Of a stretch of 64,000 bases of DNA, positions 1-64,000 are shown one piece after another. Within the stretch, counting starts at the first letter, position 1. Every line of letters begins with the position of its first letter. The notes under the pieces were generated by a model. It was not told where the DNA came from. It ran no database searches and worked only from the letters and a program-made list of their open reading frames with translations. Origin of the DNA: Salinisphaera orenii subsp. orenii MK-B5 (lineage in GTDB: Bacteria; Pseudomonadota; Gammaproteobacteria; Nevskiales; Salinisphaeraceae); contig NZ_AYKH01000034.1 in the NCBI RefSeq assembly GCF_003788635.1, forward strand, positions 62,001 through 126,000. The letters are read 5' to 3'. A program made the translations under genes and the position numbers.

Positions 1-601
1 AGGTGTGCTCGTCGGCGTCGCGGCCGACGTTGCGCAGCGCGCACAGCAGCAGGTCGGGATGCGGTTTGCGGTGGTCCACGTCGTTGCCGCAGGTCAGGGT
101 GTCGAACAGATCGGCCCAGCCGGTGCCGTCGACAATGGCGAGCTCGTGGTTCATGAACTCGCGGTTGCGGTTGGAGATCACGCCCAGGACGAGGCCGAGC
201 GAACGCAGGTGCTCGAGGTGGGCCCGGATATCGGGCTCGAGCGGGGTCACCTCGCCGACGAATTTGCGGTAGGCCTCGTCGAAGGCGCCGTGCGCGCGCT
301 GCTTGGCGTCAGGATTGTCGCCGAACAGCACCTCGAAGATGTCCGTGCGCGAGATCCTGCGCTCGGCGACGATGCGCGGGTGCAGCGCACGGTTGTCGCG
401 GACGTACTTGACGAGCTTCGCGTCTTCGATGGTCTTGGACTGATCGGGCGAGAGCAGTTCGTCCAGCAGGCCGAGTTCGTCCAGCCGCGGCAACACGTCG
501 TCGACGGCGTGATACATGGCGTCGTGGGTGTCCACGAGCGTGGCGTGCCAGTCGATCAGGATGACCGCAGGCGAGGCATGCGGCAGTTGGCGAATGCTCA
601 C
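1..601 (-). CDS. HAD-superfamily hydrolase, 3' end beyond window
   Basis: Reading the minus strand from a GTG at 601 gives about 200 uninterrupted residues running off the left edge, so the C-terminus is missing. The protein opens with a HAD motif I, ILIDWHATLVDT, in which D17 would be the nucleophile. The residue two positions later is His (H19), where HAD phosphatases normally carry Asp. Motif II is visible as GVISNRNREF near residue 138. An all-alpha cap-like region lies between them. The fold suggests a phosphoglycolate-phosphatase-like hydrolase, but the substrate cannot be named. The GTG has only a weak ribosome-binding site. It was chosen because it lies just upstream of motif I and no ATG is available in frame. 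Gfa lies upstream on the same strand, separated by a strong hairpin, so co-transcription is doubtful. Confidence 0.75.
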   Translation of the reverse strand, partial: MSIRQLPHASPAVILIDWHATLVDTHDAMYHAVDDVLPRLDELGLLDELLSPDQSKTIEDAKLVKYVRDNRALHPRIVAERRISRTDIFEVLFGDNPDAKQRAHGAFDEAYRKFVGEVTPLEPDIRAHLEHLRSLGLVLGVISNRNREFMNHELAIVDGTGWADLFDTLTCGNDVDHRKPHPDLLLCALRNVGRDADEHT

Positions 602-662
602 GATCTGGCTTCGGTTTGGATCTCGGAGCGGGCGGCGGCGTGTCGGTTCCGGGCGGCAAGTG

Positions 663-714
663 GCCGGCGGCGATCGAGCGCCGGGCCGGCCCGCCGACGG
701 CGATCGCCGCCGGC
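663..714 (-). terminator. Strong intergenic hairpin, possible terminator after gfa
   Basis: Two perfectly complementary 14-base arms (GCCGGCGGCGATCG at 663-676 and its complement at 701-714) flank a 24-base GC-rich loop. The hairpin lies just after the gfa stop and before the HAD hydrolase start, both on the minus strand. No T-run follows, so a classic intrinsic terminator is uncertain. An mRNA-stabilising or attenuating structure is equally possible. Confidence 0.45.
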
Positions 715-744
715 GGATGGCTTCGAGTCGGGTTCGCCCCTGCC

Positions 745-1434
745 TCAGGCCGGCAGCGCGCCGGTTTCCTTGGCCTTGTGCGTCGAGATCGCGTCCATGA
801 GCTCGGGGGCCAGCACGTCATAGGGCTGCAGACCGAGCTCACGCAGGCGATCGCGTACCGCGCCCATGTTGTCCGGATTCTCGCCGGTCTCGATGATGGA
901 AGAGACGAAGGCAGCGAACTTCGGCTCCGACCAGCCGGACTCCGAGGACAGCTCGGTGTGGACGAAATCCAGACCGTGGAAGGGATGATGCCGATCCTCG
1001 ATACGGCCGAACATGTGCACGCCGCATTCCTTGCAGGCGTGACGCTGGATGGCCGCGCTCGAGTCGACCACTTCGAGCTTGTCTTCGTTCTCGACTACGC
1101 TTACCGCGTCACGGGAGACGACCGCGATCAGGGCGAAGCGGGCGCCGTCCGGCTTCCAGCACTTGCTGCAGCCGCAGGCGTGATTATGGGCGGTCTGCGC
1201 TCCGACCTTGACCTTCACCGGATTGCTGCTGCAGTGGCAGCTGAGCGTGCCGCCGGCGAAGTTCTCGCTGCCGGGTTTGATGCCGTTGTCGATGGATGGA
1301 TGGATCGCCGGTTTGCCGTTCACCGTGCCGCCCGATGCCGGCCCCTTCGACGTCGAACTGTCGGCCTGTGGCGGTCGTGCGGCGGTGTCGTCGTCGCTTT
1401 TGCCGGTCAGGGCGTTGATGATCTTCCTGAGCAT
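745..1434 (-). CDS. gfa: S-(hydroxymethyl)glutathione synthase (Gfa)
   Basis: This is the glutathione-dependent formaldehyde-activating enzyme family. It promotes condensation of formaldehyde with glutathione, feeding the glutathione-linked formaldehyde detoxification route. The family zinc ligands are present: CHC at residues 66-68, the HACGCSKC segment (C87, C89, C92) and HACKECG (C134, C137). The core from about residue 45 ([10 protein letters not shown]) to the end matches full-length Gfa proteins closely. Unusually there are about 44 extra N-terminal residues. They start [11 protein letters not shown] and continue as a low-complexity Ser/Ala/Gly/Asp-rich linker. The ATG at 1434 is the only good start that keeps this extension; no internal ATG precedes the core. 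It is transcribed alone, downstream of Prc, with a hairpin between them. FrmA- and FrmB-type partners are not in the window. Confidence 0.93.
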
Positions 1435-1577
1435 GATTGTGCCTCCTTCTCGCAGAGCGGTTTATTGATATCGGGTGTCATCGAGCGTCGCGATCGACGC
1501 CTGTGTCGATCACGCTCGATGCATAACCACTCGTACTATCAGGTGCACGACCGCTTCTGTCCAATAGGGATTGTGCG

Positions 1578-1608
1578 CGCCTCGCATAACGCGCTGTTAT
1601 GCGAGGCG
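1578..1608 (-). terminator. Perfect 13-bp stem-loop between prc and gfa
   Basis: CGCCTCGCATAAC at 1578-1590 pairs perfectly with 1596-1608 around a five-base loop. It begins about 38 bases after the prc stop on the minus strand and about 140 bases before the gfa start. It is the best candidate terminator for prc. There is no U-tract, so an operator or mRNA-structure role in gfa control is also possible. Confidence 0.5.
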
Positions 1609-1645
1609 TCGCCGCGGTCCCGAATGCGGAGACGCGGGCCGCCGT

Positions 1646-3745
1646 TCAGGCCGCGTCCTGATCTTCCGCCTCGGCGGCGAAGTTCTCCACCATGTCGAGC
1701 AGAATCTGGGCGCTTTCGATCTGATAGGCGTCGATCTCGTCCTCGCTGCCGGCGTTCTGCGCACGCAGCTCCTGTTCCTGCGGGGACTCGCCCTCTTCGC
1801 TTTCCTCGAACGCTTCGTAGTTCTCGAAGGGGGGCTTGCCCTTGGCTTCGCGCTGGGCGTTGGCCAGTTCCAGGCTGCGCTGCTTGATGGCCTCCTGTTC
1901 GGCGCGGCGCTCGGCCAGGTTGAGCGATACTTCGGTGCGCTGACTCTGCTCGCGGGCGAGTTCGATCCGATTGACCCGATACTGGTAGTCGGCTGCATCG
2001 GCGACGCGCGCCTCGTGCTGGCGCTCGAGCGTGTCGATCATGCCCTTGAGCTGATTCGACTTGGGGTAGACGGTCGGCTCGATGCGATCCCAGGGCAGCG
2101 CGTTCGGCAGGGCCGATTCGCCGATCTTCTCCGGGTCGACCGTGGCGGGGAAGGAGATGTCCGGGGTCACGCCGCGATCCTGGGTGCTCTCGCCGGTCAC
2201 GCGATAGAACTTGGCCTGGGTCAGCTTGATCTGGCCCTCGGACAGCGGCAGCAGGGTCTGCACCGTCCCCTTGCCGAAGGTCCGGGTGCCGAGCACCAGG
2301 GCGCGCCCGTAGTCCTGCAGCGCGCCGGCCACGATCTCGGAGGCCGAGGCGCTCAGCCGATTGACCATGACCGCGAGCGGGCCGTCATAGAACGGGCCGG
2401 AATTGCGATCGCCCAGCACCTGGGTCTCGCCCTCGGCGTCCCGGATCTGGACCGCCGGGGCGGACTTCATGAACAGGCCGGTGAGCTTCATGGCCTCGCC
2501 CAGCGCGCCGCCGCCGTTGTTGCGCAGATCGAGCACGACACCGGCCACGTCCGCCTGCTTGAGTTCGCGGAGCAGCTTCTTCACGTCCTCGGCGGTGCCG
2601 TTGTAGAACGAGGGCAGGGCGATCAGACCGACCTTGACGGTCTCGCCGTCGCGTTCGAGTTCGATGATCTGCTTGCGGGCGGCCTGATCCTTGAGCTCGA
2701 TCTTGTCGCGTTCGAGCGTGACCGTCTTGGTCTGGCTGTTGTCGGCGGGCGAGACCTGCAGACGCACGGTGGAACCCTTCTCGCCGCGGATGAGCTGCAC
2801 GGTCTCGTCCAGACGCATGCCGACCACGTCCACGAATTCGCCGTCCTCGCCCTGGGCGACGGCGGTGATGCGATCGGTGGGCTTGAGCTTGCCGGACTTG
2901 GCCGCCGGGCCGCCGGGAATGAGCCGCACGAGCTCGGCGTAGCCGTTCTTCGAGCGCAGCTCCGCACCGATGCCCTGCAGCTGCAGGTTCATGTCGATGT
3001 TGAAGTCCTCGGAGCGCCGGGGCGAAAAGTAATCGGTGTGCGGATCGTAGCTGTGGGTGTAGGCGTCCATATAGGCCGAAAACGCGTCCACCGGCTCGGC
3101 CTGGCGCAGCTGCTTGAGTTCGTTGGAATAGCGCTGGGTCAGCCGTTTCTGGATCTCGGCGTCGTCCAGATCGTCAAGCTTGAGATTGATGATCTGATTC
3201 TCGATCTGCTGGGTCCACAGTGCCCGGCGCGCGGCCGCATCCTCAGGCCACGGCGCCTCCTCGCGGTCGACGTCGAAGCTCTCGTCATCCGTGATGTTGA
3301 AGGAGTCGATGCCCTGCTTGATGCGGGCCAGCGCCCACTGGTCGATCTGGATGCGGCGCTTCTGGTAGGTGTTGTAGATGTCGAAGGCCGCGCGCGTCTC
3401 GCCCTCCTTGAGTTCGTCGTCCAGCGCGTGTTCGTACTTGTCGCGCAGGCGCTCGATGTCGGATTCGAGAAACACGCCGCGGGTGCCGTCGAGCTCGTCG
3501 ATGTAGGCGTTGAAGAACTTCTCGGAGAAGTCGTCGTCGAGCGTGACCTTGTTGTAGTGATTCTCCTGGAGCTGCTCGACGATCTCACGATCGATCTCGT
3601 CCTGATTGTCCTCGGGCTCGAGCGGCTGGTAGCCGTCGGCTTTGCCGCCGCCGGCGTCAGGCACCGCCTCGGGCGTGTCCGAGGCGCAGCCGGCCTGTGC
3701 GAACAGGGCGAGGGTCGTCACCAGGGTCAGGGCGAGTTTGCGCAT
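1646..3745 (-). CDS. prc: Carboxy-terminal processing (tail-specific) protease, lipoprotein
   Basis: This is an S41-family periplasmic protease of 699 residues, close to the 682 of E. coli Prc. In that family it trims or degrades envelope proteins at their C-termini and acts on peptidoglycan hydrolases. The N-terminus is a lipoprotein signal with a lipobox (AQAGC, Cys20), so the enzyme is probably membrane-anchored rather than freely soluble. The PDZ domain covers about residues 250-340. The S41 core contains LDLRNNGGG near 406-413. By alignment with E. coli the catalytic residues are Ser467 in SASASE, Asp478 in QDYG and Lys492 in FGKGTVQ. The C-terminal region (about 550-699) is Glu/Gln/Ala-rich and probably helical. 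It is monocistronic; a perfect hairpin follows the stop. Confidence 0.95.
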   Translation of the reverse strand: MRKLALTLVTTLALFAQAGCASDTPEAVPDAGGGKADGYQPLEPEDNQDEIDREIVEQLQENHYNKVTLDDDFSEKFFNAYIDELDGTRGVFLESDIERLRDKYEHALDDELKEGETRAAFDIYNTYQKRRIQIDQWALARIKQGIDSFNITDDESFDVDREEAPWPEDAAARRALWTQQIENQIINLKLDDLDDAEIQKRLTQRYSNELKQLRQAEPVDAFSAYMDAYTHSYDPHTDYFSPRRSEDFNIDMNLQLQGIGAELRSKNGYAELVRLIPGGPAAKSGKLKPTDRITAVAQGEDGEFVDVVGMRLDETVQLIRGEKGSTVRLQVSPADNSQTKTVTLERDKIELKDQAARKQIIELERDGETVKVGLIALPSFYNGTAEDVKKLLRELKQADVAGVVLDLRNNGGGALGEAMKLTGLFMKSAPAVQIRDAEGETQVLGDRNSGPFYDGPLAVMVNRLSASASEIVAGALQDYGRALVLGTRTFGKGTVQTLLPLSEGQIKLTQAKFYRVTGESTQDRGVTPDISFPATVDPEKIGESALPNALPWDRIEPTVYPKSNQLKGMIDTLERQHEARVADAADYQYRVNRIELAREQSQRTEVSLNLAERRAEQEAIKQRSLELANAQREAKGKPPFENYEAFEESEEGESPQEQELRAQNAGSEDEIDAYQIESAQILLDMVENFAAEAEDQDAA

Positions 3746-4016
3746 GAAGAACTCGTTGTCGTTGGGGCATGTGCGAACCGCCTCGACGGATTCGCAGTCG
3801 CGGCCGCTGGGGGGCCGCTTGTGTGCAATGGTCGTGTGTACAGGCTTTATCGCGCGACGGATTCACGATACACGATCCGAACCTTTCAGCTGGACAGTTC
3901 GAGCCGGGGAAATGTTTCTGCAGCGGCTTGTTTCCGACGCGTCGAGGCCGTCGCAGGCCACAAGATGCCTGTTTTCACGCGACCGTGCCAGAGATCGGGT
4001 CCCGATGCGCTCCGGT

Positions 4017-5000
4017 TCAATCCGTAGTGTCGACAGCGCAGGCGGCTTCCGGGGGGCCGCCCTCGGGCAGACGGAAGAAAGTGAGCTCGTGCTTGTTGTG
4101 CGCCAGATGCAGCAGTCGAGCGCCCGGAATCGCCAGAAAACGCGCGCAGAGGGCAGCGTCGACCGGCCCCTGACACTTGACCGTGATGATGACCGCGGCG
4201 CGAGGGCAGGCCGCACACCAGTAGCGCGCCAGTTCGAGCAGCCGCTCGGGATAGGCGATCAGGTCGGAACAGATCCAGTCCACGGCGCCCACATCGGCCG
4301 CGCGCACCGCGAAGGCGTCGCCCGCGCGATGCGCGACCTCCGGCCGGTCGGCCAGCGCCGGCGCCAGCTCGGCCCGGTCGACCGAGATCACCGTGGCGCC
4401 GAGTGCGGCGAGCACCCAGGTCCAGCCGCCGGGCGCTGCCCCCAGATCGAGACAGCGATCGCCCGGGCCCGGCCGTCGGCGGGCCAGCGTCAACGCCTCC
4501 CAGAGCTTGAGATAGGCGCGGTTGGGCGGGTTGTCGCGATCCTCGACGAAGGCCGGCGTTCCGTCGGCGAAGGCGCTGGTCGTGACCGGCGAGGCGATGA
4601 GCGTGTGCCGGTCCCACAGCGTCCAGCCGCCGAGCGGCGCGGTCGGCGGATCGGCCGGGAAGGTCAGGGCGCGAAAACGGATCGGCGGTAGCCGGTCGGC
4701 GATCAGCTGCGCCCGGCGATGATGCGCCACGCGATGCAGCGTCCAGTTGCGCTGGAGTGCCCGCAGCGCCCGTGCACCGTCGCCGATGGAGTCGATGGTG
4801 ATCGTCCGGGGCGCCAGCCAGCTGTTCCGGGCCCAGGCGGCCGGCCGCGCGGCGCCGGCGACGAAGACCAGATCGTCGGCGACCGCCACCACTCGCTCGC
4901 CGCGCTGCGATATCTCGTCTATCAGCGCGTCGACGTGGTCCGCCGCGGCGACGTGGATCACGTCGTGACCCGTGGGCGTGCCCGAGCCGGACGCAGCCAT
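4017..5000 (-). CDS. rlmM: RlmM-like 23S rRNA 2'-O-ribose methyltransferase
   Basis: This is an FtsJ/RrmJ-fold SAM-dependent methyltransferase resembling RlmM, which 2'-O-methylates C2498 of 23S rRNA. The N-terminal half (about 1-150) corresponds to the THUMP-like RNA-binding region. The methyltransferase half carries the SAM motif LDLGAAPGGW (about residues 184-193). The family K-D-K-E catalytic tetrad can be assigned as K165 (YLKLWEA), D246 (CSDLI), K275 (VKCQG) and E305 (KHELTF). The length of 327 residues is slightly below the E. coli enzyme (366). The ATG lies two bases after the stop of the TSUP gene, so the two are probably co-transcribed. The exact rRNA position is inferred from family only. 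Confidence 0.85.
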   Translation of the reverse strand: MAASGSGTPTGHDVIHVAAADHVDALIDEISQRGERVVAVADDLVFVAGAARPAAWARNSWLAPRTITIDSIGDGARALRALQRNWTLHRVAHHRRAQLIADRLPPIRFRALTFPADPPTAPLGGWTLWDRHTLIASPVTTSAFADGTPAFVEDRDNPPNRAYLKLWEALTLARRRPGPGDRCLDLGAAPGGWTWVLAALGATVISVDRAELAPALADRPEVAHRAGDAFAVRAADVGAVDWICSDLIAYPERLLELARYWCAACPRAAVIITVKCQGPVDAALCARFLAIPGARLLHLAHNKHELTFFRLPEGGPPEAACAVDTTD

Positions 5001-5002
5001 CC

Positions 5003-5731
5003 CTACGCCAGGATCAGCCGGAGCGCCGGCAGCAGCAGGATGAGCGCGAGTGCGCGGGCGAAGGTCTTCTGATTCACGCGGTAGTGCAGCCGGTTGCCGA
5101 CGAGTATGCCGAGCGTGATGCCGGGCACGGTGGCCAGCGCCATCAGGGCGAGCTCACCGCTGAGCAGCCCCAGCTGCGCATACACGAGGTTCTGCACCAC
5201 GGTGCCGAAGAAGAAACCCATCGTGAGCACCGAGCGGGCCAGCGCCTTCGGATAGCGCAGGCTGACGTAGATCAGCAGCGGAATCGGCGAGACGCCCACC
5301 GCGCCGACGATCACCCCCGAGACCAGGCTGCAGCCGCCGAGCGCGGCGCGCTCCGCGCTTGAGGCCGGCGGCGCCGTGCTCGGTGTCGGCGTGCGCCAGA
5401 GCATCAGCGCCACGTAGACCAGAATCACGCTGCCCAGCCCGCGTCGCAGCAGTTCCGCAGGCAGGAACGCCAGCAGCTGGGCGCCGATGACAACGCCGAC
5501 GGACAGCCCCAGCGCCGCGACCGGCCCGCGGCGCCAGTCCATCTCGTGCCGGGTCAGCCAGGCGAGGATGAGGTTGGGCACCATCACAACCATCGCCACC
5601 ACTGGAATGACCTCGCGAAACGGAAACAGCATCACCAGCACGGTGGCGGTGACGGTACCCGAGCCGAAGCCGGTCAGCCCCTGCGCGCAGGCGCCGGCCA
5701 GCGCGGCCAGATTGAACAGCACGATCTGCAT
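5003..5731 (-). CDS. TSUP-family (TauE/SafE) membrane transporter
   Basis: This is a 242-residue integral membrane protein with about eight hydrophobic segments. It has the internally repeated pattern of the TSUP/TauE-SafE family, visible as GLTGFGSGT near residue 18 in the first half and SGVIVGAVGVSPIPLLIYV in the second. The family exports or imports small organosulfur or organic anions such as sulfite, sulfoacetate or lactate. The substrate cannot be read from sequence. The start ATG is followed at once by the first membrane helix. The next gene on the strand, rlmM, starts two bases after its stop, implying one transcript with no evident functional link. Confidence 0.85.
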   Translation of the reverse strand: MQIVLFNLAALAGACAQGLTGFGSGTVTATVLVMLFPFREVIPVVAMVVMVPNLILAWLTRHEMDWRRGPVAALGLSVGVVIGAQLLAFLPAELLRRGLGSVILVYVALMLWRTPTPSTAPPASSAERAALGGCSLVSGVIVGAVGVSPIPLLIYVSLRYPKALARSVLTMGFFFGTVVQNLVYAQLGLLSGELALMALATVPGITLGILVGNRLHYRVNQKTFARALALILLLPALRLILA

Positions 5732-6589
5732 GTCCGGGCGTCTCTCCGATGGGCGGCCGTGCAGGAGCGGCGGCGCGACAGGGTAACCGAGCCCGCCCGT
5801 CGGCGTCGTGCGCGGCCCGTCGCCTCGACGCGCATCGAGGCGGGTGACGGCAAGCCGGCGAAGAGGCCGCGTGCGGTACAGTCGGCGTCCGCTTCGGCCG
5901 TATCGGCGACCGCAGCGCCCCGGGCGCCCGGATCGATATCGGGGACTGCTAGGGTCGCCAGTGTGTGCGCAACCGCCTATGCCGCGAGACCGGCGCCACC
6001 CCTACCGCGAGTGCGAAGCCGTGAGCGACGTCGCCCCGCCGCTCGAACGGCACGATTCGCACACGAATCGGCGGAAGGCCACACGGGCGTGCCGGACGAC
6101 GGTCGCGGTGGCGGGGCGGCCGTGTCCGCTGTCCGTGGCCGACAGGCGCGCCGGTGCGACGCCGTCGGCCTTGGGAATGTGGCGTGCCGGCGCCCGGCCT
6201 GATCCAGGTCGCGGATGAGTTGGATCGCAGGAGGCGAGCACGACGCCTGGCGATATCTGCCGTGCCGGCTTGCCTGGCGTGCCGCGACGGCGGATCGTGG
6301 GCGATCGCCAGCCGTGGTCGGCCGCCGGCAGCGGTTCGAGCGCGTCCGGCCGGCCGTCGCGCCCCAGAGCGCGCGTTGCGGCATGCGGAATGGCCAGCGC
6401 CTCGATCATGCCCGTGGCGCTCGCCCCGAGGCGACGGTGCGCGGGCCATACCCCGCCGCGCCGTCCGGCGGTCAGAGGGGGTTTGTGGTGCTCGAGCACG
6501 GTCCCGGCTGACGCGTGCCGGCCGGGACCGTTCCACATCCGTAGAATCGGCGGCATGATTCGACCACCACGTTACGCGATTTCACGCAC
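5732..6589. other. Intergenic region, no convincing gene
   Basis: These 858 bases lie between divergent genes (TSUP on minus, YccS-like on plus). Open frames of 134-195 codons exist on both strands, but their translations are Arg/Pro/Ala-rich and show no recognisable domain or start context. I see no tRNA, repeat array or mobile element. A minus-strand stretch around 5960-6050 reads somewhat protein-like (FERRGDVAHGFALAVGVAP), so a decayed gene cannot be excluded. Promoters for both flanking genes must lie here. Confidence 0.4.
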
Positions 6590-8737
6590 GTGCGCCTGAC
6601 TCGTCTGCAGCACCTGGCCGCATTCGACCGCCTGGCCGACAGCCTGCGCGTGCTCATCGCGCTGGCCGGCGTGGTGGTGTTCACGGGGCTGCGGGACGAC
6701 CCGCACGAGCTGATTCCCCTGCTGCTGGGCGTGATCGCCAGCGCCATCGCGGAGACCGACGACCACTGGCGTCACCGGGCCCGGGCGCTGGCCGTGACCC
6801 TGCTGTGCTTCTCTCTGGCGGCGCTCACCGTCGAAGCCCTGTTCGGCCACCCCTGGGCGTTCGCGCCGGCGCTGTTCGCGGGCTGCTTCGTGCTGGTGAT
6901 GATGGGAGCGATCAGCGGCCGCTACGCGACCATCGCCAACGCCACGCTGCTGCTGTCCGTCTACACCATGATCGGCGTGGACCAGCACAGCCAGCCCGGG
7001 GCGCCGTTCTGGCGCGAGCCGCTGCTGCTGGTGGCCGGGGCCGGCTGGTACGGGGTGCTGGCGCTGGCCTGGAACGCGGTGTTCGTGCACCGCCCGGTGC
7101 GCCATGCGCTGGCGCGACTGTACGACGCGCTCGACGCCTATCTGGACTGCAAGGCCGAGCTGTTCGAGCCGGTGCGCGATCCGGACATCCCCGGCAAGCG
7201 CATGCGCCTGGCGCAGGCCAATGCCCGGGTCGTGGCCGCGCTCAACGACACCCGGCTGGCGCTCATCGATCGGCTGGAGGGGCGATGCTCGCGCTCGGCC
7301 ATGGATGCCAACCTGCGGCTGTATCTGGCCGCTCAGGATATCCACGAGCGCGCCAGCTCCGCGCATTATCCCTACCAGGCGCTGGCACGCGTGTACTTCC
7401 ACAGCGATCTGCTGTTCCGCTGTCAGCGTCTGATCCGGCAGATGGGGCGCGCCTGTCGCAGCCGGGCCGAAGTCCTGCGCGTCGGTGAGCCGTTCACCGA
7501 TACCGGCGGGGTGGAGCAGGCGCGCGCGGATTTCGAGGCCGCCATCGAACACCAGCACGCCGCGCCGTCGCCGGCCGGGGAGGATCTGCGCTACGCCGTC
7601 GACGAGCTGGCGGGCAACATGGCGCGGCTGGCCGAACGCGTCGGCGCGGCCCACGACGCCGCCGAGGACTGGCCCGACCGCGTGCTGCAGAACCCGCTGC
7701 CGCGCACCCCCGCCGAGTCCTGGCGGCGGGTCACGGTCCAGCTCACCCCGGCGTCGTCGCGCTTTCGGCACGGGCTGCGGCTCGCACTGGCCATGCTCGC
7801 CGGCTACGTCGTGCTGGAGCTGGTGCATCCGGATCAGGGCTACTGGATCTTGCTGACCACCATGCTGGTCTGCCAGCCGGACTACGGCGCCACCCGCCAG
7901 CGCTTCGTCCAGCGCGTGGGCGGGACCGCGCTCGGTCTGGTCGTGGGCTGGGCGCTGCTGCGTCTGTTCCCGGCACCGGAATTCCAGCTATTGCTGATGA
8001 TCGGTGCCGGCGTGGCCTTCTTCGCCGCGCGTTTCCGACGGTATTTCGTCGCCGCGGGTGCGATCAGCGTGTTCGTGCTGCTGGCCTTCAACCAGGTCGG
8101 CAACGGCTTCGACCTGATCTTGCCGCGCCTGCTGGATACGGTCATCGGCGGGGCGATCGCCGCCGCGGCGATGCTGCTCGTGCTGCCGGACTGGCGCGAG
8201 CGCGAACTGCACCAGCGTCTGGCCGAGGCCCTGGCCGCCTACGGCCGCTACCTGCGCGCGATCTTCGCGCAGTACGGCAGCGGCAAGCGCGACGATCTCG
8301 ACTACCGTATCGCCCGCCGCGACGCCCACAACGCCGACGCCGCGGTGAGCACCCATGTGGCGTCGGCCCTACGCGATCCGCGCGGCTCGCGCGGCGACAG
8401 CCGCGAAGCGCTCGCCGTGCTCGCCTGCGCGCAGACGCTGATCGGTCACCTGTCCACGCTGGGCGCCCACCGGGCGGCTCTGGACGCGCGTGACGACAAC
8501 GCCCGGCTCGCCGAGGCGGTGACCTATGTCGCCGATAGCCTGGAGGAGGCCGGCCATGCGCTCATTCGCGGCGAGCCGATGCCGGTCGACAGCGACCACG
8601 AGGCGGCACTGCGGGCCCGTCTCGCGGCCTGGCCGGCGGACGACGACGGCACGCGACGCCTGCTGGCGATGCAGCTGCGGCTGCTCATCGACGAATTGTC
8701 GGTGCTGCGCCGCATCGGCCAGGCCCTGGTGCGCTGA
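6590..8737 (+). CDS. yccS: YccS/YhfK-type FUSC-family inner-membrane protein
   Basis: This 715-residue protein has the two-block layout of the YccS family. Membrane helices occupy about residues 15-165, then a large cytoplasmic helical domain (about 170-390), a second helix cluster (about 395-535) and a C-terminal cytoplasmic domain. The second cluster contains GYWILLTTMLVCQPDYGATR, a hallmark stretch of FUSC/YccS proteins. Members resemble aromatic-acid exporters such as AaeB, but no transport function is established for YccS itself. The gene starts with GTG; an upstream ATG at 6555 is out of frame. It is convergent with the YrhK-like gene, with only three bases between stops. The symbol denotes family resemblance. 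Confidence 0.85.
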   Translation: MRLTRLQHLAAFDRLADSLRVLIALAGVVVFTGLRDDPHELIPLLLGVIASAIAETDDHWRHRARALAVTLLCFSLAALTVEALFGHPWAFAPALFAGCFVLVMMGAISGRYATIANATLLLSVYTMIGVDQHSQPGAPFWREPLLLVAGAGWYGVLALAWNAVFVHRPVRHALARLYDALDAYLDCKAELFEPVRDPDIPGKRMRLAQANARVVAALNDTRLALIDRLEGRCSRSAMDANLRLYLAAQDIHERASSAHYPYQALARVYFHSDLLFRCQRLIRQMGRACRSRAEVLRVGEPFTDTGGVEQARADFEAAIEHQHAAPSPAGEDLRYAVDELAGNMARLAERVGAAHDAAEDWPDRVLQNPLPRTPAESWRRVTVQLTPASSRFRHGLRLALAMLAGYVVLELVHPDQGYWILLTTMLVCQPDYGATRQRFVQRVGGTALGLVVGWALLRLFPAPEFQLLLMIGAGVAFFAARFRRYFVAAGAISVFVLLAFNQVGNGFDLILPRLLDTVIGGAIAAAAMLLVLPDWRERELHQRLAEALAAYGRYLRAIFAQYGSGKRDDLDYRIARRDAHNADAAVSTHVASALRDPRGSRGDSREALAVLACAQTLIGHLSTLGAHRAALDARDDNARLAEAVTYVADSLEEAGHALIRGEPMPVDSDHEAALRARLAAWPADDDGTRRLLAMQLRLLIDELSVLRRIGQALVR

Positions 8738-8740
8738 GGT

Positions 8741-9025
8741 TCAGCCGCGCTCGGCGCGGGGGTCGTCCCCGGGCATCGGCAGGCTGGCGAGATGGAATTC
8801 GCGCAGCACCTTGATCGTCGGTCGCAGCATGAAGTTCACCGAGCCGATCACGAAGCACCAGATCGCGGCGGTCTCCAGACTCTTGTAGAAGAACAGGATC
8901 GAGCCGACCAGAAACATCAGCGCGGCGCAGAAATCATTGAGCGTGTAGAGTTTTTCGTAGATGCCGTAAACGCGGGCGTGCGTTGGGCTCGGATGCGCGC
9001 CCGGCCGGGTTTCGAAAGGTTTCAT
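8741..9025 (-). CDS. YrhK-domain small membrane protein
   Basis: This is a 94-residue protein. The ATG at 9025 is preceded by a good AGGAG ribosome-binding site with proper spacing, so the longer upstream frame was rejected. An N-terminal soluble segment (1-32) is followed by two hydrophobic helices (about 33-48 and 53-67). Between them is a short FFYKSLET turn, and after them the segment FMLRPTIKVLRE. This is the pattern of YrhK-like proteins, whose role is unknown. It probably sits in the inner membrane with its ends in the cytoplasm. It is a single gene, convergent with the YccS-like gene. Confidence 0.75.
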   Translation of the reverse strand: MKPFETRPGAHPSPTHARVYGIYEKLYTLNDFCAALMFLVGSILFFYKSLETAAIWCFVIGSVNFMLRPTIKVLREFHLASLPMPGDDPRAERG

Positions 9026-9569
9026 CGGCACTCCTTGGCGATCGTGTCGCGGCCATTGTAGGCGTGCGGTCACGTGAGCTGTCTTGGGTGAACCACGGAG
9101 TCGGCCGCCGCGGCGGCAGCGCGGGTCGTGGCCGGCGGCGACGGCAAGGGCCGGTGCGCGGGTTGTCCGCGTCGGCGAGCGCGCTGTGGCGATGGGCACG
9201 GCGCCTCGAAGTCGGCCGGTTCCGGTTCGGCGTCTGCCAGTCTGGCCGCCTTGCGCCTTTGTATCGGTGCAGCGGTGCCGTGGGGTCGGCGTCGTCGAAC
9301 GGCTCTTGAGCACGCAAGTGTCAGCAGCAATACGACGAGAGGCAGCCCCGGGATCCGGATGCCGAGAGGCCCGGATTGTAGCGCGCTTCGCGCGCGCGAC
9401 CGGCGCCGTAGAGCGATCGATGGACGACAGACGTCGGCCGGTGCGCTGCGCTTTCCCGCATCGCGGAGTGCGCGGAAGATGGGTACGGGTACCGCCAACC
9501 AGGGGCGGGGCAGTTCGGCAAACCGGGTGCTTGCCGAGAGCGGCAGAAGCGCGCATACCGCCGCGCGAG
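9026..9569. other. Intergenic region between YrhK gene and tRNA-Glu
   Basis: These 544 bases contain no gene I can support. A minus-strand frame (9070-9498) has a hydrophobic run (GLPLVVLLLTLAC) followed by Arg/Ala/Pro-rich sequence. It lacks a start signal and any family resemblance, so it was not called. The tRNA transcript enters this region from the right; no clear intrinsic terminator was seen. Confidence 0.35.
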
Positions 9570-9645
9570 TGGCGCTCCCTACGAGAATCGAACTCGTGTT
9601 TCCGCCTTGAGAGGGCGGCGTCCTGGACCGCTAGACGAAGGGAGC
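9570..9645 (-). tRNA. tRNA-Glu (anticodon CUC)
   Basis: The minus strand folds into a full cloverleaf of 76 bases. The acceptor stem GCTCCCT pairs with AGGGAGC. The D-arm starts GTCTAGCGG. The anticodon stem CCGCC/GGCGG holds loop CTCTCAA, giving anticodon CUC. The T-arm is ACGAG-TTCGATT-CTCGT. The discriminator base is G and the CCA end is encoded. It resembles other bacterial tRNA-Glu genes and would read GAG codons. Confidence 0.97.
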
Positions 9646-9664
9646 GTCGCGGCGCGCGCCGCAC

Positions 9665-9692
9665 AGTATAGCGTTGTTGCGTAATGTCTCAA
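9665..9692 (-). promoter_or_regulatory. Sigma-70 promoter of tRNA-Glu
   Basis: On the minus strand, -35 TTGAGA (9692-9687) and -10 TATACT (9670-9665) are separated by 16 bases. A GC-rich discriminator follows, as is common for stable-RNA promoters. The predicted start lies about 13-14 bases before the tRNA 5' end. Confidence 0.75.
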
Positions 9693-9714
9693 GGGCTGGC
9701 GTGAACGCGCGCTT

Positions 9715-10845
9715 TCATTCCGGCCCGCCGCGTGATTCGACGAGCCCGTTGTAGCGGGCCACGAAGCGCCGATCGATGCGGTCCTTGATGCGCCACAGCC
9801 AGTAGCCCGCGGGCGCGATCGGCAGCCCGCGCGAGGCCACCGCGCGCCGGTCGCCGGTGCTGATCAGGGCCAGCGCGTGGCGTGGCGGGTCGAAGCGCCG
9901 CAGTCGGCGGCCTTGAACACTGCGGCGCAGATTGGCCGCGAGCACGCGCCCTTGGCGTACGGCGGTGACGCCGGCGCGCGGTGCCCCGGCCGGCGTGCTG
10001 GCGAGGTCGCCGCCGGCAAAGACCGTTTCGTGCGAGCTCGATCGCAGCGTCGCCGCGACCTGTACGAAGCCGTCGTCGTCGCGGCGCAGGCCGCTGCCGG
10101 CCAGCCACGCCGGCGCCTCGGCGCCGGCCGCCCAGATCACGCGCTCGGCGGCGATGCGGCGGCCGTCGGCGGTGACGAGCGCGCCGGGCGGCGTGTCGAC
10201 GACCGTTTGCCCGGTGTGCACCGCCACCCCCGCGGCCGCCAGGGCTCGGATCAGATAACGCCGGACCGGCTGCGGGTGGTCGGTCAGCAGGGCCGGCGAA
10301 CGGGTGAACAGCGCCAATCTCGGCGGTGCCGGTCGGTTCCGGCAGCGGTGGGCGAGCGCCAGCGCCAGTTCCACGCCGCCGGCGCCGCCGCCCACGATCG
10401 CCACCGGCGCGGCGCGGGTTTCGTGCGCCAGTGCGTCGACGGCCGCGAGCAGCGGCCCGGTCGGCTTGACCGCGATGGCGTGCGGCGCCGCCGCCGGCGG
10501 CCGGGGCGGCGCGCCGCTGTTCAGCGAGAGCCGGTCGTAGGCCAGCGTGCGGCCCCCGTCCAGCGTCAGCCGCGCGGCGTCCGCGTCGAGGCCGGCGGCG
10601 GCGGCGCGTATCCATCGGGCGCCGGCGTAGCGGGCCAGTCCGATCAGGTCGATCTCGATCTCGGTGCGGCGGTAGTGGCCGGCGATCCAGCCGGGCAGCA
10701 TGCCGGAGTAGATCATGCGCGCCTGCGGCTCGACCAGGACGATCTCGAGGCCCGGCAGCGGCCGTTGGCCGAATGCCCGCAGCACTTCGACGTGGGCGTG
10801 GCCGCCGCCGACCAGCAGCAGCCGCTTCCGCGCTGTCGTCGTCAT
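9715..10845 (-). CDS. FAD-dependent pyridine-nucleotide oxidoreductase (NDH-2/SelD-associated type)
   Basis: This is a 376-residue flavoprotein with two Rossmann motifs: GGGHAHVE at 13-20 for FAD and GGGAGGVE at 152-159 for NAD(P)H. A C-terminal FAD-binding segment reads VFAGGDLAS. The GGGHAH start and the downstream RMIYSGMLPGWIAGHY stretch are typical of NADH-dehydrogenase-like proteins that are free-standing or fused to selenophosphate synthase. No SelD domain is present here. It probably oxidises NAD(P)H at the inner membrane with a quinone or other acceptor. It is the last gene of a three-gene run with a rhomboid protease and a two-helix membrane protein, 19 bases after the latter. Confidence 0.82.
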   Translation of the reverse strand: MTTTARKRLLLVGGGHAHVEVLRAFGQRPLPGLEIVLVEPQARMIYSGMLPGWIAGHYRRTEIEIDLIGLARYAGARWIRAAAAGLDADAARLTLDGGRTLAYDRLSLNSGAPPRPPAAAPHAIAVKPTGPLLAAVDALAHETRAAPVAIVGGGAGGVELALALAHRCRNRPAPPRLALFTRSPALLTDHPQPVRRYLIRALAAAGVAVHTGQTVVDTPPGALVTADGRRIAAERVIWAAGAEAPAWLAGSGLRRDDDGFVQVAATLRSSSHETVFAGGDLASTPAGAPRAGVTAVRQGRVLAANLRRSVQGRRLRRFDPPRHALALISTGDRRAVASRGLPIAPAGYWLWRIKDRIDRRFVARYNGLVESRGGPE

Positions 10846-10864
10846 TGGCGGCCGGGCGGGGCGT

Positions 10865-11077
10865 TCATCGGAGTGCCGCCATGCCCTCGGTGCTCAGCCG
10901 CCAGAGGATCAGCACGGCATAGATCGTCACCAGGGCGATGCAGACCAGCGTGATCGTGCGCGGTCCCTTCTGTTCGGGCACCGGCTCGCCGCGCAGACGC
11001 CGCAGGCGGATGATGACCAGACGCACGGCGAGCCAGCCGACGAACGACAGGATCAGCAGGCCGAGGAGCAGCTTCAT
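10865..11077 (-). CDS. Small two-helix membrane protein
   Basis: This is a 70-residue protein with hydrophobic helices at about 2-22 and 42-62. They flank a basic, Arg-rich cytoplasmic loop (RLRRLRGEPVPEQKG). No family was recognised. The ATG lies six bases after the rhomboid gene stop and 19 bases precede the FAD oxidoreductase start, so all three are likely one operon. It may be an anchor or assembly partner for the flavoprotein; that is inference from position only. Confidence 0.65.
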   Translation of the reverse strand: MKLLLGLLILSFVGWLAVRLVIIRLRRLRGEPVPEQKGPRTITLVCIALVTIYAVLILWRLSTEGMAALR

Positions 11078-11083
11078 GTCGGC

Positions 11084-11692
11084 TCAGCCGCCGGACAGCG
11101 GCGCCGTCAGCCGCTCGACGAACAGCCCGGCGAGCCGGGGCTCGAGGCAGAGCGCGAATACGACGCCGAAGGCCGCTCCCCACAGATGCGCGCTGTGGTT
11201 GATGTGGTCGTGGCCGAAGCGGCCGGCATACAGGCCGTAGGCCGTGTAGAGGCCCGCGAACACGATTGCCGGCAGCGGAAAGAAGAAGACATAGATGGTC
11301 GACCACGGCGCGATCAGGATATAGACGAACAGCACCGCCGAGACCGCCCCCGAAGCGCCCAGGCTGCGGTATCGCGAATCGTGTCGGTGGGCCAGGTAGC
11401 TCGGCAGGATGGCGACCACGATCGCGGCGAGATAGAACAGCGCGTAGCCCGCCATGCCGATGTAGCGGGTGAAAAACCCCTCGATCGCGCGGCCGAAGAA
11501 GAACAGCGTGATCATGTTGAACAGCAGGTGCGGGGCGTCCGCGTGCACGAAGCCGTGGGTCAGCAGCCGCCAGGCCTCGCCGCGGTTGACCGCGGGCGGC
11601 CAGAACAGCAGGCGTTCGAGCTGGGTCCGGTTCTGGAACCCGGTCATGGACAGCGCGCAGGTCAGCGCGATCAGGGCAATCGTGATGGCCAT
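11084..11692 (-). CDS. Rhomboid-family intramembrane serine protease
   Basis: This is a 202-residue protein with six membrane helices. The catalytic dyad is present: Ser114 in LGASGAVSA and His169 in NHSAHLWGAAFG (an HxxGxxxG helix). The supporting HLLFNM motif (His55, Asn59) forms the oxyanion site in helix 2. Rhomboids cleave membrane proteins within or near transmembrane segments; the substrate here is unknown. It leads the operon with the small two-helix protein and the FAD oxidoreductase, either of which could be a substrate or partner. Confidence 0.9.
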   Translation of the reverse strand: MAITIALIALTCALSMTGFQNRTQLERLLFWPPAVNRGEAWRLLTHGFVHADAPHLLFNMITLFFFGRAIEGFFTRYIGMAGYALFYLAAIVVAILPSYLAHRHDSRYRSLGASGAVSAVLFVYILIAPWSTIYVFFFPLPAIVFAGLYTAYGLYAGRFGHDHINHSAHLWGAAFGVVFALCLEPRLAGLFVERLTAPLSGG

Positions 11693-11900
11693 GGGCGTTC
11701 TTCGGCTGGAAACGACGAACCACCGACGACGCCGGCGGCGCTCCGATTATACGGGCGCCGGCGTCGCCGGGTGTCTTGGTAGCGTCCTGGTTGGCGTCGA
11801 GAAGGCCGGCCGGTCCGTTCGCGCGCCGCCGCCGTGCGCCGGCCGCGCCGCGGTTCGCTTGGCCCCGGCGTAACCGGTGTCGCGGCCCCTGGCGTGCGCG

Positions 11901-13223
11901 CTAGCGCTTGACCGCAGAGTGCGCGCGCCCGGCCGCGCCGAGCATGATCTTGCCGATGCGCAGCCCCGCCTGGCCGGCGGTCTCGCCGCGGTGGAAATCC
12001 TCGTTGCGCGGGTCGAGCTCGTAGAGATGATGACCGCCGTGCGGCGAGGTGGTCACATAGTCCACGCGCTCGGCCTCCGGCACGTCGGCGCGCTTCTGCA
12101 GGCGATACAGCAGGTACACCGCCAGCAACAGCAGGAAGCCGGTGTTGGTGAAGAACAGGCCGTTCGGGCCCGCCCGGTCCATGACCGAGGCGGCCACCAC
12201 TGGGCCGATGCAGCTGCCGATGCCGTAGGCCAGCAGCAGCGTCGTGCTCGCGGCCGTGATCTGATGCGTGGGCATCTGATCGTTGGTGATCGCCACCGCC
12301 ACCGGGTAGAGCGCCGCCGCCAGCCCCATGTAGAGGCCGACCATGCCGATGAGGGCGTACGGATGCACCGTGCCCATGGCCGGAATGGCGATGCTCGCGC
12401 CGGCGGCCACGGCCAGCACACCGAACAACACCCGCCGGCGATTGAAGCGATCGCACATCCGCCCGACCGGCCAGGCCGCGACCATTGCGCCGATGATGGC
12501 GCTGGCCATGAACAGCGACACGCGGTCGGTGCTCAGGCCGACGCGGTCGGCGTAGACCGGCGCCATGGCGTAGAAGGCGCTGGTGAGCAGGCCGCCGATC
12601 AGGGAGCCGCTCACGCCCACGGGCGATATCTTGTAGAGCCGCTTCAGCGAGATGCGCTCGGCGTCCTCGGTCGCCGGTGCGTGCATGCGCGTCAGCGACA
12701 GCGGGATCACGGCGAGCGTGACCAGGATCGCGGCCAGCGTGTACGGCAGGGTCGAATCCGGCGAGCCGATGTTGATCAGCAGCTGTCCCGAGGCGGTCGA
12801 GAGGAAGAACACGACCTGATACACCGCGAACAGGCGCGCCCGGTTCTCGTTGGTCGCGCGGCTGGAGAACCAGCTTTCCATGACGATCATCAGCCCGGCC
12901 ATGGCGAAGCCCGCCAGCCCGCGCAGCGCGGCCCAGAGGGGGGCGTTCACCGCCAGCGGATAGATCTGGATGCTGACCGCCAGCGTGGTCGCGAACACCG
13001 CGAAGGCGCGGATATGGCCCACACGCTCGACCACGCGTTCGGCGAAGACCGTGCCGCCGACGAAGCCGATCGAATAGCAGACCATGATCCAGCCGATCAG
13101 ACTGGTGGAGAAGTTCTCCATGCTCAGTCGCAGGCCGAGCAGCGTCATCAGGAAGGCGTTGCCGGCGACCAGCAGCACGATGCTGGATATCAGGGCGATC
13201 AGGGACGTGGCCAGTTTCGTCAT
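11901..13223 (-). CDS. Major facilitator superfamily transporter, YcaD-like
   Basis: This 440-residue protein has 12 predicted membrane helices with a cytoplasmic loop at mid-protein. The N-terminal half shows the pattern of YcaD/uncharacterised MFS proteins (FSTSLIGWIMVCYSIGFVGG, then an AERVVERVGHIR loop). The second half contains GRMCDRFNRRRVLFG, the equivalent motif A loop. A roughly 55-residue cytoplasmic tail is rich in His, Glu and Arg. The family exports or takes up small organic molecules and the substrate is not predictable. It is transcribed alone. Confidence 0.85.
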   Translation of the reverse strand: MTKLATSLIALISSIVLLVAGNAFLMTLLGLRLSMENFSTSLIGWIMVCYSIGFVGGTVFAERVVERVGHIRAFAVFATTLAVSIQIYPLAVNAPLWAALRGLAGFAMAGLMIVMESWFSSRATNENRARLFAVYQVVFFLSTASGQLLINIGSPDSTLPYTLAAILVTLAVIPLSLTRMHAPATEDAERISLKRLYKISPVGVSGSLIGGLLTSAFYAMAPVYADRVGLSTDRVSLFMASAIIGAMVAAWPVGRMCDRFNRRRVLFGVLAVAAGASIAIPAMGTVHPYALIGMVGLYMGLAAALYPVAVAITNDQMPTHQITAASTTLLLAYGIGSCIGPVVAASVMDRAGPNGLFFTNTGFLLLLAVYLLYRLQKRADVPEAERVDYVTTSPHGGHHLYELDPRNEDFHRGETAGQAGLRIGKIMLGAAGRAHSAVKR

Positions 13224-13325
13224 GGCGGAACTCGAAGAGCGGCGAAGAGGGCGTCGCCCGTCCGGGGCGGCGCTGGATTGTGGTTACGGTATCGGCGGCA
13301 GGCGCGAGACCCTGCCCCCGGGGCG

Positions 13326-13688
13326 TCATGCGCTTTCGACGTGCAGCCTCAGCTGTGGATGATCGAAGGCCACCCGACCGGCGATGGCCGCGACGGCCTC
13401 GATCGGCTGCCTGTAGACCCAGGCGGCGTCCTCGAGCGTCTCGCCGCCGGGCAGCTGCAGATGGTAGTACTGCGCCTCGCCCTTGTGGGGACAGTGCGTG
13501 CGTGTGGCCGAGGGATTGAGCCGGTCCGGGGCGATATCCGCGTGCGGCAGGTACCACCGCGTCGGATAGCCGCGTTCGTGCAGCGTGATCGCATCGCGCG
13601 AATCGGCCAGCAGCACCTCGCCCGCGGACACGCGAACCCGTACCGGGGCTGCCTCGAGATGGATGCGATCATCACGCTTCGCCGCCAT
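13326..13688 (-). CDS. DUF427 domain protein
   Basis: This is a 120-residue protein made of one DUF427 domain. Characteristic stretches are VLADSRDAITLHERGYPTRWYLP-like sequence at about 26-48, THCPHKGEAQYYHL near 64-77 and DAAWVYRQP near 87-95. The family is a small beta-barrel of unknown biochemical role, common in proteobacteria and actinobacteria. ATG 13688 was chosen over an upstream in-frame extension because a GGAG-like site precedes it and the domain starts here. It is divergent from the dihydroxyacetone kinase gene. Confidence 0.82.
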   Translation of the reverse strand: MAAKRDDRIHLEAAPVRVRVSAGEVLLADSRDAITLHERGYPTRWYLPHADIAPDRLNPSATRTHCPHKGEAQYYHLQLPGGETLEDAAWVYRQPIEAVAAIAGRVAFDHPQLRLHVESA

Positions 13689-13908
13689 GGCGCTGCTCCG
13701 GCCGGAGAATAGGGAACGCGCGAGCGCACACCGGTACGCGCGTACGCTAAGAATTGGTTGTCCACCACCGGTTTTCAAGACGCCACCGCGCGCTGTCATG
13801 AAAGTTTCTTGGCGTATCCGCGCGCGGTGGCCGCGGGCCGGGCCGGCGCTGCTAATCTGACGCCCTTTGGGGCGGCGGCCGATAGGGCCGGAACGACAGG
13901 AGCAGCGC

Positions 13909-15540
13909 ATGGATTTCTTCTACAACCGGGCCGAAGATGTCGTCGACGAGGTCCTCGACGGCTGGAGCCGGCTGGCGCCGACCGCGCGCAGCGCGCGCGC
14001 CTCGGGCGTGCGCGTGATCGTCGATCGCGACTGGTCGCGCGATCACGTGGCCGTGCTCTCCGGCGGCGGCGCGGGCCACGAGCCCGCGCATGCGGGCTTC
14101 GTCGGTCGCGGCATGCTCGCCGCGGCCATCGCCGGCGATCTGTTCACCTCGCCGAGCGTGGCGGCGGTGCTCGCCGGCATCCGCGCGACCTGCGGGCCCG
14201 CGGGCTGCCTGCTGGTCATCAAGAACTACACCGGCGACCGGCTCAATTTCGGCCTGGCCGCCGAGCGTGCCCGCCGCGAGGGCTATCGGGTGCGCTCGGT
14301 TATCGTGGCGGACGATATCGCGCTGGCCGGCACCGACCAGCCGCGGGGGCTCGCCGGCACCGTGCTCGTGCACAAGATCGCGGGGCACGTGGCTGCCGAC
14401 GGGGCCGATCTGGACACCGTGGCCGACACCGCCCAGCGCGTCTGCGACGGCCTGTGTTCGATCGGCCTCGCCCTGTCCAGCGCCACGCTGCCCGGGCATG
14501 CCATCGATCCGCGCGCGCCGGAGCTCGGTCTGGGCATCCACAACGAACCGGGCGTCTCCGCGGTCGCGCCGAGGAATGCGGCCGAGGCCATGGCGCTCGC
14601 GCTCGAGCCGCTGCTCGCGGCCGCCGACGCCCGTTTCGGTGCGGACGTACCGACGGTGGTGCTGCTCAACAACCTGGGCAGCTGCTCCACTCAGGAGATG
14701 GGCGTGCTGCTCGACACGCTGCTGAGCCGACTGCCGGCGGCGCGCGTGGCCCGCCTGATCACCCCCGCACCGGTGATGACGTCGCTGAACATGCACGGTT
14801 TCTCGGTCACGCTGCTGCCCGCCCACGACGACTTCATCGAGGCGCTGGCCTCGCCGGTCGCGGCCATCGGCTGGCCCGGCATGCATATCCCGCATGCGGT
14901 CGAGACCTTCGAGCCCGAACTCGACACGCGGGAACCGGCACGGACCGGGCGTCGCGATGCGGCACGTGAAGATGCGATCCGCGCCGTGGTCGATGCCCTG
15001 ATCGACGCTCGCGACGAGCTGGATGCCCTGGATGCGAAGACCGGCGACGGCGACACCGGCGCGACGTTCGCCGCCGGCGCCCGGGCGGTCGCGGCCGCGC
15101 TGGACGCGGGCGCACTGGCCAGCGGTGACGACGCCGGTCTCGCCGAAGGCATCGGCGATATCCTCGCCCGCGACATGGGCGGCTCCGCCGGCGTGCTGCT
15201 GTCGATCCTGGCGACGGCGACCGGCGCCGGCCTGAACGAGGGCCGTGACTGGACCGCGGCGCTGGCTGTCGGGGTCGAGCGCATGCGCCACTACGGCGGT
15301 GCCGCGCCGGGCGATCGCACCTTGCTGGATGCGCTGATGCCGGCCATCGAGGCTCTCGCCGACAACGGCGATCTGACCGCCGCCGCGGCGGCCGCGCGCG
15401 CCGGCGCCGATGCCACCGCGAGGATGACCGTGGCCCATGCCGGGCGTGCCGCCCAGGTGCGCGCCGACGCCCTGACCGGCGTGACCGATCCGGGCGCCGA
15501 GGCGATTGCCCTCGTATTCGAGGCGATTGCCCCGAGCTAG
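13909..15540 (+). CDS. ATP-dependent dihydroxyacetone kinase (DhaK-DhaL fusion)
   Basis: This enzyme phosphorylates dihydroxyacetone (or glyceraldehyde or a related triose) with ATP. Residues 1-335 form the DhaK substrate domain, with GGGAGHEPAHAGFVG at 52-66, KNYTGD at 105-110 and His211 in GIHNEPG, the residue that binds the ketone covalently. Residues 350-543 form DhaL, with the Mg-ATP aspartates in DAKTGDGDTG (D375, D380, D382). At 543 residues it is a typical single-chain ATP-type kinase rather than a PTS-dependent DhaKLM. The ATG is preceded by AGGAG at good spacing. It sits immediately upstream of the sigma-54-controlled alcohol and aldehyde dehydrogenase genes, suggesting metabolism of glycerol-like polyols, but it lies before that promoter. 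It could also act in a sugar or tetrose branch. Confidence 0.9.
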   Translation: MDFFYNRAEDVVDEVLDGWSRLAPTARSARASGVRVIVDRDWSRDHVAVLSGGGAGHEPAHAGFVGRGMLAAAIAGDLFTSPSVAAVLAGIRATCGPAGCLLVIKNYTGDRLNFGLAAERARREGYRVRSVIVADDIALAGTDQPRGLAGTVLVHKIAGHVAADGADLDTVADTAQRVCDGLCSIGLALSSATLPGHAIDPRAPELGLGIHNEPGVSAVAPRNAAEAMALALEPLLAAADARFGADVPTVVLLNNLGSCSTQEMGVLLDTLLSRLPAARVARLITPAPVMTSLNMHGFSVTLLPAHDDFIEALASPVAAIGWPGMHIPHAVETFEPELDTREPARTGRRDAAREDAIRAVVDALIDARDELDALDAKTGDGDTGATFAAGARAVAAALDAGALASGDDAGLAEGIGDILARDMGGSAGVLLSILATATGAGLNEGRDWTAALAVGVERMRHYGGAAPGDRTLLDALMPAIEALADNGDLTAAAAAARAGADATARMTVAHAGRAAQVRADALTGVTDPGAEAIALVFEAIAPS

Positions 15541-15542
15541 AC

Positions 15543-15607
15543 GCAACGACTGTTGCGCCAAGTGGGACAGTTGTTGCGGCCGGGCGTCGCGATGCAACAG
15601 CTGTCGC
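15543..15607 (+). promoter_or_regulatory. Three 14-bp palindromic activator sites (candidate UAS)
   Basis: Three copies of a palindrome with derived consensus GCAACAGCTGTTGC occur in 65 bases: 15543-15556 (12/14 match), 15564-15577 (11/14) and 15594-15607 (13/14). Centre-to-centre distances are 21 and 30 bases, about two and three helical turns, so all three face the same side. They lie about 110-180 bases upstream of a sigma-54 promoter, the usual place for an enhancer. The AcoR-type activator encoded at 19612-21546 is the natural candidate to bind them. This is inference. Confidence 0.7.
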
Positions 15608-15648
15608 GCTGCACGGCGTTCGGGCAGCGATTCGTTCCGCTTAATAAA

Positions 15649-15661
15649 TATCAATAAATTC
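15649..15661 (+). promoter_or_regulatory. Candidate IHF site
   Basis: TATCAATAAATTC matches the IHF consensus WATCAANNNNTTR at all but the last position. It sits in an AT-rich island (about 15640-15690) unlike the surrounding GC-rich DNA, between the triple palindrome and the sigma-54 promoter, where DNA bending is typically needed. Confidence 0.55.
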
Positions 15662-15717
15662 ATTAAGATATTTGATTTTATTGTGCCGGTTTCGTGTCTC
15701 TTGATGTAATCCGCAAG

Positions 15718-15734
15718 CTGGCATGTGCCTTGCT
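15718..15734 (+). promoter_or_regulatory. Sigma-54 (-24/-12) promoter of aldA and PQQ alcohol dehydrogenase
   Basis: CTGGCATGTGCCTTGCT has the invariant GG (15720-15721) and GC (15732-15733) at the obligatory ten-base spacing. It matches consensus TGGCAC-N5-TTGC except for one position. Transcription would start near 15745, giving a leader of about 165 bases before the aldA GTG. It requires an AAA+ activator, and one is encoded at the far end of this module. Confidence 0.8.
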
Positions 15735-15910
15735 CCTGTCTCTGCTGAATACAAGGCGGCCATCGTGAGTTGCCACGAATAACAAGGCGTACGAGGAGAT
15801 TCCTTCAGCCCCACCGGTTTCGCTGCATCTGCGATGGCTGCTGGTAAGCCATGTCGCGCTCTTCCTCGCTCGTCTCATGTTTTGGATTGCAGCAAACAGG
15901 AGCGCACGAC

Positions 15911-17353
15911 GTGAACGATTCCGATATCTGTCAGAACTACATCGGCGGCGCGTTCGCGGCCGCCGGCGGCGAGACGATTGCCGTCGAGAACCCGGCGACC
16001 CAGACGACCCTCGGTCATATCCCGGACAGCGACGTGGCGACGGTCAATCGCGCTGTCGCCGCGGCGCGCGCGGCCCAGCCCGCCTGGGAAAAGCTTCCGG
16101 CCATCGAACGCGCGGGTTACCTGCGCCAGATCAGCGCCAGGTTGCGCGAACGCGTGGCCGAGTTCGCCGACCTCATAGTGCGCGAGCAGGGCAAGGTTCG
16201 CGCGCTTGCCGAAGTGGAGGTGAACTTCACCGCCGACTACATCGACTACATGGCCGAATGGGCGCGGCGTATCGAGGGCGAGGTGATCGAAAGTGACCGT
16301 GCCGGCGAGAGCATCTTCCTTCTGCGCAAGCCGGTCGGGGTGGTTGCCGGGATCCTGCCGTGGAACTTCCCGTTCTTTCTGATCGCGCGCAAGATGGCGC
16401 CGGCGCTGGTGACCGGCAACACGGTGGTCATCAAACCCAGCGAGGAAACGCCGCTCAACGCCTACGCGTTCGCCCGGCTCGTCGCCGAAACCGGTCTGCC
16501 GGCCGGCGTGTTCAATCTCGTGGGCGGCCGCGGCGCGAGCACGGGCGATTCCATGTGTTCGCATCCCGACGTGGGGCTGATCACTTTCACCGGCAGCGTG
16601 GCCACGGGCTCCCGCATCATGGCCACGGCCGCGAAAAACCTCACCCGGGTGAATCTGGAACTGGGCGGCAAGGCGCCGGCGATCGTGCTGGCCGACGCCG
16701 ATCTCGATCTGGCGGCGAAAGCCATCTGCGATTCGCGCACGATCAACACCGGCCAGGTCTGCAACTGCGCCGAGCGAATCTACGTGGAGAAAAGCGTCGC
16801 CGAGCCGTTGGCCGAGAAGATCGCCGCTCATCTGAAGGCCACACGCTATGGCGATCCATCGGCCGAGAATGAGCTCGACATGGGCCCGCTCATCAACAAG
16901 GCCGGGCTGGACAAGGTCGTGTCCATGGTCGAGCAGGCCAAGGCCGACGGCGCAACCGTGGTTACCGGTGGTAGCGCGTCCGATCTGGGCCAGGGCTATC
17001 ACTACCTGCCGACGCTGCTCACCGACTGCCGCGCCGACATGTCGATCATGCGTGACGAGATCTTCGGCCCGGTGCTGCCCATGCAGACCGTGGATTCGTT
17101 GGATGAGGCGATCGCGCTCGCCAACGACTCCGACTACGGCCTGACGTCGTCGATCTACACCACGAACATCAACGCTGCGATGCAGGCCGTGCACGCCCTG
17201 CAGTACGGCGAGACCTATATCAACCGCGAAAACTTCGAGGCCATGCAGGGCTTTCATGCCGGCCGGCGCAAGTCGGGCATCGGCGGCGCCGACGGCAAGC
17301 ACGGCCTCTACGAGTTCATGGAGACGCATGTCGTCTACATGCAGCACGGCTAA
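15911..17353 (+). CDS. aldA: AldA-type aldehyde dehydrogenase (lactaldehyde/glycolaldehyde)
   Basis: This is an NAD-dependent aldehyde dehydrogenase of 480 residues whose sequence follows E. coli AldA almost throughout. Examples are FTADYIDYMAEWARR near 106-120, GILPWNFPFFLIARKMAPAL near 147-166 and the end segment INRENFEAMQGFHAG. Catalytic residues are Glu250 (LELGGKAP) and Cys284 (GQVCNCAE). The family oxidises lactaldehyde, glycolaldehyde and similar short aldehydes to acids in the cytoplasm. The GTG at 15911 was chosen because AGGAG precedes it by eight bases. An in-frame ATG at 15851 would add 20 residues that do not match the family. It is the first gene of a two-gene unit with the PQQ dehydrogenase 23 bases downstream, driven by the sigma-54 promoter. 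Confidence 0.9.
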   Translation: MNDSDICQNYIGGAFAAAGGETIAVENPATQTTLGHIPDSDVATVNRAVAAARAAQPAWEKLPAIERAGYLRQISARLRERVAEFADLIVREQGKVRALAEVEVNFTADYIDYMAEWARRIEGEVIESDRAGESIFLLRKPVGVVAGILPWNFPFFLIARKMAPALVTGNTVVIKPSEETPLNAYAFARLVAETGLPAGVFNLVGGRGASTGDSMCSHPDVGLITFTGSVATGSRIMATAAKNLTRVNLELGGKAPAIVLADADLDLAAKAICDSRTINTGQVCNCAERIYVEKSVAEPLAEKIAAHLKATRYGDPSAENELDMGPLINKAGLDKVVSMVEQAKADGATVVTGGSASDLGQGYHYLPTLLTDCRADMSIMRDEIFGPVLPMQTVDSLDEAIALANDSDYGLTSSIYTTNINAAMQAVHALQYGETYINRENFEAMQGFHAGRRKSGIGGADGKHGLYEFMETHVVYMQHG

Positions 17354-17376
17354 TCGGACCGAGGAGAACCATCCCA

Positions 17377-19542
17377 ATGAAAATAAACAGATCCACCGCA
17401 ACTTTCGCCTGGCGGCGGCGAGCCATCGTCGCGCTGGCGCTGGCCGCTCTCTGGCAACCGGCCCTGTTCGCCGAAACCGGCGGCGGGGAGCGGCCGCCGG
17501 CCGATGTCGACGGCCAGCGCATCATCAACGCCGATGACGAACCCGGTAACTGGATGAGCACCGGGCGTACCTACGACGAGCAGCGCTATAGCCCGCTCGA
17601 CGACATCGACGCGGAGAACGTCGGCGAACTGGGTCTGGCCTGGCAGTACAAGCTGGACGTCGACCGCGGCGTCGAGGCCACCCCCATCGTGGTGGATGGT
17701 GTGATGTACACCACCGGGGCCTACAGCATTGTTTATGCCTTCGACGCGGCGTCGGGCGAATTGCTCTGGAAGCATGATCCCAAGGTCGATCGCACCCAGG
17801 CCGCCAACTTCTGCTGCGGCGTAATCAATCGCGGCGTGGCCGTGTGGAAGGGCAAGGTATTTCTCGGCACGCTCGACGGGCGCATGGTCGCCATCGACGC
17901 AGAGACCGGCGACGAGGCCTGGTCGGTCGATACCATCATCGATCACGATCGCAGCTACGGCATCACCGGCGCTCCGCGCATCGTCAAGGACAAGGTGATC
18001 ATCGGCAACAGCGGCGCCGAATTCGGCGTGCGCGGCTATATCACCGCCTACGACACCGAAACAGGCGACCAGGCATGGCGGTTCTTCACCGTGCCGGGTG
18101 ATCCGGCCGAGCCGCAGGAAAACGAAGCACTCGAGATGGCGGCCAAGACCTGGCACGGCGACGCCTGGATCGAACAGGGCGGCGGCGGCACCGCCTGGGA
18201 TTCCATGGCCTACGATCCGGATCTGAACCTGCTCTATGTCGGCGTTGGCAACGGCTCGATGTGGAACTACAAGGCGCGCTCGGATGCCAAGGGCGACAAC
18301 CTGTTCCTGTCGTCAATCGTCGCGATCAACCCGGACAACGGCGAGTATGTCTGGCATTACCAGACCACGCCGGGTGACGCCTGGGACTTCACTGCCACCC
18401 AGCATATGATCCTGGCTGATCTGGAGATCAACGGTGAACAGCGTGATGTGATCATGCAGGCGCCTAAGAACGGCTTTTTCTACGTACTTGATCGCGAGAC
18501 GGGCAAGATCATTTCGGCCGAGAACTATGTGCCCGTCAACTGGGCCGAGAAGATCGATCTCGAAACCGGCCGGCCGGTGTTCACCGATCACGCCAAGTAT
18601 TGGGAGCAAGATGAACCGGTGCTGGTCAAGCCGGGTTTCTGGGGCGGCCATAACTGGCATCCGATGTCCTACAACCCGAACAGCGGGCTGGTCTACATTC
18701 CCAAGCACGAGTTCGAAGTCACCTACAAGGATGTGAGCGATCCGGAATGGACGTCGCAGAAGGGCTTCTATCAGCTCGGCACCGAGGCCGCGGCCATGTC
18801 CGACGACGCCGAGGAGATGCAGGCCTGGGCGGATCGCTGGACCGGCGGACTGCTCGCCTGGGATCCGGTCAAGCAGGAGAAAGTGTGGGAAGTGCCCCAC
18901 AAGACCATCTTCAATGGCGGCACGCTATCGACCGCGGGTAATCTCGTGTTTCAGGGTACGGCCGACGGGCGAGTCGTCGCCTATCGGGCAACCGATGGCG
19001 AGAAGCTCTGGGAATCGCCGGCCAACAGCGGCGTCATGGCCGGTCCGGTGACCTACATGGCGGATGGCCAGCAGCACGTCACCTTCATGGTCGGCTGGGG
19101 TGGCGCGTTCTCGACGTTCGCCGGTGGCCAGTCCAAGAACGCTGGCGTGCGGCCCTATGCCCAGGTGCTCACCTTCAAGGTCGGCGGCGACGAGACACTC
19201 GCCGAGCCGGATTTCCCGCCACTGGCCAAGCCGGAACCGCCCGAACAAACGGCGAGCGCCGCGGATATCAAGGCCGGCAAGGATCTCATGAACGCAAACT
19301 GCAGCCAGTGTCACGGCATGAATGCGGCCAGCGGCGATGTCACCCCGGATCTGCGTCGGCTCTCGGCCGAGACCCACGAGCAGTTTGCGGCCATCGTCAT
19401 GGGCGCGCGTCTGAACAAGGGTATGCCGTCTTATGCGGGCGTCCTGGATCCCGAGGAAATCGAAAAGATACACGCTTACGTGATCAAGCGCGCCAACGAC
19501 CTGCTCGACGAGAACTACGGCGGCGAGCCGGCCAGCAACTGA
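17377..19542 (+). CDS. PQQ-dependent quinohaemoprotein alcohol dehydrogenase
   Basis: This is a periplasmic type II quinohaemoprotein of 721 residues. It oxidises alcohols to aldehydes with PQQ and passes electrons to its own haem c. A signal peptide (about 1-32) precedes an eight-bladed propeller. The adjacent Cys146-Cys147 pair (NFCCGVINRG) forms the unusual vicinal disulphide over PQQ. The catalytic Asp lies in TTPGDAWDFTATQ (331-342). The C-terminal cytochrome domain has the haem site CSQCH (642-646) with Met683 in NKGMPSYAG as the likely axial ligand. The product aldehyde could be taken on by the co-transcribed AldA. The substrate is unknown; short alcohols, diols or glycerol are all compatible. 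No PQQ biosynthesis genes are in the window. Confidence 0.92.
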   Translation: MKINRSTATFAWRRRAIVALALAALWQPALFAETGGGERPPADVDGQRIINADDEPGNWMSTGRTYDEQRYSPLDDIDAENVGELGLAWQYKLDVDRGVEATPIVVDGVMYTTGAYSIVYAFDAASGELLWKHDPKVDRTQAANFCCGVINRGVAVWKGKVFLGTLDGRMVAIDAETGDEAWSVDTIIDHDRSYGITGAPRIVKDKVIIGNSGAEFGVRGYITAYDTETGDQAWRFFTVPGDPAEPQENEALEMAAKTWHGDAWIEQGGGGTAWDSMAYDPDLNLLYVGVGNGSMWNYKARSDAKGDNLFLSSIVAINPDNGEYVWHYQTTPGDAWDFTATQHMILADLEINGEQRDVIMQAPKNGFFYVLDRETGKIISAENYVPVNWAEKIDLETGRPVFTDHAKYWEQDEPVLVKPGFWGGHNWHPMSYNPNSGLVYIPKHEFEVTYKDVSDPEWTSQKGFYQLGTEAAAMSDDAEEMQAWADRWTGGLLAWDPVKQEKVWEVPHKTIFNGGTLSTAGNLVFQGTADGRVVAYRATDGEKLWESPANSGVMAGPVTYMADGQQHVTFMVGWGGAFSTFAGGQSKNAGVRPYAQVLTFKVGGDETLAEPDFPPLAKPEPPEQTASAADIKAGKDLMNANCSQCHGMNAASGDVTPDLRRLSAETHEQFAAIVMGARLNKGMPSYAGVLDPEEIEKIHAYVIKRANDLLDENYGGEPASN

Positions 19543-19564
19543 GCCCTTCCGCCGGCCCGTATTT

Positions 19565-19595
19565 GAGCCGCGTCCTGTGACGCGGCTCTTTTTTT
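19565..19595 (+). terminator. Rho-independent terminator after PQQ dehydrogenase
   Basis: GAGCCGCGTC (19565-19574) pairs perfectly with 19579-19588 around loop CTGT, followed directly by seven T residues. It separates the plus-strand unit from the convergent regulator gene. Confidence 0.95.
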
Positions 19596-19611
19596 GCGCC
19601 GCGCTTACGGT

Positions 19612-21546
19612 TCAGTGGCGGTATTTGGGGGCGACGATATCGAGCCGCGCCATGCGCCGATAGATCGTCGATCGCGCTACGCCGAGTTCACGCGCGACTT
19701 GGGTGACGTTCCACTGGCAGCGCCTGAGTCGCGCGATCAGCGGTGCATGCGATGAATCGGGTTCGGCATCGGCCGGCCCGGGCGAAACGGAGGATGTTGC
19801 CGTGCCCGGCGCGTTGGCCGCAGTATCCCGAGCGCTATTCGGCAGATCGTTGGCGGTGATGCCGTGTTCGTCGGCCAGTGCCAACGCAAAGCGCAGCACG
19901 TTACGCAGCTCGCGGATATTGCCCGGCCAGTCGTGGGTGTGCAGCACGGCTCGGGCTTCGGCCGTGATCGATGCGGGCGCGGCCAGCGCCCGGGCTTCGG
20001 TGACGATCACACGATCGATCAGCCAGTCGAGATCGGTTCTCTCGCGCAGTGCCGGCAGGGTCAGCGTGCCCCCGGCCAGGCGATAATAGAGATCCGCGCG
20101 GAACGTGCCGGCAGCGATTCGCGCTTCGATATCGCGATGGGTCGCAGTGATCACGCGGACATCGAGTGCGATCGGCGTGTCGCTTCCCAGCGGCAGAACC
20201 TCGCGCTCGGCAAGCACGCGCAGCAGCCGCGTCTGAAGATCGAGCGGCATGTCGCCGATTTCGTCGAGAAAGAGCGTGCCGCCGTCGGCTTGTACGAACC
20301 GACCGGTCATGCCGTCGCGGCGCGCGCCGGTGAATGTGCCGGCGGCATAGCCGAACAACTCGCTTTCGATCAGCGACTCCGGCAGCGCGGCACAGTTGAT
20401 CGCGACGAACGGCTGGTTGGCGCGCGGGCTGGTGGCGTGTATGGCACGGGCTAGCACTTCCTTGCCACAGCCGGTTTCACCCTGGACCAGCAGGTCGATG
20501 GGTTTAGCCGCGAGCCGGCGCGCTTGATCGGTCAGGGCCATCATCCTCGGATCGTCGCCCGCCATGGTGTGTAGCGCGTCGGCGCGATGCGATGCGATCG
20601 GTACCCGTGTCGCGGCGGCGCGGGCACGGCGTGGCTGTGTCAGCGCAGCGTGGAAATCGGCATCGTGCCAGGTCGTCAGCCGGCCGAGGCTTTCGGCCTG
20701 GCGTAATGCATGCACGCGATCGCGGCCGTCGCGAAAGAGGGCGCCGATGCCGTGGCCCACGACGCCGCGTTCGGCGTGCGGATCGAAGAGTCGGCGCGCG
20801 CCGGTATTGGCACCCACGACGCACCCGTCGTCGTCCAGCGCGAGCATCAGATCGGCGTGATGGTCGACTAAAGCCGCCGAACGGCTCAGGCGCAGCAGCC
20901 AGCGATCGCGAAAATGATGGCCGAAATAGCTGTCTTCGATCAGGCGTGCATAGAGTGAGGTCAGATGGCGCGCGAGGTGTTGGCTGTCCCGTGCACCCGG
21001 CATGGAAAGTGCCGAGATATCCAGCACCGCGGCCACGCGACCTTGTGGATCGCGCAGCGGCGCTGCGGTGCAGCTCAGGTCCAGGTTGCCGGCGTAAAAG
21101 TGATCGTCGCGGTGACAGGTCAGCGTGCGTTGTTCGGCAATACAGGTGCCGATGCCGTTGGTGCCGACGGCGGCCTCGTTCCAGACCGTGCCGGTGCGAA
21201 GCCCGGCTGTAGCGAATGGGGAATCGGCGCGGGTGTCGCCCAAGCATTCGAGAGTTGCGCCCTGGGAATCGGCGAGCATGGTGATGTAGCCCAGTGGCGC
21301 GATGTGCGGATACAGCTGGTGCATGCCGGCCCGAGCGACGTCGAGATAATGGCCCACTCGTTCGCGTCGCTCGCGCAATTGGGCCGCATCCAGCTCCGGA
21401 ATGCCCGGATTGCGCCCGGGGGCCAACCCGTGGTCGCCTGCACAGCGCAGCCACGACTGCTGTATCAGTCGCTCGCCCTGTTCCTGCGCGACGGCCTGCC
21501 CGGTATCGAGCACCCGGCGGATGATTTGGCTGTGAGGCTGGGTCAT
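19612..21546 (-). CDS. AcoR-type sigma-54-dependent transcriptional activator
   Basis: This 644-residue protein has an AcoR-like N-terminal GAF-type sensor region (about 50-200), an AAA+ sigma-54 interaction domain (about 325-545) and a C-terminal Fis-type helix-turn-helix (NVTQVARELGVARSTIYRRM, about 610-630). The Walker A motif is GETGCGKE and Walker B is GGTLFLDEIGD. The sigma-54 contact loop reads GTFTGA instead of the usual GAFTGA. Such activators respond to alcohols, acetoin or related metabolites. It faces the aldA/PQQ-dehydrogenase unit, whose promoter has the sigma-54 elements it needs. ATG 21546 was preferred because it gives a family-like N-terminus. A GTG at 21579 would add 11 residues. 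Neither has a strong ribosome-binding site. Confidence 0.9.
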   Translation of the reverse strand: MTQPHSQIIRRVLDTGQAVAQEQGERLIQQSWLRCAGDHGLAPGRNPGIPELDAAQLRERRERVGHYLDVARAGMHQLYPHIAPLGYITMLADSQGATLECLGDTRADSPFATAGLRTGTVWNEAAVGTNGIGTCIAEQRTLTCHRDDHFYAGNLDLSCTAAPLRDPQGRVAAVLDISALSMPGARDSQHLARHLTSLYARLIEDSYFGHHFRDRWLLRLSRSAALVDHHADLMLALDDDGCVVGANTGARRLFDPHAERGVVGHGIGALFRDGRDRVHALRQAESLGRLTTWHDADFHAALTQPRRARAAATRVPIASHRADALHTMAGDDPRMMALTDQARRLAAKPIDLLVQGETGCGKEVLARAIHATSPRANQPFVAINCAALPESLIESELFGYAAGTFTGARRDGMTGRFVQADGGTLFLDEIGDMPLDLQTRLLRVLAEREVLPLGSDTPIALDVRVITATHRDIEARIAAGTFRADLYYRLAGGTLTLPALRERTDLDWLIDRVIVTEARALAAPASITAEARAVLHTHDWPGNIRELRNVLRFALALADEHGITANDLPNSARDTAANAPGTATSSVSPGPADAEPDSSHAPLIARLRRCQWNVTQVARELGVARSTIYRRMARLDIVAPKYRH

Positions 21547-21779
21547 GGTGGCTTGTATTTCTGCCGTGAGGGTCTGCACCGTGTTGTACTATTCCGGCTG
21601 CCGGGCGCCGCTGCAAGCCACGGTTGATGTTGTGAGTCGGCTTGGCAGCCCGTTCCGCGCGATCCAGCGTCCTAGCGCAATGTGATCTTCCATGCCTGTC
21701 TGGGGTAATGCTTACGTCAGTCCAGCCTTGCGTACTTAAATGATGCCGCATTGGACGCGACTGTCGGGAGGCGCGCACA

Positions 21780-22255
21780 TCAACTCGCTTCAAGCTTTCG
21801 TTCGACGCAACCGAGCCGGGCCTGGTCGAAGAACATCGTGTCGCCCACGAAAAGCTCGGAGCCCGAGCACGACGTGGGCCACTGTTGCCTCGGTAGCCGT
21901 GTGGCGGATCTGTTTGGCTGCGGTAAACCCGGCTCGGACGGGAAAACCGTCGACCTTGAGACCGGCCGCGGCAGCGGCGCCGTGATTGCTGCGAGGTTGA
22001 CAGGCCTCGGTTGCCTACCCGCAAGGCGTGGAACACGGCGTCGACGTGGGCCGGCAACGCCGGTGTGTTCCGGTAGGCCATCGCCCCGCGCATCGTCGCT
22101 TGATGGAAGCGACGTTGTTAACGCCTGTCCAATGCCTTGGACGCCCGCAAGACCCTGCATGTCGGTGCGCCTCTGGCGACGAGGGGTGGCCGGAGTGGCC
22201 AGGGTGGGGTGGTCGGTGAAATGTTGCCGATAAGCTTGAACAAGTACCAAGAGCC
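21780..22255 (-). pseudogene. Decayed 2-hydroxychromene-2-carboxylate isomerase (DsbA-like) gene
   Basis: No single frame covers this stretch, but pieces in several minus-strand frames read in order as one family. They are MQGLAGVQGIG-like sequence near 22150, then MRGAMAYRNTPALPAHVDAV (about 22105-22045) and DAVFHALRVGNR. Next come GLKVDGFPVRAGFTAAKQIR and TATEATVAHVVLG in another frame (about 21985-21870). Finally LFVGDTMFFDQARLGCVERK and a stop at 21780-21782 appear in a third frame. This order is the C-terminal two thirds of 2-hydroxychromene-2-carboxylate isomerase, a thioredoxin-fold glutathione-dependent enzyme of aromatic degradation. At least two frameshifts and loss of the 5' third mark it as dead. 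Identification is from memory of the family pattern. Confidence 0.7.
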
Positions 22256-22279
22256 AAAAGGCGTCAACGCGCGGCCGGC

Positions 22280-22765
22280 TCAGCCGCGGTAGCGATAGCG
22301 CAGGTGCTCGTCCTTGCTCGGGCCGGCGATGTGCCAGATCAGGTCGAAGCCGTTGTCCACCAGCTCCAGCCGGGCCCGGTAGCGGTCCGCGCCGCAGTGG
22401 TGGGCGCGGCAGCATGCGAGCGCGCCGTCGCCGGCCGGGGCCAGTTCGAACAGCGGTACCGGCCGCTCGCGGCCGAAACGCTCGTGCGCCAGCGACAGCC
22501 GATCGCCGGACCGCTGCCAGTGGTAGACGTTGCGAAACGCCACCGCGCGGTCGTGACCGGCCGGCACGAAGCTGCCGTGCTCGTGCAGGCGGATGCCGTC
22601 GGCCTCGCTCACGGCCTCGATGCGGGCCTCGCCGTGGCCGCGCCAGCCGGTGCCCGATCCGGGTCCGGGGGTCGCTTCGAAGCACAGGCGTTTCAGCCCG
22701 GCCAGACGTCGCCACGTCTCTATAATGGGCGCGCTGTTTTCAGACGACGGGGCCGATCCCGGCAT
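22280..22765 (-). CDS. DUF6314 family protein
   Basis: This is a 161-residue protein with the features I associate with DUF6314: an early WRRLAGL, alternating beta strands rich in Gly and Glu, an aromatic AFRNVYHWQRSGDRLSL stretch, HHCGADRYRARLEL, and a final GPSKDEHLRYRYRG. The family looks like a small lipocalin-like beta barrel and its function is unknown. The only ATG is at 22765, within a CATG that also holds the start of the divergent EamA gene. The true start could be a little further in, since the domain begins near residue 16. Confidence 0.7.
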   Translation of the reverse strand: MPGSAPSSENSAPIIETWRRLAGLKRLCFEATPGPGSGTGWRGHGEARIEAVSEADGIRLHEHGSFVPAGHDRAVAFRNVYHWQRSGDRLSLAHERFGRERPVPLFELAPAGDGALACCRAHHCGADRYRARLELVDNGFDLIWHIAGPSKDEHLRYRYRG

Positions 22766-23648
22766 GGCGATACTCGTGGGTGTGACGGTGCTGTGGGCGT
22801 TTTCCTTCAGCCTGATCGGAGTCTATCTGTCCGGCCAGGTCGATAGCAGCTTCGCCGTGCTCACGCGCATCACGCTGGCGCTGGCGGTGTTCGCGCCGAT
22901 GATGCGCTTCCGCGGCATCGGCCGGCGGCCGGTGTTGGGGCTGATGGCCGTGGGCGCGCTCGAGCTGGGGCTGATGTATTTCTTCTTCTACCACGCGTTC
23001 ACGCTGCTCAGTGTGCCCGAGGTGCTGCTGTTCACCATCTTCACCCCGGTTTACATCACCCTCATCGAGGATCTGCTCGCGCGGCGTTTCAGCCCCGGCT
23101 ATCTGGCCACCGCCCTGGTCGCGGTGGCCGGGGCGGCGGTGATTCGCTACACCGAGCTCGGCTCGGACTACTGGGCCGGCTTCGCGGTCGTCCAGGGCGC
23201 AAACCTGTGTTTCGCCGCCGGGCAGGTGGGGTATCGCCGGCTGGCGCCGCGGCTGCCGGCGGACGTACCGCTCCACGCTCTGTTCGGCTGGTTCTTCGCC
23301 GGCGCCTGGCCGCTGGCCGCGCTGCTGTTTCTGCTGATCGGCGATCGCACCATGCTGCCGACGACCGGCCTGCAGTGGGGCGTGCTGCTCTGGCTCGGGC
23401 TGATGTCGTCGGGGCTGGGCTACTACGCCTGGAACCGCGGCGCGGTCCGGGTGGACGCGGGCACGCTCGCGGTCATGAACAACGCGCTGATTCCGGCCGG
23501 TCTGGCGGTGAATCTGCTGATCTGGAATCGCGACGCCGATCTCGCGCGGCTGGCCGCCGGGGCGGTGATCATCGTCGCGGCGCTGGTGATAAATCGGATG
23601 TGGGTGCGCCGGCGGGCGCCTCAGCCGGATTCCGCGTCCGCCGGCTGA
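22764..23648 (+). CDS. EamA/DMT-family membrane transporter
   Basis: This is a 294-residue protein with ten hydrophobic helices in two EamA repeats, typical of drug/metabolite transporters such as RhaT-like or RarD-like exporters. The start at 22764 puts the first helix at residue 2. An alternative in-frame ATG at 22725 would add 13 residues, and TATAAT at 22721-22726 could be a -10 element. The family moves amino acids, cofactors or xenobiotics and the substrate is unknown. Its 3' end overlaps the convergent MarR gene by 28 bases, so expression of the two may interfere. Confidence 0.85.
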   Translation: MAILVGVTVLWAFSFSLIGVYLSGQVDSSFAVLTRITLALAVFAPMMRFRGIGRRPVLGLMAVGALELGLMYFFFYHAFTLLSVPEVLLFTIFTPVYITLIEDLLARRFSPGYLATALVAVAGAAVIRYTELGSDYWAGFAVVQGANLCFAAGQVGYRRLAPRLPADVPLHALFGWFFAGAWPLAALLFLLIGDRTMLPTTGLQWGVLLWLGLMSSGLGYYAWNRGAVRVDAGTLAVMNNALIPAGLAVNLLIWNRDADLARLAAGAVIIVAALVINRMWVRRRAPQPDSASAG

Positions 23649-24076
23649 TCGAGCGCGTCGGTCAGCCTATCGAGGAGGGCGTGCAGCCGGACCACCTCGG
23701 CTTCGCCGAGACGGGCGTTGAGCGCCTGCTGGGCCCGTTTCCAGCAGCGCTGCGCCTCGCGGCGTCGGGCAGCGCCGTCCGCGGTGGCCGCGATCAGGCG
23801 GCTGCGCCCGTCCGCGCCGCTGTGGCGCGTGATCCAGCCCTGGCGTTCGAGCGTGTTCAGGGTGCGGGTGAGCGTGGAGTTGTCCAGATGCATGCGCTGC
23901 GCGAGTTCGCCCGCCCGCAGCGGGCCGTTGACCACGATCTGCGACAGCAGCGAATACTGGGTGCCGCGCATGCCGGCGGCGGCGAGATATTCGTCGTAGT
24001 GGCGGGCGACGACGCGACCCAGCTGGTGCAGCTTGAAGTTGGTGCAGCCCTGTGGCCGTGATGTCTCCGTATCCAT
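23621..24076 (-). CDS. MarR-family transcriptional regulator
   Basis: This is a 151-residue winged-helix regulator. The DNA-binding domain includes LRAGELAQRMHLDNSTLTRTLNTLE (recognition helix region about 55-80) and a wing at GADGRSRLIAAT. The N- and C-terminal helices form the dimer interface. MarR proteins usually repress nearby transporter or catabolic genes and release DNA on binding small phenolics or other ligands. The target is unclear. The EamA gene is convergent and overlapping rather than divergent. The upstream gene on the same strand encodes a polytopic membrane protein 110 bases away. ATG 24076 was chosen since 41 upstream residues are Arg/Pro-rich and unlike the family. Confidence 0.88.
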   Translation of the reverse strand: MDTETSRPQGCTNFKLHQLGRVVARHYDEYLAAAGMRGTQYSLLSQIVVNGPLRAGELAQRMHLDNSTLTRTLNTLERQGWITRHSGADGRSRLIAATADGAARRREAQRCWKRAQQALNARLGEAEVVRLHALLDRLTDALDQPADAESG

Positions 24077-24185
24077 CACGTCATTGTGCGTGTCGCCGGC
24101 GGCATGGCAAGCCGCCGGCCGCCGTGCGGGCTCATCCGGCCGCGGCTGGCGAGGCGCTCGATCCTCGATCGGCCGCTGGTCGGCA

Positions 24186-25280
24186 TCAGCGTTTCGCATC
24201 GATGGCCCCGGTGTCGGCGCAGCGTGCCGAGATCACCTGCAGCGCGCCCAGCCAGATCAGCGGCACGATCTCGATGAAGATGCGCTGTTCGACCAGGCGG
24301 CCGACCACGACCGCGAACAGCGCCAGCGGCAGAGCGAAACCGATCAGGGCCAGCGCCAGCCGGCGGTCGAGATGACGGCGCCAGACCAGCAGCGGCAGGT
24401 ACAGGCCGGCCGCAAAGCGGGCGATGTAGGTCAGCGCATACAGCGGACTCGACAGTGCGACCAGGTTGTAGATCAGATGGAACTCGTACTGGGTGTCGCC
24501 CAGATGCGCGTTCGGGTTGACGTTGTCGGCGAACAGCCACTGCAGCGGCAGCTGAATCGCCGCGAACAGCACGGCCTGCGCGGCGAGAAAAGCCGCCCAG
24601 TGCGAGAACGACAGCCGCTGCCAGAACAGCAGCGCGACGAACGGCAGCAGGAAGACCGTGGTTTCGCGGTTGAGCGTGGCCACGGCGAACACGGCCAGAT
24701 AGGCCGCGATGCCCGCCGCGTGCGGCCGTTCGGCCAGCCGCGAGAGCATGAGCACGAGCGCGAGCGTGAACACCGCCGCCGGGAGATCGTAGACGTAGTA
24801 GTAGATCGCACGCGGTGTCCACGTGCCGAGGTCGAGTATGTCGTCGCTGGCCGAAAAGGACTGCGTGATCTGCAGATCGGGCGTGATCAGATGCAGCAGC
24901 ATCGGAATGACGACGGTGAAGGCCAGCAGCCGTCGCGAGAGCGTGTTTTCGCCGATGCCGAACTGCGCGAGTGCGCGATAGGCCACACCGATCAGGGCCA
25001 TCCAGAAGCCCATTTCCATGAGGCCGAACAGCAGGGTTTCGCCCAGGGGCGCGACAGCCTGGATACTGGCGGCCGCGGCCGGCAGCAGCACGCGGTGCTG
25101 GAAGGGTTCGACCGCGTTGAAGTCCACCAGCCGGGCGAACGTGGTCAGCTCGAACGCCTCGGTCGTCGTCAGTCGCAGACACGTCAGAAACAGCGCGATC
25201 AGTCCCGCGCCCAACAGCCATAGAAGCCGTTCGGTACGGGCATGGGCCGCCGGCGAGCGAGGGGCGACGGATAGAGACAT
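24186..25280 (-). CDS. Polytopic membrane protein of unknown function
   Basis: This is a 364-residue protein with about nine or ten hydrophobic helices. An FQHRVLLP motif follows the first helix, and the short cytoplasmic segment TLNRETTVFLLP lies mid-protein. Such motifs recur in uncharacterised bacterial membrane proteins that resemble the membrane part of GT-C glycosyltransferases, but I cannot assign a function. ATG 25280 was preferred over an upstream extension rich in Arg. It is followed after 110 bases by the MarR gene on the same strand. Confidence 0.7.
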   Translation of the reverse strand: MSLSVAPRSPAAHARTERLLWLLGAGLIALFLTCLRLTTTEAFELTTFARLVDFNAVEPFQHRVLLPAAAASIQAVAPLGETLLFGLMEMGFWMALIGVAYRALAQFGIGENTLSRRLLAFTVVIPMLLHLITPDLQITQSFSASDDILDLGTWTPRAIYYYVYDLPAAVFTLALVLMLSRLAERPHAAGIAAYLAVFAVATLNRETTVFLLPFVALLFWQRLSFSHWAAFLAAQAVLFAAIQLPLQWLFADNVNPNAHLGDTQYEFHLIYNLVALSSPLYALTYIARFAAGLYLPLLVWRRHLDRRLALALIGFALPLALFAVVVGRLVEQRIFIEIVPLIWLGALQVISARCADTGAIDAKR

Positions 25281-26029
25281 GGCGAGGCGGCGGCCGAGCG
25301 GTGTTCGATTACGAAAGCAATAACGCCTGCGACCGCGCGGAAGTTCCACTCAGCCGCTGCGCGCCCCGCCCCCGGCATTCGCGCCGTTTCAGTCTAGCAG
25401 CACGGCGGCGCGAGGAATGTGATTTGCGCGCGGCCGGTGGCTTCGACGACACCGCCGGCGTCATCGTCGTGCGGTTGACGCGCTGGCGGCGGTGTCGTGG
25501 ATGGCGGCCGGTGTACCGGCTGAAGTCGTCCCGGAGGTGACCACGCTGTGCCGGCGCGAAAACGGCAAGTGTGACGCCCATCGATTCGTCGACGCAGCCT
25601 TCCGCCTGCGTCCGCTGAAGTCGCAGGCTGCGGCTGGCCAGCATGCGCCGACTTTTGCGGAAAAGACCGGCGCGAGCGCGTCGAGGCGTGTCGCGATGCG
25701 GTGCACACCGAGGCGTCGATGGCGACGCCGGCGATCCGGCTGGCCAGCCGTTGTGCGGGCACCGGTTCGGTCGCGGTCTTAAGCCAGTCGTCGCCTCGGA
25801 CGGTGCCCGCGCCCACGGCGTCGGTGGCCACGACCACGTAGTCGCCGTTGGCCGCGGCGTCGCCGCAGCGCGTGGCCATCGCGACCCGGCCGGGAGCAAC
25901 AGGATGAGCGCGATCGTCCGACGCATTGTTTCTGCTCGTCGGGCCGGGGCCGTACCGCTCCGGGCGCGGGCGAATCGCCGTGACCTGCTATCGTTTCGGG
26001 CTCGTTCGAATCACCGTGTCGGAGATTGC
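25281..26029. other. Intergenic region with a possible decayed lipoprotein gene
   Basis: No intact gene is seen in 749 bases. On the minus strand an ATG at 25926 opens a signal-peptide-like MRRTIALILLLPAG. In a different frame downstream (from about 25895) follows a protein-like stretch, CGDAAANGDYVVVATDAVGA and DDWLKTATEPVPAQRLASRI. Further protein-like pieces appear in other frames (SMGVTLAVFAPAQRGH near 25560). This could be a frameshifted secreted-protein gene; no family was recognised. The promoter of the plus-strand oxidoreductase must lie at the right end. Confidence 0.3.
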
Positions 26030-27037
26030 ATGAGAGCCGCCATCCTGAAACAGCCGGGGGGACTGGAACGCATCGAGACCGTGGAACGCGCGGCGCCGGA
26101 GCCGCGCGACGACGAACTGCTGGTCCGGGTGCACGCCAGTTCCCTCAACTATCACGACTATGCGGTCGCCAACGGCAGCATTCCGACCGAGGACGGCCGC
26201 GTGCTCTTGTCCGACGGCGCCGGTGAGGTCGTGGCGGTGGGCCGAGACGTCGAGGCATTCGCGGTCGGCGATTCGGTGATCTCGACCTTCTTTCCGCACT
26301 GGACGGATGGCCCGATCTCGCCGGCCAAGCGCGCCGGCACGCCGGGCGATCGCGGCCCGGGCATGGCCGCGGAGTACGTCGTCGGCCCGGTCGGCGCCTT
26401 CACCCGCGCGCCGGCGGGCTGGTCGCACGCCGAAGCGGCGACGCTGCCCTGCGCCGCGCTGACCGCCTGGCGCGCGCTCATGGTCGAGGCGCGCATCAAG
26501 CCGGGCGACACCGTGCTGACGATGGGCACCGGCGGGGTATCGATATTCGCGCTGCAGTTCGCCCGCGCCGCCGGGGCGCGGGTGATCGCCACCTCCGGTT
26601 CCGACACCAAGCTCGAGCGTCTGCGCGCCCTCGGCGCGGATCACGTGATCAACTATGCCGCGGACCCCAAATGGGGCAAGACCGCGAAACGGCTGACCGA
26701 CGGTCGCGGCGTCGACGCGGTGGTCGAGATCGGCGGCCCGGAGACCCTCGGCCAGTCGATCGCGGCCTGCCGCATGGGCGGCCATATCAGCCTGATCGGC
26801 GTACTCACGGGCGTGGCCGGCGAGGTGCCGACCGCGCTGTTCTTCTACAACAACCTCCGCATGAGCGGCATCACCGTCGGCAGCCGGGCCCAGCAGCAGG
26901 ACATGGTGCGCGCGATCGAGGCCAACGACATGCGGCCGGTCATCGACACCACGTTCGCGCTCGACGAGCTGGCCGACGCTTTCCGCCATCAGGCCGCCGG
27001 CCGGCACTTCGGCAAGATCGGGGTCTCGATCCCGTGA
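26030..27037 (+). CDS. Zinc-independent medium-chain NAD(P)-dependent alcohol dehydrogenase/quinone reductase
   Basis: This is a 335-residue MDR-family oxidoreductase. The GroES-like N-terminal domain (1-130) lacks the Cys/His cluster of zinc alcohol dehydrogenases. The Rossmann domain carries the nucleotide motif GTGGVSIFALQFARAAGA (about 165-182). The C-terminal part (DTTFALDELADAFRHQAAG) is typical of quinone-oxidoreductase-like members. It would reduce an enone, quinone or aldehyde with NAD(P)H. The ATG has GGAG six bases upstream. Its stop overlaps the GTG of the asparaginase-like gene (GTGA), so the two are translationally coupled. Confidence 0.87.
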   Translation: MRAAILKQPGGLERIETVERAAPEPRDDELLVRVHASSLNYHDYAVANGSIPTEDGRVLLSDGAGEVVAVGRDVEAFAVGDSVISTFFPHWTDGPISPAKRAGTPGDRGPGMAAEYVVGPVGAFTRAPAGWSHAEAATLPCAALTAWRALMVEARIKPGDTVLTMGTGGVSIFALQFARAAGARVIATSGSDTKLERLRALGADHVINYAADPKWGKTAKRLTDGRGVDAVVEIGGPETLGQSIAACRMGGHISLIGVLTGVAGEVPTALFFYNNLRMSGITVGSRAQQQDMVRAIEANDMRPVIDTTFALDELADAFRHQAAGRHFGKIGVSIP

Positions 27038-27579
27038 GCGCGTCGGCGCCGCTCGAGCCCGGTTGCCGCATCGCGCTGCTGGCTACCGGCGGTACGCTGG
27101 AAAAGCGCTACGACCCGCATGCGGGCACGCTCGCGCTCGGCACGCCGGTGGTCGAGGAGCTGCTGGCCACGCTGGTCCAGCCGGACGTCGCGGTGGACGT
27201 CGAGCGCGTGATGGCCGTCGATTCGCTGGATCTCGACGACGCCGGGCGCGATGCGATCGTGGCTGCCGTCGACCATCGCATCGCCTCCGGCGACTGCGAT
27301 GCGGTGATCGTCACCCACGGCACCGATACGCTCGCTGAGACCGCCGCCGCGCTGGTCGCCGGACTGAAGGCGCCGGCGGTGCCGGTGGTGCTCACCGGGG
27401 CGATGGTGCCCTGGGCCTGCGCGGGCAGCGACGCGGCCCAGAATCTCGCCCAGGCGCTGATGGCCGCGCGCCTGCTCGCTCCGGGCGTGCACGTGGTCTT
27501 TCACTCGCGGGTCGTGCCCGGCGAGCGGGTGGTGAAAGACTACGCGCGTCTCACGCTCGTCGACGGCCGCCCGGGCTGA
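27034..27579 (+). CDS. Single-domain asparaginase-like protein
   Basis: This 181-residue protein contains only the N-terminal half of the L-asparaginase fold. The active-site motifs are present: ATGGTLEK (about 15-22) with the first catalytic Thr, and THGTDTLAETA (about 95-105) with the second Thr and Asp. LTGAMVPW and SDAAQNL follow. Full asparaginases have about 330 residues and a second domain that completes the substrate pocket, which is absent here. Short, one-domain relatives occur in proteobacteria; their activity is not well defined. The GTG start overlaps the preceding stop. Coupling to the oxidoreductase gives no clear functional clue. Confidence 0.82.
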   Translation: MSASAPLEPGCRIALLATGGTLEKRYDPHAGTLALGTPVVEELLATLVQPDVAVDVERVMAVDSLDLDDAGRDAIVAAVDHRIASGDCDAVIVTHGTDTLAETAAALVAGLKAPAVPVVLTGAMVPWACAGSDAAQNLAQALMAARLLAPGVHVVFHSRVVPGERVVKDYARLTLVDGRPG

Positions 27580-27651
27580 GGCGGTCCCGGCGGGCGTGGC
27601 ACGGTCGGATCGGATGACGGGCAGGTCTGGGCGCCCGGAGGCGGCCGGCGC

Positions 27652-29079
27652 ATGAGCCGGGTCGTGCGCAATCTCACCGAGGGACCGATCGTCAGCGCTC
27701 TGGTGCGCCTGGCCGTGCCGATCGTGTTCGCCAATCTGCTCCAGACCGCCTACCAGCTGATCGACACCTTCTGGGTCGGCCGGCTGGGTGCGGCCGCGGT
27801 GGCCGCGGTCTCGCTGAGCTTTCCGGTGATCTTCTTTCTCATCTCGCTCGGCCTGGGCCTGGCGATCGCCGGCACCATCCTCGTGTCCCAGTACAGCGGC
27901 CGCGGTGACACCGTCCAGGTCAACCGGGTCGCGGCCCAGGCGCTGGTCGGCGTCATCGCGCTGTCGCTGGTGCTGGCCGTGGCCGGGGTATTCATCGCAG
28001 CGCGGCTGGCGGCGTTTCTCGGCGCCGACGCCGAGGTGCTGCCCATGGCCACGGCCTACATGCGGGTCTCGTTCGTCGGTCTGCCGTTCCTGTTCGCCTA
28101 TGTCATCTTCCAGTCGCTGATGCGCGGCGTGGGCGACGCCGCCACGCCGCTCTACATCGTCACCGGCACGGTGGTGCTCAATTTCTTTCTCGACCCGCTG
28201 TTCATCCTCGGCTGGGGACCGATGCCGGCGCTCGGCGTCTCCGGCGCGGCGCTGGCCACGGTGGTCACCCAGGGGCTGGCGGCGGTGGTGGGGCTGTGGA
28301 TGCTGTTCTCGGGCCGCTACGGCATCGCCCTGCGCGCGCGGCATCTGCGTCCGGATCCGCGGCTGCTGTGGCGTCTGTTCAAGCTCGGCGCGCCGTCGGC
28401 GGTGGAGCAGTCCACACGCGCGCTGGGACTGATGCTCATGACCATTCTGGTCTCCGGCTTCGGCACCGTGACGCTGGCCGCCTACGGCATCGGCACGCGC
28501 ATGCTCAGCTTCGTCATCATCCCGGCGCTGGGTCTGTCGCAGGCGACCTCGGCGCTCGTCGGCCAGAACATCGGCGCGGGCAAGATCGCGCGCGCCGAAC
28601 GCACCACCTGGCTGAGTGCGGTCGTGGCCCTGGTCACCTTGTCCGCCTTCGGGGTGCTGGCCTTCATCTGGGCGGAGGCGATCGTGGCGGTGTTCGTGCC
28701 GAACGCGCCCGCGGTGATCGCGGAGGGCGCGACGTTCGTGCGCTTCACCGCGCTGGCCTATGGTCTGATCGGCGCCCAGATCGTGATCACTGGCGGTTTC
28801 CGCGGCTCGGGCAACACCCTCGTGGCGATGGCCATCGCCCTGATCTCGCTCTGGATGCTGCAGTTTCCGCTGGCCTGGCTGTTGTCCGAGCGCACCGGGC
28901 TGGGAGCGCTGGGCATCTGGATCGCCTATCCGGTGCAGAACGTGCTGACCGCGGCGATCGCCGCGATCTGGTTCGCCCGCGGGACCTGGAAGCGACGCCA
29001 GGTCATCGAGGCGGATGACCCCGAACGCGCCGCCGCCCGCTATAGGCCCGGAACGCTGACAAACACGACACTGCGCTGA
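27652..29079 (+). CDS. MATE-family multidrug efflux transporter
   Basis: This is a 475-residue protein with twelve membrane helices in two related halves. It shows the MATE signature near the start (LVRLAVPIVFANLLQTAYQL, IDTFWVGRLG) and its counterpart in the second half (QATSALVGQNIGAGKIARAE). The family exports cationic drugs or metabolites in exchange for Na+ or H+. A GGAGG site precedes the ATG. It lies 72 bases after the asparaginase-like gene, so read-through is possible. The last 25 residues are polar and cytoplasmic. Confidence 0.9.
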   Translation: MSRVVRNLTEGPIVSALVRLAVPIVFANLLQTAYQLIDTFWVGRLGAAAVAAVSLSFPVIFFLISLGLGLAIAGTILVSQYSGRGDTVQVNRVAAQALVGVIALSLVLAVAGVFIAARLAAFLGADAEVLPMATAYMRVSFVGLPFLFAYVIFQSLMRGVGDAATPLYIVTGTVVLNFFLDPLFILGWGPMPALGVSGAALATVVTQGLAAVVGLWMLFSGRYGIALRARHLRPDPRLLWRLFKLGAPSAVEQSTRALGLMLMTILVSGFGTVTLAAYGIGTRMLSFVIIPALGLSQATSALVGQNIGAGKIARAERTTWLSAVVALVTLSAFGVLAFIWAEAIVAVFVPNAPAVIAEGATFVRFTALAYGLIGAQIVITGGFRGSGNTLVAMAIALISLWMLQFPLAWLLSERTGLGALGIWIAYPVQNVLTAAIAAIWFARGTWKRRQVIEADDPERAAARYRPGTLTNTTLR

Positions 29080-29086
29080 CCGGCTT

Positions 29087-29410
29087 TCAGGCGGTCTCGA
29101 TGTCTGCGTTGGCGGGTGTCACCTGGGCCGGGCGCGCGTCGCCGCCGGCATCGCAGCGACCGAGATGGATCGCACAGACGACACGCAGCATCGAGGCGAG
29201 ATTCGCGACCTCGCCGCGCTCGGAGACGATTTCACTGTAGAGCTCGCCGATGAATTCGGATACGGAATAGCCCTGCTGGCCGGCCAGCGCCTCGAGAATC
29301 CGCCAGAACTCGTGTTCCAACCGGACGCTGGTCACGCAGCCGTGCAGACGGATCGAGCGGGTGGTGCTGCGATAGCGCGCCGGGTCCGCCGATGCGTAGA
29401 TATGGCACAT
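29087..29410 (-). CDS. Ribbon-helix-helix domain protein
   Basis: This 107-residue protein belongs to the RHH_4 type. It starts MCHIYASADPARYRS and has TRSIRLHGCVTSVRLE as the beta strand, then the helices EFWRILEALAGQQGYSVSEF and LYSEIVSERGEVANLASMLR. Such proteins are predicted DNA-binding regulators of unknown targets. A strong GGAGGAG precedes the ATG. It is divergent from the GMC dehydrogenase genes. Two inverted repeats lie just upstream of its start, where an autoregulator would bind. The last 30 residues are unstructured. Confidence 0.8.
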   Translation of the reverse strand: MCHIYASADPARYRSTTRSIRLHGCVTSVRLEHEFWRILEALAGQQGYSVSEFIGELYSEIVSERGEVANLASMLRVVCAIHLGRCDAGGDARPAQVTPANADIETA

Positions 29411-29421
29411 GTCTCCTCCGG

Positions 29422-29467
29422 ATTGCGTTTTGTCCGCAATTTGATCGTTAGCGGTCTGAAACTAACG
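29422..29467. promoter_or_regulatory. Two inverted repeats between divergent RHH and GMC genes
   Basis: ATTGCG/CGCAAT arms (29422-29427 and 29435-29440) and CGTTAG/CTAACG arms (29446-29451 and 29462-29467) lie in an AT-richer patch just upstream of the RHH gene start. They could be operators for the RHH protein or another regulator. Confidence 0.35.
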
Positions 29468-29591
29468 CTCGCGCCGGTCGTCGGCAATGTAGTAGGCGGG
29501 TGTTACCACCGCCCGGGTCGCCCGCGCTAGCCTCGAAGTCGAGACAAAGAGACGGACTTGAGTCCGCCGTGGACGCCGAGGAGATCACACC

Positions 29592-30155
29592 ATGTCCGAT
29601 CATGCCGTATCGCGGCGCGCGTTTCTGCGCGCCGGCGGGGCCGTGCTCACGGGGACGCTGGCATCCACCAGCGGCGTGCTGGCACTGATCGCGCCGTCGA
29701 CGAGCTGGGCGCTGGAACTCGAGGCCCTCGACGCCCATCAGGCGGCGACCGTGCTGCAGTTCACCCGGCACGTCTTTCCGCATGATCGCCTGGACGACGC
29801 GGTCTATGCACTGGTCGTCAAGGATCTCGATGCCGGCGCGGCCGAGGACCCGACGACTCGCCGCATGCTGACCGACGCCGTCCGTCGGCTCGACGAGGCC
29901 TCGGGCGGCGAGTGGCTGTCGCGCAGCGCGGCCGAGCAGTTCGTTCAGGTCCAGGCGATGGAGGCCACGCCGTTCTTCGCCAAGGTCCACAGCACGGCGG
30001 TCGTGTCGCTCTACGACAACGACATGGCCTTCGCCCATTTCGGCTATCCCGGCAGGAAGGGTGATCCGGGCTATATCCATCGCGGATTCAACGATCTGCA
30101 CTGGCTGCCCGATCCGCCGGACGGGGCCAGCGGCCCCGTCCCCGAAACGGCCTGA
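29592..30155 (+). CDS. Gluconate 2-dehydrogenase subunit 3 family protein, Tat-exported
   Basis: This is a 187-residue protein with a twin-arginine signal (SRRAFLRAGG, residues 7-16, then a hydrophobic stretch to about 40). The mature part fits the gluconate-2-dehydrogenase subunit 3 family (QAATVLQFTRHVFPHDRLDD; final HFGYPGRKGDPGYIHRGF). In known complexes this small subunit is needed for export and maturation of the flavoprotein, which lacks its own signal. GAGGAG precedes the ATG. The GMC catalytic subunit starts ten bases after the stop, so they are one operon. Confidence 0.88.
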   Translation: MSDHAVSRRAFLRAGGAVLTGTLASTSGVLALIAPSTSWALELEALDAHQAATVLQFTRHVFPHDRLDDAVYALVVKDLDAGAAEDPTTRRMLTDAVRRLDEASGGEWLSRSAAEQFVQVQAMEATPFFAKVHSTAVVSLYDNDMAFAHFGYPGRKGDPGYIHRGFNDLHWLPDPPDGASGPVPETA

Positions 30156-30165
30156 GGAGGCGAGC

Positions 30166-31752
30166 ATGGATATGTACGACAACCGAACGACTTTCGCCGC
30201 GGACGACGACGGCGTCGTGGTGGTGATCGGCTCGGGTGCGGGCGGCGGCACGCTGGCCAACGAGCTCGCGCAGAAAGGTGTGGACGTGGTGCTTCTCGAG
30301 GCGGGCGGGCTGCACACCACCGACGAATTCATCGCCGACGAATGGCCGTCGTTCAGTCAGCTCGCCTGGACCGACACCCGCACGACCACGGGCGACTGGC
30401 GGGTGGCGCGCGATTTTCCCAATCTGCCGGCCTGGATCTGCAAGGCCGTCGGTGGCACCACGGTGCACTGGGCCGGCGCCAGCCTGCGCATCGAGCCGCA
30501 CGAGTTCCGCGCCCGCAGCACGTACGGCGATCTGGCGGGCGCCACGCTGCGCGACTGGCCGCTGTCTGCCGACGATCTCGCGTCCTACTACGACACCGCC
30601 GAGAAGAAGCTCAACGTTACACGGACCAACGGCCTGCCGGGCCTGCCGGCGAACAACAACTTCAAGGTCATGCATGCCGGGGCGACACGCCTCGGTTATG
30701 AGACCTGCCACACCGGTCGCATGGCGATCAACAGCGTCAACAAGGACGGCCGGAATCACTGCATGCAGCGCGGCTTCTGCTTCCAGGGCTGTCGCTATGC
30801 CGCGAAGTGGTCGACGCTATACACCGAAATTCCGGCCGCACTGCAGACCGGCCGGGTCGAGCTGCGTACCCGCGTACACGTCGCGCGCATCGAACACGAC
30901 GACAACGACCGCGTGACCGGCGTCGTCTACTTCGATGCCGACGGCCGCGAGCGGCGTCAGGCCGCGCGGGTAGCCGCGGTGGCCGGCAATTCGATCGAGA
31001 CGCCCCGGCTGCTGCTCAATTCCGAGTCGTCACGATTCCCCAACGGTCTGGCCAACGGTTCGGATCAGGTCGGGCGCAACTACATGCGCCATACCACCGG
31101 CACCGTCTGGGGCGTGTTCGACAAGCCGGTGGAGATGTACAAGGGCACGACCATGGCCGGCATCGTCCAGGACGAGGCGCGTCACGATCCGAAGCGTGGG
31201 TTCGTCGGCGGCTACGAGATGGAAACGATCTCCCTCGGTCTGCCGTTCATGGCGGCGTTCTTCAACCCGGGCGGCTGGGGCCGCGGTTTCACCGAGGCCA
31301 TGGAGCAGTATCGCCACATGGCCGGGATGTGGCTGGTGGGCGAGGACATGCCGCAGGCCGACAATCGGGTCACGCTCAGCAGCGAGGCCAGGGACGCTTT
31401 CGGTCTGCCCGTCGCCAACGTCCACTACACCGATCACGCCAACGACGTCGCCATGCGCGAGCACGCCTACACCCGGGGCGCGGCGATCTACGAGGCGGCG
31501 GGTGCGACCCGCACCTACCGGACGCCGCCGTATCCGTCGACGCACAATCTCGGAACCTGCCGTATGAGCGAGCGCGCCGCGGACGGCGTCTGCAACGGCC
31601 ACGGACAGAGCCACGAACTGGCCAATCTGTTTATCTCCGACGGCAGCCAGTTCACGACCAGCGCGGCCGAGAATCCGACGTTGACCATCGTCACGCTGGC
31701 GATACGCCAGGCCGATTACATCGCGGAACGAATGCGCGCACGGGCGATCTAG
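30166..31752 (+). CDS. GMC-family FAD oxidoreductase (gluconate/sugar dehydrogenase-like)
   Basis: This is a 528-residue flavoprotein. The FAD motif is VVVIGSGAGGGTLANELA (about 17-34). The GMC C-terminal domain includes THNLGTCRM (His and Arg near the flavin) and the end signature FISDGSQFTTSAAENPTLTI. A GGTTVHWAGA segment matches sugar and polyol dehydrogenases of this type. It probably oxidises a sugar, sugar acid or polyol in the periplasm, carried out by its Tat-signal partner encoded just upstream. The usual third partner, a multihaem cytochrome c subunit, is not adjacent. An AGGAGG site precedes the ATG. A longer in-frame start inside the upstream gene was rejected. Confidence 0.88.
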   Translation: MDMYDNRTTFAADDDGVVVVIGSGAGGGTLANELAQKGVDVVLLEAGGLHTTDEFIADEWPSFSQLAWTDTRTTTGDWRVARDFPNLPAWICKAVGGTTVHWAGASLRIEPHEFRARSTYGDLAGATLRDWPLSADDLASYYDTAEKKLNVTRTNGLPGLPANNNFKVMHAGATRLGYETCHTGRMAINSVNKDGRNHCMQRGFCFQGCRYAAKWSTLYTEIPAALQTGRVELRTRVHVARIEHDDNDRVTGVVYFDADGRERRQAARVAAVAGNSIETPRLLLNSESSRFPNGLANGSDQVGRNYMRHTTGTVWGVFDKPVEMYKGTTMAGIVQDEARHDPKRGFVGGYEMETISLGLPFMAAFFNPGGWGRGFTEAMEQYRHMAGMWLVGEDMPQADNRVTLSSEARDAFGLPVANVHYTDHANDVAMREHAYTRGAAIYEAAGATRTYRTPPYPSTHNLGTCRMSERAADGVCNGHGQSHELANLFISDGSQFTTSAAENPTLTIVTLAIRQADYIAERMRARAI

Positions 31753-31833
31753 CTAGCCGGCGGGTGATGGACGGGCGATGACCACGCCCCAGCATCATCC
31801 GCTCGAACCAAACCGTGGCCCGGTACGTCGAGG

Positions 31834-31856
31834 CCCGGCCGTGCTGCGTGGCCGGG
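31834..31856 (+). terminator. GC-rich hairpin after the GMC gene
   Basis: CCCGGCC (31834-31840) pairs with 31850-31856 around a nine-base loop, between the convergent GMC and DUF7218-like genes. It lacks a T-run; it may be a bidirectional terminator. Confidence 0.4.
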
Positions 31857-31881
31857 CAGCTGCTGCTCCGGCCCGGCTCGT

Positions 31882-32142
31882 TCAGTGTTCGCGCAGGGCG
31901 CGGATGAGTTCGTCCTTGCTCATTTCCGAGCGCTGGCCGATGCCGATCTGCTGCGCCTTCTCGTAGAGCGCATCGACCGACCAGTCCTCGTATTCGGGAT
32001 GCCGCCCGCCCTTCTGACCGGCGGCTTCGCGGTCGGTATTGGCGATGCGCGCGGCCTTTTCCTTGCTCATGCCTTCTTCGCGGAGGGCGTCGTACTGCTC
32101 CGGATCCTTGATCCGGCGGTTATCGTCCCGGCTGTCGCTCAT
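31882..32142 (-). CDS. Small acidic DUF7218-like protein with Rho-N-type domain
   Basis: This is an 86-residue hydrophilic protein. The N-terminal half (KDPEQYDALREEGMSKEKAA, RIANT, GRHPEYEDW) matches small stress-associated proteins labelled DUF7218. The C-terminal half (ALYEKAQQIGIG, MSKDELIRALREH) is a Rho-N/SAP-like helix-extension-helix that may bind nucleic acid. ATG 32142 was chosen because GGAG precedes it by eight bases; a start ten codons upstream is also open. Function is unknown. Confidence 0.75.
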   Translation of the reverse strand: MSDSRDDNRRIKDPEQYDALREEGMSKEKAARIANTDREAAGQKGGRHPEYEDWSVDALYEKAQQIGIGQRSEMSKDELIRALREH

Positions 32143-32245
32143 GTCATGCTCCAATGTTCCACTGGCCTTCATTGTGGCGGGCCGTCCGCAACGGGGAACT
32201 CGTGAAACTACCTAGGCAATCCCACGGCCGGGCGAGGGCGCGCGC

Positions 32246-33016
32246 ATGACTGCGGCCGACCCGGATCTCCAGATCCACGCCGCCAACGAGAGGGGGCGGG
32301 ACTATGTCGTGGGCGACATCCACGGCTGTTTCTACATGCTCGACGCGCTGCTGGCGCGCATCGGCTTCGATGCGACGCGCGATCGGCTCTTCTCGGTCGG
32401 CGATCTCGTCGATCGCGGGCCGGACAGCGAGCGCGCCGGGGAATATCTCGACCGGCCCTGGTTTCATGCGATCCGCGGCAATCACGAGGACATGCTTCTG
32501 GACGCGGTCGCCGAGGGCGGCGAGGCGGCCTCGCTCTGGCGCATGAACGGCGGCGGCTGGTTCGATGCTCTGGATGCGGCGAGCCGGGCGGCGTTGACGC
32601 GCCGGGTCGCGGCGCTGCCGCATGCGATCGAGGTCGCGCTGCCGAGCGGCGGCTGCGCGGTACTCGTGCACGGCGATCTGCCCGGCCGGGACTGGCCGGC
32701 GCTGCGGGCCGGGCTCGCCGCGGGTACGCTGCGCGAGGACGATCGGGTGGCCATGGTCTGGGATCGCGAGAGCGCCCGCCGGATCGAGACCGGCCGCGGC
32801 GGGGTCGAGGTGACCGGCGCGGCCGTGGTGTTCCTCGGCCATACCCCGATGCCGGCCCCGATCGCCTCGGCCAACACGCGCTGGATCGATACCGGCGCCT
32901 TCATGGGGCGCCGCCTGACGCTGGCCGAGCTGGCCGCCGATGGCCGCGTCTGGTCGCTGGCCGCGGATCTGGAGGACTGCGAACACGACTGGCGGCACGT
33001 CGGCACGCCGGGCTGA
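32246..33016 (+). CDS. Serine/threonine protein phosphatase-like metallophosphoesterase
   Basis: This 256-residue protein carries the three metallophosphatase motifs in order: GDIHG (23-27), GDLVDRG (about 52-58) and GNHE (about 79-82). VHGDLPGRDW and FLGHTPMPAP supply later metal ligands. The layout is that of PrpA/PrpB-like (lambda-type) protein phosphatases, which may also act on diadenosine tetraphosphate. A GAGGG site lies upstream of the ATG. It is a single gene on the plus strand. Confidence 0.88.
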   Translation: MTAADPDLQIHAANERGRDYVVGDIHGCFYMLDALLARIGFDATRDRLFSVGDLVDRGPDSERAGEYLDRPWFHAIRGNHEDMLLDAVAEGGEAASLWRMNGGGWFDALDAASRAALTRRVAALPHAIEVALPSGGCAVLVHGDLPGRDWPALRAGLAAGTLREDDRVAMVWDRESARRIETGRGGVEVTGAAVVFLGHTPMPAPIASANTRWIDTGAFMGRRLTLAELAADGRVWSLAADLEDCEHDWRHVGTPG

Positions 33017-33051
33017 TGCGCCCGGCTGATGCGTAGCGTCGATGCGGCGCG

Positions 33052-34350
33052 TCATTCGCCGCCGGTGAGCGAGGCGCAGTCGCTGGGCGGCGGGCGGCCG
33101 GCGAAGCGTTCGTCCAGCCAGGCGACCGCCGCGCCGGCGTGCGTGACCGCGGCACTGATGTGCTCGCCGAAGGCGAGATCGAAGCGCACCGGCACACCCG
33201 CGCGGCAGTAGCGCAGCGCCAGGGCGAGGGCGTCCGCGCGGGGCGTCACCTGATCGAACCGGGCGTGATAATAGAGCAGCGGCGCGTCGAAGCCGCGCTG
33301 ACCGAGCGTGTTGGCGGCGGCGACCCGCGCCAGCGCCGGCTGCTCGAGCGGTTCGTCGACGGTGGTGTATTCCGCGAAGGTGTCGAAGCTGTAGCCCGAC
33401 AGCAGCGGGTCCTTCACCCAGGCCAGCTCCTGGCCGACGCAGCTCTCGGCCAGATCCGCGAACATCGCCCGGCCGTGCGCGTTGAGCAGCGCATCGACGT
33501 CGATCTCCTCATGGGCCCGGCTCAGCCCGATCACGGCCGCGAAGTACAGGCCGGCGAACAGGCCGCCGTCGATATGCCGTGCGGTGCCGACGAGATCGGC
33601 CGGCGGGCCGCCGGCAGCCACGCCCGCGATCGGCAGCTCCGGCGCGTAGTCGGCGGCCAGCTCGGCCGCCCAGAGACTGGCGAAGGCGCCGCCCGAATAG
33701 CCCCAGAGCGCGACCGGCGCCTGCGCGTCGATCGGCGTGTCGGCCAGCAACGCCCGCGCCGCGCGGATGCCGTCGAGCACGCCGTGGCCGGCGTTGGGCC
33801 CGGCCAGGAACTGGGCCTCCGGGCCCTCGTAGTCCGGCAGCACGACGATCCAGCCGCGGCTGAGCGCCTTGTTCATCAGCCCGTGTTCGACCATCGAGCC
33901 GGACAGGATCTCGCGGGAGGGCGCGCAGCGACGCGTGAGCGCATCGTAGGCCACCTGGTAGGACAACAGCCGCGGTTCGGGATCCGCGGGGATCAGCACC
34001 GTGGCCACGTTGATTTGGGGGCGGCCGTGGGAGTTCGTGCTGCGGTAGGCCACCTGCCAGGCGCGTGCGTCGACGTCGAAGAAGTAGTAGGCCTGTGGCG
34101 CGATCGGCCGGTAGCGCAGGATCATGCCCGGCGGGGTCGCGGCCAGTTCGGCCGGCAGGCCACGGGCGTGGAACGGATCGTCGTCGGGCTCGGCGAACGG
34201 GGCGGCCGGTGCCGGATAGGCCGCGGCGCCGGCTGCGACGGCCTCCGGCGGCATCGCCGCGCCGACGGCGGGCGGCCGCCCGGCGCAGCCGGCGACCTGG
34301 GCCAGGACCAAGGCCAGGGACAACAGCAGACCGGCGGCGGGCCAACGCAA
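33052..34350 (-). CDS. Secretory lipase-family lipoprotein
   Basis: This is a 432-residue alpha/beta hydrolase of the secretory lipase (LIP) family. An N-terminal lipoprotein signal ends in AQVAGC (Cys22). The nucleophile Ser lies in WGYSGGAFAS (about 217-226), and VVLPDYEGP precedes it as in other members. The acid is probably the Asp in ARFDQVTP and the His lies in FGEHISAAVTH near the C-terminus. It would hydrolyse lipids or other esters at the cell envelope. It stands alone, downstream of the urea transporter operon and separated from it by a hairpin. Confidence 0.88.
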   Translation of the reverse strand: MRWPAAGLLLSLALVLAQVAGCAGRPPAVGAAMPPEAVAAGAAAYPAPAAPFAEPDDDPFHARGLPAELAATPPGMILRYRPIAPQAYYFFDVDARAWQVAYRSTNSHGRPQINVATVLIPADPEPRLLSYQVAYDALTRRCAPSREILSGSMVEHGLMNKALSRGWIVVLPDYEGPEAQFLAGPNAGHGVLDGIRAARALLADTPIDAQAPVALWGYSGGAFASLWAAELAADYAPELPIAGVAAGGPPADLVGTARHIDGGLFAGLYFAAVIGLSRAHEEIDVDALLNAHGRAMFADLAESCVGQELAWVKDPLLSGYSFDTFAEYTTVDEPLEQPALARVAAANTLGQRGFDAPLLYYHARFDQVTPRADALALALRYCRAGVPVRFDLAFGEHISAAVTHAGAAVAWLDERFAGRPPPSDCASLTGGE

Positions 34351-34369
34351 TCGCGACTCCCATTCAGGC

Positions 34370-34389
34370 CGCCGCGACCGCGGCGGCGC
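34370..34389 (-). terminator. Perfect 9-bp hairpin at the end of the urea operon
   Basis: GCCGCCGCG (34370-34378) pairs perfectly with 34381-34389 over a two-base loop, just after the urtE stop on the minus strand. There is no T-run, so termination efficiency is uncertain. Confidence 0.45.
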
Positions 34390-34400
34390 GATCGCCGAGA

Positions 34401-35124
34401 CTATACGCTCAGATGTTTCTGCACCAGGTCGTCGGTGAGGGCGTCGATCTCGCCCTCGGCGACGAGCCGGCCGTTCTCGAGAATGCGGAACTCGTCGGCC
34501 ACGCGCCGGGCGAAGGGCAGTTTCTGCTCGACCAGCAGCACGGTGAGGCCGTCCTCACGGTTGAGTCGTTCCAGCGTGTCGCCGATCTGGGCGACGATGT
34601 TCGGCTGAATGCCTTCGCAGGGTTCGTCGAGGATCAGCAGGCGCGGCTCGAACACCAGCACGCGCCCGATCGCCAGCTGCTGCTGCTGGCCGCCGGACAG
34701 GTCGCCGCCGCGGCGGTTGCGCATCTCCTTGAGCACGGGAAACAGCTCGTAGACGCGTTCGAGGGCGTTCGCCGAGCGATCCGCACGCACGTGCACGCCG
34801 AGCTGCAGATTCTCGGCAACCGTCAGCTGCGGAAAGATCTCGCGCCCCTGGGGCACGTAGCCCACGCCCAGGCGGGCGCGCCGGTCGGCCGGCAGCCGCA
34901 GCAGGTCGGTGTCGTCGAGCCGGACCTCGCCCCTGGCGTGCACGAGCCCCATCACGCACTTGAGCAGGGTGGTCTTGCCCATGCCGTTGCGGCCCATCAG
35001 GCAGCTGATGCGCCCGGGCGTGACGGTCATGTCGACGTTCCAGAGGATATGGCTGCCGCCGTAGTATTGGTCGAGCCCGCGCAGGGTCAGGCTCGCGGCC
35101 CGGCGGTCGGGCGTGGTTGCGGCA

Positions 35125-35132
<8 letters not shown>
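34401..35132 (-). CDS. urtE: Urea ABC transporter ATP-binding protein UrtE
   Basis: This is a 243-residue LivF-type ATPase. It has Walker A GRNGMGKTT (about 43-51), signature LSGGQQQQLAIGR (about 150-162) and Walker B LLILDEPCEGIQPN (about 169-182). The Q-P-N after Walker B and the opening DQYYGGSHILW are typical of UrtE. With UrtD it would power import of urea through UrtB/UrtC. The start overlaps the urtD stop by eight bases. It is the last gene of the urea operon. Confidence 0.93.
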
Positions 35133-35954
<822 letters not shown>

Positions 35955-35958
<4 letters not shown>

Positions 35959-37079
35959 GACGGCTCCTTTCGGCGCATCCGCCGGCGTAGTTGCGACACC
36001 AGGCCGACGATGCCCTTGGGCAGAAACAGAGTGACGGCCACGAACAGGATGCCCAGCGCATAGGGCCAGATCTCCGGGTAGGCGCCGGTCAGCCAGGTCT
36101 TGGCGAAGTTGACCGCGCCCGCGCCGAGCGCGGCGCCGTAGAGCGTACCGCGCCCGCCGACGGCGACCCAGACCACGGCCTCGATCGAGGCGATGGGCGA
36201 GAACTCGCTGGGATTGATGATGCCGACCTGCGGCACGTAGAGCGCGCCGGCGACGCCGGCGAGCATCGCCGAGACGGTGAAGATCCACAGCTTGTAGTAC
36301 GCCACGCGGTAGCCGGTGAAGCGGGTGCGGCTCTCGGCGTCGCGGATCGCCTCGAGCACACGCCCGAGCCGCGAGGTGACGATGAAGCGGGCGATCAGGA
36401 AACCGAGCAGCAGACCGACGCCGGAGGCCACGAATAGGGCGTTGCGGATGCCGTCGGCCGACAGCTCGTAGCCCAGGATATCCTTGAAGTCGGTCAGGCC
36501 GTTGTTGCCGCCGAAGCCCATCTCGTTGCGAAAGAAGGCCAGCATCAGGGCATAGGTCATCGCCTGGGTGATGATGGCGAAATACACGCCGGTCACCCGG
36601 GAACGAAACGCCAGCCAGCCGAAGACGAGCGCCAGCAGACCCGGCACGAGTACGACCATGGCCATGGCGAAGGGAAAGAGATCCATCCCGTGCCAGTACC
36701 AGGGCAGATGCTCCCAGTCGAGAAAGACCATGAAATCCGGCAGCACCGGGTTGCCGTAGACGCCTCGGTCCCCGATCTGGCGCATCAGGTACATGCCCAT
36801 GGCATAGCCGCCGAGGCCGAAGAACGCGGTATGGCCGAGGCTGAGGATGCCGCAGTAGCCCCAGATCAGGTCGATGGCGACCGCGAGCAGGGCGTAGGTG
36901 AGATATTTGCCGATCAGCGCGACCGTATAGTCGGTCACGTGCAGGGCGCTGGCCTCGGGCAGGTAGACGTTGCACAGCGGGACCGCCACCGTCAGCGCGA
37001 TCAGCACGACCACGAAGATCAGGCTGCCGGTATCGCCGAGCATGCGCGTGAGTACGGGGCCGTGATTGGAATGACGCAT
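35955..37079 (-). CDS. urtC: Urea ABC transporter permease UrtC
   Basis: This is a 374-residue LivM-type permease with about ten membrane helices. Recognisable UrtC stretches are LIWGYCGILSLGHTAFFGLG, MYLMRQIGDRGVYGNP, and FFRNEMGFGGNNGLTDFKDI with its conserved Gly/Asn run. The start codon shares one base with the urtB stop (TGATG) and the stop overlaps the urtD start. It forms the translocation channel with UrtB. Confidence 0.94.
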
Positions 37080-38938
37080 CACGAGCCCTCCGCCGCGCGG
37101 CCTTTCTGCGGGAACAGCCCGCGCGGTCGCTGCTGGATGAACAGGATCAGGAATATCAGCATCAGGATCTTGGCCAGCACCGCGCCGGTGTGCGGCTCCA
37201 GGAATTTGGTGAGCACGCCCAGCGATAGGCCGCCCACGAGCGTGCCCCAGAGATTGCCGACGCCGCCGAAGACCACGACCATGAACGAGTCGATGATGTA
37301 GGCCTGACCTAGGTTGGGGCCGACGTTGGTCAGCTGCGAGAGGGCCACGCCGGCGATGCCGGCCACGCCCGAGCCCAGGCCGAACGTCAGCGCGTCCAGG
37401 CGCTGGGTACGGATGCCCATCGCCCGTGCCATGTCGCGGTTCTGGCTGACCGCGCGTACCTTCAGGCCCAGCGAGGTGCGGTTCATCACGAGGATCAGCG
37501 CCGCGAACACGGCCAGCGAGAAGGCGACGATCACCAGCCGGTTTTCGGTGAGCGCGAACATGTCGTTGAAGTGGAGCTGGCCGCTCATCCACTCCGGCGC
37601 GGACACCGAGCGGTTGAGCGGCGTGAACACGGTGCGCACGAGCTGCTGCAGGAACAGGCTGACGCCGAAGGTCGCCAGCAGCGTCTCCAGCGGGCGGCCG
37701 TAGAGCCACTGCACGATCGAGCGTTCGATGAGGATGCCGACCAGCCCGGAGACCACGAACGCAGCGGGGACCGCCAGCACCAGCGCCAGCCCGACGTGGC
37801 CGGGCAGCAGCTGCTGCATGACAAACGCGGTGTAGGCGCCGAGCATGATCAGCTCGCCGTGGGCCATGTTGATCACACCCATTACGCCGAAGGTGATCGC
37901 CAGGCCAATGCCCGCGAGCACCAGGATCGAGCCCAGGCTCAGGCCGAAGAACAGCGTCTCGAGCTGGTCGTAGACGCCGCGCCACCAGTCGATGCGCTCG
38001 ACCTCGGCGGCGACCGCGGCCCGCAGTTGCGCCTGGTCGCGGTCTTCGGTGTCCTCGGGAATGAGCAGTAGGATGTTGTTCAGACGGTTGTAGACCATCT
38101 GGTTGAAATCGCCCGACAGCCGTTCGACGGCCGCGAGCTTGGCGGCGTTGTCGCCGGTGTTGAGATCGTTGATCGCCAGCGCCCGGTCGATCGCCTCGAG
38201 CACGGCGTCGTCGTTTTCCTCCGGGCGGTGCGCGCGCAGGGCGTCGGCGGCCGCGTCGTCGAGTTTTTCGGTCATGGTCTCGACCGCGGCCAGACGCGTC
38301 TCGGCGTCCTCGGCCTGCAGGCGAAGTTGGGCCTGGCCGGACTCGATGCTGCCGCGCAGGCCGACGTTGGTGCGCACCGGCTCGAAGTCGCGGGTGGCGG
38401 CTTTGCCGGCGGCCTCGAAGGTGATCGGGTCGCGCAGCACATAGGTTTCGTCGCGCTCCTCGGCGGCGACGAAGACCCGTTGATCGGATTCGCGCACGAC
38501 GAGCCGGTTGTCCGCGAAGGCGGTGAGCAGTTCCGGGGTGTGCGCGTTCGGATTCGCGACCAGGCGGTTCAGGATGTCGCGTTTCTCTGGATAGCTGGCG
38601 TCGGCGAGCTCGGCGATTGTCGCTGCGTACTCGGTGCTGTCCTCGTCTTCACCGGTGTCGGCTCCGGGCTCGGATTCGCCATCGGCGCCGGCTTGCGCCT
38701 CGGCGGTATCGCCGGGTTCGTCGCTCGCCTGGGCGTCGCGGCCGCTTTCGACCGTCGCGTCATTGGCGGGCGCGGGGGATTCGGACGTGGCCGGCGTTGC
38801 CTCGCTCGCGTTCGAATCGGTGTTCTGGCCTTCGTTCTGGCCGTTGTTCTGCGCCAGGGCGCACGGCGCGAGCGCGAGCACTGCAAGCAGCGCCAGCACG
38901 GCGGCGGCCGTTGTTCCCCGTGGTGTGCATGTCCGCAT
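37079..38938 (-). CDS. urtB: Urea ABC transporter permease UrtB with long periplasmic extension
   Basis: This is a 619-residue protein. The last 300 residues are a LivH-type permease (GLAITFGVMGVINMAHGELI, MRTSLGLKVRAV-like MNRTSLGLKVRAV, FGGVGNLWGTLVGG). As in many UrtB proteins a signal peptide (to about residue 29) and a periplasmic helical domain (about 105-300) come first. Between them lies about 75 residues of Asn/Ser/Glu/Asp/Ala-rich low-complexity sequence that is not usual. ATG 38938 was chosen because an earlier ATG at 38968 falls in the hairpin separating it from urtA. Role: membrane channel for urea with UrtC. Confidence 0.92.
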   Translation of the reverse strand: MRTCTPRGTTAAAVLALLAVLALAPCALAQNNGQNEGQNTDSNASEATPATSESPAPANDATVESGRDAQASDEPGDTAEAQAGADGESEPGADTGEDEDSTEYAATIAELADASYPEKRDILNRLVANPNAHTPELLTAFADNRLVVRESDQRVFVAAEERDETYVLRDPITFEAAGKAATRDFEPVRTNVGLRGSIESGQAQLRLQAEDAETRLAAVETMTEKLDDAAADALRAHRPEENDDAVLEAIDRALAINDLNTGDNAAKLAAVERLSGDFNQMVYNRLNNILLLIPEDTEDRDQAQLRAAVAAEVERIDWWRGVYDQLETLFFGLSLGSILVLAGIGLAITFGVMGVINMAHGELIMLGAYTAFVMQQLLPGHVGLALVLAVPAAFVVSGLVGILIERSIVQWLYGRPLETLLATFGVSLFLQQLVRTVFTPLNRSVSAPEWMSGQLHFNDMFALTENRLVIVAFSLAVFAALILVMNRTSLGLKVRAVSQNRDMARAMGIRTQRLDALTFGLGSGVAGIAGVALSQLTNVGPNLGQAYIIDSFMVVVFGGVGNLWGTLVGGLSLGVLTKFLEPHTGAVLAKILMLIFLILFIQQRPRGLFPQKGRAAEGS

Positions 38939-38963
38939 GATGGACTCGGTTTTGGCTGTGAAA

Positions 38964-38991
38964 GACACCGGACCCGCTCGGGCCCGGTGTC
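38964..38991 (-). terminator. Hairpin between urtA and urtB (attenuator)
   Basis: Arms 38964-38976 and 38979-38991 are complementary at 12 of 13 positions over a two-base loop. On the minus strand the stem is followed by TTTC. It sits in the gap after the binding-protein gene, where partial termination or 3'-end protection would make urtA mRNA more abundant than the permease mRNAs. Confidence 0.65.
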
Positions 38992-39025
38992 GCCTCTGTG
39001 GATCGAGGTCAGGCCGTGCGGGCCG

Positions 39026-40369
39026 TTATTCCTCGTCCTCGGCCATGTCGCTCATCTGTCCACTGCATTCCTCGGTTTCGGTGTTGTAGTGACCGCAGTC
39101 GAGCTCGACCCAGTCGGCCTTGAGCTTCTTGCTGTCCGGCAGGAAATCCGACCATGCGTCGCCCGGGATTTCCTCGTCGGTCTCCCAGACCACCGAGAAC
39201 TGGCCGTTGTCGGTGATCTCGCCGATGTAGACCGGCTTGGTGATGTGGTGATTGGGCAGCAGCTCGGCGGTGCCACCGGTGAGGTTGTCGACCTTCAGGC
39301 CCGGCAGCGTGTCGATCACCGTATCCACATCCGTGGTACCCGCCTTCTTGACCGCCTTCACCCAGAGGTTGAAGCCGATATAGGTGGCTTCCATCGGGTC
39401 GTTGGTCACGCGGTCGTCGTCGCCGGTGTACTCGTGCCAGTTCTCGATGAACCGTTCGTTGGCCGGCGTATCGATGCTCTGGAAGTAGTTCCAGGCCGCC
39501 AGATGGCCGAGCAGCGGATCGGTATCGATGCCCGAGAGTTCCTGTTCGCCCACGGAGAACGCCACGACCGGAATGTCCGCGGCCGAGATCTGCTGGTTGG
39601 CCAATTCCTTGTAGAAGGGCACATTGGCGTCGCCATTGATGGTCGAGACCACGGCGGTCGGCTTGCCCATCGAGCCGAAGGCCTTCACCCGTGAGACGAT
39701 GCTCTGCCAGTCCGAATGGCCGAACGGCGTGTAGTTGACCATGATGTCCGAGTCGGCCACGCCCTGATCCTTCAGATACTGCTCGAGGATCTTGTTGGTC
39801 GTGCGCGGATAGACATAGTCGGTACCCAGCAGCACCCAGCGTTCGATGCCCACCTGATTCATCAGGTAGTTCACGGCCGGGATCGCCTGCTGATTGGGCG
39901 CCGCGCCCGTGTAGACGATGTTGCGCGAGGATTCCTCGCCCTCGTACTGCACCGGGTAGAACAGCAGCCCGTTCAATTCCTCGAACACCGGCAGCACGGA
40001 CTTGCGCGAGACCGACGTCCAGGTGCCGAAGACCACGTCGACCTTCTCCTGGGCCAGCAGCTGGCGCGCCTTCTCGGCGAACAGCGGCCAGTCGGATGCG
40101 GGGTCCACGACCACCGGTTCGAGATCGCAGCCCAGCAGGCCCCCCTTCTCGTTCTGCTGCTTGATGAGCATCAACGCGGTGTCCTTGAGCGTGGACTCGC
40201 TGATGGCCATGGTCCCGGACAGCGAGTGCAGCACGCCGACCTTGATCGGGCATTCGACATCGGCGTTGGCGTTGGCGTCGGCGGCGTGGGCCGAACCCAG
40301 ACCGCCGGCAGCCAGCAGCGCCGGTGCGATCCAGCGCGTGATGAGCGTGTGTTTCGTCCAGTTCTTCAT
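39026..40369 (-). CDS. urtA: Urea ABC transporter periplasmic binding protein UrtA
   Basis: This is a 447-residue type I periplasmic binding protein. A signal peptide ends at about AHA (residue 29). The mature sequence matches UrtA: IKVGVLHSLSGTMAISESTL, DPASDWPLFAEKARQLLAQ, GTWTSVSRKSVLPVFEELNG, LLFYPVQYEGEE. It captures urea (or short amides) in the periplasm. The ATG has AGGGGGA upstream. A longer in-frame start at 40423 was rejected. It follows the GntR gene by 57 bases and is followed by a hairpin. Confidence 0.95.
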   Translation of the reverse strand: MKNWTKHTLITRWIAPALLAAGGLGSAHAADANANADVECPIKVGVLHSLSGTMAISESTLKDTALMLIKQQNEKGGLLGCDLEPVVVDPASDWPLFAEKARQLLAQEKVDVVFGTWTSVSRKSVLPVFEELNGLLFYPVQYEGEESSRNIVYTGAAPNQQAIPAVNYLMNQVGIERWVLLGTDYVYPRTTNKILEQYLKDQGVADSDIMVNYTPFGHSDWQSIVSRVKAFGSMGKPTAVVSTINGDANVPFYKELANQQISAADIPVVAFSVGEQELSGIDTDPLLGHLAAWNYFQSIDTPANERFIENWHEYTGDDDRVTNDPMEATYIGFNLWVKAVKKAGTTDVDTVIDTLPGLKVDNLTGGTAELLPNHHITKPVYIGEITDNGQFSVVWETDEEIPGDAWSDFLPDSKKLKADWVELDCGHYNTETEECSGQMSDMAEDEE

Positions 40370-40426
40370 CGTGATGTCCCCCTGATGTGACGGGTGGTGG
40401 CGGATGATTTCGTGTGTTGTCACGCG

Positions 40427-41164
40427 TCAGGCCGGCGTATCCGCCAGCGCGGCCCGCGCCTCATAGAGCCCTTCGAGCGTGATCTTTCGAACTTCGCGTC
40501 GGCTGGCTTCGATATGCGCCGCCAGCAGGCGCTGCGCGGCGGCCGCGCGCCGGTCGGCGAGTGCCGCGAGAATCGCGGCATGCTCGTCGTAGGTGGCGGC
40601 AATGCGTGCCGAGACGGTGAAGTCCAGCCGGCGGATCACGCGGATGCGTTCGGTCACGTCGCGGTGCATACGGGCCATCTCGTCGTTGCCGGCGGCGGCG
40701 ACCAGGCCGGCGTGAAACTGTTCGTCCAGATGCCAGGCCCGCGTGCTGTCGGTGGTGCGCCGGGCCGTGGGCACCTGCCAGACGGCCTCAAGCTCGGCCA
40801 ATGCGGCGGGCCGCTCGGCGCGCGCGCAGAGGCGACGCACGGCGGCGCTCTCGATCACCACACGAACCTCGTAGAGTTCGTCGAAACGGGCGAAGTCGAA
40901 GCGCCGCACCTGCCAGCCGCCGCCGGCCGGCGTTTCGACATAGCCCTCGCGCTGCAGGCGGAACAGGGCTTCTCGCACCGGCGTGCGGCTGGCGCCCACC
41001 CGTGCGGCGATCTCGTTCTCCGAGAGTCGGTCGCCCGGCATCAGCCGGAAATCGAAGATGTCCGCCTTGAGCCGGTCGTGCACGCGATCGGCCAGCGGCA
41101 TCCGGGGCCGGCCCGACGCAGCGGGTTTGGCCGCAGCCGTGTTGCGGGTGGCCGGCGTGCTCAC
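40427..41164 (-). CDS. GntR-family (FCD) transcriptional regulator of urea genes
   Basis: This is a 245-residue regulator. A winged helix of the GntR type (LADRVHDRLKADIFDFRLMP, LSENEIAARVGASRTPVREA, about 24-65) is followed by an all-helical FCD ligand domain (about 95-225) with conserved His and Asp/Arg positions (EQFHAGLVAAAGN, EHAAILAALADR). The ATG overlaps the urea carboxylase stop by four bases, placing the regulator inside the operon it probably controls. A TGTATACA palindrome at the operon promoter is a plausible binding site. The effector may be urea, allophanate or a metabolite; this is unknown. Confidence 0.9.
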   Translation of the reverse strand: MSTPATRNTAAAKPAASGRPRMPLADRVHDRLKADIFDFRLMPGDRLSENEIAARVGASRTPVREALFRLQREGYVETPAGGGWQVRRFDFARFDELYEVRVVIESAAVRRLCARAERPAALAELEAVWQVPTARRTTDSTRAWHLDEQFHAGLVAAAGNDEMARMHRDVTERIRVIRRLDFTVSARIAATYDEHAAILAALADRRAAAAQRLLAAHIEASRREVRKITLEGLYEARAALADTPA

Positions 41165-44100
41165 GCGGCCGCCTCGTCTGCGATCACCAGCAGCGCGTCG
41201 CCGGCCGAGACCAGCGTGCCCTCGCTGCAGCGCAGGGCGCGGATCACGCCGGCGGCCGGGGCGTCGACCGCGAACTCCATCTTCATCGCCTCGACGACGA
41301 GCAGGGTGTCGCCCGCGGCCACGCGGTCGCCCTCGGCGACGTGCAGCTTCCAGACGTTGCCGGACACGTCCGCGCTCACGGCTTCGCCTGCGACCGTGTC
41401 CTCGATTGGCGCGGCGGCGGGGCCGGCCTCGGCCTCGGGTTCGGCGTCGGCCTGGGCCTGCCAGTGTTCGACTTCCTTCGCGAAGGCCGCGCTCTGGCGT
41501 TCGCGAAACGCGGCAATGTCGTCGGCGTTGGCGTCGAGAAACTGCCGGTACTCGGCGAAATCGAAGACCTCTTCGGTAATCTCAGCGTGCAGCCGGCCGG
41601 CCCGGAAGTCCGCGCGCATGTCGGTGAGCGTGTCTTCGTCTACCGGGTAGTAGCGCACCTGGTCGAAGAAGCGCAGCAGCCAGGGCTCGCCCGGCGCGAA
41701 CTGTTCGTTATGCCCGAACTTGTTCCAGATCGGCAGGGTACGCCCGACCAGCTGATAGCCGCCCGGCGAGTCCATGCCGTAGATGCACATATAGACGCCG
41801 CCGATGCCGACCGTGCCCTCGGCGGTGTAGGTACGTGCCGGGTTGTACTTCGACGTGACCAGGCGATGGCGCGGGTCGATCGGTACCGCGCAGGGCGCGC
41901 CGAGATAGACATCGCCCAGGCCCAGCACCATGTAGCTGGCCGACAGGATCGTCTCGCGTACCTGCTCGCGCGTGTCCAGACCGTTGATGCGCTGGATGAA
42001 GTCGACGTTGTTGGGCAGCCAGGGCGCGGTGTCGCGCACGGACTGGCGATAGCGGTCCACCGCGTCGAGCGTGGCGCTGTCCTCGAAGGCCAGCGGCAGA
42101 TGCAGCACGCGGGTGGGCAGTTTCAGGTCGTCGACTTCGGGCAGATCCGCCTCGAGGGCGACCAGCGCGTCGACGAGATCGGCCTGATGGATCACCCGGC
42201 CGTCGTAGTTGACCTGCAGCGAGCGCACGCCGGGCGAGAGTTCGAGAATGCCCTCAACCGGGTGCTTCTCCAGTGCCTGCATGAGCAGGTATACGCGCAG
42301 GCGAAAACGCAGATCGAGTTCGTTGGGCCCGTATTCGATCAGGATGTAGCGATCGCCGGCCTGGCGATAGGCCACCGCCGGGCGGCTGCCCGCGGCGGGC
42401 CGCTCGGCGAGCACGCAGGGCGACACGGTGTCCGCGGGCGCCGGAATGGGCAGCGTCTCGCGCGTGTCGGCCACGGCGAGTGCGTCGCAGGCGGCGTCCT
42501 GCTCGTGCTGGCGGGCGGTGGCTTCGTCGAAGCCGAGCGCCACGAAGCGGATGGTGTCGCCCGGCGAAACCTGGCCGACCTTCCACAGTTCGGCCGCAGC
42601 GATGGTGACCGGGCACACGAAGCCGCCCAGGGACGGGCCGTCGCGGGTCAGGATCACCGGCATGTCGCCGGTGAAGTTGATGGAGCCGACCGCGTACTCG
42701 GTGTCGTGGATGTTGGAGGGGTGCAGCCCGGCCTCGCCGCCGTCCTCGCGGGCGAAGGTGGGCTTGGGCCCGTTCAGGCGGATGCCGAGACGATTGGAGT
42801 TGTAGTGGACTTCCCAGTCGGTGGCGAAGAAGGCCTCGATCGAATCCTGCGTGAAGAAATCGGGCGCGCCGTGCGGGCCGTAGAGCACGCCGATCTCCCA
42901 GTGCGTGGGATAGTCCGGCACGAGCGCGGCGGGCGCGGCCTGCGGCTCGCGGGTGGGCGCCGGCGTGGGCGCGTTGGGTCTGGAAGCATCGCAGATCGCG
43001 AGCATGTCGGTCGCGCGCAGCGGTCGGCCGGCATGGCCGCCGAACTGGCCGAGCGCGAAGGTCGACTTGCTGCCCAGATAGTCGGGCACGTCGACACCGC
43101 CGAGTACCGCCAGATAGCTGCGACAGCCGGCCTCGGCCTTGCCGACGACCAGCGTCTGGCCGGCCTTGGCTTCGACCGGCGCCCAGAAGTCGATCGGGGC
43201 GTCGTCGAGCGTGGCCGGGGTGGTCGCGCCCGTGAGGGCGATCACCGCATCGGTATGAAAACGTATCGTCGGCCCGAGAATGGTGCACTCGATCCCGCCC
43301 GCGGACTGGTCGTTGCCGACGATCGCATTGGCCAGGCGAAAGGCATAGTCGTCCATCGGCCCGGAGGGCGGCACGCCGATATGCCAGTAGCCGGTGCGCC
43401 CGGGATAATCCTGGATCGTGGTGTAGGTACCGGGCTTGACGATCTCCAGCACCGGCGGCGCGTAGGCGAAGTCGCCCAGGAAGGCGGTCGATACCTCGCC
43501 GGCGGCGAATCGTTCGTCGGCCACGATTTGGCGCAGATAGTCGAGATTGGTGGCGATACCGGACAGCCGCGTGGCGTCGAGCGCGTTGGCCAGCCGCGCG
43601 AGCGCTTCGTCGCGGGTGTCGCCGTGCACGATCAGCTTGGCGATCATCGGATCGAAGTGCGACGACACCTCGGTGCCGGCGGCCACCCAGGTATCGACCC
43701 GGACATGATCGGGGAACACGACTTCGGTGAGCACGCCGGGTGAGGGCGCGAAATCGAGCGCCGGCTGTTCGGCATACAGGCGCACCTCGAAGGCCGCCCC
43801 CTGCGGGTTCGCCTCGAAAGCGGCGAGATCGGGCGGCGTGCCGGCCGCGGTCTGCACCATCCATTCGACCAGGTCCACGCCGGTTGCGGCCTCGGTGATC
43901 GGATGCTCCACCTGCAGGCGCGTGTTGACCTCCAGAAAATAGAACTCGTCGCGCGCGCCGTCGTAGATGTATTCCACGGTGCCGGCGGAGCGGTAGTTCA
44001 CCGACTCGCCCAGACTCACCGCGGCCGCCATCATGGCGTCGCGGGTGGCCGCGGGCAGATGCGGCGCCGGCGTTTCCTCGACGACTTTCTGGTTGCGCCG

Positions 44101-44799
44101 CTGCAGCGAACAATCACGCTCGCCGAGGGCGACGACCGTACCGCGGCCGTCGCCGAAGATCTGGACCTCCACGTGGCGCGCCTTCTCAATGAAGCGCTCG
44201 AGAAACACGCCGTCGTCGGAGAAATAGTTCTGGCCGAGGCGCGCGACCTTGTCGAAGGCGGCTTCCAGCTCGGCTTCGTCGTTGCAGCGCGACAGCCCGA
44301 TGCCGCCGCCGCCGGCGGTGGACTTCAGCATGACTGGATAGCCGAGTTCGGCTGCCGCGGTCTTCGCGTCGTCAAGGCTGTCGAGCAGGCCGGTCCCGGG
44401 AGCCAGCGGCACGCCGGCGGCCTCGGCGAGCTCGCGCGCCGTGTGCTTGAGGCCGAACTGTTCGATCTGCTCGGGCGTCGGCCCGGCAAAGGCGATGCCG
44501 GCAGCCTCGCAGGCGCGGGCGAAGTCGGCGTTCTCGGAAAGAAAGCCGTAGCCGGGCAGGATCGCCTGCGCGCCGGATTCGCGTGCGGCTTTCAGCACCG
44601 CGTCCACGTTCAGATAGCTTTCGGCCGCGGTATCGCCGCCGAGCGCGATGGCCACGTCAGCGGCGTCCAGATGGGTGCTGTCGCGGTCGCTGTCGGCATA
44701 GACCGCGACGCTGCGAATGCCCATCGCCTTGAGGGTGCGCGCGCTGCGTACGGCGATCTCGCCGCGGTTGGCGATGAGGACGGTGTCGAGTTCAGCCAT
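41161..44799 (-). CDS. uca: Urea carboxylase (biotin-dependent)
   Basis: This 1212-residue enzyme carboxylates urea to allophanate with ATP and bicarbonate. Residues 1-450 are biotin carboxylase (IANRGEIA; ATP-grasp loop GGGGIGLS near 172-179; EVNTRLQVEHPITE). Residues about 465-780 and 800-1095 are the two KipA/KipI-like carboxyltransferase halves (urea amidolyase type). The biotinyl domain closes the protein, with Lys1173 in EAMKMEF as biotin site. A Glu/Ala-rich linker (about 1100-1140) precedes it. The length fits stand-alone urea carboxylases. The gene overlaps allophanate hydrolase upstream and the GntR gene downstream. No urea-carboxylase-associated proteins (the pair linked to guanidine metabolism) are present, supporting true urea as substrate. 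Confidence 0.95.
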   Translation of the reverse strand: MAELDTVLIANRGEIAVRSARTLKAMGIRSVAVYADSDRDSTHLDAADVAIALGGDTAAESYLNVDAVLKAARESGAQAILPGYGFLSENADFARACEAAGIAFAGPTPEQIEQFGLKHTARELAEAAGVPLAPGTGLLDSLDDAKTAAAELGYPVMLKSTAGGGGIGLSRCNDEAELEAAFDKVARLGQNYFSDDGVFLERFIEKARHVEVQIFGDGRGTVVALGERDCSLQRRNQKVVEETPAPHLPAATRDAMMAAAVSLGESVNYRSAGTVEYIYDGARDEFYFLEVNTRLQVEHPITEAATGVDLVEWMVQTAAGTPPDLAAFEANPQGAAFEVRLYAEQPALDFAPSPGVLTEVVFPDHVRVDTWVAAGTEVSSHFDPMIAKLIVHGDTRDEALARLANALDATRLSGIATNLDYLRQIVADERFAAGEVSTAFLGDFAYAPPVLEIVKPGTYTTIQDYPGRTGYWHIGVPPSGPMDDYAFRLANAIVGNDQSAGGIECTILGPTIRFHTDAVIALTGATTPATLDDAPIDFWAPVEAKAGQTLVVGKAEAGCRSYLAVLGGVDVPDYLGSKSTFALGQFGGHAGRPLRATDMLAICDASRPNAPTPAPTREPQAAPAALVPDYPTHWEIGVLYGPHGAPDFFTQDSIEAFFATDWEVHYNSNRLGIRLNGPKPTFAREDGGEAGLHPSNIHDTEYAVGSINFTGDMPVILTRDGPSLGGFVCPVTIAAAELWKVGQVSPGDTIRFVALGFDEATARQHEQDAACDALAVADTRETLPIPAPADTVSPCVLAERPAAGSRPAVAYRQAGDRYILIEYGPNELDLRFRLRVYLLMQALEKHPVEGILELSPGVRSLQVNYDGRVIHQADLVDALVALEADLPEVDDLKLPTRVLHLPLAFEDSATLDAVDRYRQSVRDTAPWLPNNVDFIQRINGLDTREQVRETILSASYMVLGLGDVYLGAPCAVPIDPRHRLVTSKYNPARTYTAEGTVGIGGVYMCIYGMDSPGGYQLVGRTLPIWNKFGHNEQFAPGEPWLLRFFDQVRYYPVDEDTLTDMRADFRAGRLHAEITEEVFDFAEYRQFLDANADDIAAFRERQSAAFAKEVEHWQAQADAEPEAEAGPAAAPIEDTVAGEAVSADVSGNVWKLHVAEGDRVAAGDTLLVVEAMKMEFAVDAPAAGVIRALRCSEGTLVSAGDALLVIADEAAA

Positions 44800-46624
44800 G
44801 GTCGTTCGCCTTTGCTTGCTGGTCTGCGATATAGGCGCGCCAGCCGCCGTATTCGGTCACGTCGCGCGCGGTGTCGGCGGCCCAGCCCTCACAGATGAAA
44901 CTCTTGACCTCGCGCCCGTCGGCCAGCGTCAGCGTGCCGATGCCCAGCGGCGCCGAGATGAGGGCGACGAACGAGCCGAAGGCCGTCACCGGCACGTCCC
45001 ACAGCTCGACCTCGATCGCGGCGCCGCCGCCGGCGGGTTCGCGGATCAGGCCCGGTTTGGGCGGCGTGGTGCCGGCAAGCGCGAGCAGTCGGTATTCAGG
45101 CGCGGTCGTGGTCTGTTCCACGAACCGCGCGTCGCGTTCGGTGAGCTGCCCGTTCAGCGGCATGCCCCGCAGGTGCGCGCCGACCACCGCGAGCCGGATG
45201 TGATCCGGCGGCGGTTCCGGCGACGCGACGTTCGGAATCGCGTCGGCGGGCCGGTCGCTGTTGCCCAGCGGCCAGCGCCGGTGGTTCTGCCAGTCGCGGC
45301 CGAGCGCGGCGAGACGCGCGTCCTGCCAGGCCGGGGCGATCAGGGTGATGCCGGCCGGCAGGCCGTCGTCGCGAAAGCCGCCGGGCAGGGCGAGCGCGCA
45401 GCAGTCGAGCAGGTTCACGAAATTGGTGTAGGTGCCGAGGCGGCTGTTGCGTTCGATCGGCTCGGCCGCGATCTCGGCCTGGCTGTATATCGTCGGTGCC
45501 GTCGGCACGATCAGGGCGTCGATCGGCGCGAACGCCGCGTCGGCCGCGCGCCGCAGCTCGGCGAGGCGGTATTCGGCGCGAAACGCATCGACCGCGCGGG
45601 GTGCGCGGCCCGCGGAAATGATCTCGGCGACGGCGGGGTCCGCGTCGGCCGGGTGGGTGTCGATGAATTCGCCGACCGCGGCGTAGCGCTCGGCGATCCA
45701 CGGCCCCTGGTAGAGCAGGGCGGCGGCCTCGGCGAACGGCGCATAGTCGATCGTCACGATCTCGGCGCCGAGCGCGCGCCAGTCGGCGACGGCGGCTTCG
45801 AAGGCTTTCTGTGCGCGCGCATCGCCGAAGAATTCCGGCGAATCCGGCACGCCAAGCCGCCAGTGTGTCGTCGTCCCCGGTACCGCGGCCGCCGGCGCGG
45901 GGCGCGGTCGGGCATAGGCGTCGGCGGGATCGAAGTCGATCAGCACGTCGGCGACGCGGTCCGCGTCGTCGACCGTGAGCGTGAACAGCGACACGCAGTC
46001 CAGCGTCCGGCAGGCGGGCACCACGCCGCGGGTGCTGATCGCGCCGCAGGTGGCCTTGAGGCCGACGATGTTGTTGAAGCCCGCCGGCACCCGCCCCGAT
46101 CCGGCGGTATCGGTGCCGAGCGCGAAGGGCACCTGGCCGAGGGCCACGACCACCGCCGAGCCCGAACTGGAGCCGCCGCTGATCATGCGCTCGTCGAAGG
46201 CGTTGGGCACTGCGCCGAAGGGCGAGCGCGTGCCCACGAGGCCGGTGGCGAACTGGTCGAGGTTGGTCTTGCCGATCAGCACGGCCCCGGCCGCCTGCAG
46301 GCAGGTGACCGCGTGGGCGCTGGTTTCCGGGGTGTAGGCGAAGGCCGGGCAGCCGGCGGTCGTCGGCAGGCCGGCGACATCGATGTTGTCCTTGACCGCG
46401 AACGGCACGCCGTAGAGCGGCAGGCGATCGATATCGCCGTCGACGGCGGCCAGGCGCTCGCCCAACGCGGCGAGCTGGCCCGCCAGATGGCTCTCGTCCG
46501 CGACGCATATCCAGGCGCTGTCGTCGGCCGCGATGGCACGGCGCAGTGCCGTCAGGTGTGTCTCGGGCGTCGCGTCACCGCTGCGGTAGTCGGCGAGCCA
46601 GTGTTCAACGGTGAGTGGCGGCAT
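44792..46624 (-). CDS. atzF: Allophanate hydrolase
   Basis: This enzyme hydrolyses allophanate to ammonia and CO2, completing ATP-dependent urea breakdown. Residues 1-450 are an amidase-signature domain with the Ser-cisSer-Lys triad Lys78 (AVKDNID), Ser152 (GGSSSGSA) and Ser176 (TAGSGRVPA), at the spacings seen in AtzF. The C-terminal domain (about 480-610: HIRLAVVGAHLRGMPLNGQL, LISAPLGIGTLTLADG) is the family-specific allophanate hydrolase domain. At 610 residues it is full length. It is the first gene of the operon and its stop overlaps the urea carboxylase start by eight bases. Confidence 0.94.
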   Translation of the reverse strand: MPPLTVEHWLADYRSGDATPETHLTALRRAIAADDSAWICVADESHLAGQLAALGERLAAVDGDIDRLPLYGVPFAVKDNIDVAGLPTTAGCPAFAYTPETSAHAVTCLQAAGAVLIGKTNLDQFATGLVGTRSPFGAVPNAFDERMISGGSSSGSAVVVALGQVPFALGTDTAGSGRVPAGFNNIVGLKATCGAISTRGVVPACRTLDCVSLFTLTVDDADRVADVLIDFDPADAYARPRPAPAAAVPGTTTHWRLGVPDSPEFFGDARAQKAFEAAVADWRALGAEIVTIDYAPFAEAAALLYQGPWIAERYAAVGEFIDTHPADADPAVAEIISAGRAPRAVDAFRAEYRLAELRRAADAAFAPIDALIVPTAPTIYSQAEIAAEPIERNSRLGTYTNFVNLLDCCALALPGGFRDDGLPAGITLIAPAWQDARLAALGRDWQNHRRWPLGNSDRPADAIPNVASPEPPPDHIRLAVVGAHLRGMPLNGQLTERDARFVEQTTTAPEYRLLALAGTTPPKPGLIREPAGGGAAIEVELWDVPVTAFGSFVALISAPLGIGTLTLADGREVKSFICEGWAADTARDVTEYGGWRAYIADQQAKANDHG

Positions 46625-46640
46625 CGGTCTGCATACGAGG

Positions 46641-46650
46641 ATGTATACAA
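46641..46650 (-). promoter_or_regulatory. GntR-type operator at the urea operon start
   Basis: TTGTATACAT (minus strand) contains a perfect TGTATACA palindrome, close to operators of FCD-type GntR regulators (T-GTNNNAC-A). It lies 17 bases before the atzF start and covers the predicted transcription start of the sigma-54 promoter, a repressing position. Confidence 0.55.
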
Positions 46651-46655
46651 CGACT

Positions 46656-46673
46656 GAAGCAAGCGCTGTGCCA
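46656..46673 (-). promoter_or_regulatory. Sigma-54 (-24/-12) promoter of the urea operon
   Basis: Minus-strand TGGCACAGCGCTTGCTTC carries GG (46672-46671) and GC (46660-46659) with exactly ten bases between, matching TGGCAC-N5-TTGC fully. The start would fall near 46647, about 23 bases before the atzF ATG. Urea use is commonly under NtrC/sigma-54 nitrogen control, which this would provide. Confidence 0.75.
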
Positions 46674-46754
46674 CATCGATCTCAAAGCCAAAGAACGTCG
46701 ATCCGGCCCCGCTGTGGGCCCTGTCGTGCGGCCTCGGGTGGCATCGGCTGCGTT

Positions 46755-46778
46755 CTCGTGGTGCAGATGCCTCACGAG
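46755..46778. promoter_or_regulatory. Inverted repeat upstream of the urea promoter, possible activator site
   Basis: CTCGTG and CACGAG arms lie 12 bases apart, about 85-105 bases upstream of the -24 element, the usual enhancer distance. It is not a good match to the standard NtrC site, so assignment is open. Confidence 0.25.
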
Positions 46779-46978
46779 GGTGCGGCGCGCGGGCCCGGGC
46801 GACGCCGCCGCCCGAGACGAGCCCGGAGCGTCGGGCCACGCCGGTCGATGCGCCCTCTGGCGGCCGGAAACGTGTACCGGAAACGGCCGGATGTATCGCG
46901 GGTATTGCAACTCCGCGGCGACTGGCCGATATATCTCTTCAATGGCGCACTCAACGACGCCGCGAGGCGATATGTCGC

Positions 46979-47455
46979 GTGGAAACGCCCACTCTGAAAA
47001 TTGAAATCGCCTGTTGGCACGATCGCGAACGCCCCGCGACCGGTCGGCGCCTGTTGGTCGGCGAACCCGAAGCGGCCGGTCTCAACCGGGCCGGCTACGA
47101 CGCGCGCATGGCCGCGCTTGCGCCGGCGCCCTCGATCTGGGCCGATGACGCCGAGCCGAACGTCCTGATGCGTCGCTACGAGCTTCAGCTCGATCGCATG
47201 CCCGCCTCGGTGTTCGGTGCCCTAACCGGCCTCGCGCAAGAGCCGGGGCTGGTCCTGCTCGTCGAACGGGCCTGGATCGGCAACGTGCTGGCGCGTTATC
47301 TGCGCGACTGGGCCGCGCGTACCCCGCGCATGGAGCGGCGGATGAACCGGGCCTGGCAGCAGTCCCGCCACGCCGCCCAGGTCGTGTTCGACGCCATCGA
47401 TCCGTCGCCCGACTCGGCGCCGCCGACGCGTGGCGACGGTGATCAACGCTCCTGA
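46979..47455 (+). CDS. Hypothetical protein
   Basis: This is a 158-residue protein starting at GTG with a weak GAGG upstream. Coherent, protein-like sequence includes TLKIEIACWHDRERPATGR, then VLMRRYELQLDRMPASVFGA and VERAWIGNVLARYLRDWAAR, suggesting a mixed alpha/beta fold without membrane segments. I recognise no family. It is divergent from the urea operon with a gap of about 350 bases that holds the urea promoter. Confidence 0.55.
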   Translation: METPTLKIEIACWHDRERPATGRRLLVGEPEAAGLNRAGYDARMAALAPAPSIWADDAEPNVLMRRYELQLDRMPASVFGALTGLAQEPGLVLLVERAWIGNVLARYLRDWAARTPRMERRMNRAWQQSRHAAQVVFDAIDPSPDSAPPTRGDGDQRS

Positions 47456-48296
47456 AAACGCTAGGCGAACGCCGGGCGAGCGTCTTGTGGGCTGCCGTAC
47501 GTCGCGTCCTTCAAGGCCCGAGCTATCGATCGCCGCGCGCCGCGATCGAGCTGTGCGACGGCGCAGGGGGACAAGAAGAATGGTTCATGGGGGCCGATCC
47601 GGAAGACATGAGCGCCCATGAAATTCACAAGGTGCGGCCACCCCGCGTTGTCGCGTGCGGGTGCCGAGGTGAGGGCGCGGTGCGCACGACGCCTCGTTCT
47701 GCCGTCCCAAAGTGCCGGGCGCGGGCTCGCATGACGTGTTGGCCGCGCCCGGCTCGGGCGGCCCGACCGCCGGGCTCTTGGCGCACGCGATATGGGCCCG
47801 GACGACAGGCGCCGTGGCCGGACGATGTCGCCGCGTGGGGCGAGCACGACGTGCATGTCGCAGCCCCGGCCCCGCCTCGCCAACCCGTGAGGCGTGTTGG
47901 CGATATCGCCGCTTGTCGCGCGGTGCGGGTCTCCGGGACCTGAAACCGGCGCCTATCGGGGCAGGTGGGGTAGACCGCCCGCCGTTGCGCGACGGGCACG
48001 GCGGATACCGGTCGGCGGAAGGCGTGAGCCGTGGCGCCGACTGCGCCCGCACGATTTGGCCTACGGTGGGCAGCAGTCGTGGCCGCGCGAATCGCACCGC
48101 CGTCGACGGCGATGACGAGTCGGGTGTCGAGCGTCCATGCGGCCACGCGGCGGGCGTGTCGCGCCGCGGGACAGAGAAATCGGCCCCGTTGGGCGTCGGC
48201 TCGACGGCGATGTCCAGAGCGCGTCGCGACCAGGGCCGGCACCACCGCTTGGCCGGAGCACGGCCCGGGTGGCCGCGCGATGCGTATCGCCGGATT
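47456..48296. other. Intergenic region, no convincing gene
   Basis: These are 841 GC-rich bases. A minus-strand frame ending at 47461 has a coherent C-terminal part (NFMGAHVFRIGPHEPFFLSP, RSIARALKDATYGS), but its N-terminal half is Arg/Pro-rich and no start or family supports it. Other frames read as antisense-like Arg/Ala/Pro sequence. No RNA gene or repeat array was seen. Confidence 0.35.
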
Positions 48297-48758
48297 CTAG
48301 AAGATGCCGGCCTCGAGACCCGCGGCGAGCGTCAGCCCCAGCTCCTCGCACTGGGTCTCGAAGGCGTCATCGAAGGCGCCGCGGCAGATCAGCGGATCGC
48401 ACACCGCCTTCCAGCGCAGGCCGGTGGTGATGCTGGCCACCGCGCGTTGCGTGCCCGTGCCGTCGCGGCCGGCGCGCACGTACAGGGCGTAGGGCAGCGC
48501 CTCGGTGTGGTCGATGCATTCGTAGTAGATGCGGTCGAAGAAATCCTTGAGTGCGCCGCTCATGTACCCGAGGTTCTCCGGCGTGCCGAGCACGACGGCG
48601 TCCGCTGCCAGCACGTCGTCGGCGCCGGCCTCAAGCGGCGCGATCCACTCGGCCTCGACCTCGGTGACGTCCGGATGGCGCGCCCCGCGCAGCACGGCCT
48701 CGGCCAGGCGGCGGGTATTCGGGGAGGGGGCGTGGGCGACGATCAGCAGGCGTTTCAT
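48297..48758 (-). CDS. Flavodoxin-like NAD(P)H-dependent FMN protein
   Basis: This is a 153-residue flavodoxin-fold protein. The N-terminal phosphate-binding loop is LIVAHAPSPNTRRLAEAV (about 5-22). A second segment, VVLGTPENLGYMSGALKDFF (about 55-74), matches the NADPH-dependent FMN reductase/WrbA-like families. It likely shuttles electrons between FMN and NAD(P)H or a quinone. Partner and role are unknown. It is a single minus-strand gene. Confidence 0.82.
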   Translation of the reverse strand: MKRLLIVAHAPSPNTRRLAEAVLRGARHPDVTEVEAEWIAPLEAGADDVLAADAVVLGTPENLGYMSGALKDFFDRIYYECIDHTEALPYALYVRAGRDGTGTQRAVASITTGLRWKAVCDPLICRGAFDDAFETQCEELGLTLAAGLEAGIF

Positions 48759-49138
48759 GGCCTCAGTCTAGGGGCTGTCAGCACGTCATACGAGCGCCGC
48801 GTTGGCGAACGCACATCGTGTGCGGCAAGGCGTGAGTCGCCGGTCGTGGCGCGCCACGATCGAGACTGACAACGTCGCAGCGCGCCCACGGTTGTTATGA
48901 GCAGCCCAACAGGTCGGACCAAGTCCGGGGTGCACTCCAGACTTGTCGCACGCTGGCGCAGAGTGACTGCGCGGCGCGCACGACGCCGCGTCTTGCCGCC
49001 CATAATCAATTTTCAGGAAGCGCTTGGCTCGAAGTCGCATGAAACGTTGACAGGCTTCGACCGCCCGGGGCCAGGGCGATGGCGAGGCCGGGTCGTCCAT
49101 AACGAGAACGCCGCAGCTGCCTGTGTATCATTCAGGCC
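48759..49138. other. Divergent intergenic region before the LysR gene
   Basis: These 380 bases contain promoters for the divergent flavodoxin-like and LysR genes. I saw no convincing -35/-10 pair. Minus-strand frames across it were rejected for lack of family or start signal. Confidence 0.35.
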
Positions 49139-50074
49139 ATGAATATCCGTGACATCGACCTGAACCTGCTCGTCTTCCTCGATGCCCTGCTGCGCGAGAA
49201 GAGCGTGACCAAGGCCGCACTGGCCATGGACATCAGCCAACCGGCAATGAGCAATGCCCTGCGGCGGCTGCGCAAGCTGCTGGGCGATCCGGTGCTGGTG
49301 CGCACGGCGTCCGGCATGCAGCCCACCGCCCGCGCCGAGGCCCTGCGGCGGCCGGTGCGCAACGCGCTCTCCCAGATGGAGGCCGCGATCGCGCCCAACC
49401 GCGCCTTCGAGCCGGCCACCGCCGAACGCCTGTTCACCATTCTGATCACCGACTACGCCGCCTCGGTGCTGATGCCCCGGGTGGTCGGGGTGCTGGAGGA
49501 GGAGGCGCCCAACATCGCGCTCAATATCCTCTCCGCGGGCAGCGATGCCATCGACCAGGTCGAGCGCGGCGAGGCCGATTTTCTGGTCAACCGCTTCGGC
49601 AAGCTGCCGGCGAACTTCCACCAGCAGCGCCTGTGGAGCGACCGCATGGCCTGTCTCATCCGCAAGGACCATCCGGCGCTGCTGGCCGCCGGCGGCGAGC
49701 TGACGCTGGAGACGTTCCTGTCGGAGAAGCATATCCTGATCACCCAGACCGGGGTCGGTCTGAGCCGGATCGACGAGGTCCTGGCCGACGCCGGCCGCTC
49801 GCGGCGGATCAGCGTGCTCACCCGCCACTACCAGCTCCCGCGCGAGCTGGTCGCCAACAGCAACATGATCGTGGCACTCCCGGCGCGCATCGCCCGCTAC
49901 CAGGCCCGGCATCTCGGCTTGGCCGTGCTCGAGCCGCCCCTCAAGCTGCCGGCCTTCGACATCGGCATCGCCTGGGGCGCGCTCGACCATCACGACGTTG
50001 CCCACCGCTGGTTGCGCGAACGCATCGTCACCATCGCGCGCGAGGCACTCCAGCAGGGCCCGCACCACGCCTGA
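49139..50074 (+). CDS. LysR-family transcriptional regulator (NodD-like)
   Basis: This is a 311-residue regulator. The N-terminal winged helix reads LNLLVFLDALLREKSVTKAA and MDISQPAMSNALRRLRKLLG. The substrate domain (about 95-305) starts RLFTILITDYAASVLMPRVV, a pattern of the NodD/PcpR-like branch. It precedes, on the same strand, a catabolic cluster of SDR, acyl-CoA dehydrogenase, acyl-CoA synthetase and ABC transporter genes, which it may control with the transported acid or its CoA ester as inducer. A gap of about 400 bases separates them. Confidence 0.9.
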   Translation: MNIRDIDLNLLVFLDALLREKSVTKAALAMDISQPAMSNALRRLRKLLGDPVLVRTASGMQPTARAEALRRPVRNALSQMEAAIAPNRAFEPATAERLFTILITDYAASVLMPRVVGVLEEEAPNIALNILSAGSDAIDQVERGEADFLVNRFGKLPANFHQQRLWSDRMACLIRKDHPALLAAGGELTLETFLSEKHILITQTGVGLSRIDEVLADAGRSRRISVLTRHYQLPRELVANSNMIVALPARIARYQARHLGLAVLEPPLKLPAFDIGIAWGALDHHDVAHRWLRERIVTIAREALQQGPHHA

Positions 50075-50480
50075 CGGCTGCGGTGGTCGACGGCTGTGGC
50101 GGCAGCCGGCCGCGCGTGCGGCGCGGGCCCGTGCCGGGTCGCCGCGGCACGGCGGTACGTCGAATGGGAGGCCATACGCGGTGGGGCAGGCCGATGAGGG
50201 CCGGGCGGCCGGTCGCGGCTTCGTTCGCGGTAGCGCCGACACGACGCCGTCGGACCGGCTGCTGTACGCGAGGGCGCGGGACGCGTCGGCAGGCAATCGC
50301 CTGCAGCGGATCGCGGATGCCCGAACCATCGTGCGGGCGCTTTCAGTCGGGCCGTCCGGAAGCGATCGACGGCGGCAGCGCATGAAGGCAGCGTTGGTCT
50401 GAGACCTTGGTCGCAGGGATGCGCTTTCGTGATTGTAAATTTCGAGCGTTCGCTATATTTTTAATCCGAGGAGGAAACGC
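50075..50480 (+). other. Intergenic region with promoter of the SDR/acyl-CoA cluster
   Basis: The first 350 bases are GC-rich without a gene. The last 50 turn AT-rich and hold a possible promoter, TTGTAA (50433-50438) and TATATT (50454-50459), with a short 15-base spacer. A very strong GAGGAGG ribosome-binding site (50468-50474) then precedes the SDR ATG. The sub-optimal spacer fits an activator-dependent promoter such as one served by LysR. Confidence 0.45.
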
Positions 50481-51260
50481 ATGACCGACAGCCCCAACGA
50501 ACGATTCGATCTCACTGGCCGCGTGGCCCTGATCACCGGCGCCGGCGGCGGCCTGGGCGCCGGCTTTGCCGAAGCGCTCGCCGCGGCCGGCGCCCGGACC
50601 GTGCTGTGCGCACGCCGCGAAGGCCCGCTCGAGGCGGTCGCCGAACGCATCCGAGCTGCGGGCGGCGAGGCGGCCGTGATCCCGATGGACGTGGCCGACA
50701 GCGGCTCGGTCGCGGCCGGCTTCGACGCCGCCGAGGCGCAGTTCGGCACTGTCGACGTGGCGGTCTGCAACGCCGGCATCGCGATGGCGGGATTCGCCAT
50801 GGACATGCCCGAGGCGGACTGGCTCAAGACCATCGAGGTCAATCTCAACGGCTGCTGGCGCGTCGCCATGGAGACCGGCCGGCGCCTGCGCGCCGCCGAG
50901 AAGTCCGGCAGCGTGATCAACATCAGCTCGATTCTGGGCCACCGCGTGGCCGCCGCGGTCGCTCCCTATGCGGCGTCCAAGGGCGCGCTGGAACAGCTCA
51001 CGCGCAGCCTGGCGCTGGAATGGGCGCGCTACGGCATCCGCGTGAACGCGATCGCACCGGGCTATATCGCCACCGATCTCAACCGCGAGTTCTTCGAGAG
51101 CGAGCCGGGGCAGAAGATGATCAAGCGCATTCCGCAGAAGCGCCTCGGCGACGTCGACGACCTGGTCGGCGCGCTGCTGCTGCTGGCCTCGGACGCCGGG
51201 CGCTACATGACCGGCTCGACCATCGCCGTCGACGGCGGCCATCTGCAATCCTCGCTTTAG
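50481..51260 (+). CDS. Short-chain dehydrogenase/reductase
   Basis: This is a 259-residue classical SDR. The cofactor motif is TGAGGGLG (19-26), with CARR after the second strand suggesting NADP preference. NAG lies near 97-99. The catalytic Ser150 (NISSILG), Tyr163 and Lys167 (YAASK) are present, and the end GDVDDLVGALLLLASD is typical. In a cluster with acyl-CoA dehydrogenase and synthetase it may act as a 3-hydroxyacyl-CoA dehydrogenase or on a hydroxy acid. The next gene begins ten bases later. Confidence 0.9.
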   Translation: MTDSPNERFDLTGRVALITGAGGGLGAGFAEALAAAGARTVLCARREGPLEAVAERIRAAGGEAAVIPMDVADSGSVAAGFDAAEAQFGTVDVAVCNAGIAMAGFAMDMPEADWLKTIEVNLNGCWRVAMETGRRLRAAEKSGSVINISSILGHRVAAAVAPYAASKGALEQLTRSLALEWARYGIRVNAIAPGYIATDLNREFFESEPGQKMIKRIPQKRLGDVDDLVGALLLLASDAGRYMTGSTIAVDGGHLQSSL

Positions 51261-51270
51261 GACGCATTCC

Positions 51271-52467
51271 ATGGACTTCAGCCTTCCCGCCGAGATCGAG
51301 GACTATCGCCAGCGCATCCGCGCTTTCGTGGAGGCCGAGCTGATCCCGCTCGAGGCGGACCCGGCGAACTACGACGCCCACGAGAACATCGCCCCCGACG
51401 TGCTCGAGCGCATGAAGGCCAAGGCGAAGGACGCCGGCCTGTGGTCGCTGCAGATGCCGCGCGCCCGCGGTGGGCAGGGGCTGTCGATCGTGGGCATGGC
51501 CGCCTGCTACGAGGAGATGAACCGTTCGATCTTCGGGCCGGTGGTGTTCAATTCGGCCGCGCCCGACGACGGCAACATGATCGTGCTGGAGCGTGTCGGC
51601 ACCGAGGCGCAGAAGGCGTGGTTCCTGCAGCCGATCGTCGACGGCGAGGTGCGTTCGTCGTTCGCGATGACCGAACCGCCGCCCGGCGCGGGTTCCGATC
51701 CGACCGCGATGCGCACTACCGCCACGCGCGACGGCGACGACTGGGTCATCCACGGCCACAAGCACTACATCACCGGCGCGGGCGTGGCCAAACACTTCAT
51801 CCTCATCGCGCGCACGTCGGAGGACACCCGCAAGGGCCTGACCGCATTCCTGTTCCACGCCGACGATCCGGGCTGGGAGATCGTGCGCCGCATCCCGATC
51901 ATGGGTCCGGAGGAGCACGGCGGGCACTGCGAGATCCGCTTCGACGGCCTGCGCATTCCCGACCGCAATCGGCTGATGGCGGTCGGCGACGGGCTGAAGG
52001 TCACCCAGATCCGCCTGGGCACGGCGCGGCTGACGCATTGCATGCGCTGGCTGGGGCTGGCGCGGCGGTCGATGGAGATCGCGGCCGATTATGTCGCCGA
52101 GCGCGAGGCCTTCGGCGTGCGCCTGGCCGATCGCGAGGGCGTGCAGGGCATGCTCGGCGACGCCGCGATGGCGATCCAGACCGGGCGCCTGCTGACCATG
52201 CACGCGGCGTGGCAGCTCGACCAGGGCAGCTTCGCGCGCAAGGAGGTCTCGATGGCCAAGGTCAACGTGTCCGAAACGCTGCACCAGGCGGTGGATACGG
52301 CCATTCAGCTCAACGGTGCGCGCGGCTATTCCAAAGACACGGTGCTGGAATGGATCTATCGCTACGCGCGCCAGGCGCGGCTGGTCGACGGCGCATCGGA
52401 GGTGCACAAGATGGTGTTTTCGCGCACATTGATGAGCGAGGGCGCCGACTTCTGGCGCTGGGACTGA
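51271..52467 (+). CDS. Acyl-CoA dehydrogenase
   Basis: This is a 398-residue flavoenzyme of the acyl-CoA dehydrogenase family, close to the CaiA/FadE10-like or ACAD10/11 C-terminal type. Signature stretches are FAMTEPPPGAGSDPTAMRTT (substrate/FAD region, about 130-150), DWVIHGHKHYITGA and AIQLNGARGYSKDTVLEWIY near the C-terminus. It introduces a 2,3-double bond into an acyl-CoA. Its neighbours would make the CoA ester and act on the later hydroxy or keto intermediate. Confidence 0.92.
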   Translation: MDFSLPAEIEDYRQRIRAFVEAELIPLEADPANYDAHENIAPDVLERMKAKAKDAGLWSLQMPRARGGQGLSIVGMAACYEEMNRSIFGPVVFNSAAPDDGNMIVLERVGTEAQKAWFLQPIVDGEVRSSFAMTEPPPGAGSDPTAMRTTATRDGDDWVIHGHKHYITGAGVAKHFILIARTSEDTRKGLTAFLFHADDPGWEIVRRIPIMGPEEHGGHCEIRFDGLRIPDRNRLMAVGDGLKVTQIRLGTARLTHCMRWLGLARRSMEIAADYVAEREAFGVRLADREGVQGMLGDAAMAIQTGRLLTMHAAWQLDQGSFARKEVSMAKVNVSETLHQAVDTAIQLNGARGYSKDTVLEWIYRYARQARLVDGASEVHKMVFSRTLMSEGADFWRWD

Positions 52468-52572
52468 TGCCGGCGACGCGCAGGACATAGCAGGACAGCC
52501 CGGCGGTACCGCGCCGCCAGAACGCGCGGGCCGCCTTGTTCGACAGGACAGGGCCTTTTCGGAGGAGATCCC

Positions 52573-54180
52573 ATGGCACAGGCCGACTACGAGCAGCTGG
52601 CGCGCAATCCGGCGAACCATTCGCCGCTCACGCCCGTGAGCTTTCTCAAGCGCTCGGCTTATATCTATCCCGAGCGCACGGCGGTCATCGACAGCGACGT
52701 CACGCTCACCTACCGGGCGTTCGACGAGCGCTGTCGGCGGCTGGCCAGCGCGCTGTCCGAACGCGGCGTCGACAAGGGCGACACGGTCGCGGTGCTCTGT
52801 CGCAACACCCACGAGATGCTCGAGGCCCGCTACGCGATCCCGATGCTCGGCGCGGTGATGAACCCGATCAACACGCGGCTCGACGCGGCCACCATCGCTT
52901 TCATCCTCGAGCACGGCGACGCGAAGCTGCTGATCTGCGACCACGCCTTCGGCAAGGAGGCCGGCCCCGCGCTGGAGCGCCTCGACACGCCGCCCGAGAC
53001 GGTCGTGGTCAGCAGCCACCACGGTGCGACCGGCGAACTCTACGGCGAACCGTATGAAGACCTGATCGCGGACGGCGACGCCGCCTTCGACTGGGACAAG
53101 GTCGCCGACGAGTGGGACGCGCTCACGTTGCTCTATACCTCCGGCACCACGGGCGATCCGAAGGGCGTGGTCTATCACCACCGCGGCGGTTATCTGGCGG
53201 CCATGAGCAACGCCATGGCCTTCAACATGACCGCCGATTCGGTCTATCTGTGGACCCTGCCGATGTTCCACTGCGACGGCTGGGGCTATGTCTGGTCGGT
53301 GACGGCGGCCGGCGCGACCCACGTGTGCCTGGACCGGATCGATTCGGATCTCATCCACCAGCGCATCGAAGCGTTCGGCGTGACCCACATGTGCGGCGCG
53401 CCCATCGTGCTGAATACGCTGCTCGGCGATTTCGACGCCCGCGGCATCACGCTGAGCGCACCCGCGGCGTTCGCGCTCGGCGGCGCGGCGCCGCCGGCCA
53501 CCGTGATCCGCAAGGCCCAGGAGATCGGCTTCGACATCACCCATCTCTACGGGCTGACCGAAACCTACGGCCCGTCGGCGCTGTGTGTCTGGCAGCCGGA
53601 ATGGTCCGAACTCGAGATCGATGCGCTGGCCGGGCGCATGGCCCGCCAGGGTGTGGCCAATTTCGCCATCGACGACTTCACCGTGCTCGACGTCGACGGC
53701 ACTCCCGTGCCCCACGACGGCGAGACCATCGGCGAGATCTGCATTCGCGGCAACACCGTCATGGCCGGCTATCTCAAGAATCCGTCCAAGACGGACGAGG
53801 CTTTCGCCGACGGCTGGTTCCATTCCGGCGATCTGGCCGTGACCCATGCGGACGGCTATATCGAGATCAAGGACCGCGCCAAGGACATCATCATCTCGGG
53901 CGGGGAGAACATCTCCAGCCTCGAGATCGAGGAGGTGCTCTACCGCCACGAGGCGGTGGTCGAGGCCGCGGTGGTCGCCCAGCCGGACGACAAATGGGGC
54001 GAGACCCCCTGCGCCTTCGTGACTCTGCGCGCCGACGCGGCGCTCGACGAGCGCGCGCTCATCGATTTCTGCCGCGAGCATATGGCCCACTTCAAGGCGC
54101 CCAAGCGCGTGGTCTTCGGCGAGCTGCCCAAGACCGCGACCGGCAAGATCCGCAAGAACGTGCTGCGCGAGCAGCTCTGA
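52573..54180 (+). CDS. AMP-forming acyl-CoA synthetase
   Basis: This is a 535-residue member of the ANL superfamily that activates a carboxylic acid with ATP and CoA. The P-loop is LLYTSGTTGDPKGVVYHHRG (about 187-206). GLTETYGPS (about 325-333) is the A5 motif. GWFHSGDLAVTHADGY and KDRAKDIIISGGENIS cover the hinge, and PKTATGKIRKN holds the catalytic Lys near the C-terminus. Sequence style resembles medium-chain or methylmercaptopropionate-type ligases. A GGAGG site precedes the ATG. The substrate may be the acid imported by the adjacent ABC system. Confidence 0.92.
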   Translation: MAQADYEQLARNPANHSPLTPVSFLKRSAYIYPERTAVIDSDVTLTYRAFDERCRRLASALSERGVDKGDTVAVLCRNTHEMLEARYAIPMLGAVMNPINTRLDAATIAFILEHGDAKLLICDHAFGKEAGPALERLDTPPETVVVSSHHGATGELYGEPYEDLIADGDAAFDWDKVADEWDALTLLYTSGTTGDPKGVVYHHRGGYLAAMSNAMAFNMTADSVYLWTLPMFHCDGWGYVWSVTAAGATHVCLDRIDSDLIHQRIEAFGVTHMCGAPIVLNTLLGDFDARGITLSAPAAFALGGAAPPATVIRKAQEIGFDITHLYGLTETYGPSALCVWQPEWSELEIDALAGRMARQGVANFAIDDFTVLDVDGTPVPHDGETIGEICIRGNTVMAGYLKNPSKTDEAFADGWFHSGDLAVTHADGYIEIKDRAKDIIISGGENISSLEIEEVLYRHEAVVEAAVVAQPDDKWGETPCAFVTLRADAALDERALIDFCREHMAHFKAPKRVVFGELPKTATGKIRKNVLREQL

Positions 54181-54352
54181 GGGGCGTCTGCGACGAATGG
54201 ACGGCCCATGAACGCGCATCGATGCGCTAAAGGTGGAACCGCGACGCCCACCGCGAGATAGACGGGGCGTCGCGCCGGAACACATCGGCCGATCGCCCGC
54301 GGCGGATGTGCAACAGAAAACATCAACGGGTGCGCAACGAGGAGAAAACGAC

Positions 54353-55579
54353 ATGGCTTCGACAGCAATTCGGCGCATGGCCGTGGCGGCACTCGCCGCG
54401 GCCGGCATCGTCGGCAGCATGGCCGCCCAGGCGGCCGAGGATCCGATCAAGCTCGGCGCGGTGTATATCCGCTCCGGCAGTGCCTCCAGCTACGGCGCGT
54501 TCGCCGAGCAGGGCATGAAGCTCGCGATCGAGCAGATCAACGACAACGGCGGCGTGCTCGGGCGTCAGCTCGAATACGAGATCGAGGACAGCCAGGGCAA
54601 CTCCGGCACCGCGATCCAGGCCATGCGCAAGCTGGTCTATCAGGAGAACGTCGACGCGCTCATGGGCATCGACAGTTCCGGCGTGGCCCAGGGCGTGGCC
54701 TCCACCGTGCCGCAGCTGCAGACGCCTCTGATCATCACCCACGCCGCCACGCCCGACGTGACCGGCAAGATGTGCAACGACTACGTCTATCGCTTGAGCG
54801 TCAACATCGTCCAGAACATGCGCGGCGCCGCCGAGATCGCCGCGGACAGTGGTGCCAAGCGCTGGACCACGATCGGTCCGGACTATGCCTTCGGGCGCCA
54901 GTCCTGGGACTTCTTCGGCCAGGCGCTCAAGGAAAAGAATCCCGACGCCGAGCTGATGAGCGAGACCGCCTTCCCGCGCTTCGGCGCCGAGGAGTTTACG
55001 CCCTTCATCAACAGCATCATGGACGCCGATCCGGACGGCGTGCTGATCTCGCTTTGGGGCGGCGACCTGGTCAACTTCGTGCGTCAGGCCAGCGACCTGG
55101 GCTTCTTCGATCAGGACATGGAGATCATGTTCACCGTGGGTGCGGCCACCGAGGTGCTCGACGCGCTTGGCGAGCAGATGCCCGAAGGCGTCTGGCTGGG
55201 CACGCGCTACTGGTTCGATGCCTACGACAACCCGACCAACCGCGACTTCGTGGCGGCCTACAAGGAACGCTACGACAAGGCGCCGAGCTATAACGCGGAA
55301 GGTGCCTACGCGGCGGTCTACGCCTACAAGGCGGCCATGGAGAAGGCCGGTACCACCGACGGCCCGAAGGTCGCCGAGGCGCTGTCGGGGATGAGCTTCG
55401 ATTCGCCGATGGGCGAGATCACCTTCCGTGCCGGAGACCATCAGACGCTGGTCGGGCCCACCTGGGGCAAGGCCGGGCCGATGGACGACGAGTTCGGCAT
55501 CCGCAGCCTCACCGACGTGCACGTGTTCGACGGCAAGGACGTCACCCCGGCGGTCGAGGAGACCGGCTGCTCGCTCTAG
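54353..55579 (+). CDS. Branched-chain-type ABC transporter substrate-binding protein
   Basis: This is a 408-residue type I periplasmic binding protein (Leu/Ile/Val or amide/organic acid type). The signal peptide ends at about AQAA (residue 26). The mature part begins DPIKLGAVYIRSGSASSYGA, with binding-site-like stretches GVLGRQLEYEIEDSQGN and QTPLIITHAATPDV. It binds the cargo of the LivHMGF-type importer that follows. Association with acyl-CoA genes suggests an aromatic or aliphatic acid rather than an amino acid. GAGGAG precedes the ATG and a strong hairpin follows the stop. Confidence 0.9.
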   Translation: MASTAIRRMAVAALAAAGIVGSMAAQAAEDPIKLGAVYIRSGSASSYGAFAEQGMKLAIEQINDNGGVLGRQLEYEIEDSQGNSGTAIQAMRKLVYQENVDALMGIDSSGVAQGVASTVPQLQTPLIITHAATPDVTGKMCNDYVYRLSVNIVQNMRGAAEIAADSGAKRWTTIGPDYAFGRQSWDFFGQALKEKNPDAELMSETAFPRFGAEEFTPFINSIMDADPDGVLISLWGGDLVNFVRQASDLGFFDQDMEIMFTVGAATEVLDALGEQMPEGVWLGTRYWFDAYDNPTNRDFVAAYKERYDKAPSYNAEGAYAAVYAYKAAMEKAGTTDGPKVAEALSGMSFDSPMGEITFRAGDHQTLVGPTWGKAGPMDDEFGIRSLTDVHVFDGKDVTPAVEETGCSL

Positions 55580-55598
55580 TCGCTTGGCACGCAGACGT

Positions 55599-55624
55599 CG
55601 CGGCCCGGCTCGCACCGGGCCGCG
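55599..55624 (+). terminator. Hairpin between binding-protein and permease genes (attenuator)
   Basis: Ten-base perfect arms (55599-55608 and 55615-55624) enclose a six-base loop in the gap before the first permease gene. There is no T-run. The position mirrors the hairpin after urtA and fits partial termination or mRNA protection that raises binding-protein levels. Confidence 0.6.
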
Positions 55625-55667
55625 GCGCCCTGCGTGATCGTGCCCCTGCATCGTCGGGAGACTCGAC

Positions 55668-56537
55668 ATGACCGCATTCTTCACCGCCTTGCTCAACAGC
55701 CTGGACATCGGTCTGCTGCTGTTCGTGATCGCGGTCGGGCTGAACATCGTGTTCGGCGTGCTCAACGTCATCAACTTCGCCCACGGCGCGCTGTACATGA
55801 TCGGCGCGTACCTGGGCTTCAGCCTCATCGCCATGCTCGGCTGGCCGTTCTGGGCCGCGCTGATCGTCGCGCCGCTGGGTGTGGCCGCCCTCGCGGTGGT
55901 CCTCGACCGGCTGGTGCTGCGCTTCATCTACGGGCGTGAGATCACCGACAGCCTGCTGCTCACCTTCGCGCTGTTGCTCGTGCTCAACGAGTCGGTCCGC
56001 ATGATCTGGGGCTCGGGCATCCACGTGGTCGAGCCGCCGGCGCTGCTGGCCGGCACGCTCGAGCTGCCGGGCGGCGTGCTTTACCCGGTCTACAACCTGT
56101 TCGTGATCGGCGTGGGGCTGACGATGCTCGCCGGGCTCTGGGCGCTGTTCAACCGCAGCCGCGTGGGGCGCATCATGCGTGCGGCCTCGCTGGATCCGGA
56201 CATGGCCAAGGCGCTGGGCATCAACACGCGGCTGGTGGTTACCGGCGCCTTCGCCTTCGGCGCCTGGCTGGCCGCGGTCGGCGGCGTGGTCGCCGCACCC
56301 ATGCGCGCGATCGATCCCGGCATGGGCGACAAGATCATCATCGAGTCGTTCATCGTGGTCGTCATCGGCGGCCTGGGCAGCTTCCCGGGGGCGCTGATCG
56401 GTGCGCTCGTGCTCGGCGCGATCCATGCGTTCGGCGGCCGCTATTTCCCCGAGGTCAACATGGTGCTGCCCTTCATCGGCATGGCGCTGGTGCTGCTGGT
56501 CAAGCCCAACGGCCTGATGGGCAAGGGAGCGGCGTGA
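55668..56537 (+). CDS. LivH-type ABC transporter permease
   Basis: This is a 289-residue permease with about eight helices and the LivH signature FGVLNVINFAHGALYMIGAY (about 26-45), plus FIVVVIGGLGSFPGALIGA near the end. It is paired with the LivM-type permease next to it; the stop TGA shares a base with the next ATG. It forms half of the membrane channel for the unknown acid. Confidence 0.92.
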   Translation: MTAFFTALLNSLDIGLLLFVIAVGLNIVFGVLNVINFAHGALYMIGAYLGFSLIAMLGWPFWAALIVAPLGVAALAVVLDRLVLRFIYGREITDSLLLTFALLLVLNESVRMIWGSGIHVVEPPALLAGTLELPGGVLYPVYNLFVIGVGLTMLAGLWALFNRSRVGRIMRAASLDPDMAKALGINTRLVVTGAFAFGAWLAAVGGVVAAPMRAIDPGMGDKIIIESFIVVVIGGLGSFPGALIGALVLGAIHAFGGRYFPEVNMVLPFIGMALVLLVKPNGLMGKGAA

Positions 56538-57484
56538 TGAAGAACGCTATCGTGCTGATCGTGCTCGCCGTGGTGCTGGCGGGCCTCGTCGCGCTGCCGT
56601 GGGTGGCGCCTTATTTCTATATCTTTCTGGGTACCGAGGTGCTGATCCTCGGCCTGTTCGCGGCCAGCTTCAATCTGGTGTTCGGTTACAGTGGCATGCT
56701 CAGCTTCGGCCATGCCGCCTTCTACGGCATCGGCGCCTATGCGACCGCGCTGATCCTGCTGCATCTGGAGTGGCCGTTTCTGGCCTGCCTGGTCGTGGCC
56801 ATGGGCGCCGGTGCGCTGCTCGCGCTGGTCATCGGTTTTCTCAGCGTGCGATTGGACGAAGTCTATTTCGCCATGCTCACGCTGGCCTTCGGCATGATGG
56901 TCTTCGCCGTGGCGCACCAATGGCGTTCGGTCACCAACGGCAGCGACGGCATCGCCGGCTTCATGCTCGGCGATTTCGCGCCGGGAATCGACTGGTCGCT
57001 CGGCGACCCCGCCGTCTACTATCACGTCGTGCTCGGCGTGGTGGTGGTCGCCGCGGCGGTGCTGTATCTGATCTGTCGCTCGTCGTTCGGGCTCATCCTG
57101 CGCGCGATCCGCCAGAACCCGGAGCGGGTGTCCTTCTGCGGGCTGGACGTGCGCCGCTACCGACTGGCCGCCTTCACCGTGGCCGGTGCGTTCGCGGGGC
57201 TGTCCGGCGCGCTGATGGCGCCGTTCCTGCGCGTGGCCAGCCCCGAGATGCTGCACTGGTCGATGTCGGCCGAGCCCGTTCTCATGTCGATTCTCGGCGG
57301 CACCGGCTACTTTCTCGGACCGTTCTTCGGCGCCGCCGTCTTCGTGCTGCTGGAAAGCTGGATCACCGGCTTCACCGACGCCTGGATGCTGGTGCTGGGC
57401 GTGATGCTCGCGCTGATGGTCATGTTCTTCCGCCGCGGCGTGCTTGGCACGCTGCTCGACTGGGTGCAGGGCAACCATGACTGA
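56537..57484 (+). CDS. LivM-type ABC transporter permease
   Basis: This is a 315-residue permease with about ten helices. It has the LivM signature FNLVFGYSGMLSFGHAAFYG near residue 46 and FGLILRAIRQNPERVSFCGL in the coupling loop. ATG 56537 is preferred over the preceding GTG, giving a one-base overlap with the upstream stop. The downstream ATPase starts before its own stop (eight-base overlap). Confidence 0.92.
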   Translation: MKNAIVLIVLAVVLAGLVALPWVAPYFYIFLGTEVLILGLFAASFNLVFGYSGMLSFGHAAFYGIGAYATALILLHLEWPFLACLVVAMGAGALLALVIGFLSVRLDEVYFAMLTLAFGMMVFAVAHQWRSVTNGSDGIAGFMLGDFAPGIDWSLGDPAVYYHVVLGVVVVAAAVLYLICRSSFGLILRAIRQNPERVSFCGLDVRRYRLAAFTVAGAFAGLSGALMAPFLRVASPEMLHWSMSAEPVLMSILGGTGYFLGPFFGAAVFVLLESWITGFTDAWMLVLGVMLALMVMFFRRGVLGTLLDWVQGNHD

Positions 57485-58283
57485 TACCACCACCACCAAC
57501 GAATCCGGCCCGGTGCTGCAGATCCGCGATCTCAGCCGTCGTTTCGGCGGGGTGGCCGCGGTCTCCGGCATCGATCTGGACGTCGCGCCGCGCGAGACCG
57601 TCGCCATCATCGGCCCGAACGGCGCCGGCAAGACCACGCTCTACAACATGGTCTCCGGCCGCCTCAAGCCGACTACCGGCACGCTCACCTTCGAAGGCCG
57701 CGACATCACCGGGCTGGCGCCGCACCGCATCAGCCGCCTCGGCGTGTCGCGCTCGTTCCAGATCAACAACATCTTCACTGAGATGACGGTGCGCGAGAAC
57801 GTGGAAGTCGCGCTCACCGCCCTCCACGGCTGGGGCAAGCGCTGGTTCAACGTCGCCACCCGCGCCAAACCGCTGCAGGACGAGGCCGATACCCTGCTCG
57901 AACGGCTGTCCCTGAGCGAGCTCGCGCACAAGCGCGCCGGCACCATCAGCTACGGCGACAAGCGCCTGCTCGAGATCGCCGTGGTGCTGGCCACGCGTCC
58001 GCGCCTGGTACTGCTCGACGAGCCCACCGCCGGCATGACGCCGCAGGAAACCAAACGCGTCACCGCGCTCATCAAGAGCCTCGCCGAAAGCGGCGACTAC
58101 ACCTTCCTCATCACCGAACACGACATGGACGTCGTCTTCGGGGTGGCCGATCGCATCCTGGTCATGCACCGCGGCGAGGCGCTCGTCGTCGGCACGCCGG
58201 CCGAAGTGCGCGACCATCCGGAGGTGCGCCGCGCCTATCTGGGCGAGGAAGACGAAGAAGACGCCGAGGAGACCGCGTCATGA
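57477..58283 (+). CDS. LivG-type ABC transporter ATP-binding protein
   Basis: This is a 268-residue ATPase with Walker A GPNGAGKTT, a signature region reading ISYGDKRLLEIAVVLATRP and Walker B LVLLDEPTAGMTPQE. The C-terminal 15 residues are strongly acidic (EEDEEDAEE). It energises transport with the LivF-type partner, whose ATG overlaps its stop (ATGA). Confidence 0.93.
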   Translation: MTDTTTTNESGPVLQIRDLSRRFGGVAAVSGIDLDVAPRETVAIIGPNGAGKTTLYNMVSGRLKPTTGTLTFEGRDITGLAPHRISRLGVSRSFQINNIFTEMTVRENVEVALTALHGWGKRWFNVATRAKPLQDEADTLLERLSLSELAHKRAGTISYGDKRLLEIAVVLATRPRLVLLDEPTAGMTPQETKRVTALIKSLAESGDYTFLITEHDMDVVFGVADRILVMHRGEALVVGTPAEVRDHPEVRRAYLGEEDEEDAEETAS

Positions 58284-58984
58284 TGCTCGAACTCGACGAC
58301 GTGCATACCTACTACGGCGAAAGCCACGCGCTGCAGGGCGTCACCCTCCAGCTCGCCGAAGGCGAGACCGTCTGCCTGCTCGGGCGCAACGGCGCCGGCA
58401 AGTCGACCACGCTCAAGAGCATCATCGGCCTCACGCCGCCGCGCCGCGGGCGCGTCGTGTTCGAGGGCGACGAGATCCAGCGCAGGCCCGCCCATCGGAT
58501 CGCGCGCATGGGTATCGGCCTCGTGCCCGAGGACCGGCGCATCTTTCCGGGCCTGTCGGTGCGCGAAAATCTCGACGTCGCCCAGCGCAAACGCCGCGGC
58601 GAGACGCCGAAGTGGTCGATCGAACGCATCTTCGACAACTATCCCATGCTTGCCGAGCTCGCCAACCAGGACGGCGCGACCCTGTCCGGCGGTCAGCAGC
58701 AGATGCTCGCCGTCGCCCGCTCGCTGATGACCGAACCGCGCCTGCTCCTGCTCGACGAGCCCAACGAGGGCCTCGCCCCGGTCATCGTCAAGCAGATCGG
58801 CGCGCTCATCGACGACCTCGCCGCCACCACCACCATCCTGTTCACCGACCAGAGCGTGCACTTCGCCCTCAAGCACGCCAAACGCGCCTACATCCTCGAA
58901 AAAGGGCGCATCGTCCACGAGGCCGGCGCCGCCGAGCTGCGCGAGGATACGGCCACGCAGGACCGGTTTCTATCGGTGGCCTGA
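58280..58984 (+). CDS. LivF-type ABC transporter ATP-binding protein
   Basis: This is a 234-residue ATPase with Walker A GRNGAGKST, signature LSGGQQQMLAVAR and Walker B LLLLDEPNEGLAP. It is the last gene of the SDR-to-transporter cluster. A small CAGCCC/GGGCTG hairpin (58997-59011) follows the stop and may end the transcript. Confidence 0.93.
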   Translation: MMLELDDVHTYYGESHALQGVTLQLAEGETVCLLGRNGAGKSTTLKSIIGLTPPRRGRVVFEGDEIQRRPAHRIARMGIGLVPEDRRIFPGLSVRENLDVAQRKRRGETPKWSIERIFDNYPMLAELANQDGATLSGGQQQMLAVARSLMTEPRLLLLDEPNEGLAPVIVKQIGALIDDLAATTTILFTDQSVHFALKHAKRAYILEKGRIVHEAGAAELREDTATQDRFLSVA

Positions 58985-58996
58985 GCCCGCGGCCGG

Positions 58997-59011
58997 CAGC
59001 CCGCTGGGCTG
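58997..59011 (+). terminator. Short hairpin after the ABC transporter cluster
   Basis: CAGCCC and GGGCTG form a perfect six-base stem over GCT, 13 bases after the livF-type stop. It is weak and has no T-run. Confidence 0.3.
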
Positions 59012-59133
59012 TCCCGGATCGGTGTGGTGTCCACGGCCGTCTTGCCGGCACGGCGCGATTCGCGATCCCGCGGCGCGCATCGGGCGCTCCGGCGCGTACG
59101 GGCCGGAGCGCGTTGTCGCGTTGGCCCGCTCGA

Positions 59134-59775
59134 TCAGACGCCGAACGGGCCGGGCCCGGCGTCCGGGCGGTTCCACCGCGCGGGGCGTGTCGCGACGAAG
59201 CCCTCGACGTGCCAGCGTTGGCTGCCCGCGACGTAGCGACGCTGCCAGGCGCGGCCGGTAGAGGCGAGAAAGCGGGCGTGGATGCCGGCGGCGCGCTGGG
59301 CGTTGTCGTGGAACTCGACGTGGTGGTGCGCGAGCACGAGACGCCCGCCGGGCACAAGCACGCGGGCCACGTCGCGCGCGAGGCGATCGAGCGCGCGCGG
59401 TGCGAGGTAGTACAGCAGTTCGGCGATCACCACGGCCTCGTAGCGCAGGCCCGGAAACGCCGCGGGCAGCGCGATCTCAAAGGCCTCGGCATGGGCGTGG
59501 CCGGCCAGCGCGGCGCGGGTGAGCCGAGTGGCGCTCGCGCTGCCGTCGCAGGCGTGCAGATGCAGCGCGCGCCGGGCGAGCGTGCGGCTGTTGGAGCCGT
59601 TGCCGCAGCCCAGTTCCAGTAGGCGTGCGTGTGGCCGGGTGCCGAGCGCGCGCAGGATGCGTCCACGCTTGATCGCTTCGTCGCGGGCGGTGAACGTCTG
59701 CCAGGGATCGGCCGTGGTACGGAATTTGGCCTCGAAGCCGGATAGGTCGATGGCGCGGCGCGGCGAAGCGCTCAT
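59134..59775 (-). CDS. NodS-like SAM-dependent methyltransferase
   Basis: This is a 213-residue class I methyltransferase with SAM motif LELGCGNGS (53-61). The start (FEAKFRTTADPWQTFTARDE) follows the NodS family, which N-methylates the deacetylated amino sugar of Nod factors. VLVPGGRLVLAHHHVEFHDN forms the later strand and loop. ATG 59775 overlaps the deacetylase stop as ATGA, so it is the last of four coupled genes. In some bacteria this domain is fused to the PIG-L domain. The true substrate is unknown. Confidence 0.85.
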   Translation of the reverse strand: MSASPRRAIDLSGFEAKFRTTADPWQTFTARDEAIKRGRILRALGTRPHARLLELGCGNGSNSRTLARRALHLHACDGSASATRLTRAALAGHAHAEAFEIALPAAFPGLRYEAVVIAELLYYLAPRALDRLARDVARVLVPGGRLVLAHHHVEFHDNAQRAAGIHARFLASTGRAWQRRYVAGSQRWHVEGFVATRPARWNRPDAGPGPFGV

Positions 59776-60440
59776 GGCCGGCTGCCGAAGACTTCGACCG
59801 GCCGGCCGAAACGGGCGAGCAGCGCGGGCGTGATCGTGAAGCCGTCCGGATCGTCGTCGACGGCATCGATCTGGGTGCGATAGCGCCGTAGCGCGGCCTG
59901 CTTCATCGCCGCGCGTGCGCCGAGCGTCCGGCGCCACAGGCGGCCCGCCGGGCGCGGCCGGTGCGGTGTCTGGCGCGGCCAGACCAGATAGGACAGGCGC
60001 GCGATCGAGGCCGGCCAGGCCCGGGCGACGGCCCGCGCGACGGCGCGATGATCGGCGTGGTTGTCGTGGCGCGAGGGGGTGACGATCAGATCCGGGCGCG
60101 GCCGGCGGGCGAGATCGCGAGCCAGGCGCGCGGTCGTGGCCGGGCCGTCGAAGCCGAGCGCGCCGTCGGCATAGCCGAGAAAGCGCAGATCCTGACGGCG
60201 CACGCCGGCGCGGCGCATCACCTGACGCGTTTCGCGATAGCGCGCGGCGCTCAGGCGCGCCGGCGGAAATCGCCGGCTGTTCGGATGCGAGGCGCGCCCG
60301 TCGGTCACGAGCGTGACGTCCACCACCACGCCGCGCCGGCGCAGTGCGACGATCAGGCCGAAGGCGCCGATGGCTTCGTCGTCCGGGTGGGGGGCGACGA
60401 CGTGGGCGCGGGCAATACGGGCCGGCAGCGGCGACCTCAC
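59772..60440 (-). CDS. PIG-L-family N-deacetylase
   Basis: This is a 222-residue protein with the zinc motif AHVVAPHPDDEAIG (His18, Asp20, Asp21 region) and the second cluster SRHDNHADHRAV. These define the PIG-L/LmbE deacetylases that remove acetyl groups from GlcNAc-type lipids, mycothiol or bacillithiol precursors and antibiotics. The start is a GTG overlapping the upstream stop (GTGA). Longer upstream starts give Arg-rich, non-homologous sequence. It sits between the acyl-CoA-dehydrogenase-like gene and the methyltransferase. Confidence 0.85.
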   Translation of the reverse strand: MRSPLPARIARAHVVAPHPDDEAIGAFGLIVALRRRGVVVDVTLVTDGRASHPNSRRFPPARLSAARYRETRQVMRRAGVRRQDLRFLGYADGALGFDGPATTARLARDLARRPRPDLIVTPSRHDNHADHRAVARAVARAWPASIARLSYLVWPRQTPHRPRPAGRLWRRTLGARAAMKQAALRRYRTQIDAVDDDPDGFTITPALLARFGRPVEVFGSRP

Positions 60441-61507
60441 AGCGAGGGCTCGATCGTGCCGTCGGCGGCGGCCGCGCCGACCTGCACGCGCTGGGCGTCG
60501 GGGGCGGGCTGGCGCAGATAGACCATGAGATCGGCCATATGCGCGCACAGCGGGTCGGTCTCGAAGAACGCCGACAGGCCGACCGACTGCTGGGTCAGGT
60601 GGAGCGCTTGTTCGCCGGCGTCGAGCACGCGGCTGCGCGCGCTGGCCACGCGGGCGGGATGGCTGGCCGCCGGCGTGTCGAACAGCTGGGCGGCGGTGTC
60701 GCGACAGACGCCCGCCGCGCTCGCGGCGACGTCGTAGAGGCGCCCGAGCCGCGCAGCCTGATGGGGGTCGCCCGCGCGCCCGCGCGCCACGAGGTGATCG
60801 CGCACGCCGTCGAACAGCCCGGCGATGCCGCCGGCCTGCACGGCCACGAACCGCAGCGCGCCCGCGCTCAGCCAGGGCTCGTGCTCATAGTCGCCGGGGG
60901 TGCCGATGACGGCGTCGCGGGCGCCGAGCGGCGCGTCGTGCCAGCGCACGAGATGTGTCTCCGAACGCTGCATGCCGAGCACCTGCCACCAGTCGCTATC
61001 GATCGCCGGCGGCGTGGCGTCGAGGTCCACGACCAGCAGCTGCTTGGAATCGCTGTCGGCAACATCCGCGCTGACCAGCGCATGCGTGAGCAGCCCGGCA
61101 CCGGAGGCGAACGCCTTGCCGCCGGCGAGCCGCTCGCCGTCGAAAGCCAGCGGCTCGCCGGCCAGCGGCGCGTTCCAGACGCCAAAGCAGGCGCCGGCGC
61201 GGGCCTTGGCGTGCAGCGCGGTGGCGGTCTCGGTGTCCGCATAGCGGGTGATGATCTGCAGCGCGTCGATATGGCCTTCGAACAGCCGGCCGAGCGGCAG
61301 ATCGAAGCGCCCGGCCGCGTAGAGCCGGCGCGCGAGCGTCAGGTACGCAGTCAGATCGCGCGGATCGCTCAGTGCGAGGCCGGTCTGCAGGCGGGCGATG
61401 CCCGCGCGCATGTAGGCGGCATTGGGCTGCGTGGCGTCGAGGTCAGCCAGTGCCACGGTATCGGCGCGGGTCGGTTCGTCGGGCAGAGCGCTCATGGGCT
61501 TGGACAT
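60437..61507 (-). CDS. Acyl-CoA-dehydrogenase-like flavoprotein
   Basis: This 356-residue protein of acyl-CoA dehydrogenase type has a helical N-terminal domain, a mid beta domain (FGVWNAPLAGEPLAFDGERL, AFASGAG) and a helical C-terminal domain. It is shorter than metabolic members (about 380-400 residues) and the usual FAD/substrate signatures are weak. The chemistry could be desaturation, or a monooxygenase or nitroalkane-type reaction. It overlaps the glycosyltransferase stop; a second ATG at 61495 gives an exact ATGA junction and may be the true start. It is part of the four-gene coupled unit. Confidence 0.8.
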   Translation of the reverse strand: MSKPMSALPDEPTRADTVALADLDATQPNAAYMRAGIARLQTGLALSDPRDLTAYLTLARRLYAAGRFDLPLGRLFEGHIDALQIITRYADTETATALHAKARAGACFGVWNAPLAGEPLAFDGERLAGGKAFASGAGLLTHALVSADVADSDSKQLLVVDLDATPPAIDSDWWQVLGMQRSETHLVRWHDAPLGARDAVIGTPGDYEHEPWLSAGALRFVAVQAGGIAGLFDGVRDHLVARGRAGDPHQAARLGRLYDVAASAAGVCRDTAAQLFDTPAASHPARVASARSRVLDAGEQALHLTQQSVGLSAFFETDPLCAHMADLMVYLRQPAPDAQRVQVGAAAADGTIEPSL

Positions 61508-62643
61508 GCGTGTTCGGTTTCCAGGGCGTGCAGGCGGGTCTCGGCCTGATCGAGGGCGATCTCGTCGGCGGCGCAGGGGTCGGGCACGACGGCCATCACG
61601 AAGGCCTCGGCGTTGTCGCAGGGCGCGGCGAGGCGGCGCAGTTCGTCGGCGTCGATCGCCAGCAGCGTAGCCAGTTCGTCACGGATCGCGGTCTCGTGCA
61701 GGGCGGCGAAGGCCCGCCGCGCCGCCGCCGCGCGGCGAAAACGGGCGAGCGCGGCATCGGGCGCTTCCACGCGCGGCGGGTTGCGGTCGGCCGCGCGGGT
61801 ACGCAGCGTCTCGGCCAGGCCCGCGTCGGCCCGCCCGATCAGGCGCGAGGAGGTGGCCACGCGTACGGCGCGGTCGTGGCGCACGCGATAGCCCGCGCGC
61901 CGCGCGGCCGTCACCAGCCGCAAATCCTCGTGCGCGGCGATGTCCTCGAAGCCGCCGAGCGCTGCGTATACCGCGGCCCGGAAGGCGAGGCTCGCGCCGC
62001 CCTGCGACGGATGCGAAGGCGCCGGGTCGTGCGGCAGCGGATCGACCGTGCGCTGCAGACAGCGCAGGCGCTCCCAGTAGCGTTCGACGCGCCGGTGCGC
62101 TTCGCTGGGCGCGGCGTCCGGGCGCTCGATATAGCCGGCGACCACATCGACCGCGGCGAGCGCATGCCGGTTCGCGGCCAGCCAGTCGTCGGCGGGCACG
62201 CTGTCGGCGTCGGTACTCAGCAGAAAGGCGTCGTCCGGCGCGGCGTCCGCCGGGCCGCCACGGGCCAGCGTGGCGGCGCCCAGCGCCATCGCGGCGCGGC
62301 GCGCGCGCCCGGCGCTGGCCGGCTGCTGGCGGGGTATGCGCTGCGTGACCACGGCATAGGGCAGCGCGGCGGCGCGCTGTTGCACGTAGCGCGCGCCGCC
62401 ATCGCTGCAGCCGTCGAACAGCAGACAGAGCACGAAGGTGTCGTCGGCCACGGTCTGGCGCGCCAGGGCGTCGAGCAGGGCGGGCAGATGGTCGCGTTCG
62501 TCGCGCACCGGTACGCAGACGGCGAGTGTCCACGCCGGCGCGCGGATATCGCGTGTCGGCGACGCGTGGTCCGGCGCGGCATGGGCCAGCCCCGCAGCCG
62601 GCATGGGCTGTCCGGTGTCGCGCATGGCAGGCGGAATGGACAT
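61492..62643 (-). CDS. Family 2 glycosyltransferase
   Basis: This is a 383-residue GT-A-fold enzyme. The nucleotide-sugar region opens LAVCVPVRDERDHLPALLDA (about 40-59). STDADSVPADDW carries the DxD-type metal site (about 147-151). SQGGASLAFRAAVYAALGGFE and HEDLRL match the acceptor and ED loops of GT2 enzymes. It has no membrane segments, so it is likely cytoplasmic or peripheral. It is the first gene of the four-gene unit, and its product would be the substrate for deacetylation and methylation. Confidence 0.87.
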   Translation of the reverse strand: MSIPPAMRDTGQPMPAAGLAHAAPDHASPTRDIRAPAWTLAVCVPVRDERDHLPALLDALARQTVADDTFVLCLLFDGCSDGGARYVQQRAAALPYAVVTQRIPRQQPASAGRARRAAMALGAATLARGGPADAAPDDAFLLSTDADSVPADDWLAANRHALAAVDVVAGYIERPDAAPSEAHRRVERYWERLRCLQRTVDPLPHDPAPSHPSQGGASLAFRAAVYAALGGFEDIAAHEDLRLVTAARRAGYRVRHDRAVRVATSSRLIGRADAGLAETLRTRAADRNPPRVEAPDAALARFRRAAAARRAFAALHETAIRDELATLLAIDADELRRLAAPCDNAEAFVMAVVPDPCAADEIALDQAETRLHALETEHACPSP

Positions 62644-63603
62644 GATGAGGCACGATACCCCGCTTCTCGCGGGCGGTTAATGCGTAGTTCTGCGGGCCGT
62701 TCGGGCGGGCCCGCGATCATGGGCGTCGGTCGCGAAAGACTCATTTGGATCAAGCCGCTATCGAGCGGGCCGTCATGTTCGAGCCGCCGCGGGCGGTTGT
62801 CGACGAAGCGCGAGTCCGTCGCGCACCCGAGTTCGACGCGGAAACGCGCCGCAGAACCTGCCACGCCGCGCGTATCGGCCGATGCCGGATGGCGTGGCCG
62901 CGCCGGCGCCGTTCAAGCTCGCGACGGTGAGGCCGGAACGGCGGGGTCGATCATCGCCCGGTCGGGGTGCGCCATCAGCCGGCCGACGCTGGCGGGGCGA
63001 CCGGCCACAGCGGTATAACGGCGCGACGGCGCGGTCGGCGCGGGCCGGGTGTCGGTCGCGAGGGGAGGGTGCCTGACGGCGCAGATGGTGGTCGCGGCGT
63101 CTTGTTCGAAATAGTACGGATTTCCCGGGGCCGTACTTCCGGCTAGCTTGAGCGCATGATTGATGCGCCGAGCCATTCCGATCGCCTGGTCGGCACGTAT
63201 CTGATCGTTCGTCCGACCGACGGTTGCGTTCGGCTCGTCGCCGCGACGGGCCGGTACGTGCGGGTAGCGAGCGGGCGGGGAACGGCGAGCACGACCGCCC
63301 GGTCGGGCGACTATCGGTGTGCGGCGGCGCGCGGGGCGGACCGGCGTTCGCGTATAGCAAGCGGTTGCCGTCGGCGCGGGCCGGGATACACATCTGGGCC
63401 CTGTACGCGGCGTTTCCGGCACAGACCGGGGCGGCCACGGAGCGCGTGTCGACAGCCCGCGTGGAACGCTTCCGGCCACGGGGCCGTGGCCGGACGGCGG
63501 CGAAACGATGGTCGCCCCGGCCATGAAACCGAACCGACATGATCACGGTCCGATGACATCGGGCCCAGGCCCGGGTACACGGCGAGACAGGAACCAAGCG
63601 CCC
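62644..63603. other. Intergenic region, 960 bases, no convincing gene
   Basis: The region lies between divergent glycosyltransferase genes. One minus-strand frame (about 63175 down to 62913) reads protein-like at first (ARRINHALKLAGSTAPGNPY, YFEQDAATTICA) but then becomes Pro/Arg-rich. It was not called. An inverted repeat AGTACGG/CCGTACT (63113-63119 and 63131-63137) with an 11-base spacer lies mid-gap and may be an operator or hairpin. Confidence 0.35.
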
Positions 63604-64000
63604 ATGTTCATCATGCACATCGCCCTGCAGGGCTGTCTGCGCGCCCACGATGTCGAGTACGGCATCACCGCGGATACCGGCGGTCACATTCGCTACCTGC
63701 TCGAGCTCGTTCAGGCCTCCGCGCGCGATCCGGACGTGGAGCGCATCGAGATCGTCACCCGCGCCTTCGAGGCGGGTTTCACCGACGGCGACTATCGGCG
63801 CGGCTGCGAATACATCAACCCCAAGGTGCGCATCGTGCGCCTGCCCACGCCGGACCCGGGCTATCGCCCGAAAGAGCAGCTCTGGGACCAGCTGCCCGCG
63901 TTCGCCGACGCATTGGACGACCATATCGACGGCCTCGAGCGTGGCCCCGATCTGCTCCACGCGCACTACGCCGACGCCGGCGAGGTGGCCGCGCGCCTGA
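63604..64000 (+). CDS. Sucrose-phosphate-synthase-like glycosyltransferase, 3' end beyond window
   Basis: The first 132 residues of a GT4 enzyme are visible. MHIALQGCLR and ITADTGGHIRYLLELVQASA match the N-terminal UDP-sugar synthase fold of sucrose-phosphate synthases (the GG before the first helix binds the nucleotide sugar). IEIVTRAFEAGF and LLHAHYADAGEVAARL follow in family order. It would join UDP-glucose to fructose-6-phosphate to begin sucrose, a compatible solute in some halophiles. Related mannosylfructose-phosphate synthases are an alternative. AGGA lies about 11 bases before the ATG. Confidence 0.8.
   Translation, partial: MFIMHIALQGCLRAHDVEYGITADTGGHIRYLLELVQASARDPDVERIEIVTRAFEAGFTDGDYRRGCEYINPKVRIVRLPTPDPGYRPKEQLWDQLPAFADALDDHIDGLERGPDLLHAHYADAGEVAARL

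Follow-up and report, generated by a model that had tools for sequence, protein, structure and literature searches.

A putative palindromic operator and sigma-54 promoter upstream of aldA and a PQQ alcohol dehydrogenase gene in Salinisphaera orenii

Results

Genes and control elements of the locus

The window, by which we mean the whole stretch of 64,000 nucleotides analysed (G000:C34:62001-126000), carries a gene for a dihydroxyacetone kinase followed by aldA, a gene for a PQQ-dependent alcohol dehydrogenase and, convergent to these enzyme genes, a gene for a sigma-54 activator (Table 1). AldA passes the NCBIfam model NF007497 (755.3 bits against a cut-off of 500), and the dehydrogenase passes TIGR03075 (654.2 bits against 480.05), contains the cytochrome c domain PF13442 and has as its best PDB match 1yiq, which we take to be ADH-IIG. 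In the activator both PF00158 and HTH_8 score above cut-off, while no NCBIfam model did so among 25 of the 26 listed. The first-pass annotation had presented this protein as the sole AAA+ sigma-54 activator in the window. It is the only PF00158 match on the contig but not in the genome, which has 16 (11 of them above 160 bits) and encodes three AcoR-type proteins at E <= 1e-100. The label AcoR-type is used here because an aco-like operon, with operator sites arranged in the same way, adjoins the gene of the sister activator at locus L012. The genome has one PF04552 match, on contig C40, corresponding to rpoN.

Table 1. Features of the aldA locus, in window coordinates.
Feature	Position	Strand	Remarks
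Dihydroxyacetone kinase (Dak1-Dak2)	13867-15540	+	Upstream neighbour; kept also where the unit is absent
Putative operator site A, GCAACGACTGTTGC	15543-15556	.	11/12 to GCRACA-N2-TGTYGC; orthologous sites in G003, G004, G005
Putative operator site B, GGGACAGTTGTTGC	15564-15577	.	11/12 to GCRACA-N2-TGTYGC; 21 bp from A
Extra half-site CGTCGC	15585-15590	.	Precedes site C; TGTYGC in three same-genus orthologues
Putative operator site C, GCAACAGCTGTCGC	15594-15607	.	12/12 to GCRACA-N2-TGTYGC
AT-rich island	15641-15682	.	IHF-like TATCAATAAATTC at 15649-15661, 8/9 specified positions
Sigma-54 -24/-12 element, CTGGCATGTGCCTTGCT	15718-15734	+	GG 15720-21, GC 15732-33, ten bases between
aldA, AldA-type aldehyde dehydrogenase	15911-17353	+	Begins at a GTG that aligns with the orthologues' ATG
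PQQ quinohaemoprotein alcohol dehydrogenase, C-terminal cytochrome c	17377-19542	+	TIGR03075, PF13442
Sigma-54 enhancer-binding activator	19612-21579	-	GAF, AAA+, Fis-type HTH; convergent to enzyme genes

Three 14-bp palindromes had been reported upstream of aldA, and these are present between the kinase gene and aldA, spaced start to start by 21 bp (A to B) and 30 bp (B to C), although GCRACA-N2-TGTYGC describes them better than the consensus first derived. The arms form five, four and five self-complementary pairs out of six in A, B and C respectively, and A and B together make up a near-mirror pair (15543-15577). An exact match to GCRACA-N2-TGTYGC occurs as a single copy in the 3.67-Mb genome, namely site C at 15594, and as such we claim no further regulon targets. 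Taken from the window alone, the trio of palindromes is not significant. At up to three mismatches the earlier consensus gave 6 matches in the window where 3.03 were expected, a number reached by 11 of 100 shuffles; when the 64 kb was shuffled with its dinucleotides preserved, 88 of 200 versions held a triple equally palindromic and mutually alike; and the first cluster statistic, with a mean of 52.8 clusters per shuffle, was uninformative. The comparative data given below make the trio clearly real. We also considered the inward dyad TGTYGC-N3-GCRACA as the true operator, and rejected it because, although conserved in the genus, it was not seen in the other family of the order, where the outward 14-mer is exact; with at most one mismatch, the dyad occurs at 74 genomic positions. 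Elsewhere in the window, TGGCACRNNNNTTGCW has a perfect match on the minus strand at 46658-46673, namely TGGCACAGCGCTTGCT.

Sigma-54 promoters conform to the consensus context TGGCAYRNNNNTTGCW, and the GG/GC pair of the element upstream of aldA has the ten-base spacing in this context. The first-pass annotation had described the element correctly, and transcription is predicted to start near 15745. The near-perfect IHF site that had been proposed within the AT-rich island fared less well: the match at eight of nine positions exists, and that score is reached by only 10 of 511 window tiles of 125 bp, but it is also reached by 415 of 2000 shuffles of the AT-rich stretch itself, and seven orthologous regions score 8/9 in two cases and 6-7 of 9 in five. 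The site thus appears weak, no better than composition would give, and an AT-rich, perhaps bent, stretch may serve instead; three HU/IHF-type proteins are encoded in the genome. The 5' leader of aldA (15750-15915, and likewise L138, L139 and L180) holds a genus-conserved GCGGC..GCCGC-like hairpin followed by GCGT(T/A)CGAGGAGAT. These blocks are kept although the gene start is not close behind, and may be left over from the ribosome site of an extra first gene, as seen in the other family.

Operator, promoter and activator across the order

The orthologue scan had been set as a refuting test of the palindrome, and its outcome favours the palindrome. When 85 genomes of the order were searched with aldA at E <= 1e-205, 17 of them yielded a total of 20 matches; 19 of these matches were examined, the G007 gene being dropped because its contig ends inside it. 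Every one of the 14 aldA genes with at least 70% identity is preceded, within 2 kb, by a -24/-12 element, and for 13 of them there is also a palindrome of at least 11/12, the fourteenth (G004) having three 10/12 sites. By comparison, none of the five aldA genes of 67-69% identity (in G001, G006, G008 and G076, and the third copy in G063) has either a -24/-12 element or a palindrome of at least 11/12, one having a 10/12 site. As background, 46 of 998 tiles of 2 kb contain a site of at least 11/12, the true loci being counted in. Because the loci are related (G028, G059, G049 and G074 belong to one genus), these counts are not independent and we attach no p-value to them.

The activator follows the same division. 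At E <= 1e-150 it is found in 12 genomes, all among the 13 with a closer aldA; the exception is G063, whose assembly is 86% complete and broken into 610 pieces. The control genomes gave no activator orthologue at this threshold, one of them, G063, being fragmentary. A PQQ dehydrogenase is likewise missing at E <= 1e-60 from the controls G001, G006 and G008, and the contrast therefore ties the operator to the whole unit rather than to the activator alone.

G003 and G004 have the complete gene order kinase, aldA, PQQ dehydrogenase and convergent activator, which in G005 is spread over two contigs; in G007 a short contig carries aldA and the dehydrogenase, and the activator is found on a separate contig. 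In G003, G004 and G005 sites A, B and C lie at 0, 21 and 52 bp (0, 21 and 51 in the window) and are joined by a -24/-12 element. Three genomes of the other family (G028, G059 and G049) have two perfect copies of GCGACA-N2-TGTCGC 52 bp apart, then -24/-12; the pair in G074 is also 52 bp apart, with one exact and one 11/12 site, that in G025 is 21 bp apart (exact and 11/12), and that in G039 consists of two 11/12 sites 31 bp apart. The first of the G062 loci has one palindrome followed by -24/-12. An extra gene separates the operator from aldA in G049 and G025. In G005 the matches to the PQQ dehydrogenase (L180 394-2534) and to the activator (L140 17615-19542) each fall in two pieces, possibly through frameshifts or assembly errors.

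Presence or absence of the unit as a block

Operator, promoter, enzymes and activator form a set that is either there or missing as a whole. Genome G012 matches the window at 98.1% identity along 3143 bases that end at 15509, shortly ahead of the stop codon of the kinase gene, and then has nothing of the unit: no aldA at E <= 1e-180, no exact operator, activator paralogues of only 44% identity and PQQ dehydrogenases of at most 42%. Its kinase gene, like that of G009, is followed instead by a gene resembling what is presumably a 2-hydroxychromene-2-carboxylate isomerase. This isomerase-like gene lies beyond the activator in G003, G005 and G007, and similarity between the window and G012 resumes at 21780, at 69%. 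The unit is thus missing from between the kinase gene and the isomerase-like gene of G012, from which it follows that its parts travel together, a pattern that may reflect either gain or loss. Among 13 genus relatives, a PQQ dehydrogenase of 88-89% identity is found only in G003, G004, G005 and G007, and the same four carry the activator. At 21769-22241 the window itself has a degraded isomerase-like copy, with near full-length matches in G003, G005, G007, G009 and G012.

Paralogous activators

The sites might instead be bound by another regulator, for instance one of the paralogous activators encoded on contigs C2 and C23, whose HTH domains are related to that of the window's activator. The promoter of the C2 paralogue has conserved GCAACA and GTGACA blocks together with a -24/-12-like TGGCCTGANNCTTGC, and these shared blocks make cross-talk between the paralogue and the operator of the window possible. 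However, G001, G006 and G008 hold paralogues of 41-43% and aldA genes of 67-69% identity yet have no 11/12 site upstream, and G012 keeps its two 44% paralogues in the absence of both the window's activator and the operator. We therefore regard recognition of the sites by a different regulator as quite improbable. In the paralogue's divergent promoter region (L147 10960-11460), TGGCCTGANNCTTGC, TGCAACA and GTGACAGT are kept in all six aligned genomes; the region contains related half-sites and no clear copy of the 14-mer, and its blocks appear to constitute a second, related type of operator.

Loci outside the order

For a broader scan we defined the layout as a pair of sites with a spacing of 20-22, 30-32 or 51-53 bp and a -24/-12 element after them, and applied it to 2.2 Mb, comprising the window and 121 of 247 loci (the other 126 being mostly short pieces or overlaps). 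The layout occurs 23 times at 14 loci, which are 12 of the 14 aldA loci together with L019 and L012, and at no other scanned locus; its settings were picked with most loci already known, and neither of the G062 loci is detected by it. In reversed sequence it does not occur at all. It is against these data that chance has to be weighed. The frequency with which shuffled sequence yields an equally good triple would allow the palindromes to be accidental neighbours of a real or chance promoter. Sites lie upstream of all 14 close orthologues and of none of the 5 less similar genes, which, with the empty reversed scan, makes this reading hardly credible.

The tree of the activators has 55 rows, with L019 entered twice and flags on long branches. 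In it a single clade, with support of 100/97, unites the 13 activators from the order that carry the operator-bearing label, among them a third G062 activator with no assigned target. L011 and L012 are sisters to this clade, and L019 falls elsewhere. The activator loop, usually GAFTGA, reads GTFTGA in the window's protein and in all 13 rows of this clade, and GSFTGA in L019 and L060; in the two paralogues of the S. orenii genome it is GAFTGA (C2) and NAFTGA (C23).

Support for the association of operator and unit is thinner outside the order. Among 80 activator-relative loci from named genomes, three have an aldA of more than 55% or a PQQ dehydrogenase of more than 50% identity, and only one of these three, L019 of Pseudomonas pisciculturae, has the palindrome. 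There the activator is 41% identical and convergent, the gene order is PQQ dehydrogenase then aldA, and sites of 9/12 and 12/12 lie 21 bp apart upstream of these genes in the full layout. Locus L060 of Stutzerimonas stutzeri has the enzymes, an activator and -24/-12, but no 10/12 site within 2 kb upstream, and L028 of Denitromonas has no 10/12 site anywhere in the locus.

The mirror pair of sites A and B

The near-mirror relation of A and B raises the question of whether the pair acts at the level of RNA, either at the 3' end of the kinase gene (which stops at 15540) as a terminator or stabiliser, or as a leader element, rather than as a protein site. In four same-genus genomes paired positions make up 96.7% of 60 cells, and in 4 of 15 pairs both sides have changed, a degree of covariation reached by 2 of 500 shuffles, with slid controls far lower, and resting on four related sequences; the mirror even extends to the free spacer bases (AC/GT, TG/CA, TC/GA and TC/GA). 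The hairpin between A and B is moreover the predicted fold in G003 and G004. The best fold of the window, however, pairs B with C; under a 10-pair hairpin test, the A-B stem holds up in G003, G004 and G005 but not in the window. In other genera the palindromes occur with no kinase gene alongside, and a hairpin of A and B would leave site C and the -24/-12 element unexplained. In the ten genomes with a kinase gene that is not followed by the unit, the next 420 bases hold no 11/12 site and no such hairpin (only 64 bases being available in G013, and G008 having a 10/12 site and G011 an unrelated hairpin). This, together with the lack of any terminator-like site, disfavours a kinase terminator, and an RNA hairpin in place of a protein site is in our estimate highly improbable. 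Rfam gave no match in 15500-15950.

The covariation could also have arisen by correction between inverted repeats. A further but unlikely reading is that A and B in this genus form a 35-bp composite that would serve both as operator DNA and as a structure tuning the operon, either a cruciform or a hairpin in the transcript, inside a self-contained block gained or lost as a unit.

Discussion

It is highly likely, judging from the sequence elements and their conservation, that the region 15543-15734 is the control region of an aldA/PQQ alcohol dehydrogenase operon, in which an AcoR-type activator binds the palindromes and drives sigma-54-dependent transcription. The first-pass annotation had named the palindrome as the DNA target of such a regulator, and the co-occurrence of operator, activator and aldA across the order argues for this assignment. 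From what is established for enhancer-binding proteins, we infer that the product of the convergent gene would act as a one-component AcoR-type regulator whose dimers bind GCRACA-N2-TGTYGC sites placed approximately whole helical turns apart, mostly at 21, 30-31 or 51-52 bp. Sensing of an alcohol, diol or aldehyde by the GAF region would lead the activator to assemble, and it would then reach the promoter by looping over the DNA in between (site C and the -24 element are some 110 bp apart in the window) and use ATP to open the sigma-54 polymerase held at TGGCATGTGCCTTGC. The identity of AldA and the type of dehydrogenase, with its best PDB match of 1yiq, hint weakly at a short diol, for example 1,2-propanediol, as a possible inducer.

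This reading would provide a DNA target, with a consensus and rules of spacing, for one clade of AcoR-type activators, which in all likelihood control PQQ-dependent alcohol oxidation. It ties the operator to an aco-like operon, makes the regulon predictable from sequence, and offers a possible sensor part for alcohols or diols.

The operator is new, while the switch is of a known kind. String searches of open-access texts for the operator returned nothing relevant, subscription papers and figures being outside the scope of the search, a search of the open-access literature for AcoR with quinoprotein found no paper, and one that treats PQQ with AcoR does not concern this operator. By enzyme alone, the system can be likened to qgdA (ADH-IIG) of Pseudomonas putida HK5, in that 1yiq is the best match of the window's dehydrogenase; AgmR is involved in the regulation of qgdA in that organism. 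In its control region the system resembles locus L012 of Azoarcus sp., where a sister activator of 47% identity is accompanied by CCGACGGCTGTCGC and GCGACAGGCGTCGC 21 bp apart. The layout there is found on both strands, with -24/-12 on both sides, between a dehydrogenase operon and a porin-like gene, and in contrast to the window the target reads as an operon of the acetoin/pyruvate dehydrogenase type, by names taken from translations.

Among characterised systems, BmoR and its promoter PBMO in Thauera butanivorans are similar in combining an alcohol-responsive enhancer-binding protein with an inverted repeat upstream of -24/-12. BmoR differs from the window in having a single hairpin site, drawn 193 bp upstream, whose removal is reported to have left a response much as in the wild type (PMC8899819). 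The motif of clostridial AdhR is a different one (TGT and ACA with a spacer of 10-12 bp; PMC6615313) from GCRACA-N2-TGTYGC, and AdhR of Clostridium beijerinckii, acting with SigL, serves different enzymes. In its architecture it nonetheless resembles the system proposed here, since it too is a GAF-containing enhancer-binding protein with three sites, a sigma-54 promoter and an alcohol dehydrogenase target. AdhR and SigL control adhA1 and adhA2 from three upstream sites, with looping proposed to be helped by HU (PMC7017808).
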